Assembly: GCA_017646665.1 (NCBI GenBank)
Contig: JAGCMB010000024.1
Location: forward strand, 1 to 44,081
Length of the DNA: 44,081 bases
Origin: Bacteroidaceae bacterium
Lineage (GTDB): Bacteria > Bacteroidota > Bacteroidia > Bacteroidales > Bacteroidaceae
Direction: 5' to 3'
A model generated the notes under the pieces. The model was not told the origin of the DNA. It ran no database searches and saw only the letters and a list, made by a program, of their open reading frames with translations. The position numbers and the translations under genes are program-made. This document shows positions 1-44,081 of this stretch, in pieces. Each line of letters begins with the position of its first letter. Within the stretch, counting starts at the first letter, position 1.

Positions 1-51
1 AACAGCGCCGATGGTACTGCAAAGATTTGTGTGAGAGTAGGTCATCGCCAC
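1..51 (+). rRNA. rrf: 5S ribosomal RNA, 3' end (partial)
   Basis: The first ~50 bases match the conserved 3' part of bacterial 5S rRNA: 'GCCGATGGTACTGC', then 'GAGAGTAGGTCATCGCCAC'. The gene begins before the window, so this is the tail of an rRNA operon read on the plus strand. It is followed directly by a hairpin terminator. Copies of the same tail recur downstream (see repeat). Seen directly; the 5S identity follows from the conserved sequence. Confidence 0.9.
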
Positions 52-60
52 TTTTTTTCG

Positions 61-98
61 AGAAGAGTTTTAGTTAATCGCTAAGACTCTTCTTTTTT
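61..98 (+). terminator. Intrinsic terminator of the rRNA operon, copy 1
   Basis: A 13-bp stem with one G.U pair (61-73 with 81-93), a 7-base loop and a run of six T (93-98) directly after the 5S end. Confidence 0.85.
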
Positions 99-183
99 GT
101 ATGCTGTTAATCCCCCTCATCAATCTTGGGCCGCTGGTACTGCAAAGATTTGTGGGAGAGTAGGTCATCGCCACTTTTTTTCG

Positions 184-221
184 AGAAGAGTTTTAGTTAA
201 TCGCTAAGACTCTTCTTTTTT
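184..221 (+). terminator. Intrinsic terminator, duplicated copy 2
   Basis: Identical to the hairpin at 61-98, exactly 123 bp downstream; gives the rRNA operon a second terminator in series. Confidence 0.8.
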
Positions 222-397
222 GTATGCTGTTAATCCCCCTCATCAATCTTGGGCCGCTGGCACTGCAAGATTGTGTGGGAGAGTAGCCTATCGCCACTTT
301 TTGCATATACAGGTGAAAACTGAAAACGGAAACCATAAATGTAAAAGCTGTAAGGTGTTATAGGCAATGCTGTTGATATATTTTCACATATTTGAAT

Positions 398-427
398 TTT
401 GATTGTTGAAAATAATAATTATACTTG
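398..427 (+). promoter_or_regulatory. Putative Bacteroidota-type promoter
   Basis: TTTG at 398-401, 18 bases, then TATACTTG at 420-427 (one mismatch to TAnnTTTG). It would start transcription near 433, about 60 bases before the ATG at 494. The rest of 299-493 shows nothing else I recognise. Confidence 0.5.
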
Positions 428-493
428 CAACGATGATTATATTAATCGTTTGGCGTTATAAACTTATTACATGAATATTTAAATTCTACAGCT

Positions 494-1060
494 ATGAAAA
501 AGATTGCATTTTGGATTGTTGCTATGATGGCTTTTGTATCAACTGCTTCGGCGCAGAAACTTACGTTGGATGGGGATTGGTTAATGCTTAAAGGGACCGG
601 AACATATATATTGGAGGTGGATTACGCCGACTTGAAAATTGAAGACCAGACTGTTGAAGAGTTTTTGAAGGCTCAGGATGAAAAATTCATCAATGCTTGG
701 GCTACCGAAATTGTTCCACAGTCGGCTCAGTTTGCTGCGCTGGTTCCTAATTATGCAAATTCCAAATTTACACTTGACTTGCTTAACCCTCAGTATAAGT
801 TTGTGATAAAGGTGAATCGTTTGAAGCTTGGTTTTGCCGGTGGTGCGTTTATTCCTTTTGCTGGTGCAAAGGCCGGTGGTGCCAATATATGTGGCGAAAT
901 GAAGGTTTATGATGCTCAGAGTGGCGAGATGTTGGGCTCAATGACTTTTGATGATGTTCAGGGCGTGTCTGCAACGTCTGATGCTCAGCGTTGGGGTATG
1001 AGTTATTATGAACTTGGAAAGAGATTGAAGAAGGCTGTCAAGAAGCTCAAGAAAAAGTAA
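494..1060 (+). CDS. Secreted protein of unknown function, 188 aa
   Basis: I do not recognise the family. The first ~20 residues form a clear signal peptide ending 'STASAQ', so the product is exported to the periplasm or beyond. The mature part has a middle glycine/alanine-rich hydrophobic patch (about residues 112-130, 'LGFAGGAFIPFAGAKAGG') that could be a membrane-associating hairpin, and a strongly basic C-terminus ending in KKAVKKLKKK. The gene stands alone between the rRNA operon and a histidine kinase, with its own promoter candidate and its own terminator, so it is monocistronic. The ATG at 494 follows a weak ribosome-binding region, usual in this phylum. No catalytic motif is visible. 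Confidence 0.8.
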   Translation: MKKIAFWIVAMMAFVSTASAQKLTLDGDWLMLKGTGTYILEVDYADLKIEDQTVEEFLKAQDEKFINAWATEIVPQSAQFAALVPNYANSKFTLDLLNPQYKFVIKVNRLKLGFAGGAFIPFAGAKAGGANICGEMKVYDAQSGEMLGSMTFDDVQGVSATSDAQRWGMSYYELGKRLKKAVKKLKKK

Positions 1061-1079
1061 TTATATATACTTATGTTTT

Positions 1080-1114
1080 ACTCTCAGTCACTGTTGTGGC
1101 TGAGAGTTTTTTTG
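1080..1114 (+). terminator. Intrinsic terminator after the 188-aa gene
   Basis: Stem ACTCTCAG.CA / TG.CTGAGAGT (1080-1106) followed by a run of seven T. Confidence 0.85.
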
Positions 1115-1152
1115 TTATAGAAACATTTTAGGCCTTTCTTGGAGTGTATCTT

Positions 1153-1220
1153 GGGTTGCTGTTTATATGGCTCTACTACTGCAGCAATCCTCCATGTGAT
1201 ATCTTAGGTGTAGTAGAGTC
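1153..1220. other. Predicted H-type pseudoknot or two mutually exclusive hairpins
   Basis: Two interlocking inverted repeats: 1153-1161 pairs with 1182-1190 (9 bp, one G.U) and 1169-1179, which lies in that loop, pairs with 1210-1220 (11 bp, one G.U). This is the topology of an H-type pseudoknot with loops of 7, 2 and 19 bases. It lies ~130 bp before the histidine kinase start. Pairing is seen directly; function is unknown. The rest of 1115-1350 shows no other clear element. Confidence 0.45.
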
Positions 1221-1350
1221 AATGATAATGCGGTAATTACGATTTTGTTCCCGATGTCAATGATTTTATTCAGGCGTTCAAGAAACTGTTCCCCTGGGAT
1301 ATACTAAATAATCTTTTTCTTCGTTAAATAGTAGATAATAATTTGATGTT

Positions 1351-2478
1351 ATGACGTGGTTCAATAATTTCAGAAATGCCAAATATGCCCTCATTGTTGT
1401 GGCGACAGCTATTGCTGTGGCATCGCTTTTGGTATCCAATTTAATTGTAGAGGACTTAAAACAGGAGGAGGAGCGCCGTATGATGGTGTGGGCCTCGGCC
1501 ATGAGTTCTCTTATCAGTGCCGATGTGGACGAGGATGTGAGCCTTGAAGAGGAGATTTTGAGCAGTAACAAAACCATTCCTGTTATAATGATGAATGGCG
1601 AAGGTGACATTGTATCATATAACAATATTCCGGAGTCTAAACTTCTCAGTAAAGCTAAAGATATTCAGGCTGTTGGTACAATGATTGAAGTGCCTCTTGG
1701 TGATGGCAATAGCCATTATATATATTATGATGATTCAGATACCTTGGTGCAGCTGGCCTATTATCCATATATACAGCTTGCTGTTGTGGTATTGTTCTTT
1801 ATAGTATGTTTTGTCGCTATTCTTAATTCAAAACGTGCCGAGCAGAACCGTGTATGGGTCGGTCTTTCCAAAGAAACAGCACATCAGTTGGGAACACCCA
1901 TTTCCTCTTTGATGGCGTGGGTTGAGATACTTAAAGGGAAATATCCTTCGGATGAACTGTTGCCCGAAATGGAGCGTGACGTTGAGCGTCTGCAAATGGT
2001 TGCAGAGCGTTTCTCAAAGATTGGCTCAAAGACTGAACCTGTTGTAGCCGATGTGAATGTTGTTATTGAGCGGGCGGTGGGGTATATGAAGCGTCGTAGC
2101 CCAGCCAAAGTGCAATATGAGCTTTCTCTCTCTGATGAACCCTTGCTTGCAGCATTGAATATACCATTGTTGGAATGGGTGATAGAGAATCTTTGCAAGA
2201 ATGCAATTGATGCAATGAGTGGATGTGGAAGTATTACAGTAGCTGTTTCCAGTGTTGCCGATAAGGTTATTGTTGATGTCACCGATACAGGTAAGGGTAT
2301 TGTCAAGACTCGTTGGAAAGAGGTCTTTAAACCTGGTTTCACAACCAAGCCCCGTGGTTGGGGATTGGGGCTTTCTTTGGCAAAACGAATTGTCGAGGAG
2401 TTTCATCGTGGTCACATATTTATAAAAAAATCTGTTCTGGGAAAAGGAACGACGTTCCGCATTGAGTTGAAAAAGTAG
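1351..2478 (+). CDS. Membrane sensor histidine kinase
   Basis: Senses a signal and autophosphorylates on histidine to feed a response regulator. Residues 12-34 and 141-158 are membrane segments enclosing a periplasmic sensor domain of ~105 residues that I cannot assign. The cytoplasmic part starts with an H-box of the 'KETAHQLGTPISSL' type (phospho-acceptor H178), then the HATPase domain: N-box 'ENLCKNAIDAM' (N280, N284), G1 'DTGKGI' (D312) and G2 'GWGLGLSLA' (336-344). At 375 aa with all key residues present it should be active. No response regulator is adjacent, so it is an orphan kinase here. The ATG at 1351 places the first membrane helix at the N-terminus as expected. Confidence 0.9.
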   Translation: MTWFNNFRNAKYALIVVATAIAVASLLVSNLIVEDLKQEEERRMMVWASAMSSLISADVDEDVSLEEEILSSNKTIPVIMMNGEGDIVSYNNIPESKLLSKAKDIQAVGTMIEVPLGDGNSHYIYYDDSDTLVQLAYYPYIQLAVVVLFFIVCFVAILNSKRAEQNRVWVGLSKETAHQLGTPISSLMAWVEILKGKYPSDELLPEMERDVERLQMVAERFSKIGSKTEPVVADVNVVIERAVGYMKRRSPAKVQYELSLSDEPLLAALNIPLLEWVIENLCKNAIDAMSGCGSITVAVSSVADKVIVDVTDTGKGIVKTRWKEVFKPGFTTKPRGWGLGLSLAKRIVEEFHRGHIFIKKSVLGKGTTFRIELKK

Positions 2479-2539
2479 CAAAATATGCTGTTTTTGAAGT
2501 TTTTTTCTCAATTTAGGTGTTTCTAAAAAATTTTATTAC

Positions 2540-2547
2540 TATCTTTG
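2540..2547 (+). promoter_or_regulatory. Promoter -7 box for yceD-rpmF
   Basis: TATCTTTG is a perfect TAnnTTTG match. The upstream -33 element is weak. Transcription would begin near 2553, which supports ATG 2629 as the yceD start. Confidence 0.6.
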
Positions 2548-2628
2548 TGTCCTAAAATCGGATAGTGTGGGTGTTAAGCACTGCTTTTGAGGAGTTATAT
2601 TATTGATAGAGTTGATTTTATAGTAGCG

Positions 2629-3165
2629 ATGGGAAGATTTGATAAATATAATGTAGACCTCAAGGGAATGAGAGTAGCCTCCCTTGAATTGGAGTTTGAC
2701 CTCGATAATGCCTTTTTTGCAGATATCGACGGTGAGGAGTTTAAGAAAGGTACTGTCAAAGCTAAGGTTTGTGTGAACAAAGGCAGGGAAATCTTTGATT
2801 TCTCTTTTACGTTGACGGGAACTGTTGTTGTTCCTTGTGACCGTTGCCTCGACGACCTTGAGATAGGTGTTGATACTGAGAATACTTTGCGTGTGAAGCT
2901 TGGTGACAACTATGCCGATGAAGGTGACATTGTGATAATCCCGGAGAATGAAGGGGATTTGAACATAGCGTGGTATCTGTATGAGTTCATCGTTCTTGCT
3001 TTGCCAATGAAACGTGTTCACGCACCAGGGAAGTGCAATCACGAGATGACCGGTAAGCTCAAGAAACATTCGGTTGATGCCGAGGAGAACGAAGATAGCG
3101 ATGAAATGCAAATAGACCCACGTTGGGCCGGTTTGAAGGATATACAAATTGAAGAAGATAATTAA
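2629..3165 (+). CDS. yceD: YceD / DUF177 family protein (23S rRNA accumulation protein)
   Basis: A protein of the YceD (DUF177) family, which is encoded next to rpmF in most bacteria and in E. coli and plants is needed for normal 23S rRNA levels. Seen here: 178 residues, the family's core 'VVPCDRCL' (C70, C73) and a second 'CNHEMTG' stretch near residue 133, then an acidic C-terminal tail ending 'RWAGLKDIQIEEDN', typical of the family. The reading frame stays open upstream to a TTG at 2587, but the ATG at 2629 gives a standard N-terminus and I prefer it. Followed 23 bp later by rpmF, so co-transcribed. Confidence 0.85.
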   Translation: MGRFDKYNVDLKGMRVASLELEFDLDNAFFADIDGEEFKKGTVKAKVCVNKGREIFDFSFTLTGTVVVPCDRCLDDLEIGVDTENTLRVKLGDNYADEGDIVIIPENEGDLNIAWYLYEFIVLALPMKRVHAPGKCNHEMTGKLKKHSVDAEENEDSDEMQIDPRWAGLKDIQIEEDN

Positions 3166-3188
3166 AAAATATTTAAAACGTTTTAAAA

Positions 3189-3374
3189 ATGGCACATCCT
3201 AAAAGAAGACAATCAAAGACTAGAACTGCCAAGAGAAGAACTCACGACAAGGCAGTAGCTCCTACATTGGCTATATGCCCTAACTGTGGCGAGTGGCACG
3301 TTTATCACACCGTATGCGGTGCGTGTGGTTATTACAGAGGCAAGTTGGCTGTTGAGAAGCAGGCAGCTGTCTAA
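3189..3374 (+). CDS. rpmF: 50S ribosomal protein L32
   Basis: Structural protein of the large ribosomal subunit. The 61-residue product begins with the conserved 'MAHPKRRQSKTRT' and carries a zinc ribbon with C30, C33, C43 and C46, i.e. the zinc-binding (C+) form of L32. It is full length for the family. Linked to yceD upstream; two hairpin structures follow. In many Bacteroidales fabH lies next, but here era follows directly. Confidence 0.97.
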   Translation: MAHPKRRQSKTRTAKRRTHDKAVAPTLAICPNCGEWHVYHTVCGACGYYRGKLAVEKQAAV

Positions 3375-3383
3375 ATAATTCTT

Positions 3384-3422
3384 CTACCGCCGACGCTGTT
3401 TGCCGACGCGGGTAGTTTTTTG
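3384..3422 (+). terminator. Imperfect hairpin with T-run after rpmF
   Basis: CTACC...GGGTAG arms with GC-rich interior and six T afterwards; the stem is short at the base, so it is a weaker terminator than the next one. Confidence 0.5.
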
Positions 3423-3430
3423 TCAAAGAC

Positions 3431-3467
3431 AAAAACGCACCTATGGCATTCTGTAGGTGCGTTTTTT
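3431..3467 (+). terminator. Strong intrinsic terminator between rpmF and era
   Basis: AAAAACGCACCTA / TAGGTGCGTTTTT stem with a 10-base loop and T-run, ending only 15 bases before the era ATG. This leaves no room for a promoter between terminator and era. Confidence 0.85.
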
Positions 3468-3482
3468 CATTTATAGAACATT

Positions 3483-4367
3483 ATGCATAAAGCCGGTTTT
3501 GTAAATATCGTAGGAAATCCAAATGTCGGTAAATCGACATTGATGAACCTGTTGGTCGGGGAGCGAATTTCCATAGCAACCTTTAAGGCTCAGACCACAA
3601 GACACCGTATTATGGGTATATTGAATACCGATGATGCGCAGATTGTGTTTTCTGACACTCCGGGTGTGCTCAAACCCAACTACAAGCTACAAGAAGCAAT
3701 GCTGCGCTTTTCGCGTTCAGCACTTCGTGATGCCGATGTATTGCTTTATGTGACAGATATGGTTGAATCGCCCGAGAAGAACAGTGACTTCATTGACGAG
3801 GTCCGTAAGCTCGATGTTCCCATTATCGTCCTCATCAACAAGATTGACCTTGCGACACAGGAACAGCTTGTAAAAAAGGTTGAGCTCTGGCACGAACTGA
3901 TTCCCGAAGCCGAGATATTACCGATATCGGCAATCGCAAAATTCAATGTCGATGTGGTTATGAAGCGAGTGATGGAGCTATTGCCCGAATCTCCTCCATA
4001 TTTTGACAAGGACCAGCTGACAGACAAACCGGCACGTTTTTTTGTTACAGAAATAATCCGTGAAAAGATTCTATTGCATTACGACAAGGAGATTCCATAC
4101 GTTTGCGAGGCTGCGGTAGAACATTTTAGAGAGAAGGATAATAGTATATATATCAAGGCTTTGATATATGTCGAGCGCGATTCGCAAAAGGGTATTATAA
4201 TTGGTCACGAGGGCTCAGCCCTCAAGCGTGTGGCAACCGATGCGCGTCGTGAACTTGAGAAATTCTTTGGGAAAAGAATATTTTTGGAAATTTATGTAAG
4301 AGTCGACAAGGATTGGCGTAACAGCGACCGTCAGTTGCGCCGTTTCGGTTACGACCAAAAAGATTGA
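3483..4367 (+). CDS. era: GTPase Era
   Basis: Essential GTPase that binds the 3' end of 16S rRNA and checks 30S subunit assembly. Seen: G1 'GNPNVGKST' (11-19), G3 'DTPG' (58-61), G4 'NKID' (119-122), and a C-terminal KH domain with '[14 protein letters not shown]' (237-250). At 294 residues it is full length. The ATG at 3483 puts the G1 motif at the usual distance from the N-terminus. Der begins 7 bp after the stop, so the two form an operon. A terminator hairpin sits just before the start (see finding). Confidence 0.97.
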
Positions 4368-4374
4368 TAGTATT

Positions 4375-5688
4375 ATGGGAAATTTGGTAGCAATTGTGGG
4401 TCGTCCCAATGTGGGTAAGTCAACCCTTTTCAACCGCTTGACAGAAACAAAACAGGCGATTATATCGGACGAGGCAGGCACAACGCGTGACCGCCAATAT
4501 GGCCGTTGTTTTTGGTGCGGTAAGGAATTTTCACTTGTAGACACAGGCGGATGGGTGCGTAATTCCGATGACGTTTTTGAGGAGGCTATCTGCGACCAGG
4601 TGACACTTGCTCTTGAAGAGGCTGATGTAATCCTTTTTGTCGTGGATGCGATGAACGGACTCACCGACCTTGATATGGAAATGGCATCAATGCTGCGCCG
4701 TGCAAAGAAACCGGTGCTGGTTGTAGCCAATAAGGTAGATACATACGAAATGCAATATGGTACAGCTGAGTTCTATAGCCTTGGCTTGGGCGATATGCAC
4801 TGTATCTCGGCTGCCAACGGTAGTGGCACAGGCGACCTGCTTGACGAGATATTGACAAAGTTTACTAAGGAGGCCGAGGAGGCACCCGAGGAGAATATAC
4901 CACGCTTTGCTGTTGTTGGCCGCCCCAATGCCGGTAAAAGTTCAATCATCAATGTGTTCTTGGGCGAAGACCGTAATATTGTTACAAATATTGCCGGTAC
5001 AACACGTGACTCAATCCTTACACGTTACACAAAGTTCGGTTTTGACTTCTATTTGGTTGATACCGCCGGTATTCGCAAGAAAGGCAAGGTGAGCGAGGAT
5101 ATCGAGTACTACTCTGTATTGCGTTCAATCCGTGCCATTGAGAACAGTGATGTCTGTATCCTGATGATTGATGCCACACGTGGTATTGAGTCGCAGGACC
5201 TGAATATCTTCTCTATCATTCAGCGTAACCAAAAAGGTCTTGTTGTAGTTGTCAACAAGTGGGATTTGGTTGAGGATAGAAGCGAGAAGGTACAGAAATT
5301 CTTTGAGAATGCAATCCGCGAGCGTCTTGCTCCGTTTGTCGATTTCCCAATCATCTTCACATCTGCCGTTACAAAACAGCGTGTATTCAAGGTTCTTGAA
5401 ACAGCAAAGGATGTGTATTTGAACTCGCAGAGAAAGATTTCCACAGCTAAGTTCAACGAGGAGATGCTTCCGCTTATCGAGGCCTATCCACCACCATCAA
5501 TCAAGGGAAAATATATCAAAATCAAGTACTGTATGCAGTTGCACGAAACACGTGTTCCATCGTTCCTCTTCTTTGCCAACCTGCCACAGTATGTAAAGGA
5601 ACCATACAAACGTTTCCTTGAGAATAAAATCCGCTCCAAGTGGAATTTCCACGGTGTGCCAATGAATATTTTCATTAGGCAGAAATAG
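4375..5688 (+). CDS. der: Ribosome assembly GTPase Der (EngA)
   Basis: Tandem-domain GTPase acting in 50S subunit maturation. Domain 1: 'GRPNVGKST' (9-17), 'DTGG' (56-59), 'NKVD' (119-122). Domain 2: 'GRPNAGKSS' (182-190), 'DTAG' (229-232), 'NKWD' (294-297). A KH-like domain follows (about 350-435). The 437-residue length fits the family. It follows era closely. Its last codons and stop lie in a 27-bp sequence repeated 104 bp downstream. Confidence 0.97.
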
Positions 5689-5795
5689 GCTGAACCTGTG
5701 AGGCCAATTTCATTTCTGCCAATGAATTGAAATGGGCGAAGTGCAACGTAGCCAATTTCCCAAGCCGTAATATTTTCATTAGGCAGAAATAGGCT
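5665..5795 (+). repeat. 27-bp direct repeat of the der 3' end, with an inverted partial copy between
   Basis: The sequence starting AATATTTTCATTAGGCAGAA occurs at 5665-5691 (covering the der stop) and again at 5769-5795. Between them, about 5712-5727 reads ATTTCTGCCAATGAA, nearly the reverse complement of the repeat core, and GCCAATTTC occurs twice. Seen directly. No protein is encoded in 5689-5805. Confidence 0.8.
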
Positions 5796-5805
5796 TTTCA
5801 TTTGC

Positions 5806-5862
5806 AACCTCAATAAAACAAGTCAGCCGCCTAAAAGCGCGCTGACTTGTTTTATTGAGGTT
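5806..5862. terminator. Bidirectional terminator, 22-bp perfect stem
   Basis: 5806-5827 is the perfect reverse complement of 5841-5862, with a 13-base loop; A- and T-rich outer arms give a terminator in both directions. It separates convergent der (plus) and mlaF (minus), ending 1 base from the mlaF stop codon. Confidence 0.9.
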
Positions 5863-5863
5863 C

Positions 5864-6628
5864 TTATCTGTTATCGAGTGCCTGCTCTTTTACCTGACGC
5901 AGAATTTCGCTCGAGAAAAGGAAATTGTTGAGAGATTGATTGTCCGTGTTCAGGATTAGGCTCTTGTCGCCCTCCCAGGCAAGCTTACCACTGGAGATGA
6001 ACAGAATGTGGTCGCCAATGTTCATTACAGAATTCATATCATGCGTGTTCACAATGGTGGTTATTCCCGACTCCTCTGTGATGTCGTGAATAAGTTCGTC
6101 TATGATAAGCGAGGTCTGTGGGTCAAGTCCTGAATTTGGCTCGTCGCAGAAAAGGTATTTCGGTTCCAGGGCAATTGCGCGTGCAATTGCTGCGCGTTTC
6201 TGCATTCCACCCGACAACTCCTCGGGCGATTTGTCCTGTGCTTCAATGAGGTTTACTCGGTCAAGGCAGGCCCTTGCGCGTGCCAATCTCTCCTTGTATG
6301 TCATTGTAGAAAACATATCAAGCGGGAACATTACATTTTCGAGTACGCTCATTGAGTCGAACAATGCCGCGCTTTGGAAAAGCATGCCAATTTCGCGTCT
6401 AATAGCAATTTTTTCCTTCTCCTTGAGCGTAGTTATGTCGCGACCATCATATATTATCTTGCCCTTCTCGGGTGTGAGAAGGCCTACAATACACTTCAAC
6501 AATACGGTTTTTCCGGCACCACTTTGACCTATAATCAGGTTTGTAATACCGTTCTTGAAGGTGGCGCTGATATTGTCGAGTACCGTTTTCCCTTCGAACT
6601 CTTTGTGTATGGAACAGACTTCTATCAT
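5864..6628 (-). CDS. mlaF: ABC transporter ATPase, MlaF-type (phospholipid transport)
   Basis: Cytoplasmic ATPase of the MlaFE(DB) complex that moves phospholipids between inner and outer membrane. Seen: Walker A 'GQSGAGKT' (34-41), Q-loop Q85, signature 'LSGGMQKR' (138-145, the Q form usual in MlaF), Walker B 'YLFCDEP' (158-164) and switch H196. Length 254 aa is normal. Its start overlaps the mlaE stop by 4 bp (ATGA), showing translational coupling with the permease. No MlaD-like gene follows, since the terminator comes at once; a substrate-binding MCE protein must be encoded elsewhere. Confidence 0.92.
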   Translation of the reverse strand: MIEVCSIHKEFEGKTVLDNISATFKNGITNLIIGQSGAGKTVLLKCIVGLLTPEKGKIIYDGRDITTLKEKEKIAIRREIGMLFQSAALFDSMSVLENVMFPLDMFSTMTYKERLARARACLDRVNLIEAQDKSPEELSGGMQKRAAIARAIALEPKYLFCDEPNSGLDPQTSLIIDELIHDITEESGITTIVNTHDMNSVMNIGDHILFISSGKLAWEGDKSLILNTDNQSLNNFLFSSEILRQVKEQALDNR

Positions 6629-7374
6629 TGCATCATAATGTTTGTTAGTACTATATCGGAAAAGAGTATCAGCACGCTACAGCTGACAACTGTGTTGGTG
6701 CTTGCTTTTCCCACCTCTATGGAGCCTCCCTTTACGGTGTAGCCATAAAACGATGCAACCGATGTGATGATGAATGCAAAAAAGAAACTCTTTATAATAC
6801 TGTACCAGATGAACCAGGCTGTAAATTCGTGCTGCAGTCCCACGGTGAGCTCTTCGGCAGTCATAATGCCAGTCAACTTGCCAATGAGGAATGCTCCGCC
6901 AATTCCTGACGCTATACTGAAGATTACCAATATGGGAATTGTGAATACCAGACCTGTTACTTTGGGAAGTATAAGGAAATTGGCCGAATTCACACCCATC
7001 ATGTCCAGCGCGTCAATTTGCTGCGTAACTCTCATCGCCCCAATCTCTGATGTGATATTGGAACCGACCTTTCCGGCCAGTATAAGACACATAATGGTTG
7101 ATGAGAATTCAAGTAGTAGCACCTCTCGTGTCGCATAGCCTGTAATGAACTTTGGCATCCAGGGCGATTCGACATTTGTCTTCATCTGTATGCAGAGTAA
7201 GGCACCGATAAATAGTGATATTATCAGTACGATGGGTATTGAGTAGATACCTAACTGGTATATTTCGTGCAGTGTGCGACGAAAATACATTCTCCATTTT
7301 TCGGGTTTTGTAAGTACCCGCTTCATTAACAGCAGGTAACTTCCAAATGTCTTTATTGCTTCTACGAGTACCAT
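6625..7374 (-). CDS. mlaE: ABC transporter permease, MlaE-type
   Basis: Inner-membrane permease of the phospholipid transport system, partner of the downstream ATPase. About five hydrophobic helices are visible ('IPIVLIISLFIGALLCI', 'SSTIMCLILAGKVGSNI', 'GLVFTIPILVIFSIASGI', 'WYSIIKSFFFAFIITSVA', 'VVSCSVLILFSDIV') with the family motif 'GxxxTSEIGAMRVTQQIDAL'. The frame is open to an ATG at 7398, but a perfect -7 box on the minus strand at 7414-7407 would start RNA near 7401, leaving no leader, so I choose the ATG at 7374 (249 aa, normal for the family). Confidence 0.88.
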   Translation of the reverse strand: MVLVEAIKTFGSYLLLMKRVLTKPEKWRMYFRRTLHEIYQLGIYSIPIVLIISLFIGALLCIQMKTNVESPWMPKFITGYATREVLLLEFSSTIMCLILAGKVGSNITSEIGAMRVTQQIDALDMMGVNSANFLILPKVTGLVFTIPILVIFSIASGIGGAFLIGKLTGIMTAEELTVGLQHEFTAWFIWYSIIKSFFFAFIITSVASFYGYTVKGGSIEVGKASTNTVVSCSVLILFSDIVLTNIMMQ

Positions 7375-7406
7375 TGTGTCTGTATTGTTTTCAAACAATT
7401 GCTATG

Positions 7407-7414
7407 CAAAGGTA
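7407..7414 (-). promoter_or_regulatory. Promoter -7 box for mlaEF
   Basis: TACCTTTG on the minus strand is a perfect TAnnTTTG; a TTG lies 22 bases further upstream (7439-7437). It decides the mlaE start in favour of 7374. Confidence 0.6.
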
Positions 7415-7493
7415 CTATTTTGTCTTCTAATTACGTCAACAAGTGCTACAATATTTGGCATTAATTCCATTTGTGTTATAAAATGGCTCTTTT

Positions 7494-7525
7494 TTTGTGG
7501 GAACGGCAAAAATGCATTATCTTCG
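7494..7525 (+). promoter_or_regulatory. Promoter for lptB
   Basis: TTTG at 7494-7497, 20 bases, TATCTTCG at 7518-7525 (TTCG instead of TTTG). It lies 26 bases before the lptB ATG and is divergent from the mlaE promoter. Confidence 0.5.
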
Positions 7526-7551
7526 CCGAAAAGAAAATTTAACACCCTTAT

Positions 7552-8328
7552 ATGGAAAAGGATATTACAGGATATACCGCCGAGGCTACAGTCTTGCGCA
7601 CAGAGAATCTTGTGAAAAGATATGGTAGTCGCACTGTTGTAAACAATGTGTCGTTCAATGTCAAGCAGGGCGAGATTGTTGGTCTGTTGGGCCCGAATGG
7701 TGCAGGAAAGACCACTTCGTTCTATATGACTACCGGTTTGGTTATACCTAATGGTGGACGAATCTTCCTTGATGATAAGGAGATTACCAAATATCCTGTT
7801 TACAAACGTGCCCGTGCGGGTATCGGCTATCTTGCGCAAGAGGCGAGTGTCTTCAGGAAAATGACCGTGGAGGATAATATCGCATCGGTGCTTGAATTGA
7901 CCGGCAAGCCGCTTGAATATCAAAAAGATAAGTTGGAGAGCCTTATTGCTGAGTTTCGTTTGCAAAAGGTGCGCAAGAATCTTGGCGACCGATTGTCGGG
8001 TGGTGAGCGTCGTCGCACCGAAATTGCACGTTGTTTGGCAATTGACCCTAAATTCATTATGCTCGACGAACCTTTTGCCGGTGTCGACCCAATCGCAGTT
8101 GAGGATATTCAGTATATTGTCTGGAAATTGAAGGATAAGAACATTGGAATCCTTATCACAGACCACAATGTACAGGAAACATTGAGTATTACCGACCGCG
8201 CCTATCTGTTGTTTGAGGGCCGTGTCCTTTTTGAGGGTACTCCCGAGGAACTTGCCGGGAATCCTGTCGTGCGCGAGAAGTATCTGGGTCGTGACTTCGT
8301 GCTCCGTAAACGTGAATTCCAAATATAA
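7552..8328 (+). CDS. lptB: LPS export ABC transporter ATPase LptB
   Basis: Cytoplasmic ATPase that powers extraction of lipopolysaccharide from the inner membrane (LptB2FG). Seen: Walker A 'GPNGAGKT' (47-54), Q-loop in '[12 protein letters not shown]' (94-104, a strong LptB signature), 'LSGGERRR' (148-155), Walker B with '[10 protein letters not shown]' (171-180) and H205. The 258 residues fit the family. It is alone in its transcript and next to mlaEF, another envelope-lipid system. Downstream 8329-8397 shows an out-of-frame '[18 protein letters not shown]' reading that ends in TAA; I do not assign it. Confidence 0.95.
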
Positions 8329-8397
8329 TCCCAGTGGTAAATCTCTGCTGGATATGGTTGTGAAGAATAATTTCAAGCATTAATTCAATCTGTTTCT

Positions 8398-11300
8398 ATG
8401 ATTTTCTTTCGAGTTATTATAACTGCGTTTGTACTTGCATTATGCAACATCTCCTATGCACAACAAATCACAACTGTCGATAAAGATTTGCAGATGGCTA
8501 TCGTGGAAAATGCGTCCGGCAAGATAAATGTGAACATTGTCCTGAAATCTCAACCCGAGCCTGCAAGGGTAAAGGCTATCGGAACCATTTCTAAAGACAA
8601 AAGAGGCGCAAGGAAGCTTATGCTTGATGAGCTAAAGGAACATTCCAGAAAAAACCAGGCAACCGTTCTCGATTTTTTACAAAAGGCCGAGGCGCGTGGT
8701 GATGTAGCCAATATATCCTGTCACTGGGTGGCCGATGTTATTAACTGCGATGCAACAGAGGAAGTTGTATTAGCCTTGGCATCACACCCCGACGTGCTTG
8801 TTGTCGGACAGAATAAAGAGGTTCAGATTATTGAAAGCCGTGAATTTGATAGTGATATCCCAACTGTAGTTGCAACCTCGCAACATAGTGCTACTCCCCA
8901 CGTTCTGCAAGTTAATGCCGATGATGTTTGGGAACAGGGCTATACAGGAAAAAATGTTGTGGTGGCAATCTTGGACTCAGGAACCAACCCCGACCACTAT
9001 GACCTCAAGGACCATCTGTGGTGCGGGTATGCCGATACTGATGGTGACGGTGAAAAGGACGACCCTATTAATGGCTGGAATTTCGTGTCTGGCAATAGTG
9101 ATATAAACGATGACTATGGTCACGGAACCCATTGTGCTGGAATTGTATGTGGTGACGGAACTGTCGGTAATGTGACCGGTGTTGCCCCCGATGCTACACT
9201 GATGACTGTGAAGGTCGTGAACAGGAGCGGAGGCGGAACTCCGGCTCAGATGATGGCCGGTGTGGAGTTTGCCGTTGAGAATGGTGCGGATGTGCTGAGC
9301 ATGTCTTTGGGATTCAAACGTTCACAGTTAAGCGAAACGGATATTGTGCTTCTGCGCAGAACATTTGAGAATACATTGCTGCTTGGCGTTCCTGTGTGTG
9401 CCGCTGCCGGAAATGACGGCAACAGCTACGGCGCACCCGATAATGTCGACTATCCGGCAGCCTGCCCTCCGCCTTATCTGCATCCCGACCAGCAGGTGAA
9501 TTCCGGTGGGCTGACTAGTGTGATCAGTGTCGGCTCGGTAAATGCAAAAGATGAGTATGTGAGTTCTTCTTCACAGGGTCCGGTTACTTGGGGTGGAACT
9601 GCTTTTGCCGATTATCCATACGATTCTGAGCATATTGGTCTTATACGTCCCGATATTTCGGCTCCCGGTGATCTGGTATATTCGTTGAAGCACGACGAGA
9701 ATGACAAATATAAATATATGTCGGGAACATCGCAGGCAACCCCTTGCGTTGCCGGTGTAATAGCATTGATGCTTGAGAAAAACCCATCTCTCACTCCGGC
9801 TCAGATTTGCGAAATCATAGAAACGACGGCAAAGAAACTAACAGACGCAAAGAGTAATTTAACAGGCTCCGGTCGTGTCGATGCGCTTGCGGCAATAAAC
9901 AGCGTCAATACTGCGAATGAGCGTCCTTTCATAAGGGTCGAGAATTGTTCTCCCGAGTTTATGTCTGCCGGTCTTGGCAAGGAGTTGAGGTTTGTTGTTT
10001 CAAATACCGGAAAAGGTGCAAGTAACGGCAATGTGAGTTCTGTGCTCTCTACAGCGGATCCGTATGTTACGATAGTTGATGGAACTGCCGGTTTCGGCGT
10101 TTTGTCGAGCGGCGAGTCGGCCGAAGGCGTGTTTTTGTTGAATGTTGCTGATAATGTTCCCAATGGTCACAAGGCTCGTTTTACTATAACTACTTCAGAC
10201 GGTAGTTATGAGTGGAAAGACAATATTGAACTTGAACTTGACAACTTTGCAAGGATTGTATATCATTCAAGTGTTCCAGGTGTGGTAAAACCGGGCAAGA
10301 ATATTACAATAAATGTTGATTTGATTAACAATGGAACCATTGCCACAACATCTGCCACTAAGGTGTCGTTGGTGTCTTCTTCGCCCTATGTGACAATCGT
10401 TTCAGGCGAGGTGGAGCTTGAACCGATGGCTGCCGGTGAGGTCTGCACTGTCGAGTTTCTGGTGGGTATTGACGAGTCAATACCCGATAACAACTCGGTG
10501 AATTTTGATATATATACTACCCCAAACAACTATACCGATGTCAAAAGTTTTGTCTATGAATTTGAACCTGGATTGGATTCTGACGGCTATGTGAAGGATG
10601 GCTTTGCAGGGTGGACAACATTCGATGCAAGCAATGACGGGCGCAATCATCCGTGGTGGCACTCTTCGGTTTATGGAACGCACAGGGTTGAGCATGTCGG
10701 TGAGGCACATTCAGGTGTAGGACAAATGATGAGTGAGGCCTATTGTCAGGCATCAATGATGGAGTATAGTATCCCTATCGACAACTATCTTGTTTCTCCC
10801 AAAGTGAAAGTTACAGCAGAGAGTAAGTTCAGTTTTTGGGCGCGTGTTCACTCATCTCAATGGTTCGGAGAGCATTTTGCCGTTGCCGTGTCAGAGACCG
10901 GTTATCAGTCGGCAAGTGATTTTACGATGATAGAGGAGTGGACTATAAACAAAAACGATGGTGCTGGTTGGATACAGTACACCGTTGACCTTGGTGCTTA
11001 TGCCGGAAAAGATGTCTATGTGGCTATCCGCCACTTCTTTACCGATGAGCAGTGGGCAGCATTGGATTATGGTTTTGATGTCTATATCCTGCATATTGAT
11101 GATGTGATGTTTCAGAACGTCGTGGATGTTTCAAACCGTTTTGTGTATGATAATTACAGCCGCTTCTCATTGGCGGTAGAGGGTAATCCATTGCCGGCTC
11201 CAGGCAATGTGACAGCTACCCCAGTCGGTGCAAATGCAGTGAATGTTTCATGGAGCGCTGTTGCGAATGCACAGGGGTATAATGTTTATCGTGATGGCAT

Positions 11301-11916
11301 CTGTATTGCTGAAACCAAAGCATTGTCTTATGTTGACAGCGGCCTTTCTGCCGATACTGAATACCGTTATTCTGTCGCTGCGGTGTATAATGGCAAAGAG
11401 TATGAGCGTTCCGAGGAGGTAATAGCTGTTACCGGCAAGGCCGATTATAGTGTCAAGATAAAGTCTGTTGTTCCGGATGTATTGGCTGTTGGTGAGAATG
11501 TTCTTGATATTACCATGGTCAATAATGGAAAGTATGAGCAGAAATCGAGAAGCACTCTTGTGCTCACGACAACAAGCCCTTATGTTACTGTTGTTACGAA
11601 TAGCGTGGGCATGAGCTATCTGCCTGTGGGTGCTGAGTCGACAAAATCCTTCAAAATTGTGGTTGACGAGGCAGCTCCCGATGGACATCTTGCCGAATTC
11701 AATCTCAATGTGACCGAGCTTTATGAGGACAAGAATGTCTGGGACTGTCCTTTTGTGTTGGTTGTGGGCACTCCTGGTGATGATACGGCTATCAATGATG
11801 TGGTGGGCTGTAACAAAATGGTGGAAGGTGCAGTGTATGACCTGAGTGGTAGACGTGTGATAAATCCAAAAGCAGGCATATATATTGTTGATGGCAAGAA
11901 AATCATTGTAAAGTAA
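8398..11916 (+). CDS. Secreted subtilisin-family (S8) serine protease with adhesin, FN3 and C-terminal sorting-type tail
   Basis: A large exported protease. Residues 1-22 are a signal peptide ('ISYAQQ'). About 25-147 look like an inhibitory propeptide. The S8 catalytic domain follows with D193 ('AILDSGT'), H242 ('GHGTHCAG'), oxyanion N339 ('AAAGND') and S445 ('SGTSQATP'). About 510-725 hold two CARDB-like beta domains; about 726-910 a jelly-roll resembling the cleaved-adhesin domain of gingipains ('YLVSPKVKV', 'HIDDVMF'); about 930-1010 a fibronectin III domain; then another CARDB-like domain. The end (about 1143-1172), 'YDLSGRRV' to 'GIYIVDGKKIIVK', matches the short C-terminal tail of many Bacteroidales secreted proteins (type IX secretion-like sorting). 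Substrate is unknown. Confidence 0.92.
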   Translation: MIFFRVIITAFVLALCNISYAQQITTVDKDLQMAIVENASGKINVNIVLKSQPEPARVKAIGTISKDKRGARKLMLDELKEHSRKNQATVLDFLQKAEARGDVANISCHWVADVINCDATEEVVLALASHPDVLVVGQNKEVQIIESREFDSDIPTVVATSQHSATPHVLQVNADDVWEQGYTGKNVVVAILDSGTNPDHYDLKDHLWCGYADTDGDGEKDDPINGWNFVSGNSDINDDYGHGTHCAGIVCGDGTVGNVTGVAPDATLMTVKVVNRSGGGTPAQMMAGVEFAVENGADVLSMSLGFKRSQLSETDIVLLRRTFENTLLLGVPVCAAAGNDGNSYGAPDNVDYPAACPPPYLHPDQQVNSGGLTSVISVGSVNAKDEYVSSSSQGPVTWGGTAFADYPYDSEHIGLIRPDISAPGDLVYSLKHDENDKYKYMSGTSQATPCVAGVIALMLEKNPSLTPAQICEIIETTAKKLTDAKSNLTGSGRVDALAAINSVNTANERPFIRVENCSPEFMSAGLGKELRFVVSNTGKGASNGNVSSVLSTADPYVTIVDGTAGFGVLSSGESAEGVFLLNVADNVPNGHKARFTITTSDGSYEWKDNIELELDNFARIVYHSSVPGVVKPGKNITINVDLINNGTIATTSATKVSLVSSSPYVTIVSGEVELEPMAAGEVCTVEFLVGIDESIPDNNSVNFDIYTTPNNYTDVKSFVYEFEPGLDSDGYVKDGFAGWTTFDASNDGRNHPWWHSSVYGTHRVEHVGEAHSGVGQMMSEAYCQASMMEYSIPIDNYLVSPKVKVTAESKFSFWARVHSSQWFGEHFAVAVSETGYQSASDFTMIEEWTINKNDGAGWIQYTVDLGAYAGKDVYVAIRHFFTDEQWAALDYGFDVYILHIDDVMFQNVVDVSNRFVYDNYSRFSLAVEGNPLPAPGNVTATPVGANAVNVSWSAVANAQGYNVYRDGICIAETKALSYVDSGLSADTEYRYSVAAVYNGKEYERSEEVIAVTGKADYSVKIKSVVPDVLAVGENVLDITMVNNGKYEQKSRSTLVLTTTSPYVTVVTNSVGMSYLPVGAESTKSFKIVVDEAAPDGHLAEFNLNVTELYEDKNVWDCPFVLVVGTPGDDTAINDVVGCNKMVEGAVYDLSGRRVINPKAGIYIVDGKKIIVK

Positions 11917-11979
11917 TATTCTGTGGGATATATTCCCTTTGCTTGTTTTGTGTAAGTTGTCAACAAAATCGGTTTTTGC

Positions 11980-12010
11980 TTGATTTTGTGCTTAACTTGT
12001 TGTATTTTTG
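11980..12010 (+). promoter_or_regulatory. Promoter for tig
   Basis: TTG at 11980-11982, 20 bases, perfect TATTTTTG at 12003-12010; leads to a leader of about 85 bases before the tig ATG. Confidence 0.6.
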
Positions 12011-12100
12011 TGCGCTCTAAATTAAGGGGTGTTGTATGCCTTGTTGAGTGGATTATATAGCAAAGCCCCGTAAAAAGAAAATTATTAAAGTTTTTATATA

Positions 12101-13444
12101 ATGGAATTTACACTTAAAAATCAGGATGCTACAAGTGCAATCCTTTCGGTAAACATTCAGGAGGCCGATTATTCGGCTTTTGTTGAGAAGCAGTTGAAAA
12201 ATTTCCGTCAGAAGGCAAATGTTCCGGGTTTCCGTCCGGGTATGGTGCCTATGGGCTTGATCAAGAAGCAGTACGGTACAGCTGTAAAGGCTGAGGAAAT
12301 CAACAAGTTGTTGCAGACAAAGATTTTCGAATATATCAGAGAGAACAAGATTGATATGCTTGGCGAGCCACTTCCAATCGAGGAGCAGCAGGCAAATATC
12401 AATATGGTTGAGGACAAGGATTTTACTTTTGAATTCGAGATTGCTCTCGCCCCTAAGTTTGATGCTGTTCTCGACAAGAACGATGCTCTTGCATACTACA
12501 AGATACAGCCTACAGACGAGATGATTCAGAGCCAGGTAAACGCTTTTGCACAGCGTTGTGGCGAGTATAAGCAGGTTGACGCTTACGAGAACGGTGATAT
12601 GCTCAAGGGTACATTGACCGAGGCTGTTGAGAATGGTGTTGTTGTACGTGAGGCTGTTATGATGCCTTCATATATGAAGAACGAGGAGCAGAAGGCTCTC
12701 TTCGTCGGTTCAAAGGTAAACGATGTTGTTACATTCAATCCTTTCACAGCATTTGATGGCAATGAGGCTGAGCTTGCTTCACTTCTCAAGGTTGAAAAGA
12801 GCGAGGTTGCAGCTCACAATGGTGAATTTACATTTACTATCAGCGAGATTACACGTTTCGTGGCAAGCGAAATCAACCAGAATGTGTTCGATGCTGCATT
12901 TGGAAAGGATGCTGTAAAGAGCGAGGAGGAATTCCGTGCAAAGATTGCTGAGCAGTTCGAGGCTCGTTTCGAGGTTGAGAGCGACTATAAGTTGTTGATG
13001 GATGTTCGTGACTACCTCATGAACAAGGTTGGTAAGCTCGAGTTCAACGAGGCTATTCTTCGCCGTATTATGGACTCAAACAAGGCCGAGGGTGAAACTG
13101 TAAGCGAAGAGGATTTCCAGAAGAGTCTTACAGAGCTTCGTTGGCACTTGGTTAAGGAGCAGCTTGCTAAGAAATTCGAGGTTAAGATTGACGACAATGA
13201 TATCCTTAATGTTGCCAAGGGTGCTACACGTGACCAGTTTGCACAGTATGGTATGGCAAACGTTCCCGAGGATTTGCTCGAGAACTATGCCAAGGAGATG
13301 CTCAAGCAGGAGAAGACACGCGAGGCACTCATCAACCGTGCTGTTGATGTGAAGCTTATCCAGGCTATCAAGGCTGCAATCACCTTGAACGAGGAGAAAG
13401 TTTCTGTTGAGGATTTCAACAAAAAGGTATCTGAGAACGCTTAA
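12101..13444 (+). CDS. tig: Trigger factor (ribosome-associated chaperone)
   Basis: Chaperone that binds nascent chains at the ribosome exit through L23. The N-terminal ribosome-binding signature 'GFRPGMVP' is at 43-50. The middle region (about 150-250) corresponds to the PPIase-like domain, degenerate as in other Bacteroidota, and the rest is the helical chaperone domain. 447 residues is normal for the phylum. First gene of the conserved tig-clpP-clpX series; a strong terminator lies between it and clpP. Confidence 0.93.
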   Translation: MEFTLKNQDATSAILSVNIQEADYSAFVEKQLKNFRQKANVPGFRPGMVPMGLIKKQYGTAVKAEEINKLLQTKIFEYIRENKIDMLGEPLPIEEQQANINMVEDKDFTFEFEIALAPKFDAVLDKNDALAYYKIQPTDEMIQSQVNAFAQRCGEYKQVDAYENGDMLKGTLTEAVENGVVVREAVMMPSYMKNEEQKALFVGSKVNDVVTFNPFTAFDGNEAELASLLKVEKSEVAAHNGEFTFTISEITRFVASEINQNVFDAAFGKDAVKSEEEFRAKIAEQFEARFEVESDYKLLMDVRDYLMNKVGKLEFNEAILRRIMDSNKAEGETVSEEDFQKSLTELRWHLVKEQLAKKFEVKIDDNDILNVAKGATRDQFAQYGMANVPEDLLENYAKEMLKQEKTREALINRAVDVKLIQAIKAAITLNEEKVSVEDFNKKVSENA

Positions 13445-13462
13445 TATATAGCAAAGGGTATT

Positions 13463-13500
13463 ATCCGGCCTATTGGCTTAGCCCGATAGGCCGGATTTTT
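13463..13500 (+). terminator. Intrinsic terminator between tig and clpP
   Basis: Perfect 11-bp ATCCGGCCTAT / ATAGGCCGGAT stem (13463-13473 with 13486-13496) plus inner GGC/GCC and a T-run, ending 28 bases before the clpP ATG. Confidence 0.85.
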
Positions 13501-13528
13501 AGTAATAATAAAATAAAGTAAGGTTGTT

Positions 13529-14200
13529 ATGGAGAGGGATGATTTTAGAAAGTATGCCACCAAGCATCTTGGTATGAACAGTATGGTACTCGACGATGTG
13601 ATAAAAGCACAGTCGCAGTATCTTAATCCATATATTCTTGAGGAAAGACAGTTGAATGTAACCCAAATGGATGTTTTTTCACGTCTGATGATGGATAGAA
13701 TTATCTTTCTTGGAACTCAAATCGACGATTATACAGCCAACACCCTACAGGCGCAGCTGTTGTATCTCGATTCGGTAGACAGTGGCAAGGATATCTCTAT
13801 CTACATCAATTCTCCCGGTGGCTCAGTGTATGCCGGTTTGGGTATATACGACACAATGCAGTTCATCACAAGCGATGTAGCCACAATCTGTACAGGAATG
13901 GCTGCAAGTATGGCTGCCGTGTTGCTCGTTGCCGGAGCCGAGGGTAAACGTTCGGCTTTGACACATAGCCGCGTGATGATACATCAGCCTCTTGGTGGTG
14001 TTCAGGGTCAGGCGAGCGATATTGAGATTACAGCTCGTGAAATTCAGAAATTAAAGAAGGAACTATATACCATTATTTCCGACCATAGCAAACAGCCATT
14101 CGACAAGGTGTGGGCCGACAGTGACCGTGACTATTGGATGACAGCTGCCGAGGCGCAGGAGTATGGTATGATTGACCGTGTCCTAACACGTAAAATATAA
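13529..14200 (+). CDS. clpP: ATP-dependent Clp protease proteolytic subunit
   Basis: Barrel-forming serine peptidase working with ClpX. The catalytic triad is visible with the exact E. coli spacing: S127 ('GMAASMAA'), H152 ('MIHQPLGG') and D201 ('SDRDYW'). 223 residues, full length, with an N-terminal extension of ~25 residues compared with E. coli, as usual in Bacteroidales. clpX starts 8 bp after its stop. It lies just after the tig terminator, so its own promoter or read-through is needed. Confidence 0.97.
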   Translation: MERDDFRKYATKHLGMNSMVLDDVIKAQSQYLNPYILEERQLNVTQMDVFSRLMMDRIIFLGTQIDDYTANTLQAQLLYLDSVDSGKDISIYINSPGGSVYAGLGIYDTMQFITSDVATICTGMAASMAAVLLVAGAEGKRSALTHSRVMIHQPLGGVQGQASDIEITAREIQKLKKELYTIISDHSKQPFDKVWADSDRDYWMTAAEAQEYGMIDRVLTRKI

Positions 14201-14208
14201 TTCGGCTG

Positions 14209-15432
14209 ATGGCAGAGAAAGGAAAAAAACGTTGTAGCTTTTGTGGCAGGACTGAGGAGCAGGTTGCTCTGCTTATGACCGGAATGACTGGTTATATTTG
14301 CAACGATTGCGTTGAGCAGGCTCATAATATCTTACGCGAGGAGGCTCTGTTGCCAAAGAGTGACTTTGATATGAAGGAACTCCCCAAGCCAAAGGAAATC
14401 AAGGCCTTCCTCGATGAATATGTCATTGGTCAGGATGAGGCCAAATGCGCTCTTGCAGTGTCTGTGTACAACCACTACAAGCGATTGATGCAACGCGATG
14501 CAGCCGATGATGTGGAGATTGAAAAGAGCAATATCATAATGGTGGGCAGCACGGGTACAGGAAAAACTCTGCTTGCACGCACTATTGCCAAATTGCTGAA
14601 AGTGCCCTTTACTATTGTCGATGCGACGGTGTTGACCGAAGCCGGTTATGTCGGTGAGGATATCGAGAGTATCCTGACACGTCTTTTGCAGGTTGCCGAC
14701 TATAACGTAGAAGAGGCTGAACGCGGTATTGTGTTCATTGACGAAATAGATAAGATTGCACGAAAGAGTGACAATCCTTCCATCACACGCGATGTCAGTG
14801 GTGAAGGTGTTCAGCAGGGATTGCTGAAACTGCTTGAGGGTTCCGTGGTGAATGTTCCGCCACAGGGTGGCCGCAAACATCCCGACCAAAAGATGATTGC
14901 AGTGAACACCAAGCATATCCTTTTCATCTGCGGCGGTGCGTTCGATGGTATTGAAAAGAAGATTGCACAACGCTTGAACACACACGTGGTTGGTTATAAT
15001 TCGGTGCAGAATCAACTGAGTATAGACAAGAGTGACATGATGCGCTATATTATGCCTCAGGACTTACGCTCGTTCGGTCTGATTCCTGAGATTATTGGCC
15101 GTTTGCCAATCCTCACATCCTTGCGTCCGCTCGACCGTGATGCTTTGAGGAATATTCTCACCGAGCCAAAGAACTCTATAATAAAGCAGTATGTCAAGCT
15201 TATGGAGATGGATGGCGTGAAGCTCACTTTCGATGCTGCGACATTGGAGTATATTGTGGATACGGCCGTTGAGTATAAACTTGGAGCGCGTGGCTTGCGT
15301 TCAATTGTAGAAACCATAATGATGGAAAAGATGTTCGAGATTCCATCAAGTGGGGTAAAGAGTTGCAAGATTACAAAGGAGTATGCTCAAAAGCAGGTAG
15401 AAAAAAGCGCAGTGATAAATTGCGCGGTATAA
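14209..15432 (+). CDS. clpX: ATP-dependent Clp protease ATP-binding subunit ClpX
   Basis: AAA+ unfoldase that feeds substrates to ClpP. Seen: N-terminal zinc-binding domain with C9, C12, C31, C34; Walker A 'GSTGTGKT' (113-120); pore loop 'GYVGE' (146-150); Walker B 'VFIDEID' (175-181). 407 residues is normal. Co-transcribed with clpP at 8-bp spacing and closed by a strong hairpin. Confidence 0.97.
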
Positions 15433-15447
15433 ACGTTGTTATAGCTG

Positions 15448-15490
15448 AACAAACGGCAAGCTTCGTCACGAAGCTTGCCGTTTGTTTTAT
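15448..15490 (+). terminator. Intrinsic terminator after clpX
   Basis: Perfect 19-bp inverted repeat (15448-15466 with 15468-15486) around a single C, followed by a T-rich run. Confidence 0.85.
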
Positions 15491-15538
15491 GATGCCTGAT
15501 ATTTTTTGCAATATTTATGAAAATATATTTGAAAAAAG

Positions 15539-15570
15539 TTGTGCGTTTAATTGATATATTTATAACTTTG
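15539..15570 (+). promoter_or_regulatory. Promoter for recQ
   Basis: TTG at 15539-15541, 21 bases, perfect TAACTTTG at 15563-15570, 24 bases before the recQ ATG. Confidence 0.6.
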
Positions 15571-15593
15571 TTTTCAAATAGGCATATTATACA

Positions 15594-17768
15594 ATGACGA
15601 AGAAGTGTAATTTAACGGAGGCTCTCAAGGAGAACTTTGGTTTTGACAAGTTTAAGGGTGATCAGGAGGCTGTCATCAAGAACTTGCTTGCAGGCAATGA
15701 CGCCTTTGTTCTAATGCCTACCGGTGGAGGCAAATCGCTTTGTTATCAGCTACCTTCGCTTGTTATGGAGGGAACGGCAATCGTTATCTCTCCACTCATT
15801 GCTTTGATGAAGAATCAGGTTGATGCCATTAGAAATCTCAATGAAGAGGATGGCGTTGCCCATTTCTTGAATTCTTCTCTGACAAAGCAGGCTATCGAGG
15901 AGGTGAAAGAGGATGTGCTTTCCGGTAAGACAAAACTGCTGTACGTCGCTCCCGAATCCTTGACAAAAGAGGATAATGTGGAGTTCCTTAAAAGTGTGAA
16001 GATTTCATTCTATGCGATAGATGAAGCGCATTGTATATCGGAATGGGGCCACGATTTCCGCCCCGAATACCGCCGCATACGTCCTATAATGAACGAGATT
16101 GGCAGAGCTCCAATCATTGCTTTGACCGCTACTGCCACCACTAAGGTGCGCGATGATATAAAGAAGAATTTGGGTATACAGGATGCTCCTGATTTTAAGT
16201 CATCGTTCAATCGTCCTAACCTCTACTATGAGGTGCGTTCAAAGACAAAGGATGTAGATAAGGAGATTATAAAATTTATAAAGGCAAACCCGGGAAAATC
16301 GGGTATAATATACTGCTTGAGCCGTAAGAAGGTTGAAGAACTGGCCGAGATTCTGCAGACCAACGAGATATCGGCAAAGGCTTATCACGCAGGTATGGAC
16401 TCAGTGATGAGGTCACAGACACAAGATGACTTCATTATGGAAAAAATAGATGTAATAGTTGCTACAATTGCTTTTGGTATGGGTATTGACAAACCCGATG
16501 TGCGCTATGTCATCCATTATGATATCCCAAAGAGTCTTGAAGGCTATTATCAGGAAACAGGTCGTGCCGGACGTGATGGAGGTGAGGGACAGTGTATTGC
16601 CTTTTACAACAACAAGGATTTACAGAAATTGGAGAAATTCCTCGAGGGCAAGCCGCTGGCAGAGCAGTATATAGGCCGTCAGCTGTTGCACGAAACAACC
16701 GCTTATGCTGAGTCTTCGGTTTGTCGCAGGAAATTATTGTTACATTATTTTGGAGAGAATTACGACGTGGAAAATTGTGGTAATTGTGACAACTGCCTCT
16801 CTCCTAAAAAACAGGTGGAAGCAAAAGAGTTGCTCGAGACTGTGATAGAGGCGGTTTTAGCGTTGAAGGAGAACTTTAAGGCCGATTATGTAATAGATGT
16901 CCTTATGGGTAAGGAAACAGCTGATGTAATTTCGCATAATCACGATGAGCTTGAGTGCTTTGGCTGTGGTGACGATGAAGATGTGAAACGTTGGAATGCG
17001 GTAATACGTCAGGCTTTGATTGCGGGCTATCTTGACAAGGATGTCGAGAACTATGGTCTGCTTAAGGTTACAAAGCAGGGACATTCATTCTTGAAGAAAC
17101 CGGTATCATTTAAAATAGTTGAGGATAGGGATTTTGAAGAGGAGGAAACAATTGTACAGACATCGAGTACATTTGCCGTTGACCCCGAACTTTTTGCTAT
17201 GCTCAAGAATTTGCGCAAGAAATTGTCGAAACAGTTGGAGTTGCCTCCTTATGTGATATTCCAGGATCCATCGCTTGAGGCAATGGCTACGACATATCCC
17301 ATCACCATCGATGAACTGAAGAACATCCCCGGTGTCGGTGAAGGAAAGGCAAAGCGTTACGGTGAGGAGTTCTGCGCTCTCATCAAGCGTCATTGCGAAG
17401 AGAACGAGATTGACCGTCCCGAGGACATTCGCATACGTACCGTAGCGAACAAGTCGAAGCTGAAGGTTGCCATCATCAATGCTATTGACCGCAAGGTGGC
17501 ACTCGATGATTTGGCTATCAGCAAGGGAGTCGAGTTCGACGAACTGCTCGATGACGTGGAGTCAATAGTATATTCAGGTACAAAATTGAATATAGACTAT
17601 TTCCTCGAGGAAATTCTTGACGAGGAGAACCTCAATGAGATATACGAATATTTTAAGAGTTCCGATACCGATTCTATTGATGTCGCTATTGAGGAACTTG
17701 GCGGAGAGTATACCGAAGAGGAGATTCGTCTTGTGCGAGTGAAATTTATTTCAGAAGTTGGAAATTGA
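15594..17768 (+). CDS. recQ: ATP-dependent DNA helicase RecQ
   Basis: 3'-5' DNA helicase of recombination and fork repair. Seen: Walker A 'MPTGGGKS' (41-48), DEAH box (143-146) with the RecQ aromatic-rich loop 'WGHDFRPEYR', motif VI 'QETGRAGRDG' (320-329), zinc-binding C377, C395, C398, C401, an RQC winged helix and an HRDC domain (about 530-605). A further ~100-residue C-terminal part after HRDC is acidic and helical, as in many Bacteroidota RecQ. 724 aa, full length. guaB follows at 24 bp. Confidence 0.95.
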   Translation: MTKKCNLTEALKENFGFDKFKGDQEAVIKNLLAGNDAFVLMPTGGGKSLCYQLPSLVMEGTAIVISPLIALMKNQVDAIRNLNEEDGVAHFLNSSLTKQAIEEVKEDVLSGKTKLLYVAPESLTKEDNVEFLKSVKISFYAIDEAHCISEWGHDFRPEYRRIRPIMNEIGRAPIIALTATATTKVRDDIKKNLGIQDAPDFKSSFNRPNLYYEVRSKTKDVDKEIIKFIKANPGKSGIIYCLSRKKVEELAEILQTNEISAKAYHAGMDSVMRSQTQDDFIMEKIDVIVATIAFGMGIDKPDVRYVIHYDIPKSLEGYYQETGRAGRDGGEGQCIAFYNNKDLQKLEKFLEGKPLAEQYIGRQLLHETTAYAESSVCRRKLLLHYFGENYDVENCGNCDNCLSPKKQVEAKELLETVIEAVLALKENFKADYVIDVLMGKETADVISHNHDELECFGCGDDEDVKRWNAVIRQALIAGYLDKDVENYGLLKVTKQGHSFLKKPVSFKIVEDRDFEEEETIVQTSSTFAVDPELFAMLKNLRKKLSKQLELPPYVIFQDPSLEAMATTYPITIDELKNIPGVGEGKAKRYGEEFCALIKRHCEENEIDRPEDIRIRTVANKSKLKVAIINAIDRKVALDDLAISKGVEFDELLDDVESIVYSGTKLNIDYFLEEILDEENLNEIYEYFKSSDTDSIDVAIEELGGEYTEEEIRLVRVKFISEVGN

Positions 17769-17771
17769 TAG

Positions 17772-19274
<1,503 letters not shown>

Positions 19275-19286
19275 ACCTTTATTATA

Positions 19287-20702
19287 ATGGGATTCAAAAA
19301 AATAGCAGCATTTTTCTTGCTGATATCTACAACTGCATTGGCACAGGTTACAGACCCTGTGCTAATGCGTGTTAATGGCAAGGAGGTCAGACGTTCGGAA
19401 TTTGAGTATGCCTTCAATAAGAATAATTCCAATCTTGCTGGCGAGGGTCAGACTGTAGAGGAGTACTTGCCTATGTATGTCGATTTCAAATTGAAAGTCG
19501 CAGAGGCAGAGGCTCTGAAGCTCGACACTTTGTCGTCTTTAAAGGAGGAGTATGCTCGTGACCGCAGTCTGATGGCAGAGAATTATCTTGTCGATACCTG
19601 CTTTATCAACGATGAGGCTTATAAGATATATGCAAAGGATTCGGCAACTATTGGATGTGATGGATTCGTCGAGGTTGCGCATATAGTTTTCCTTGCTAAA
19701 CAGAACGCCCCATCTGCCGATATCCAGCTTGCAAAGGCGAGGATTGATTCGGCCTACGTTATGCTCAACGAAGGCAAGACATTCGAGGATATTGCCCAAC
19801 ATTTCAAGATTCCGGCGCAGGCTATCCGTTCATTTGAGATTATCCGCAGTCAGGTATATCCTGAATTTGAACAAGTCGCATATTCGCTTGCCGATGGAAG
19901 CTATTCGGCACCGTTTGAGTCGCCTGCCGGATATCACATTGTGAAGCGTATCTCTTCGCGCCCATTCGGTTCATTCGCAGAGTATAAGCCAAACATTATA
20001 AAGATGCTTGAGCAACAGAACATCCGTGAGAAGGCGCGTATCAAACGTGGTGCTGATTTGGCACGCGAATTTGGTGGTAATATCACTCCTAAAGAGGCCT
20101 TGGCTCTTGAGGACAGTCTGCTCGAAAGCAAATATCCTGAATTTGGTAACCTTATGCGTGAATATTACGAGGGACTCCTCTTCTTTGAGGTATCAACACG
20201 CGAGGTTTGGAACAAGGTTGCCGAGGACGAAGCCGGACTTGTAAAGTTCTTCAAGAAGAACAAGAAGGACTATAAGTTCGAGACCCCACGATTCCGTGGA
20301 GCAGTGGTGCAGGCCAACAGTCAGGAAAATCTTGACAATATGAAGTCTATACTCAATGGACAGAGTCACGATAATTACAAAGCGGCCATCGAGGCGAATT
20401 TGCCTAAGGATTCTGCTCGTACAGTGCGTGTAGAGATAGGTGTTTTTGCTATCGGTGACAACGCTTTTGTCGACAAGATGGTTTTTGGACAGGGTGATGG
20501 CGGTAAATTGCGTCGTGGCTTCGTTGTTGTTGATACAATCGGTAAGGTTATTGAAAAACCGGAAACATATAAGGATGTAAAAGGCTTGGTTACTGCCGAT
20601 TATCAAAAATATCTCGAGGAGAAGTGGCTCAAGTCTTTGCGCAAGAAATATAAAGTCAAGATTGACAAAGATGTGCTAAAAACAGTTAATAATCACGATT
20701 AA
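19287..20702 (+). CDS. Periplasmic peptidyl-prolyl isomerase, parvulin/SurA-like (first of three)
   Basis: Signal peptide 'FFLLISTTALAQ' (to ~20). A single parvulin (PpiC) domain at about 120-235 is recognisable from 'VEVAHIVF' through 'FEDIAQHF' to 'SPAGYHIVKRIS'. A second, diverged C-terminal half (about 330-460) resembles the other SurA-like proteins without clear motifs. Expected role: folding of outer-membrane proteins in the periplasm. It is followed by two further members of the same type and an OstA-like gene, a conserved Bacteroidota envelope cluster. Confidence 0.85.
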   Translation: MGFKKIAAFFLLISTTALAQVTDPVLMRVNGKEVRRSEFEYAFNKNNSNLAGEGQTVEEYLPMYVDFKLKVAEAEALKLDTLSSLKEEYARDRSLMAENYLVDTCFINDEAYKIYAKDSATIGCDGFVEVAHIVFLAKQNAPSADIQLAKARIDSAYVMLNEGKTFEDIAQHFKIPAQAIRSFEIIRSQVYPEFEQVAYSLADGSYSAPFESPAGYHIVKRISSRPFGSFAEYKPNIIKMLEQQNIREKARIKRGADLAREFGGNITPKEALALEDSLLESKYPEFGNLMREYYEGLLFFEVSTREVWNKVAEDEAGLVKFFKKNKKDYKFETPRFRGAVVQANSQENLDNMKSILNGQSHDNYKAAIEANLPKDSARTVRVEIGVFAIGDNAFVDKMVFGQGDGGKLRRGFVVVDTIGKVIEKPETYKDVKGLVTADYQKYLEEKWLKSLRKKYKVKIDKDVLKTVNNHD

Positions 20703-20716
20703 GCAATATGTTTTTG

Positions 20717-20724
20717 TATCTTTG
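20717..20724 (+). promoter_or_regulatory. Promoter -7 box for the envelope cluster
   Basis: Perfect TATCTTTG; the -33 region is weak. It would start RNA near 20730, 60 bases before the lipoprotein gene. Confidence 0.5.
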
Positions 20725-20788
20725 TCAAGTACTTTGAAGTGCTCGATAAAAAATATGCTCTCTTCAGAGGGGTTATGGAAAAATACTG

Positions 20789-21646
20789 ATGCCTGGTAAT
20801 AGATTTTGGAAAAATATATGCCTGTTAGCTCTCCCGGCTTTGCTTTTTGCTTGCCGGGAAGAGGTGTCTTATGTAGAACGAATCTCAATAGCAAGTGTAG
20901 GTGATGTGCATCTTTACAAGGATGAAGCCGATATCATATATGCACAGCAAGGTCGCGGTATGGATAGTGCCGCTTTTATGCAGAACTATGTAGAACGATG
21001 GGCGATTGATGTACTTTTCCATCAAAAGGCAAAAGAGAATATTGTTCAGACCGACGAAATAGAGAAGATGGTCGAGAACTATCGGACAAGTCTGATACAG
21101 AATATTTACCAAGACAGATTGATTACTCAGCAGTTGCTGCCGAGTATCTCGGATGCCGAAGTGCAGGCGTTCTATAAAAAAGAACAGATGCTGTTTGAAC
21201 TGACAGAGCCTTATGTGAAGGGCTTTTATGTCCAACTGCCGGCCAAGGCATCTAAAACACGTGATGTCCGTAACTGGTGCTTGCGCAAAGGGCAAGACGA
21301 TTTGGAAAAGTTGGAGAAACTCTGTTCTGAAAATGATTATGGCTACCAGTTCTTTATGGAGGAGTGGATTCCTTTCAGTGACCTGGCGCATAAGTTGCCA
21401 TTGACGGAGCAGCAATTGATGGACCGTCTGCTGAAGAAAAGCACAATAGAATTCAAGGAAGGAAAGTTTACATATTTCGTTTGTGCCGATTCTATATTGC
21501 AAAGGAACGATACCAAACCAATAGAGATGGTTTCTGACGAGATTAAGGAGTTGTTGCTCAATTCCAAGAAGGCCAACTTCATAAAGACGGTGAAACGCTC
21601 TTTGTATGAGGATGCGTTAAAGACCGGTAGGGTTATTTTGTATTAA
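20789..21646 (+). CDS. Lipoprotein related to SurA-type isomerases (no visible catalytic domain)
   Basis: 285 residues with a lipoprotein signal: 'LPALLFAC' gives a lipidated C22. The body (about 30-280) is helical with the layout of SurA N-domains ('RISIASVGDVHLYKDEA' resembles the 'I..V.....L..E' opening) and the inner part (160-230) could be a degenerate parvulin fold, but I see no 'H.L'/'GG.LG' motifs. Probable membrane-anchored periplasmic chaperone. Flanked by isomerases on both sides. Confidence 0.7.
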   Translation: MPGNRFWKNICLLALPALLFACREEVSYVERISIASVGDVHLYKDEADIIYAQQGRGMDSAAFMQNYVERWAIDVLFHQKAKENIVQTDEIEKMVENYRTSLIQNIYQDRLITQQLLPSISDAEVQAFYKKEQMLFELTEPYVKGFYVQLPAKASKTRDVRNWCLRKGQDDLEKLEKLCSENDYGYQFFMEEWIPFSDLAHKLPLTEQQLMDRLLKKSTIEFKEGKFTYFVCADSILQRNDTKPIEMVSDEIKELLLNSKKANFIKTVKRSLYEDALKTGRVILY

Positions 21647-21677
21647 CATAAACACTTTGTGTGATAAATTGTAAGAT

Positions 21678-23054
21678 ATGAACATAAGAATTAGTTTTAT
21701 AAAAGGATTGCTGTGTGCGACAGTGCTTATGGTCTTGCCGTTCCAGAAACTTGTAGCCCAGGATAATGTTATCGACAGGGTTGAATGGGTTGTGGGTGAT
21801 AAGTCTATATTGCGCTCCGACATAGAGGAGGCTATCCGTTACTGGGTAAGTAACGGCAGAACATTCGAGGGTGACCCTTATTGTGTCGTTGGTGAGGACT
21901 TGGCTGTACAGCAGCTGTTCTTGCACCAGGCCGCCATTGATAGTATCCAAGTAGACGAAGGCAATGTCATTCGTCGTGTAGAGGCTCAGATGGAGCACGT
22001 TATCCAGCAGATTGGTTCAAAGGAGAAAATGGAGGAGTATTTTAATATGACCTCTGCCGATATTCGTGAAATGTATCGTGAACAACTCTATAATATGGAG
22101 ATGGCCGAAAGAATGAAGATGAAGATTGTTGGCGATATAAAGGTTTCTCCGATACTTGTAAGACGATACTTTGATTCATTGCCAAAGGACAGCATCCCGT
22201 TTGTTCAGCAACAGGTTGAGGTGCAGATAATAACAATGCAACCACAGATAGACCTGGAGGAGATTGAACGCGTGAAAGGTGAATTGCGTGAATATACCGA
22301 ACGTATAATGAATGGCGAAACAAGCTTTTCTACAATGGCTTTGATGTATTCTCAGGACCCGGGTACTGCACGTCGCGGTGGTGAGTTGGGCTTTGTGGGA
22401 CGCGGTCAGCTGCAGCCTGAATTCTCGGCTGTGGCCTTTAATCTTACTGATCCGGGCAAGGTTTCAAAAATCGTAGAAACAGAATATGGCTTCCATATCA
22501 TACAGCTTATTGAGAAACGCGGCGACAAGGTGAATGTCCGTCATATCTTGAGAAAGCCCGAACATTCAAGTGAAAATCTCAAGGCAACACTTCTGCGTCT
22601 TGACTCTTTGGCTACAGGTATAAAAGAGGGCGAGATAACATTTGACGATGCTGTTGCGCTCTATTCCGACGACAAGGATACCCGTAATAATTTCGGTATA
22701 ATGTATAACAAGCAGAGTACTTCGTCACATTTTGGTATGGATGAGCTTCCTGTTGATGTCGCACGTGTTGTTGAGTCTTTGCCTGTCGGTGAGATTTCCC
22801 AACCTTTTGCATGGTTGCTGGAGAATGGCAAGACTGTGTGTGCAATAGCCAAGGTGAAGTCAAGGACTGATGCTCATCAGGCAACCTTCAGTGATGACTA
22901 TGAGGTGCTGCATCAGATGTATCAAGCCAAATTGAGCGATGAACGTATAAAGGAGTGGGTCAAGAAAAAACAGCGTGCTACATATGTCCGTGTGAACAAA
23001 AATAATCGCAATTGTGAATTCTTGTATCCCGATTGGAATTTTCACGAAGAATAA
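21678..23054 (+). CDS. surA: SurA-like periplasmic chaperone / peptidyl-prolyl isomerase
   Basis: Signal peptide to about residue 28 ('PFQKLVAQ'). SurA N-terminal fold (about 30-170, 'IDRVEWVVGDKSILRSDIEEA'), then two parvulin domains: the first (about 175-275) has 'DPGTARRGGELGFVGRGQL' and 'EYGFHIIQLIEKRG', the second (from about 280, 'VNVRHILRKP') is more diverged. This arrangement is that of SurA, the main outer-membrane-protein chaperone. 458 residues. The OstA-like gene begins just after its stop. The symbol is by architecture, not by a tested orthology. Confidence 0.88.
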   Translation: MNIRISFIKGLLCATVLMVLPFQKLVAQDNVIDRVEWVVGDKSILRSDIEEAIRYWVSNGRTFEGDPYCVVGEDLAVQQLFLHQAAIDSIQVDEGNVIRRVEAQMEHVIQQIGSKEKMEEYFNMTSADIREMYREQLYNMEMAERMKMKIVGDIKVSPILVRRYFDSLPKDSIPFVQQQVEVQIITMQPQIDLEEIERVKGELREYTERIMNGETSFSTMALMYSQDPGTARRGGELGFVGRGQLQPEFSAVAFNLTDPGKVSKIVETEYGFHIIQLIEKRGDKVNVRHILRKPEHSSENLKATLLRLDSLATGIKEGEITFDDAVALYSDDKDTRNNFGIMYNKQSTSSHFGMDELPVDVARVVESLPVGEISQPFAWLLENGKTVCAIAKVKSRTDAHQATFSDDYEVLHQMYQAKLSDERIKEWVKKKQRATYVRVNKNNRNCEFLYPDWNFHEE

Positions 23055-23069
23055 TAAGTGCTTTTGCAA

Positions 23070-24695
23070 ATGTTGAGGTCTGTTCAGCTTCTGATACTGT
23101 TTTTAATGTCGTTGCCTTTGTTTTCGCAGGATTTCAAGGCCGACACTCGTCCGCAGCAGTCGGGGAAGAAGAGCTATGTCCATCTGTTACACACGGATAT
23201 AACCCGTTTTGATGAAGCTATTGACCCCGAAGCTTGGATTCTTGTCGGTAATGTCAGCTTCCGTCGCGACAGTATGTATATGTTTTGCGACAGTGCCCAT
23301 TACTATCAGAAGCAGAATTCATTCCTTGCTTTCGGAAATGTAAGGATGGAGCAGGGTGATACTCTCTTTTTGTACAGTGACAACCTTGACTTCAATGGCA
23401 TTACGAATATTGCAAGGGTCAGAAATAATGTGAGGCTCATAGACAAGGATGTGGTCCTTGAAACAGATAGCCTCGATTTTGACAGAAACAGGAATTTGGG
23501 GTATTTTTTTGAATACGGTGTCCTGTACGATGGAACCGGAACATTGAAGTCCTATTACGGCGATTATAACCTTGATACAAAAAAGGCTGTCTTTATTGAT
23601 GATGTGACTTTAGAGAACTCAACATTCTTGATGTTGTCCGATACTTTGCACTACAATACGAACAATAATGTAGCTACGATTGTGGGCCCCACAAATATTT
23701 ACACCGGTGGAACCGAGGTCTACTCCGAGCACGGTACCTATAACACCGCAACACGTCACGCTACACTTGTAGAAAGGCCTGTTCTTTTTAATGATAACAG
23801 AAACGTTACGGCCGATTCCATTTTCTACGACACCAATCTTGGTTATAGCGAGGTCTTTGGAAACATTGTTTTCACCGATACCATAAACCGCAATATGCTC
23901 ACCGGCGAGTATGCTTTCCTTGATGAGATTCGCGATTCGGCATATGTCACAGGCAGGGCTATGGCAATAGATTTCTCTCAGCGCGACTCGCTTTTTGTCC
24001 ACTCCGATACAATCTGGGCTGTTTCGTATAATCTGGAGAGCGACTCGCTCTACCGTTTGGTGAGGGCTTGTCATAAGGTACGTGCCTGGGGGCAGAATGT
24101 GCAGGCAGTTTGCGACTCTCTTGTTTTTGACTCCCGAGATACCTGTATGACTATGTATAATGACCCGATATTGTGGAACGGTGATTTGCAGTTGCTTGGT
24201 GAGGTCGTTAAGGTTTATATGAAGGACTCTTCAATTGATTGGGTAAATATATTGAATCAGACACTTTATGTAGAGAAATTGGATTCTACATTCTATAACC
24301 AGATAAAGGGTAAGGAGATGGAGTTCTATTTCTCCGAAGGGGAGTTGCGTGAAATGCAGGTCATTGGAAACGTTGAGATTATCTTCTATCCATTGGATAG
24401 TGATAGTACGTATATCGGAATGAATACAACCACAGCGGGACGCACTATTGCGTATATGAAGGACAGGAAGGTTGAGAAGGTGGTTGTGCCAAAAGATTCG
24501 AAAGGTGTGTTCTATCCTATGGGACAACGCCCCGAAAGTAAACGCTTCCTTACGAACTTTGCGTGGTTCGACTATGTGCGCCCATTGTCAAAAGAGGATA
24601 TTTTTAATTGGAGGGGAAAGGGTTCAGGAATGGAACTGAAAGTCATAAAGAAGGACAAAATTCCATTGCCTACGCTTGACCGTTTTAAAGAATAG
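23070..24695 (+). CDS. OstA-like protein (LptA/LptD N-domain type, LPS transport)
   Basis: Beta-rich periplasmic protein of the OstA family that forms LPS bridges. Signal peptide 'LLILFLMSLPLFSQ'. The body carries the repeating pattern 'xxxDxxxxxxxxNxAxxxxNVxxx' typical of OstA/LptA ('DSAHYYQKQNSFLAFGNVRM', 'DNLDFNGITNIARVRNNVRL', 'DTLHYNTNNNVATIVG'). The open frame starts at GTG 23058; the ATG at 23070 gives a clean signal peptide and 541 residues. Lies between SurA and a small membrane protein, matching an outer-membrane assembly role. Confidence 0.85.
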   Translation: MLRSVQLLILFLMSLPLFSQDFKADTRPQQSGKKSYVHLLHTDITRFDEAIDPEAWILVGNVSFRRDSMYMFCDSAHYYQKQNSFLAFGNVRMEQGDTLFLYSDNLDFNGITNIARVRNNVRLIDKDVVLETDSLDFDRNRNLGYFFEYGVLYDGTGTLKSYYGDYNLDTKKAVFIDDVTLENSTFLMLSDTLHYNTNNNVATIVGPTNIYTGGTEVYSEHGTYNTATRHATLVERPVLFNDNRNVTADSIFYDTNLGYSEVFGNIVFTDTINRNMLTGEYAFLDEIRDSAYVTGRAMAIDFSQRDSLFVHSDTIWAVSYNLESDSLYRLVRACHKVRAWGQNVQAVCDSLVFDSRDTCMTMYNDPILWNGDLQLLGEVVKVYMKDSSIDWVNILNQTLYVEKLDSTFYNQIKGKEMEFYFSEGELREMQVIGNVEIIFYPLDSDSTYIGMNTTTAGRTIAYMKDRKVEKVVVPKDSKGVFYPMGQRPESKRFLTNFAWFDYVRPLSKEDIFNWRGKGSGMELKVIKKDKIPLPTLDRFKE

Positions 24696-24701
24696 AATGT
24701 T

Positions 24702-25001
24702 ATGGCCAATTTTAAGATGCGTGAACCCAGAAAGTTTAACCACAAATACATATATGTTGATGAGCGCAAGGAAAAACTCGATAAAATAGTCGAGAATGCC
24801 AAGCGCGATCTCGGTATGCTCCCCCCTAAAGAAACAACCTACGAGGAGCGTATCAGGGGCTCCTTTGTCGGTGAAAATTCCCATATAGAGCGTCGCAGGA
24901 CTGGCGGCTCGCGAATGACAACACGTTTTGCCGTTGGCGCGCTGTTTGTTTGTGTATTTGTATTCTATTATATATTGAAAACTGTTTACGGGTATATTTA
25001 G
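24702..25001 (+). CDS. Small single-span membrane protein of the OstA-mutL interval
   Basis: 99 residues: a charged cytoplasmic part rich in K/R/E (1-70) and one C-terminal membrane helix ('RFAVGALFVCVFVFYYILK', about 75-93). I do not recognise the function. It starts 6 bp after the OstA-like gene and mutL starts 3 bp after it, so it is translated in the same transcript. The tail-anchored topology suggests an accessory of the envelope cluster; a second ATG at 24717 is possible. Confidence 0.75.
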   Translation: MANFKMREPRKFNHKYIYVDERKEKLDKIVENAKRDLGMLPPKETTYEERIRGSFVGENSHIERRRTGGSRMTTRFAVGALFVCVFVFYYILKTVYGYI

Positions 25002-25004
25002 TGT

Positions 25005-26858
25005 ATGAAAGACGTAATACATTTGTTGCCCGATTCTGTGGCTAACCAAATTGCGGCCGGCGAGGTTGTGCAACGTCCTTCGTCGGTGGTGAAGGAACTT
25101 GTTGAGAATGCTATAGATGCAGGAGCCACCAAGGTACAGGTTGTAGTGACCGATGGCGGACGCACCCTCATACAGGTCATTGATAATGGAAAGGGTATGT
25201 CCGAGACGGATGCGCGTCTTGCATTCGAGAGGCACGCCACCTCAAAGATTTCGAGTGCCGACGACCTTTTTGCCCTTACCACAATGGGATTCCGCGGCGA
25301 GGCGCTTGCTTCCATCGTTGCGGTTGCCCAGGTAGAATTGGTTACACGCCGCGCTGCTGACGAACTTGGAACCTGTATTGTCATGTCCGGCTCCAGACTC
25401 GAGGCGCAAGAGCCTACGGCAGCCCCTGTCGGTAGTAATTTTAAGGTGAAGAACCTTTTTTTTAATATCCCGGCGCGTCGAAAATTCTTGAAGTCTGTCC
25501 AGACAGAGCTGAATAATATCGTAACAGAATTTGAGCGTGTGGCTCTGGTTAATTGCGATATTGAGTTCACTCTCTCGCATAACGGTAATGAACTTATATC
25601 TTTGCCGCCGTCATCGTTTCGCCAGAGGATTGTAAACCTTTTTGGCAAAAGGGTGAATTCCCATCTCATAGATGTTGCCGTTGAAAGTACGCTTATAAAT
25701 ATTAAGGGCTTTGTCGGAGCGCCTGAGAGCGCACGTAAGAAAGGCGCTTTGCAATATTTCTTTGTGAATGGTCGATATATGCGTCATCCATATTTTGCAA
25801 AGGCGGTGGCCGAGGCATACGGCGAGATAATACCGCAGGGCGAGCAAGTACCCTTCTTCTTATGTTTTGATGTCGACCCATCGCGTATTGATGTCAATAT
25901 ACATCCGACAAAGACCGAGATAAAGTTTGAGGATGAGTCGAGCTTGTGGAAAATAATATCAGCTGCCGTCAAGGAGTCGCTTGGCCGTTTCAATGCTGCT
26001 CCCAGTCTTGATTTTGATGACGATGTGATGCCGGAAATTCCTGTTATGGATTTTTCATCAGCTGCCAATGCGCCTGTTTCTGCCCCGAAGGTTTCGTATA
26101 ATCCCAGCTACAACCCTTTCACTCGTCATAAGCCCGAATACCGTGATTCTAATGATAATTGGGAGGCCTTGTATGCTGGCATTGACAATGCTTCAAAACC
26201 GCTCGACTTGTCGCCATTTGCCGATGAAGAGGATTTTGTGGTGAACGAATCTCCTGTGGCGACTCAGGCTTCAATGCAGACTGTAGAATCCGATTTTGTT
26301 CCAATGTCACAATACAAGGGGCAGTATATATTGGTTCCAGTCAAGTCTGGTTTGATGTGGGTGCATCAGCGCAGGGCACACATAAGAGTCCTTTTTGAGA
26401 AATATTGCCAACAGATGAAAGAGAGGGGTTGTGCTTCCCAAGGTCTGCTTTTCCCCGAGAGGATGGAACTTACAATAAATGAAGCCTTGACGCTCGATAC
26501 AATATCGGACGAGCTTGTTTCATTGGGCTTTGATATCTCTTCACTGGGTGGCGGTACTTTTGTACTGAATGGCGTCCCGGTGGGTATTGAGGGGTTGCAG
26601 CCAATCAAACTGCTTACCGATATGCTACATAGTGCGATGGAGCAGGTTGGTGATGCTAAAGATAAAATGTGTGATAAGGTGGCGTACACAATGGCCAAAG
26701 AAGTCGCCATCGTTGCAGGGCAGCTGTTGTCGCAAGAGGAAATGAGTGCTCTCATAGATGACCTGTTCAATACATCTATGCCTTCGCATACGCCCGATGG
26801 CAAGCCCATTACTTATATAATGAACGACGCAGAGATTGACCGTAATTTCTCCAAATAA
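25005..26858 (+). CDS. mutL: DNA mismatch repair protein MutL
   Basis: GHKL ATPase that links MutS to strand removal. N-terminal motifs are intact: 'ELVENAIDAG' (31-40, catalytic E31), 'DNGKG' (60-64), 'TMGFRGEAL' (93-101). The linker (about 340-420) is low complexity. In the C-terminal domain the endonuclease motif DQHA(X)2E(X)4E is altered: residues 454-465 read H-Q-R-R-A-H-I...E, and the C-P-H-G-R-P site reads 'HTPDGKP' (595-601). So dimerisation is likely, nuclease activity doubtful. 617 residues. Last gene of the envelope cluster. Confidence 0.94.
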   Translation: MKDVIHLLPDSVANQIAAGEVVQRPSSVVKELVENAIDAGATKVQVVVTDGGRTLIQVIDNGKGMSETDARLAFERHATSKISSADDLFALTTMGFRGEALASIVAVAQVELVTRRAADELGTCIVMSGSRLEAQEPTAAPVGSNFKVKNLFFNIPARRKFLKSVQTELNNIVTEFERVALVNCDIEFTLSHNGNELISLPPSSFRQRIVNLFGKRVNSHLIDVAVESTLINIKGFVGAPESARKKGALQYFFVNGRYMRHPYFAKAVAEAYGEIIPQGEQVPFFLCFDVDPSRIDVNIHPTKTEIKFEDESSLWKIISAAVKESLGRFNAAPSLDFDDDVMPEIPVMDFSSAANAPVSAPKVSYNPSYNPFTRHKPEYRDSNDNWEALYAGIDNASKPLDLSPFADEEDFVVNESPVATQASMQTVESDFVPMSQYKGQYILVPVKSGLMWVHQRRAHIRVLFEKYCQQMKERGCASQGLLFPERMELTINEALTLDTISDELVSLGFDISSLGGGTFVLNGVPVGIEGLQPIKLLTDMLHSAMEQVGDAKDKMCDKVAYTMAKEVAIVAGQLLSQEEMSALIDDLFNTSMPSHTPDGKPITYIMNDAEIDRNFSK

Positions 26859-26930
26859 GGATGAAAATCAACGTTCGTAGGATTTGTGTTGTTAAAAAAT
26901 GTTAAATAAAATTCTAAATGTCGTTCCTGA

Positions 26931-26962
26931 TTGTTTTTCATTGTAAAATTTGTGTAATTTTG
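26931..26962 (+). promoter_or_regulatory. Promoter for the OmpA-family gene
   Basis: TTG at 26931-26933, 21 bases, perfect TAATTTTG at 26955-26962. It predicts a ~150-base leader to the ATG at 27119, long for this region. Confidence 0.6.
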
Positions 26963-27118
26963 CAAATAAATGAATAGTGTCTGTAACTGTAGCTTTACGA
27001 AACGGTTGAAGGCGTTGTCATTTAAAACATTACAACAAGTTGTCTGTTTATTAATATGCAGGTTCTTGTGATGTTAAGAAAAATAGGTATTTATATATAA
27101 ATCTAATTAGTTTTAAGT

Positions 27119-28270
27119 ATGAAAAAATTTATGATTTCACTAGCTCTTGCTAGTTTTGCAATGTTCTCTACAGCACAGGAGACAGTTAGCGAAGTCGTTG
27201 TTCCTACTAAGGCAGACGCGGTAGTTACAAACAGCTTCGGTAGCAACTGGTTTATCAGTGTTAATGGTGGTGTAAACCTCTACAACGGTGTGTTTATGAA
27301 CGGTGAGAACATCTTCGATCACCTTTCTCCAGCACTTGATGTTGCTGTTGGTAAATGGCACACTCCAGGTTTCGGTTGGAGAGTTGCTTATCGTGGTTTG
27401 AACATTCAGACATACAAAGCTCTCAGCCACTCTGCATTTATGAACTTCCACTTTGATGCGATGTTCAACTTGTGCAACCTTATCGGTGGTTACAAAGAGG
27501 ATCGCGTTTGGAACGTAATTCCTTATGTTGGTGTTGGTTGGGCTGGTCGTACAGCTATGGATCACGAAACTTGGTCACACGAGTGCTTTACCGGAACTCT
27601 TACAGCTAACTACGGTATCCTTCAGTCTTTCCGCGTAGCAAAGCGTTGGGCTATCAACCTTGAACTTGCAGGAACTTTCTTACGTAATGGTTTCAGCGGT
27701 CAGGTAGGTCGTCAGGGTCACGATATGATGTGGACTGCAACAGTCGGTGTTACATTCAACCTCGGTAAGGTGGGTTGGGATAACGCTCCAGATGTTGAGG
27801 CTCTCCAGGGCATCTACGGTGGTATGATTGACGGTCTTCAGGGTCAGCTCGATGACGCTTTGGCTGCAAACAAGGAGAAGCAGAACCAGATCAAGGCTCT
27901 TGAGGATGCTAACAAGGCTCTCGAGGCAGAGGCTGCTGCTTTGAGAAACATCAAGCCAATCAACGTTTCTGAGTCTATCTTCTTCGGCTTCGGTTCTTCT
28001 AAGATTGCTTCTAAGAAGGAAGAGTTGAACATCAAGGCTTACGCTGAGGCTGCAAAGGCTGCTGGTGCTAAGGTTAAGGTTGTTGGTTTCGCTGACGTAA
28101 CTGGTCCAAGCGAGTACAACACTAAGTTGTCAAACGCTCGTGCTGAGGCTGTTGCTGAGATTCTCAAGGCTAACGGTGCTGAGGTAGTAAGCGTAACTGG
28201 CTACGGCGAGTCTGAGGAGTATAAGGAGCGCGTATTGAACCGTCGCGCGGTTATCTCAATTGCTGAATAA
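27119..28270 (+). CDS. OmpA-family outer membrane protein
   Basis: Major outer-membrane protein anchoring the envelope to peptidoglycan. Signal peptide to about residue 19 ('FAMFSTAQ'). About 35-235 form an 8-strand-like beta barrel with alternating aromatic residues. 243-280 is a coiled-coil linker ('KEKQNQIKALEDANKALEAE'). 285-383 is the OmpA_C domain with the peptidoglycan contact region 'GFADVTG' (323-329) followed by '..LSNARAEAV'. 383 residues. Codon use is strongly biased to a few codons, suggesting high expression. Monocistronic, with promoter and terminator. Confidence 0.93.
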   Translation: MKKFMISLALASFAMFSTAQETVSEVVVPTKADAVVTNSFGSNWFISVNGGVNLYNGVFMNGENIFDHLSPALDVAVGKWHTPGFGWRVAYRGLNIQTYKALSHSAFMNFHFDAMFNLCNLIGGYKEDRVWNVIPYVGVGWAGRTAMDHETWSHECFTGTLTANYGILQSFRVAKRWAINLELAGTFLRNGFSGQVGRQGHDMMWTATVGVTFNLGKVGWDNAPDVEALQGIYGGMIDGLQGQLDDALAANKEKQNQIKALEDANKALEAEAAALRNIKPINVSESIFFGFGSSKIASKKEELNIKAYAEAAKAAGAKVKVVGFADVTGPSEYNTKLSNARAEAVAEILKANGAEVVSVTGYGESEEYKERVLNRRAVISIAE

Positions 28271-28293
28271 TAAATATTTGAGCAATATATCGG

Positions 28294-28325
28294 GTTGGGC
28301 AGGTTATTCCTGCCCAACTTTTTTG
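28294..28325 (+). terminator. Intrinsic terminator after the OmpA-family gene
   Basis: Perfect 10-bp stem GTTGGGCAGG / CCTGCCCAAC with 5-base loop and seven T. Confidence 0.9.
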
Positions 28326-28409
28326 TTCTATGTGTTGAGTGTAGCAAGGGGGATGTGGCTGTCTTTTTGATGATTTTTTCTGGTGTTTGTAAAAATAATT
28401 GGTAAAAAA

Positions 28410-28441
28410 TTTGGCGGTTGAATTTATTTGATGTACTTTTG
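28410..28441 (+). promoter_or_regulatory. Promoter for the tRNA-Val pair
   Basis: TTTG at 28410-28413, 20 bases, TACTTTTG at 28434-28441: full match at both boxes. Confidence 0.7.
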
Positions 28442-28472
28442 CATCGCAATTAAGAAACGGTTGCGACATATT

Positions 28473-28547
28473 GGACGTTTAGCTCAGCTGGTTTAGAGCA
28501 TCTGCCTTACAAGCAGAGGGTCGGCGGTTCGAATCCGTCAACGTCCA
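28473..28547 (+). tRNA. tRNA-Val (anticodon UAC)
   Basis: Cloverleaf of 75 bases: acceptor GGACGTT / AACGTCC, D-arm 'AGCTCAGCTGGTTTAGAGC', anticodon loop CTTACAA (TAC), T-loop 'GGTTCGAATCC'. No CCA is encoded. Confidence 0.96.
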
Positions 28548-28560
28548 CAACTTATTTATC

Positions 28561-28635
28561 GGACGTTTAGCTCAGCTGGTTTAGAGCATCTGCCTTACAA
28601 GCAGAGGGTCGGCGGTTCGAATCCGTCAACGTCCA
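28561..28635 (+). tRNA. tRNA-Val (anticodon UAC), second identical copy
   Basis: Identical to the gene at 28473-28547, separated by 13 bases; a recent or conversion-maintained tandem duplication in one transcript. Confidence 0.96.
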
Positions 28636-28646
28636 CGACAACGAGG

Positions 28647-28673
28647 CCTGCGCAATGCGTAGGTTATTTTTTT
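28647..28673 (+). terminator. Intrinsic terminator after the tRNAs
   Basis: 7-bp stem CCTGCGC / GCGTAGG with a 3-base loop (28647-28663), then a T-rich run. Confidence 0.8.
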
Positions 28674-28744
28674 GCACTTTTTTAAAGGAATTGCGCCCCA
28701 TTATCCTCAATTAATGTTTATTTTTTATAAACTTTATCTCTATA

Positions 28745-28777
28745 TTGGGTGTTTATGCCTAAAAAGTGCTATTTTTG
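28745..28777 (+). promoter_or_regulatory. Promoter for purB
   Basis: TTG at 28745-28747, 22 bases, perfect TATTTTTG at 28770-28777, 28 bases before the purB ATG. Confidence 0.6.
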
Positions 28778-28805
28778 TATCTGAAAACATTTTATACACA
28801 AAATA

Positions 28806-30152
28806 ATGGAATTGAACATATTGACAGCTATATCTCCTGTTGATGGACGTTACAGGGGTAAGGCAGAGCCGTTGGCCGGATACTTCTCAGAGTTTGCACT
28901 CATCAAGTATCGAGTGTTTGTAGAAATTGAGTATTTTATCGCTTTGTGCGAATTGCCAATACCACAGCTTGCTGCTGTTGACAAGGCTTTGTTCCCACGT
29001 TTGCGTGAGATATACTCAAACTTTACATTGGAGAATGCCAATCGCGTAAAAGAGATTGAGAAGGTTACAAACCACGACGTGAAGGCTGTTGAGTATTTCA
29101 TTAAAGAACAGTTCGATGCTATTGGTGGCCTTGATGCCTGCAAGGAGTTTATTCACTTTGGTCTGACATCACAGGATATCAATAATACATCGGTACCCCG
29201 TTCTATCAAGGATGCCCTTGATGAAGTGTACTATCCTTTGATTGAGGAGTTGATTGCGCAGCTCAAGAGCTATGCCGAGGCTTGGGCCGAGATACCTATG
29301 CTTGCACGTACTCACGGTCAGCCGGCATCTCCCACACGTCTTGGCAAGGAGGTGATGGTGTTTGTATATCGTCTTGAGGCGCAGCTCGCCGAATTGAAGC
29401 GTTGCCCTATTTCTGCAAAGTTCGGAGGTGCGACAGGTAACTTCAATGCTCACCGTGTTGCTTACCCCGGCATCGACTGGAAGGCTTTTGCAAACAAGTT
29501 CGTGAGCGAGAATCTTGGCTTGCAGCGTGAACAGTACACAACACAGATTTCCAACTACGATAATTTGGCTGCATTGTTCGATGCAATGCGTCGCATCAAT
29601 ATAATAATAATGGATATGGACAAGGACTTCTGGCAGTACATATCCAATGAATTCTTCAAGCAGAAAATCAAGGCCGGCGAGGTAGGCTCAAGCGCAATGC
29701 CTCACAAGGTCAACCCAATTGATTTTGAGAACAGTGAGGGAAACCTTGGTATAGCAAATGCTATCCTCGACCACCTCTCAATGAAGTTGCCAATCTCACG
29801 TTTGCAGCGTGACCTCACCGACTCAACAGTACTTCGCAATGTCGGTGTACCAATGAGTCATATGCTCATCGCAGTCAAGAGTTCGCTTGTCGGCTTGCGC
29901 AAACTGTTGCTCAATGAAACAGCGATATATGATGAACTCGACAACTGCTGGAGTGTTTGTGCCGAGGGTATACAGACAATCCTGCGTCGTGAGGCTTACC
30001 CGAATCCATACGAGGCTCTAAAGGCGTTGACCCGAACAAATGAGGGAATAAACCAAAACACCCTTTTGCAGTTTATCGATGGCCTTGACGTGCCCGAGAA
30101 TGTGAAGGAGGAACTCCGTGCAATAACACCGCACACATATACAGGTTTCTAA
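28806..30152 (+). CDS. purB: Adenylosuccinate lyase
   Basis: Cleaves SAICAR and adenylosuccinate in purine synthesis, releasing fumarate. Seen: 'RTHGQPASPT' near 170, and the superfamily signature loop 'GSSAMPHKVNPIDFENSEG' at 294-312 containing the catalytic serine. 448 residues and a normal N-terminus ('LTAISPVDGRY'). It belongs to the longer, E. coli-like subgroup. Monocistronic promoter; the pseudouridine synthase gene follows after 64 bp. Confidence 0.96.
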   Translation: MELNILTAISPVDGRYRGKAEPLAGYFSEFALIKYRVFVEIEYFIALCELPIPQLAAVDKALFPRLREIYSNFTLENANRVKEIEKVTNHDVKAVEYFIKEQFDAIGGLDACKEFIHFGLTSQDINNTSVPRSIKDALDEVYYPLIEELIAQLKSYAEAWAEIPMLARTHGQPASPTRLGKEVMVFVYRLEAQLAELKRCPISAKFGGATGNFNAHRVAYPGIDWKAFANKFVSENLGLQREQYTTQISNYDNLAALFDAMRRINIIIMDMDKDFWQYISNEFFKQKIKAGEVGSSAMPHKVNPIDFENSEGNLGIANAILDHLSMKLPISRLQRDLTDSTVLRNVGVPMSHMLIAVKSSLVGLRKLLLNETAIYDELDNCWSVCAEGIQTILRREAYPNPYEALKALTRTNEGINQNTLLQFIDGLDVPENVKEELRAITPHTYTGF

Positions 30153-30216
30153 TCCTCTTTTATCATAACCTTAAAAAAGATAATTTGGACCGTGAGGTTC
30201 GTAAAATATTTTTTAG

Positions 30217-31449
30217 ATGAATAATTATAAAGACAAGTTTTCGGATAACCCATCTCCTCGTGGAAACAGAGGTAGAGCATCGTTTAATCCGAACTTTGAT
30301 GGCGACAATAGGTTGAAAGGTCGCCCACGTTTTAACAAGAGTGGTGAGCGTCCTCAGTACAGAAGAACAAATAGAGAGGACAATAACGGAGGCGAATTCG
30401 GCAGTTACAAACAATACAAGCGTTATGGTAACGAGAATTCATTTAACCGTTTCGACAGTGAAAGAAGTAATCGTGGCAACGATTTTGAGCCACGTTATGG
30501 CAAAGATGTACAGCAGGTAGGCCGTAGCTACGGCAAAGGAGCCAATCGCGGCGGCTACAATGCCGGCAATGGCTCTAATGGTGGCAGCGAAAGACCTTAT
30601 GCAAACAAATATCAGTCCGATTTTCGTCCCAAATATGCCGATAAGGGGAACCGCAAGGGAGCATACGATCCAAGTGCAAAGTACAGTGCCAAGAAGCGTG
30701 CTGCATACCGCGAGGCGACACTCGACCCCAATGCACCTGTGCGCTTGAACAAGTATCTTGCAAATGCCGGAATCTGCTCACGTCGCGAGGCTGACAACTA
30801 CATTGAGGCAGGCCTTATTACCGTTAACGGTGAAATCGTAACAGAGTTGGGCGTGAAGGTTGTTCCCACAGACGATGTGCGTTTCAACAGCGAGCGCATC
30901 AATCCCGAGCGTAAGGTTTATGTTCTCTTGAACAAACCAAAGGATTGCGTGACAACTGTTGACGACCCACAGGAGCGCAAGACCGTACTCGACTGCTTGC
31001 GTGGTATTGGCAAGGAGAGAATATATCCGGTCGGTCGTCTTGACCGTAATACAACAGGTGTCCTTCTTCTTACAAATGATGGTGATATGGCTGCAAAGCT
31101 CACACACCCCAAATTTATGAAAAAGAAGATATATCACGTTACCTGTGACAAGAACGTTGCTATGTCCGATATGGATTTGCTCGTGAATGGTATAGAACTT
31201 GAAGATGGCCGTGTATATGCCGATGAGGTATCATACGTAAACGAGGCCGACCGTTCACAGATTGGTATCGAAATCCACTCGGGCAAGAACCGTATTGTGC
31301 GCCGTATGCTCGAGCATCTTGGCTACCGCGTGAATAAACTCGACCGCGTGCTTTTTGCCGGACTCACGAAGAAGAATCTGCGTCGTGGTGATTGGCGTTA
31401 TCTTACCGATAAAGAAATCAACATGCTCCGTCTTGGCGCATACGAATAA
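30217..31449 (+). CDS. RluB/RsuA-family rRNA pseudouridine synthase with long disordered N-terminus
   Basis: Isomerises a uridine in rRNA to pseudouridine. The N-terminal ~165 residues are low complexity, rich in R, G, N, S and Y ('RGNRGRASF', 'NRGGYNAGNGSNGG'). Then an S4 RNA-binding domain (about 174-235, 'VRLNKYLANAGICSRREAD') and the catalytic domain with D276 in 'GRLDRNTTG'. The core is family-sized; the basic extension is extra and probably binds RNA. Whether it acts on 23S (RluB) or 16S (RsuA) cannot be told. asnS follows at 25 bp. Confidence 0.9.
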   Translation: MNNYKDKFSDNPSPRGNRGRASFNPNFDGDNRLKGRPRFNKSGERPQYRRTNREDNNGGEFGSYKQYKRYGNENSFNRFDSERSNRGNDFEPRYGKDVQQVGRSYGKGANRGGYNAGNGSNGGSERPYANKYQSDFRPKYADKGNRKGAYDPSAKYSAKKRAAYREATLDPNAPVRLNKYLANAGICSRREADNYIEAGLITVNGEIVTELGVKVVPTDDVRFNSERINPERKVYVLLNKPKDCVTTVDDPQERKTVLDCLRGIGKERIYPVGRLDRNTTGVLLLTNDGDMAAKLTHPKFMKKKIYHVTCDKNVAMSDMDLLVNGIELEDGRVYADEVSYVNEADRSQIGIEIHSGKNRIVRRMLEHLGYRVNKLDRVLFAGLTKKNLRRGDWRYLTDKEINMLRLGAYE

Positions 31450-31474
31450 AGAACCGAAAAACAAGAAATAGACA

Positions 31475-32878
31475 ATGAAACCGATAAAACGAACAAGGAT
31501 TTCCGACCTGCTAAAGAATGGTCAGGCCGGTGTTGAGGTAAATGTAAGAGGCTGGGTGAGAACACGCCGCAGTAGCAAACAGGTAGCCTTTGTGGCACTT
31601 AACGACGGTTCTACTATCAACAATGTGCAGGTTGTAATAGACATTGACAAATTCGACGAAGAGTTTGTAAAGCAGTTTACTACCGGTGCTTGTTTGAGCG
31701 TGAACGGTATGCTCGTTGAGTCAATCGGTGGCGGACAGTCGGTAGAGATTCAGGCTACCGAGATTGAGTTGCTTGGTGCTTGCGACAATACATATCCATT
31801 GCAGAAGAAGGGACAGACAATGGAGTTTATGCGCACAGTGGCTCACTTGCGTCCACGTACCAATACCTTCGGTGCAGTGTTCCGCATCCGTCACAATATG
31901 GCGTATGCCATTCACAAGTTCTTCCACGACAAGGGCTTCTACTACTTCCACACTCCGCTTATTACTGCATCGGACTGTGAGGGTGCTGGCCAAATGTTCC
32001 AGGTTACAACAATGAACCTTTACGACTTGAAGAAGGACGAGAACGGCAGCATAATCTATGATAACGATTTCTTCGGAAAGCAGGCTAGCCTTACTGTATC
32101 CGGTCAGCTAGAGGGTGAGTTGGCTGCAACAGCACTTGGCGCAATCTACACATTCGGCCCTACTTTCCGTGCCGAGAATTCAAACACTCCACGCCACCTT
32201 GCCGAGTTCTGGATGATTGAGCCCGAGGTCGCTTTCAATGATATCTATGATAACATGGAGCTTGCCGAGGAGTTCATCAAGTACTGCGTACAGTGGGCTC
32301 TTGACAATTGTATGGAGGATATTACCTTCCTTAACAATATGTTCGACAAGGAACTTATCGAACGTTTGCGTTCAATCGTAAATACAGAGTTTGTACGCTT
32401 GAGCTACACCGACGGTATCAAGATTCTTGAGGATGCCGTTGCTACCGGTCACAAGTTCGAATTCCCTGTATACTGGGGTGTTGACCTCGCTTCGGAGCAC
32501 GAGCGTTACCTTGTTGAAACACACTTCAAACGTCCTGTAATCCTCACAGACTATCCAAAGGATATCAAGGCATTCTATATGAAGCAGAACGAGGATGGCA
32601 AGACTGTACGTGCTATGGACGTGCTCTTCCCGAAAATTGGCGAAATCATCGGTGGTTCAGAGCGCGAGGCCGATTACAACAAACTGCTCACCCGCATTGA
32701 GGAGATGAACATCCCAATGAAGGATATGTGGTGGTATCTCGACACTCGTCGTTACGGCTCTTGTCCACACTCGGGCTTTGGTCTTGGATTCGAGCGTCTG
32801 TTGCTCTTCGTGACAGGTATGTCCAACATCCGCGATGTGATACCTTTCCCACGTACTCCGAATAATGCAGAATTCTAA
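31475..32878 (+). CDS. asnS: Asparaginyl-tRNA synthetase
   Basis: Charges tRNA-Asn. N-terminal OB-fold anticodon domain (about 15-110, '[17 protein letters not shown]'), class II motif 2 around '[14 protein letters not shown]' (229-242) and motif 3 'GFGLGFER' (434-441). 467 residues, full length. The N-T-P-R-H-L sequence of motif 2 and overall pattern are of AsnRS rather than AspRS. Probably co-transcribed with the pseudouridine synthase and closed by a terminator. Confidence 0.96.
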
Positions 32879-32948
32879 AAGAAAAGACTAAAAAGCGAAT
32901 TTGGCAAAAGCCTTGAACTTCATCTTTTTATTCATTTCTTTATATCAT

Positions 32949-32981
32949 AGGTGGTGACTGTTATGTCATCACCTATTTTTA
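32949..32981 (+). terminator. Intrinsic terminator after asnS
   Basis: 10-bp stem AGGTGGTGAC / GTCATCACCT (one G.U), 6-base loop, then ATTTTTAT. Confidence 0.75.
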
Positions 32982-33066
32982 TGCCAAATAAACTTAAAAT
33001 GCTTTTTATTCTGCAATAAAAATATTATACTCGCGTTGTGAATATAATAAGGAAAGGTTGAATGTT

Positions 33067-34152
33067 ATGGATAAGAACAGTTATTGCGTAATAATGGCCG
33101 GCGGTGTCGGTTCTCGTTTGTGGCCAATGAGCCGCAAGGCGTTCCCCAAACAGTTTCAGGACCCGCTGGGTTGTGGAAAAACATTGCTGCAGCAGACATA
33201 CGAGCGTTATTCACATATTGTGCCGCCCGGAAATATCATAATATCCACAAATGTCAATTATAAGGCCATTGTCAAAGAGCAGCTACCTCAGCTGCCGGAA
33301 CAGCAAGTGGTTTGTGAGCCAGTCTTCCGTGGCACAGCACCAAGTATAGCAAATCTTGCTTGTCATATACGCCAGCTCAATCCCAAAGCAAATATAGTGG
33401 TGGCGCAGAGCGACCAACTTGTCCTTGACGAAGCAAAATTCGCCTCTCTTATTTCAGGTGCACTTGATTTTGTTGCCGAGAATAACAAGCTGGTAGTCAT
33501 TGGTATTAAGCCTACTTGCCCCGAAACGCGTTACGGTTATATACAGGCCGAGGGTACTCCAACTTGTGGCTCAATATGTAAGGTGCGTACATTTACCGAG
33601 AAACCGGCTCTTGAATTTGCCAAAGTATTCGTTGAGAGTGGAGAATTCTATTGGAACACCGGTATATATATATGGAATGTCCAGACAATTATCGATACTC
33701 TCACAGAACATCTGCCCGATATGATGCAGGAGCTCGAAACGATATATCGCGAAGTTCCTGACCGCAAGCAACGTCGCAAGCGTGGATATGAAATATACAC
33801 CTCATTCCCCACCGCTTCCATTGACTTTAATGTGATGGAAAAGGCCGATAATGTATATGTCAGCGTGGGTGATTTCGGCTGGGCCGATATCGGTACCTGG
33901 GATACTCTATACGGCTTTATGCCAAAGGATAGTGACGGTAATGTAATTATGAACAGCAACGTCCTTAAGTATGACTGCAATAATAACGTCGTTATGTTGC
34001 CAAAAGGCAAGCTTGCAGTTATGGAGGGTGTTGACGATTTGCTTGTAATTGACTCCGGCGACGTGCTTATGATATGCCGCAAGGGCAGCGAGGGAGATGT
34101 CAGGCGTTTCCTCAATGATGCAAAGATGAAGATTGGCGATAAATTTGCCTGA
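33067..34152 (+). CDS. manC: Mannose-1-phosphate guanylyltransferase
   Basis: Makes GDP-mannose from mannose-1-phosphate and GTP for surface polysaccharides and glycoprotein sugars. Seen: nucleotidyltransferase signature 'GGVGSRLWPMSRKAFPKQF' (12-30), 'EKP' near residue 180 and 'FGWADIGTWD' near 274. 361 residues: the short form without the C-terminal phosphomannose isomerase domain. The frame extends to a TTG at 33058; I take the ATG at 33067. It stands alone. Confidence 0.93.
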   Translation: MDKNSYCVIMAGGVGSRLWPMSRKAFPKQFQDPLGCGKTLLQQTYERYSHIVPPGNIIISTNVNYKAIVKEQLPQLPEQQVVCEPVFRGTAPSIANLACHIRQLNPKANIVVAQSDQLVLDEAKFASLISGALDFVAENNKLVVIGIKPTCPETRYGYIQAEGTPTCGSICKVRTFTEKPALEFAKVFVESGEFYWNTGIYIWNVQTIIDTLTEHLPDMMQELETIYREVPDRKQRRKRGYEIYTSFPTASIDFNVMEKADNVYVSVGDFGWADIGTWDTLYGFMPKDSDGNVIMNSNVLKYDCNNNVVMLPKGKLAVMEGVDDLLVIDSGDVLMICRKGSEGDVRRFLNDAKMKIGDKFA

Positions 34153-34302
34153 CGCGCTTTTCATTAATATTATATCTGCAACGATGGTGCTTTTCCAAAA
34201 CAAATACAGTATGTGTTTGTTGATAATGTGCGGCAATGAATGTCTGTCACGATATTTCTGCAGTTTTAAATTGTAAAAATATGTTAAAAAGGCAAAGCGC
34301 TG

Positions 34303-34332
34303 TTCGGGTATACGTAAAAAGAACTATCTTCG
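34303..34332 (+). promoter_or_regulatory. Promoter for the ferredoxin gene
   Basis: TTCG at 34303-34306, 18 bases, TATCTTCG at 34325-34332 (same box as the lptB promoter), 35 bases before the ATG. The rest of 34153-34367 shows no other feature. Confidence 0.45.
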
Positions 34333-34367
34333 CAACAGCATAATAATAAACTTTAAATATTACAACT

Positions 34368-34535
34368 ATGGCTTACGTAATTTCAGACGACTGCGTTGCT
34401 TGCGGTACCTGTATCGATGAGTGTCCTCAGGGTGCAATTTCTGAGGGTGAGAAGTATTCAATCAATCCCGAATTGTGCATCGACTGCGGTAGCTGCGCAA
34501 GTGTTTGTCCTTCAGAGGCTATCCACGAGGGTTAA
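34368..34535 (+). CDS. 2[4Fe-4S] ferredoxin, 55 aa
   Basis: Small cytoplasmic electron carrier for anaerobic metabolism. Two complete cluster motifs are visible: C9-x2-C12-x2-C15-x3-C19-P ('CVACGTCIDECP') and C37-x2-C40-x2-C43-x3-C47-P ('CIDCGSCASVCP'). At 55 residues it is the classical clostridial-type size. Highly biased codon use and its own promoter and terminator suggest high expression. Partner enzymes such as pyruvate:ferredoxin oxidoreductase are not in the window. Confidence 0.96.
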   Translation: MAYVISDDCVACGTCIDECPQGAISEGEKYSINPELCIDCGSCASVCPSEAIHEG

Positions 34536-34555
34536 TTGTTGCGTTCAACAACTTA

Positions 34556-34587
34556 AAGGGGCACTTGAAAAAGCGCCCCTTCTTTAT
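34556..34587 (+). terminator. Intrinsic terminator after the ferredoxin gene
   Basis: AAGGGGC (34556-34562) pairs with GCCCCTT (34575-34581), then TCTTTAT. Confidence 0.65.
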
Positions 34588-34597
34588 ATTGAGCAAT

Positions 34598-34693
34598 ATG
34601 AAAACAATTCTTCACGTTCTGGTAAAGAGTGCCATCATTGTAGCGGTTGCTGTGGTGTGTTACTATATTTATATGGCAGCTATCGGCAAGTGA
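34598..34693 (+). CDS. Possible 31-aa single-span membrane protein
   Basis: An ATG at 34598 opens a 31-residue frame of which about 8-28 form one hydrophobic helix ('VLVKSAIIVAVAVVCYYIYM'), with basic residues before it and a K at the end. Size and composition suit a small membrane protein. It lies 17 bases after the ferredoxin hairpin, so it would depend on read-through or an unseen promoter. No family recognised; may be a chance frame. Confidence 0.4.
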   Translation: MKTILHVLVKSAIIVAVAVVCYYIYMAAIGK

Positions 34694-34721
34694 GGTTCTT
34701 GTATATCAGGGTGTCTTTATT

Positions 34722-36320
34722 CTATAAATCCCCTTCGATATTATACTTTGCCCAGTAAGGGTGCTTCATGTAGTTTTCCAATGCTGTTAGCGGTACATGT
34801 ATCACTGCATTGCTGTTCTTCAGTATTGTGGTGATTGCAGGTGGGGTATGTGCGTGAAGATATATGTGCCTTAGGCTGTCGCAGTGGTAGAATGCATAGT
34901 CGCCAATCTCCTCTACCCTGGCAGGGATGGTAATCTCCTCCAGTCCCTTGCATTTCCAGAATACTCCGCGTTCAATCACCTTTAATGTTTGTGGCAGATA
35001 GACATTCTTCAGCCCATAGCATCGACCGAAAGCATCAAGTTCAATGCGCTCAACTCCCTCGGGGATATAAACCTCTTCAAGGGAGATGCAATCAACAAAT
35101 GCCGAGGCACTGATTGACTTTATATGTTGTGGGAACTTGATTGTCTTTAGTCTTCTCATTCCTCTGAAACCATTGTTGAAAACTGTTGTGCTGTTTGGTA
35201 ATGATATGGTTACAACGGAGTCGCAATCACGGAATGCGTAGTATCCAACCTTTTCAAGTCCTTCGGGCAGGTGAATCGACAGTATATTCCTGGCTGCAAA
35301 GGCAGAGTCTGCAATGCTCACAGTCTTGTACTCTATGTTGCCGAATTGAGCGATTGCCTGTATGTAGATGTTGTTTCCACGTCCATTGCCGCCAATGACC
35401 TCGCAGGTGCGCTCTTCGTGCGACAAAACGCGGTAAATAATCTCGTCCTGTGATTCTGTTATCTCAATCCTTTGCGGTTCATTGCTGCTACTCTGTTTCT
35501 TGCCATTCCACAGCAATGTGATGCAACCGGCTACTGCCAGCAATGAGATTATGCCAAGGAGAATGTTACGCTTCTTGTGGTGTGCGTTTATGGCACTGAT
35601 TACCTCGTCGGCTGTGGCAAAGCGTTCGCTTCTCTCCTTTTTGATGCAGCGTTTTATAATGTTTTCAAAATGGCGCGAATACTTTGCACCGCTCTTCCTT
35701 TTAATGTATCTCAACAGGCACCCAACGGCATATATGTCGCTGCGTTCATCGATGTTGCCGGTGCCACCCTCTAAAATCTCGGGTGCCGCAAACTCCTTTG
35801 TAACCCCGAATGTAGCGTGGCTGAACTTGTTGCTGAAGCAGAACCCCAGATCCACAATCTTCACATTGTCGCCCACCTGCGTGAGCATGATGTTGCCGGC
35901 GTTTATATCTACGTATGCAATGCCTTTTGAGTGCAGTGCCTTCAAACCGTCCAACAACTGCAGGGTAAAGCGGCGTATGTTGTGCTCCTTTTTAAAGAAT
36001 GCGGTGTCGTTTTTCAGTTTTTCTTCAACAGTTGAGCCTTGTACATACTCCATCAGAATGTACATCTCCTCTTCGCTCTCATAGATGGAGTCATATTTTA
36101 CCACATTGTTGTGCTCTATGCTCTTGCCAAGTGCGAACTCCTTTTGCAACAGCACTCTGTTACTGTGGTTGGGGAACAGTTCAGGGCGCAACTGCTTCAT
36201 GAAGTAGAGACGCCCGTCGTGGCACACCCTGTAGGACAACGATGTTGCACCATCGTCGCCAATAAGCACACTCTCCTCGAAAGTGTTTTCGTTACAGGTA
36301 AAGTTGGATGATGAAGCCAT
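34722..36320 (-). CDS. Transmembrane Ser/Thr protein kinase with extracytoplasmic BspA-type LRR_5 domain
   Basis: 532 residues. 12-245: Hanks-type kinase fold with K42 (beta-3 lysine), E61 (helix C), D138 and N143 of the catalytic loop ('YVDINAGNIML'), D157 of 'DLG', APE (179-181) and D195 ('SDIYAVG'). Unusual: the glycine loop is poor, the HRD histidine is Y136 and the usual lysine at D+2 is N140. 253-272: one membrane helix preceded by KKR, so the kinase is inside. 330-515: about seven LRR_5 repeats ('IPEGVERIELDAFGRC', 'LPQTLKVIERGVF') with a typical cap. It resembles a receptor kinase in layout. Co-transcribed with the gene upstream (12-bp gap), divergent from a large LRR_5 protein. Ligand and substrate unknown. 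Confidence 0.88.
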   Translation of the reverse strand: MASSSNFTCNENTFEESVLIGDDGATSLSYRVCHDGRLYFMKQLRPELFPNHSNRVLLQKEFALGKSIEHNNVVKYDSIYESEEEMYILMEYVQGSTVEEKLKNDTAFFKKEHNIRRFTLQLLDGLKALHSKGIAYVDINAGNIMLTQVGDNVKIVDLGFCFSNKFSHATFGVTKEFAAPEILEGGTGNIDERSDIYAVGCLLRYIKRKSGAKYSRHFENIIKRCIKKERSERFATADEVISAINAHHKKRNILLGIISLLAVAGCITLLWNGKKQSSSNEPQRIEITESQDEIIYRVLSHEERTCEVIGGNGRGNNIYIQAIAQFGNIEYKTVSIADSAFAARNILSIHLPEGLEKVGYYAFRDCDSVVTISLPNSTTVFNNGFRGMRRLKTIKFPQHIKSISASAFVDCISLEEVYIPEGVERIELDAFGRCYGLKNVYLPQTLKVIERGVFWKCKGLEEITIPARVEEIGDYAFYHCDSLRHIYLHAHTPPAITTILKNSNAVIHVPLTALENYMKHPYWAKYNIEGDL

Positions 36321-36332
36321 TGGTCTTTGTAA

Positions 36333-36905
36333 TTACTCCACTACACTATATTGAATGCCACCCTCCTTGCCGCATATATAGCCGGTAGGTGCACTGTTGT
36401 TATGTACAAGGCAACGCAAGTAGAGCGGTTGTTGTTGAATAAACTGGTAACACAGGAATGTGTCGCCTGTTGCGAGTTTGCTATTATGTGACTCAATGAC
36501 GCGGAACATGTCGTGCCCCTCATATCTTATTCTCACGCAGCGCCCGGGGTTCCAGCGGAGTTCAATAATTGCTCCCTTGTTAAGTGCAGCGGTCTGCAGG
36601 TTGGGATTGTGCAATATTTCGCTGCTTTGGCACGTGCTGTTGTCAATATTGTCTATGAACGCCTCAATGCTGGTGTGTCCTGCATATACAGCGAGTGTAT
36701 TCAGCGTGTTGCGGTATGGCTTTTTGCGATGTTCTTCTCCAAGATAACCCCAAAATCTCTTTAGTGTAATTGGCGAGATATATGTCTTTGTCTTGTCGAA
36801 AATACGTGCCGACAGGTAGTCGAAGTCGCGTGGCGTTATCATCTTGCGCCCCGCAGCTATTTCCACCTTCTCCTGCAATACCTTGTATATATTATCCGTC
36901 TCCAC
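36333..36905 (-). CDS. Unknown protein with possible DNA-binding N-terminus, upstream of the LRR kinase
   Basis: I do not recognise a named family. The N-terminal ~75 residues are helical and contain 'ITPRDFDYLSARI', 'ISPITLKRFWGYL' and a 'KKPYRNTLNTLAVYAGH' stretch, a pattern that resembles a helix-turn-helix fold seen in Bacteroidota unknown proteins. The C-terminal ~95 residues look like a small beta domain ('ELRWNPGRCVRIRYEGHDMFRVIE'). The frame is open to a TTG at 36965, but that stretch would be an odd hydrophobic N-terminus; a promoter-like TAAATTCG at 36936-36929 favours the GTG at 36905 (190 aa). Start uncertain. First gene of the kinase operon, so a regulator or kinase substrate is plausible (inference). 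Confidence 0.65.
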   Translation of the reverse strand: METDNIYKVLQEKVEIAAGRKMITPRDFDYLSARIFDKTKTYISPITLKRFWGYLGEEHRKKPYRNTLNTLAVYAGHTSIEAFIDNIDNSTCQSSEILHNPNLQTAALNKGAIIELRWNPGRCVRIRYEGHDMFRVIESHNSKLATGDTFLCYQFIQQQPLYLRCLVHNNSAPTGYICGKEGGIQYSVVE

Positions 36906-36928
36906 TTGGTTGTTGTGTTTTTCCTTCG

Positions 36929-36936
36929 CGAATTTA
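36929..36936 (-). promoter_or_regulatory. Possible promoter -7 box for the kinase operon
   Basis: TAAATTCG on the minus strand, the TTCG variant also seen before lptB and the ferredoxin gene; no well-spaced -33 box. Confidence 0.3.
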
Positions 36937-36968
36937 GGAAAAAATATCAACAAAAAAGTCCACAATGT

Positions 36969-36988
36969 CCCCTAAAACCAAATAGGGG
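36969..36988. other. Small inverted repeat in the divergent kinase/LRR intergenic region
   Basis: CCCCTA (36969-36974) and TAGGGG (36983-36988) around AAACCAAA; followed by two GAACCAA direct repeats (near 36996 and 37006). Could be an operator between the divergent genes; speculative. Confidence 0.3.
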
Positions 36989-37033
36989 GGGAGAAGAACC
37001 AAGATGAACCAAAGACTGGCGTGAAAAAGTCTG

Positions 37034-37041
37034 TAGTTTTG
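37034..37041 (+). promoter_or_regulatory. Promoter -7 box for the large LRR_5 protein
   Basis: Perfect TAGTTTTG; no good -33 box, which may mean activator dependence. Leader about 50 bases. Confidence 0.5.
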
Positions 37042-37097
37042 CAAAAATTATTTATTGCCCTAATTGTCCAAGACTAAACTTATACAATAGAATAATT

Positions 37098-40000
37098 ATG
37101 AAGCACAATTACATTAAACGCCTGTTTACAGCACTGTTGCTATTGTGTAGCACTGTTGCTATGGCCCATGACTTTGAGACGGATGGTATCTATTACACAA
37201 TCACCGATGCTGCAAACAAAACTGTGGCAGTAAGTTACAAAGGCGATGATTATATTTCATACTCCCAAGAATACTCCGGAAGTGTGGTAATACCTAAAAT
37301 TGTTTGTAACCGTGCTGATGGTGTTTATTATGGCGTCACCAGCATCGGAGACGATGCGTTCCGTGGTTGCGGTGGCCTTACAAGTATTACCATTCCTGGC
37401 AGTGTTACAAGCATTGGAGATAAGGCGTTCTCACACTGCAGTGCCCTTACCAGTGTTACCATTCCGGGCAGCGTTACAAGCATCGGAGATGATGCGTTCT
37501 CATACTGCAGTGCCCTTACCAGTGTTACCATTCCGGGCAGCGTCACAAGCATTGGAAACTATGCGTTCTCATACTGCAGCGCCCTTACCAGTGTTACCAT
37601 TCCGAGCAGCGTCACAAGCATTGGAGATGGGGCGTTCCGGAGATGCGGCCTTACAAGTGTTACCATTCCTGGCAGTGTTACAAGCATCGGAGATGAGGCG
37701 TTCGCTGAATGCTCCAGGCTAACAAGTGTTGGAATCCCTAATAGCGTCACAAACATTGGGTCCTATGCGTTCTATGCTTGCGGCGGCCTTACAAGTATTA
37801 CCATTCCTGGCAGTGTTACAAGCATCGGAGATGATGCGTTCAGTAGATGCGGCCTTACAAGTATTACCATTCCTGGCAGTGTCACAAGCATTGGAAACTA
37901 TGCGTTCTCATACTGCAGTGCCCTTACCAGTGTTACCATTCCTGGCAGCGTCACAACCATTGGATCCAATGTGTTCAGTAGTTGCAGCGCCCTTACAAAT
38001 GTGACAATCGGTGATGGCGTCACAAGCATTGGAAACTATGCGTTCTCATACTGCAGTGCCCTTACCAGTGTTACCATTCCGAGCAGCGTCACAAGCATTG
38101 GAAAATGGGCGTTCGCTAGCTGCTCCGGGCTAACAAGTGTTGGAATCCCTAATAGCGTCACAAGCATTGGAACGGCTGCGTTTGATGAATGCACAGCTCT
38201 AAAAGCAGTAATAAATTTTTCTAATTTGAGTATTACAAAAGGCTCAGAAGAGAATGGTATGGTCGCATATTATGCCGATAAAGTAATAAATCTTCCTGAT
38301 GGCTCAATAGAAGGGGAGTTTGTATTTAGAAATATTGACAATGTAAATGTTTTGGCGGCATATTTTGGCAATGAAACAAATATAGTGCTACCCGATAATT
38401 ATAAAGGTGAAAATTATATTATTGGAAATACGGTGTTTAAGGGTTGCTCCGCCATTACAAGTGTTACCATTCCGGGCTGTGTCACAAGTATTGAAAATAA
38501 TGCGTTCGACAACTGTACATCGTTAAAGGATTTGCGTATTGAAGATGGAACTGAGGCATTGACATTAGGATATCAATTCAATAAATACAGTTCCAGTGAA
38601 GGTCTATTCTATGACTGTCCTTTGCAGACATTGTACTTGGGACGTAATTTGTCGTATCAAGCAGATTATCTTCCTTTCGCCGGTAAATCGACCTTAACAG
38701 GCGTAACCATCGGTAATTGTGTCACAAGCATTGGAGCAGGTGTATTCAAAGATTGCTCCGGGCTAACGGCAGTATATATCAGTGACCTTGCTGCGTGGTG
38801 TGGAATTAATTTTGGTAATTTTAGTGCCAATCCTTTATATTATGCTCACAAGCTATATTTAAATGGAAATTTAGTCAAAAATCTTAATATTCCGGAGGGC
38901 GTTACAAGAATTGGATACTGTGCGTTCTATGGATGCTCCGCTATTACAAGTGTTACCATTCCAGGTAGCGTAACAACCATTGAAACCTATGCGTTCGATG
39001 GTTGCTCAGGACTAACAAGTGTTACCATCGGTAATGGTGTCACAAGCATTGGGACAGGTGTGTTTGGTGGCTGCTCCGGCCTTACAAGTATTAGCATCCC
39101 GGGCTCTGTTACAAGCATTGGATATGGGGCGTTCTCTGGATGCACACGGATTAAAGAGGTTCATATAAATGACCTCGCGGCTTGGTGTGGAATTTCTTTT
39201 GGTCCCGCTTCCAATCCCTGTATTCATTCTGCAGCGAACCTCTATTTGAATGGAGAATTGGTCACGAATCTTAATATCCCAATGGGTGTCACAAGTCTTG
39301 GAAATAATGCGTTTAAAGGTTGCTCTGCCATTACAAGTGTTACCATCCCGAGTAGCCTAACAAGCATTGGAGAGACTGTATTTAGTGACTGCTCCGGCCT
39401 TACAAGCATTAGCATTCCGGGCTCTGTTACAAGCATTGGAAATGGCGTATTTGACAATTGTACATCGTTAAAGGATTTGCGCATTGAAGATGGAAATGAG
39501 GTTTTGACATTAGGTAAAAATACCAAATCCGGTAAAGGTCTATTCTATGACAGTCCTTTAAATACATTGTACCTGGGACGTAATTTGTCGTATCAAGCAG
39601 GTTATCTTCCTTTCTCCGGTAATTCGACTTTAGCAAGCGTAACCATCGGCGACTGTGTCACAAGCATTGGAGCCGATGCTTTCAAAGGTTGCTCAGGGCT
39701 AACAGCTGTATATATCAGTGACCTTGCTGCGTGGTGCGGAATTGATTTTGGCAATTTTGATGCCAATCCGTTATCTTGTGCACACAATTTATATTTGAAT
39801 GAAGAATTAGTCACAAATCTTAATATTCCGGATGGCGTTACAAGCATTAAAGAGAGTCTGTTTGAGGATTGCACCAGCCTTGTAAGCGTTGAAATTCCGG
39901 GCAGCGTTACAAACATTGGAAATCGTGCGTTCTCTGATTGTCCCGGGCTTGCAAATGTGATAATCAGCGACGGTATCACAAGCATAGGAGAGGGTGCGTT

Positions 40001-40805
40001 CTTTAATTGCACCGGGCTTGAAAGCGTGTATATTTGGAGTGAAACACCTCCAACTTTAGGCATGTATGCTTTCTATGACGTTCCAACTACAGTTACACTT
40101 TACGTGCCCAGTGGTACGAAGAATACTTATTCTGTAGCAGATGGTTGGAGTGATTTTGCAAATATTGTGGAGATGCCAGGAGATTTTGAACTTGTAGTTA
40201 CTGCAGCCGGATACGCAACACTCTATCTGGATTATGCAGTTGAAATCCCCGATGGAGTTGAGGTTTACACAGCTAATGCAGTGGATGGTGACCGATTGAA
40301 GATGCTGCCTGTTGAGGGTGCAATCCCTGCAAATACGGGTGTAATAGTAAAGGCTGATGCGAGTACATATACATTCAACGTTGTTGATTACAGTGTTCCT
40401 GCAATAGAGAGCAATCTTTTCCGTGGTAGCGTTGAAAATGAGAATGTCAAACTCCTTTCAGGTCAGGTTGCTTACGTTCTTTCAATGGTGAATGGTGAGG
40501 TTGGAATGTACCGCGCCGAACTGAAAGACGGAGCCTTCCTTAACAACGCAAACAAAGCCTATCTGTTGTTGGGTGGCAATAACGTGGGAGTACATGACAA
40601 GGAATTCGATACTTCCACCGGCGGACAGTTGAGCAACGGCTACCGCTTCGACTTCGGTGGCATCACAGGTATAAGCGAGGTGAGTGATGAAGTGAAAGGT
40701 GAAAACGGAGAGGTGAAAACTGTTTACGATTTGCAGGGCCGCAAGGTTGAGAACCCTTCAAACGGCATTTACATTGTCAATGGTAGGAAGGTTTATGAAA
40801 AATAA
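37098..40805 (+). CDS. Large secreted BspA-type leucine-rich repeat (LRR_5) surface protein
   Basis: 1235 residues. Signal peptide 1-23 ('LLCSTVAMAH'). From about residue 80 to 1010 it is made of 22-23-residue LRR_5 units of the form 'TSIGxxAFxxCSxLTSVTIPxSV'. The first block (37335-38200) has 13 units in a row; later blocks are interrupted by longer modules ('YISDLAAWCGI', 'GLFYD.PL.TLYLGRNLSYQ') that recur at 945-bp distance. About 1020-1190 is a beta-rich module common in Prevotella-like proteins ('AAGYATLYLDYAVEIP'). The C-terminus 'YDLQGRKV..GIYIVNGRKVYEK' matches the tail of the 8398-11916 protease, suggesting the same export route. BspA-like proteins bind host proteins or other bacteria; the target here is unknown. 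Confidence 0.92.
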   Translation: MKHNYIKRLFTALLLLCSTVAMAHDFETDGIYYTITDAANKTVAVSYKGDDYISYSQEYSGSVVIPKIVCNRADGVYYGVTSIGDDAFRGCGGLTSITIPGSVTSIGDKAFSHCSALTSVTIPGSVTSIGDDAFSYCSALTSVTIPGSVTSIGNYAFSYCSALTSVTIPSSVTSIGDGAFRRCGLTSVTIPGSVTSIGDEAFAECSRLTSVGIPNSVTNIGSYAFYACGGLTSITIPGSVTSIGDDAFSRCGLTSITIPGSVTSIGNYAFSYCSALTSVTIPGSVTTIGSNVFSSCSALTNVTIGDGVTSIGNYAFSYCSALTSVTIPSSVTSIGKWAFASCSGLTSVGIPNSVTSIGTAAFDECTALKAVINFSNLSITKGSEENGMVAYYADKVINLPDGSIEGEFVFRNIDNVNVLAAYFGNETNIVLPDNYKGENYIIGNTVFKGCSAITSVTIPGCVTSIENNAFDNCTSLKDLRIEDGTEALTLGYQFNKYSSSEGLFYDCPLQTLYLGRNLSYQADYLPFAGKSTLTGVTIGNCVTSIGAGVFKDCSGLTAVYISDLAAWCGINFGNFSANPLYYAHKLYLNGNLVKNLNIPEGVTRIGYCAFYGCSAITSVTIPGSVTTIETYAFDGCSGLTSVTIGNGVTSIGTGVFGGCSGLTSISIPGSVTSIGYGAFSGCTRIKEVHINDLAAWCGISFGPASNPCIHSAANLYLNGELVTNLNIPMGVTSLGNNAFKGCSAITSVTIPSSLTSIGETVFSDCSGLTSISIPGSVTSIGNGVFDNCTSLKDLRIEDGNEVLTLGKNTKSGKGLFYDSPLNTLYLGRNLSYQAGYLPFSGNSTLASVTIGDCVTSIGADAFKGCSGLTAVYISDLAAWCGIDFGNFDANPLSCAHNLYLNEELVTNLNIPDGVTSIKESLFEDCTSLVSVEIPGSVTNIGNRAFSDCPGLANVIISDGITSIGEGAFFNCTGLESVYIWSETPPTLGMYAFYDVPTTVTLYVPSGTKNTYSVADGWSDFANIVEMPGDFELVVTAAGYATLYLDYAVEIPDGVEVYTANAVDGDRLKMLPVEGAIPANTGVIVKADASTYTFNVVDYSVPAIESNLFRGSVENENVKLLSGQVAYVLSMVNGEVGMYRAELKDGAFLNNANKAYLLLGGNNVGVHDKEFDTSTGGQLSNGYRFDFGGITGISEVSDEVKGENGEVKTVYDLQGRKVENPSNGIYIVNGRKVYEK
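37335..38200 (+). repeat. Tandem 66-69-bp repeats inside the LRR_5 gene
   Basis: Thirteen units of 69 (sometimes 66) bp. Some stretches are almost identical over ~75 bp, e.g. from 37554 and 38031 (477 bp apart), with another near copy from 37893. Such identity allows unit loss or gain by recombination. Confidence 0.85.
38514..39810 (+). repeat. 945-bp super-repeat in the LRR_5 gene
   Basis: A module starting TGTACATCGTTAAAGGATTT occurs at 38514 and 39459 (945 bp, 315 codons) and continues ~350 bp with high similarity. A third, partial copy of its 'DLAAWCGI' part is near 39165. Confidence 0.8.
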
Positions 40806-40833
40806 GGATTGCAATTAACGAACATGTTAAATT

Positions 40834-41016
40834 TTGATATATGAAAAAAAATATCTGGCACCTGAGACTCTGGAAGTTGAGTTGCTCACAAAGGCATCAT
40901 TGATGAATATTGTTGTAGGCTCAACAACCGGCGCCGGAACCGGTAGTGGCTCAGCAGGAGATGAAGACCCTGAAGTTGCGGGTAAGCACCGTGGTGAATG
41001 GGGAAATCTTTGGTAA
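40834..41016 (+). CDS. Short protein of the 'KKYLAPE...EWGNLW' type; normal start disrupted in an A8 run
   Basis: The readable frame gives 60 residues from a TTG at 40834: 'KKYLAPETLEVELLTKAS', a G/S/T-rich middle and 'HRGEWGNLW' at the end. This layout (K-rich start, 'APE', 'E' stretch, G/D-rich middle, W-rich end) is that of small Bacteroidales peptides found after big surface-protein genes; their function is not known to me. They normally start M-K-K-K-Y. Here the ATG at 40841 is followed by eight A, one short of the nine needed for M-K-K-K-Y-L, so it reads out of frame and stops after 20 codons. Either TTG is used, or the A-run varies or slips, or it is a sequencing error. Confidence 0.6.
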   Translation: MIYEKKYLAPETLEVELLTKASLMNIVVGSTTGAGTGSGSAGDEDPEVAGKHRGEWGNLW

Positions 41017-41033
41017 TTATTAGAAGTAAATTT

Positions 41034-41068
41034 AATAGGCAGGTTCTACATTGTAGAGCCTGCCTATT
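41034..41068. terminator. Bidirectional terminator
   Basis: 16-bp stem (41034-41049 with 41053-41068, one G.U) with a 3-base loop between convergent genes. Confidence 0.8.
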
Positions 41069-41090
41069 GTCTTGTATAGCGTAGCGTTTG

Positions 41091-42167
41091 TTACTTCATC
41101 TTCTCTTCAACCAAGTCCTTCATTGCCTGGCCACGGAGGTCGCGCTTGACGATTTTGCCGTCAGGAGCAAAGAGTATAATTTGAGGAATACCCTGGATTC
41201 CATAAAGTTCGGTTGCATTGTCCTTGTTGTTCTGTGGAACTACAATCTGTGGGTATGTAATGCCCTCCTCTTTGAGAGCAGCCTTGAATGCTGCATCGTC
41301 GTCCCAAACGTTCACGCCAAGTACAGTGAAGTTCTTGTTGCCAAACTTGTTCTGCAGCTCAATGAGGTTAGGAATCTCGCCCTTGCAAGGACCACACCAG
41401 CTTGCCCAGAAATCAACAAGTACATATTTGCCCTTGCCGACATAGTCTGAAAGTTTTGAAGGCTTGCCATCCACTGTGAAGCCAGTGAAATCGACAAACA
41501 TCTTGCCGGCCTGTGTTGCCGATGCTTTCTCATAGTTCTTGCGCAGAGCCTTGATTGATGCAAGCTCACCTGCATACTTTACGGTTGCAATGGCCTTGTC
41601 CAACTCTTCGAGGGTTGGGTAGAACTGACGTGCTGTCATTGAAACAATGAATGCACCCATTATATTGTTCTTGTTGTCGTTTATGCCTTTGCGATAGAGG
41701 TCGTAGAATGCTTTTTCCTCACCGGCGAGTGCGGCATTGATCTCTTCGCGTGACTTGCCTTCGTTCATCATCTTGTCCATTTTGGCGTTGATGGCATTGC
41801 CGGCTTCTGCGATAGTGTTTCCGAATGCAGTGAGCTTGTCGTTGTATCCGCCATTGTCTGTTACGGTTGCAGGACGCGCAGTGAAATCAACAACAGCCTT
41901 TGTACCTGCTGTTGCAAGGACTATTGCCTTGTTACGGCGGTTCTTGTCAATGTTTACCTCAAAAGCTTTCTCGCCACTGATTTTATTCTCGAACTTGAAG
42001 GCACCATCTTTGATTACGCACGAGTCGCAAGCCTTTGCTGTGTTTTGGTCAATGAGGTATGCTTTCTTTCCGTTTGAAGCCTCACCTGTTTTACCTGTAA
42101 TTGTATAGCTCTGTGCACTTGCTGCAAAAGCAAGTACGGCTAAAGCGATAGTTGATAAAATTCTCAT
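41091..42167 (-). CDS. Periplasmic TlpA-like thioredoxin-fold protein with DUF4369-type N-domain
   Basis: Signal peptide 'AVLAFAASAQ' (to ~19). About 20-130: beta-rich domain of the DUF4369 type ('YTITGKTGEASNGKKAYL'). About 130-220: helical linker. 225-358: thioredoxin-fold AhpC/TSA-Redoxin domain with the active site W-C258-G-P-C261 and cis-proline in 'GIQGIPQIIL'. Acts as a disulfide reductase in the periplasm; such proteins are numerous in Bacteroidota and their substrates are mostly undefined. An extra cysteine pair, C47/C50, lies in the N-domain. A minus-strand TATTTTCG at 42214-42207 is a possible promoter box. Convergent with the LRR_5 locus. Confidence 0.9.
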   Translation of the reverse strand: MRILSTIALAVLAFAASAQSYTITGKTGEASNGKKAYLIDQNTAKACDSCVIKDGAFKFENKISGEKAFEVNIDKNRRNKAIVLATAGTKAVVDFTARPATVTDNGGYNDKLTAFGNTIAEAGNAINAKMDKMMNEGKSREEINAALAGEEKAFYDLYRKGINDNKNNIMGAFIVSMTARQFYPTLEELDKAIATVKYAGELASIKALRKNYEKASATQAGKMFVDFTGFTVDGKPSKLSDYVGKGKYVLVDFWASWCGPCKGEIPNLIELQNKFGNKNFTVLGVNVWDDDAAFKAALKEEGITYPQIVVPQNNKDNATELYGIQGIPQIILFAPDGKIVKRDLRGQAMKDLVEEKMK

Positions 42168-42274
42168 ATTTGTATCTTTTAAAAGTTAATATTCAAAAAT
42201 CCTTCGCGAAAATAGTTTAAATAAATTAATTAACGTCGATGTTTACATTATTTAATATATAATGCCTTTTGTTC

Positions 42275-43084
42275 CTATTCAAAAAACAGGGATATTATGC
42301 CAAGATGGCGTCCGTTTTTTCCCATCTGTTGCATTATGACAAATTCTCCCTCGCAGTTCCTGTATGTCGCTGGTTGTTCGAAATAGTCGTGTGAATGTCC
42401 GCCGATGATTATGTCTATACCCGAAGTCTCTTCGGCCAATCGTTCATCGTTATATTCATTCTTTATCTTCCATCCCAAGTGTGAAAGGCATACAATAGCA
42501 TCGCATCCTTTAGCTTTTAGTTCTGCAACACACTTCTTTGCAGCCTCAATGGGTGAACTGAAAGATACTCCTTCGTAATTTTCCTGCGATACAAGTCCTT
42601 TGGGGTCGGGTGACAGGCCAAAAACACCTATTCTTTTTCCACCGCGTTCAATGATGGTGTATGGCTTTACCAACCCCTCGCACACAGTGCCCGTGAAGTC
42701 GTAGTTTGCGCAAAGGACTTCAAATTTTGCCATCTTGAACAGACGTGCCATATTCTCGAGCCCAAAGTCAAATTCGTGGTTGCCTATTGTGCAGGCGTCG
42801 TAGCCCATAGCGTTCATCAATTCTATCTCAGTAGCTCCCCTGAAGCAGTTGTAGTAAAGCGAACCTTGCGAAAAGTCGCCGCCGTCAAAGAGCAGTATAT
42901 TGTCTTTGCCAACCGAGTCGGCAATGCTTTCTATCAGCAAGGCACGGTTTAGTGCACCGGCGCCACCGTTCCTTTCGGGTTCAATGCAACTGTGTGTGTC
43001 GTTTGTGTGTAGTATTGTTATGCTGTTCTGTGCTGTTGCTCCATAACAGATAAACAGTGTCAGTAAAAGAAAAATCCTTTTCAT
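42275..43084 (-). CDS. 5'-nucleotidase/UshA-type metallophosphatase, N-terminal catalytic domain as separate protein
   Basis: Periplasmic hydrolase of nucleotides. Signal peptide 'FICYGATAQN'. Dimetal site residues: D29 and H31 ('LHTNDTH'), D70 ('DGGDF'), N102-H103 ('GNHEFDFG'), 'HLGW' near 203 and 'GGHSHDYF' near 237. 269 residues covers only the catalytic domain; the substrate-binding C-terminal domain is encoded by the gene just upstream, 4 bp apart, so the two act as a split enzyme. Confidence 0.92.
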   Translation of the reverse strand: MKRIFLLLTLFICYGATAQNSITILHTNDTHSCIEPERNGGAGALNRALLIESIADSVGKDNILLFDGGDFSQGSLYYNCFRGATEIELMNAMGYDACTIGNHEFDFGLENMARLFKMAKFEVLCANYDFTGTVCEGLVKPYTIIERGGKRIGVFGLSPDPKGLVSQENYEGVSFSSPIEAAKKCVAELKAKGCDAIVCLSHLGWKIKNEYNDERLAEETSGIDIIIGGHSHDYFEQPATYRNCEGEFVIMQQMGKNGRHLGIISLFFE

Positions 43085-43088
43085 TATC

Positions 43089-43841
43089 TTATTCTTTGAT
43101 TGTTATACGCCCATCGCAGGCCGCGCTTATTTTTTTGCCGTTTGCTGTCTGCTTCTTGATATATTCTACCATCAGGTCGCGCAAAAGATGGTTGGTTACC
43201 ACCAGGTCGCTTCCTTGTGCAAGCGTGGTGAGGTTATCGTTGCCTTGTGACAGATAGTCGAGCGTTGCAATGCGGTATTTGGCCTTGGGCTCTATGGCTT
43301 GTCCGCAAACTGTCGCGTCTATAAGTTCTCCCTTTTTTGTTATGACTAATCTGATGCCGCTTATCGCCTCTCCGCCAGCAGCTGCAATCTCCTTGCAAAG
43401 TTGCATCAATTGTTCGCCTTCCAGTGTCAGGAAAGCCAGTCTGTTCTCAAAAGTGAAAACATTGTATACATCGCCGAATGTGATTGCTCCGGCGGCTATG
43501 TTGCTCCTGAGTCCTCCCTTGTTTGTTATGGCAATGTCAACCTTCTGACAGCTGTGTGTCTGTGCCATTTCCATAAGAGCGTCGGCGGCAAAGTTCATCA
43601 ACGGACTTTCTGGAATGTATTTTTCAAGTGCAACGGCAGCTTCGCCAAGGACGGGGCTTTTGATGCTGTCAATATAGGCCTTGTTGCGCTCTAAGATTGC
43701 ACGTACTTCGTTTGCTCCCTCTTTCTTGCTGATGTTGGTAACCTTTATGTTGCCGGCCTGGATTTTCAGTGTCTGCTCCTTTGGGGTGCACGCCACCGCT
43801 ATTATTGCCAGCAATACAATTGCTCGATATGAGTGTTTCAT
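43089..43841 (-). CDS. 5'-nucleotidase C-terminal (substrate-binding) domain lipoprotein
   Basis: Matches the C-terminal domain of UshA-like nucleotidases: 'ITNKGGLRSNIAAGAITFGD' region, 'VYNVFTFENRLAFLTLEG' and 'YRIATLDYLSQGNDNL' carry the base-stacking and phosphate-near residues. Lipoprotein signal 'LLAIIAVAC' (C18-19), so membrane anchored. The frame is open to 43892, but a full promoter on the minus strand (43893-43862) starts RNA near 43857, which excludes that start; ATG 43841 (250 aa) remains. Operon order C-domain, then catalytic domain. Confidence 0.9.
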   Translation of the reverse strand: MKHSYRAIVLLAIIAVACTPKEQTLKIQAGNIKVTNISKKEGANEVRAILERNKAYIDSIKSPVLGEAAVALEKYIPESPLMNFAADALMEMAQTHSCQKVDIAITNKGGLRSNIAAGAITFGDVYNVFTFENRLAFLTLEGEQLMQLCKEIAAAGGEAISGIRLVITKKGELIDATVCGQAIEPKAKYRIATLDYLSQGNDNLTTLAQGSDLVVTNHLLRDLMVEYIKKQTANGKKISAACDGRITIKE

Positions 43842-43861
43842 AATTGTGATTTTTCTTCTTT

Positions 43862-43893
43862 CAAAGGTAACGTTTATGGCGCATAATAACAAA
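43862..43893 (-). promoter_or_regulatory. Promoter for the split 5'-nucleotidase operon
   Basis: Minus strand TTTG (43893-43890), 20 bases, TACCTTTG (43869-43862): full match at both boxes. It fixes the start at 43841. Confidence 0.7.
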
Positions 43894-43917
43894 CAATCCC
43901 CAAAATAATGGGTAACA

Positions 43918-43949
43918 TTTGTTTAAATGCAAAAAATATCCTATCTTTG
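43918..43949 (+). promoter_or_regulatory. rplS: Promoter for rplS
   Basis: TTTG at 43918-43921, 20 bases, TATCTTTG at 43942-43949: full match. Leader of about 80 bases to the ATG at 44036. Confidence 0.7.
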
Positions 43950-43961
43950 TCCCCGCTTTCG

Positions 43962-44002
43962 GCGTAATCGCTGCCAAGGAAGAGTAACTTGGTATGTTGC
44001 GT
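43962..44002 (+). promoter_or_regulatory. Possible structured leader of rplS
   Basis: Outer pairing GCGTAA (43962-43967) with TTGCGT (43997-44002) and inner pairing GCCAAG (43973-43978) with CTTGGT (43988-43993). A ribosomal-protein leader used for autoregulation is possible but untested. Confidence 0.35.
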
Positions 44003-44035
44003 TTGAATGATTGAACAATTTAACAAATCAAAAAA

Positions 44036-44081
44036 ATGGATTTAATTAAAATTGCTAAAGAAGCATTTGCTACTGATGTAA
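44036..44081 (+). CDS. rplS: 50S ribosomal protein L19, 5' end (partial)
   Basis: The 15 codons visible read 'MDLIKIAKEAFATDV', which fits the L19 N-terminus of Bacteroidales ('MDLIKIAEEAFATG...' in relatives). The gene runs out of the window. The strong promoter upstream and A-rich pre-start region suit a ribosomal protein. Confidence 0.8.
   Translation, partial: MDLIKIAKEAFATDV

Follow-up and report, generated by a model that had tools for sequence, protein, structure and literature searches.

A receptor-type Hanks kinase with a BspA-type LRR_5 ectodomain, its linked partner gene and a candidate operator: a possible two-component-like module in Bacteroidales

The locus

The stretch of DNA considered here, termed the window, comprises 44,081 nucleotides from a Bacteroidaceae bacterium (GenBank assembly GCA_017646665.1, contig JAGCMB010000024.1). 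It encodes a receptor-type membrane kinase and, directly upstream in the same direction, a small partner protein, followed by a divergent gene for an LRR_5 protein. A short direct repeat lies between the partner and divergent genes, beside the latter's candidate promoter (Table 1). Elsewhere in the window are two tandem tRNA-Val (tac) genes (28473-28636) and, on the reverse strand at 42275-43892, two adjacent ORFs that appear by eye to make up a 5'-nucleotidase in two pieces, one the metallophosphatase and the other the C-terminal domain.

Table 1. Features of the kinase locus, in window coordinates
Feature	Position	Strand	Basis or detail
LRR_5 receptor-type Hanks kinase	34722..36320	-	ORF of 532 aa
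Kinase domain, residues 12-249	35574..36287	-	K42, E61, D138, N140 (replaces Lys), N143, D157
Membrane helix, residues 253-271	35508..35564	-	Membrane prediction; helix 237-271 in the model
BspA-type LRR_5 repeats, residues ~335-490, then C-terminal cap	34851..35318	-	Pfam and model
Partner gene, 190 aa, GTG start	36333..36905	-	Start set by alignment with relatives; predicted helix-turn-helix and beta-barrel
Predicted recognition helix of partner, residues 44-52 (SPITLKRFW), including I46	36750..36776	-	Model, covariation
Partner Ser95 codon in flexible linker; candidate phosphoacceptor	36621..36623	-	Ser in 56/56 partners
Candidate operator GGTTC-ATCTT-GGTTC, direct repeat of 10-bp period	36996..37010	-	Repeat statistics, covariation
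Candidate -7 element TAGTTTTG, divergent LRR_5 gene; repeat 23 bp away	37034..37041	+	Sequence
Candidate -7 element TAAATTCG of partner-kinase operon	36929..36936	-	Sequence
Divergent secreted LRR_5 (BspA-like) protein, 1235 aa	37098..40805	+	ORF, Pfam

Architecture of the kinase

A sequence-only reading of the window had proposed that a single chain joins a Hanks kinase to an LRR_5 domain through one membrane helix, and profile searches and membrane prediction bear this out. The kinase matched PF00069 at 117.6 bits (curated cut-off 31.7) and PF13306 (LRR_5) at 163.7 bits (curated cut-off 27.7), with the parts in the order kinase, membrane helix, LRR_5. The kinase fold, on which that reading depended, was also recovered by structure comparison, with PknB chains as the best matches. 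PASTA repeats were absent from the chain in Pfam searches at E 0.1, and the NCBIfam PknB_PASTA model scored 87.2 bits, below its cut-off of 450. The LRR domain had been described as extracytoplasmic and external; in an inner-membrane protein of diderm Bacteroidota, it would face the periplasm rather than the cell's surroundings.

Distribution of the fusion

Two paralogues in the window genome (2.13 Mb, 69 contigs, 92% complete) share the fusion, one at C46, with 51% identity along almost its entire length, and one at C10; C46 also has one LRR-less relative. Because there are six Pkinase places in all, half of the genome's Hanks kinases are of the fusion type. The closest named records belong to Bacteroidaceae MAGs from the ruminant gut. 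Across the genus, 26 full-length matches were found in 19 of 44 genomes, and at 15 of 18 inspected loci of the wider family both domains lie in one frame. Two LRR-kinase relatives (L101, L110) are broken by stops and another (L111) has its parts in different frames; intact relatives exist. In a survey of 393 genomes of the order, LRR_5 kinases were found in at least seven genomes from four other families (L144-L150), a lower bound given that no more than three candidates were scored per genome.

Once near-identical kinases had been merged, the collection totalled 59 kinases. LRR_5 is the commonest ectodomain form in this collection, with 48 distinct LRR_5 kinases (the window kinase included), some of them from four other Bacteroidales families. 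The genome survey suggested earlier thus finds the fusion recurring in the genome, in the genus and beyond the family, and the concern that a frameshift had joined two separate genes is excluded by these 48 kinases. Three LRR-less kinases from other families (L151, L152 and L157) possess dissimilar ectodomains. The partner-linked kinase L157:1339-2823 matched only kinase families in Pfam, and its ectodomain resembles, by eye, a surface domain common in Bacteroidetes.

The sequence-only reading knew of no characterised LRR_5 receptor kinase, and searches of an open-access paper library gave no description of one either. By term count, "leucine-rich" and "LRR" are absent from the text of a 2018 review of bacterial Hanks kinases (PMC6213207).

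The partner gene and its linkage to the kinase

The structure model of the partner resembles a helix-turn-helix plus a beta-barrel, although the evidence for this fold is weak; when 32 partners were compared with Pfam at E 1, no HTH family, XRE or lambda-repressor-like ones included, was matched. Neither a histidine kinase nor a receiver domain occurred among the Pfam matches of kinase and partner. Ser95 lies in a low-confidence block of the model (residues 91-100), and the linker around it is otherwise variable among the 56 partners; a second invariant residue, T47, lies in the predicted recognition helix. In other classes of Bacteroidota, the N-terminal domain of the partner opens longer proteins (L163-L175), some with weak, sub-threshold NACHT/STAND matches.

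Linkage between the two genes is strict. With a family threshold of at least 135 bits (the next match scoring 88), the genus has 38 family kinases, along with 41 partner matches. A partner lies within 3 kb of 36 of the 38 kinases (upstream and co-directional in 25 cases, divergent in 9 and convergent in 2), and 36 of the 41 partner matches have a family kinase nearby; the corresponding figure for other kinase matches is just 1 of 47. Genome by genome, both genes are encoded in 22 of the 44 and neither in 21; the last, G034, has the kinase alone, at a contig edge, and in no genome does the partner occur by itself. Over all collected loci, a partner accompanies 45 of the 48 LRR_5 kinases, 42 of them upstream in the same direction (counting L017, L019 and L144, whose partners overlap when frames are taken stop to stop) and 3 convergent. 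As for the three partnerless kinases, two have just 69 and 923 upstream bases, and L079 has no partner in 7.5 kb. The remaining ORFs, which are LRR-less or truncated, have a partner in 11 of 11 cases, and the conserved core is therefore the kinase plus its partner. On this core, LRR_5 is one ectodomain among several.

Divergent arrangements occur among the LRR-less kinases. At L009, a membrane kinase (288-1529) is divergent from its partner gene (1575-2162), and pairs of the L028 type, likewise LRR-less and divergent, occur in G021, G025, G026, G028, G031, G033, G037 and G038. The repeat at such pairs differs from that of the window, reading TGACAAATAATGACAAAT at L009.

The divergent LRR_5 surface protein

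The 1235-aa protein looks secreted and ends in YDLQGRKVENPSNGIYIVNGRKVYEK, as do the neighbours of other partner genes. Among the 22 LRR_5-kinase loci whose partner is preceded by 1.5 kb or more of sequence, 15 show a divergent LRR_5 ORF, that of L069 being a weak one of 165 aa; this count was used instead of an alternative tally of 17/24, in which the presence of an LRR gene was itself grounds for including a locus. Outside the kinases, the window genome has just six LRR_5 frames, and two of these lie at loci of this kind. The C10 ectodomain aligns with the 1235-aa protein at 34% identity over 208 columns. Because this alignment spans the non-repeat N-terminal cap, it suggests that the receptor ectodomain was derived from a complete surface protein.

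Candidate operator and residue-base covariation

The two copies of the repeat change together, reading GGTTC/GGTTC in the window and AGTCC/AGTCC at C10, with GGTCC, GGTAC and CGTTTC elsewhere. The 40-160 bases preceding 30 partners (L020 and L034 excluded as near copies) contain a match of at least 7/8 at lag 10 in 22 loci, and no other lag between 8 and 25 gives more than 4; a Markov null gave a mean of 1.8 and a maximum of 5 in 200. At 24 loci outside the discovery set, where some repeats are not GTNC repeats, such a match was found in 11 at lag 10 and in 9 at lag 9 (null at lag 10: mean 1.6, maximum 6 in 300). The pattern GGTTCNTYTTGGTTC occurs once in the window genome, at the window repeat itself, and 11 times in the 44 genomes, with 6 matches next to a partner; the reversed pattern has no matches in those genomes. 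Similarly, AGTCCATTTTAGTCC occurs once in the window genome, next to the C10 partner, and three times in the genus, two of them next to a partner. The element TAGTTTTG was assigned with TAnnTTTG, which we take to be the -7 consensus. As a raw count, 10 of the 15 loci that have a divergent LRR_5 gene place its candidate -7 element 21-24 bp from the repeat, in a survey that misplaced the repeat at a few loci (L070, L030).

Covariation was analysed in the 29 of 56 partners with a canonical repeat (score of at least 7, neutral as to base 4), leaving out the 27 without one. Partner residue 46, which directly precedes the recognition helix's invariant Thr in the prediction, tracks base 4 of the half-site: Ile goes with T in 9/9 and Thr with C in 12/12, while the remaining partners show S-T in 2/2, V-T in one, M-A in two and M-T, N-C and N-T in one each. 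Among 166 columns, residue 46 ranks first, and the next two, 56 and 42, are likewise in or beside the predicted HTH. Fisher's test for I/T versus T/C gave 3.4e-6, and 0.008 after partners at least 60% alike outside the helix were collapsed (5 and 5 clusters). This covariation is the strongest evidence that the partner would bind the repeat.

The catalytic loop

The loop of the window kinase reads Y-V-D-I-N, and thus departs from HRD with Lys at D+2. The sequence-only reading had noted this oddity and the retention of K42, D138, N143 and D157, leaving activity in doubt. Those observations stand, and the assessment changes when relatives are considered. K42, E61, D138, N143 and D157 are invariant in the 54 kinases whose partner is complete, a set from which rows with only short stretches of either protein had been removed. 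D+2 is Lys in 33, Ser in 9, Thr in 7 and Asn in 5 (non-Lys in 21/54), and the HRD His position is His in 32 and Tyr in 22. Because both positions vary across the relatives, the YVDIN loop is a feature of the lineage; its reading as decay was rejected on the invariance of the other catalytic residues. That same invariance argues for activity, and the window kinase is likely to be an active enzyme. Between the window and its closest orthologue, L017, dN/dS is 0.08 (kinase), 0.13 (ectodomain) and 0.12 (partner), with noisier and higher values, up to 0.5, from very close pairs. Purifying selection acts on the kinase part.

A proposed signalling module and its alternatives

The best explanation, which we consider probable, is a one-to-one Ser/Thr-kinase signalling module resembling a two-component system, in which the kinase would have a regulator and an operator to itself. 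What was computed for it comprises the architecture, the conservation of catalytic residues, the partner linkage, the repeat and the residue-base covariation. In this scheme, a ligand, which might be an LRR_5 protein of the surface or some component of the envelope, would be sensed by the LRR_5 domain on the far side of the inner membrane, probably within the periplasm, and the activity of the cytoplasmic kinase would change as a result. The presumably active kinase would then phosphorylate the predicted DNA-binding partner encoded just upstream, the phosphate conceivably passing to the invariant linker residue Ser95. By binding the 10-bp direct repeat that lies between these divergent promoters, the partner would control, through activation or repression, its own operon plus the LRR_5 surface-protein gene. 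Every paralogous module of a genome would have its own repeat sequence.

The kinase could instead act on other targets, such as envelope or division proteins, in the manner of PASTA kinases, with the partner merely regulating expression of the genes. The closeness of its fold to PknB in the structural list and the position of the repeat at the partner's own promoter favour this, as do the many targets of PASTA kinases described in PMC6213207. A pleiotropic kinase, however, would have no need of a strict one-to-one partner, which the LRR-less kinases have too, and this reading is unlikely, though it deserves to be kept in mind. Rather unlikely, in turn, is a pseudokinase that binds ATP or nothing and serves as an allosteric scaffold, holding the partner until the LRR domain is engaged. 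The replacement of the catalytic-loop Lys by Asn and of the HRD His by Tyr would fit such a scaffold, as would the Asn, Ser or Thr found at D+2 in 21/54 of the family; against it stand the invariance of every other catalytic residue, the Lys kept at D+2 by the majority and the purifying selection on the kinase part. Activity in the absence of this Lys is also known from Bud32- and RIO-type kinases.

It is also conceivable that the partner is an adaptor and that something else binds the repeat, given the weak fold evidence and the related N-terminal domains in ORFs with sub-threshold NACHT/STAND matches. We regard this as quite improbable, in that residue 46 of the predicted recognition helix covaries with the repeat and the three best columns all cluster at the predicted HTH. 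A part in anti-phage defence is very improbable: PADLOC models of kinase-based systems do match the kinase domain (best 6.4e-34), but these matches span the generic kinase domain only, and the neighbours are the surface protein and housekeeping genes.

Whether the one-to-one module extends to a general scheme is evenly balanced. This would be a Bacteroidales family of Hanks-kinase two-component-like systems, each module with an exchangeable ectodomain, one small HTH regulator and one private 10-bp-repeat operator, in which a residue-46 code separates paralogous modules in one cell and the LRR_5 form couples LRR_5 sensing to LRR_5 surface-protein expression. If true, bacteria would join a Ser/Thr receptor kinase to a single regulator and a single operator, an arrangement associated with histidine-kinase systems, and the BspA-type LRR receptors of gut Bacteroidales would gain a concrete, testable function. 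LRR receptor kinases would have an independent bacterial counterpart. The recognition code would also predict the operator bound by each partner, which opens the model to simple binding and reporter assays.

Comparison with known systems

PASTA kinases (PknB, PrkC and Stk1) share with the window kinase an N-terminal cytoplasmic Hanks kinase, one helix and C-terminal extracytoplasmic repeats, LRR_5 standing here in place of PASTA. Whereas the many-targeted PASTA kinases are often linked to a phosphatase (PMC6213207), the window kinase is linked to a putative DNA-binding partner. The ectodomain belongs to the same repeat family as BspA-like LRR_5 surface proteins, but is tethered to a kinase through a membrane helix.

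The layout had also been likened to that of eukaryotic LRR receptor kinases. Plant LRR receptor-like kinases do combine an LRR sensor, one membrane helix and a Ser/Thr-type kinase in one chain, but their order, LRR, membrane helix and kinase, is mirrored in the window kinase, which has BspA-type LRR_5 repeats and a bacterial host. The resemblance is one of parts only, with no shared fusion shown. In mycobacterial PknH-EmbR and other kinase-regulator pairs, a membrane Hanks kinase acts on a DNA-binding regulator, as proposed here; EmbR, however, carries an FHA domain, whereas the present partner is small and without a Pfam family. Finally, although a Hanks fold takes the place of the histidine kinase and no receiver domain was matched, the logic is that of two-component systems: a sensor kinase, a neighbouring and dedicated predicted DNA-binding regulator, and a private candidate operator.
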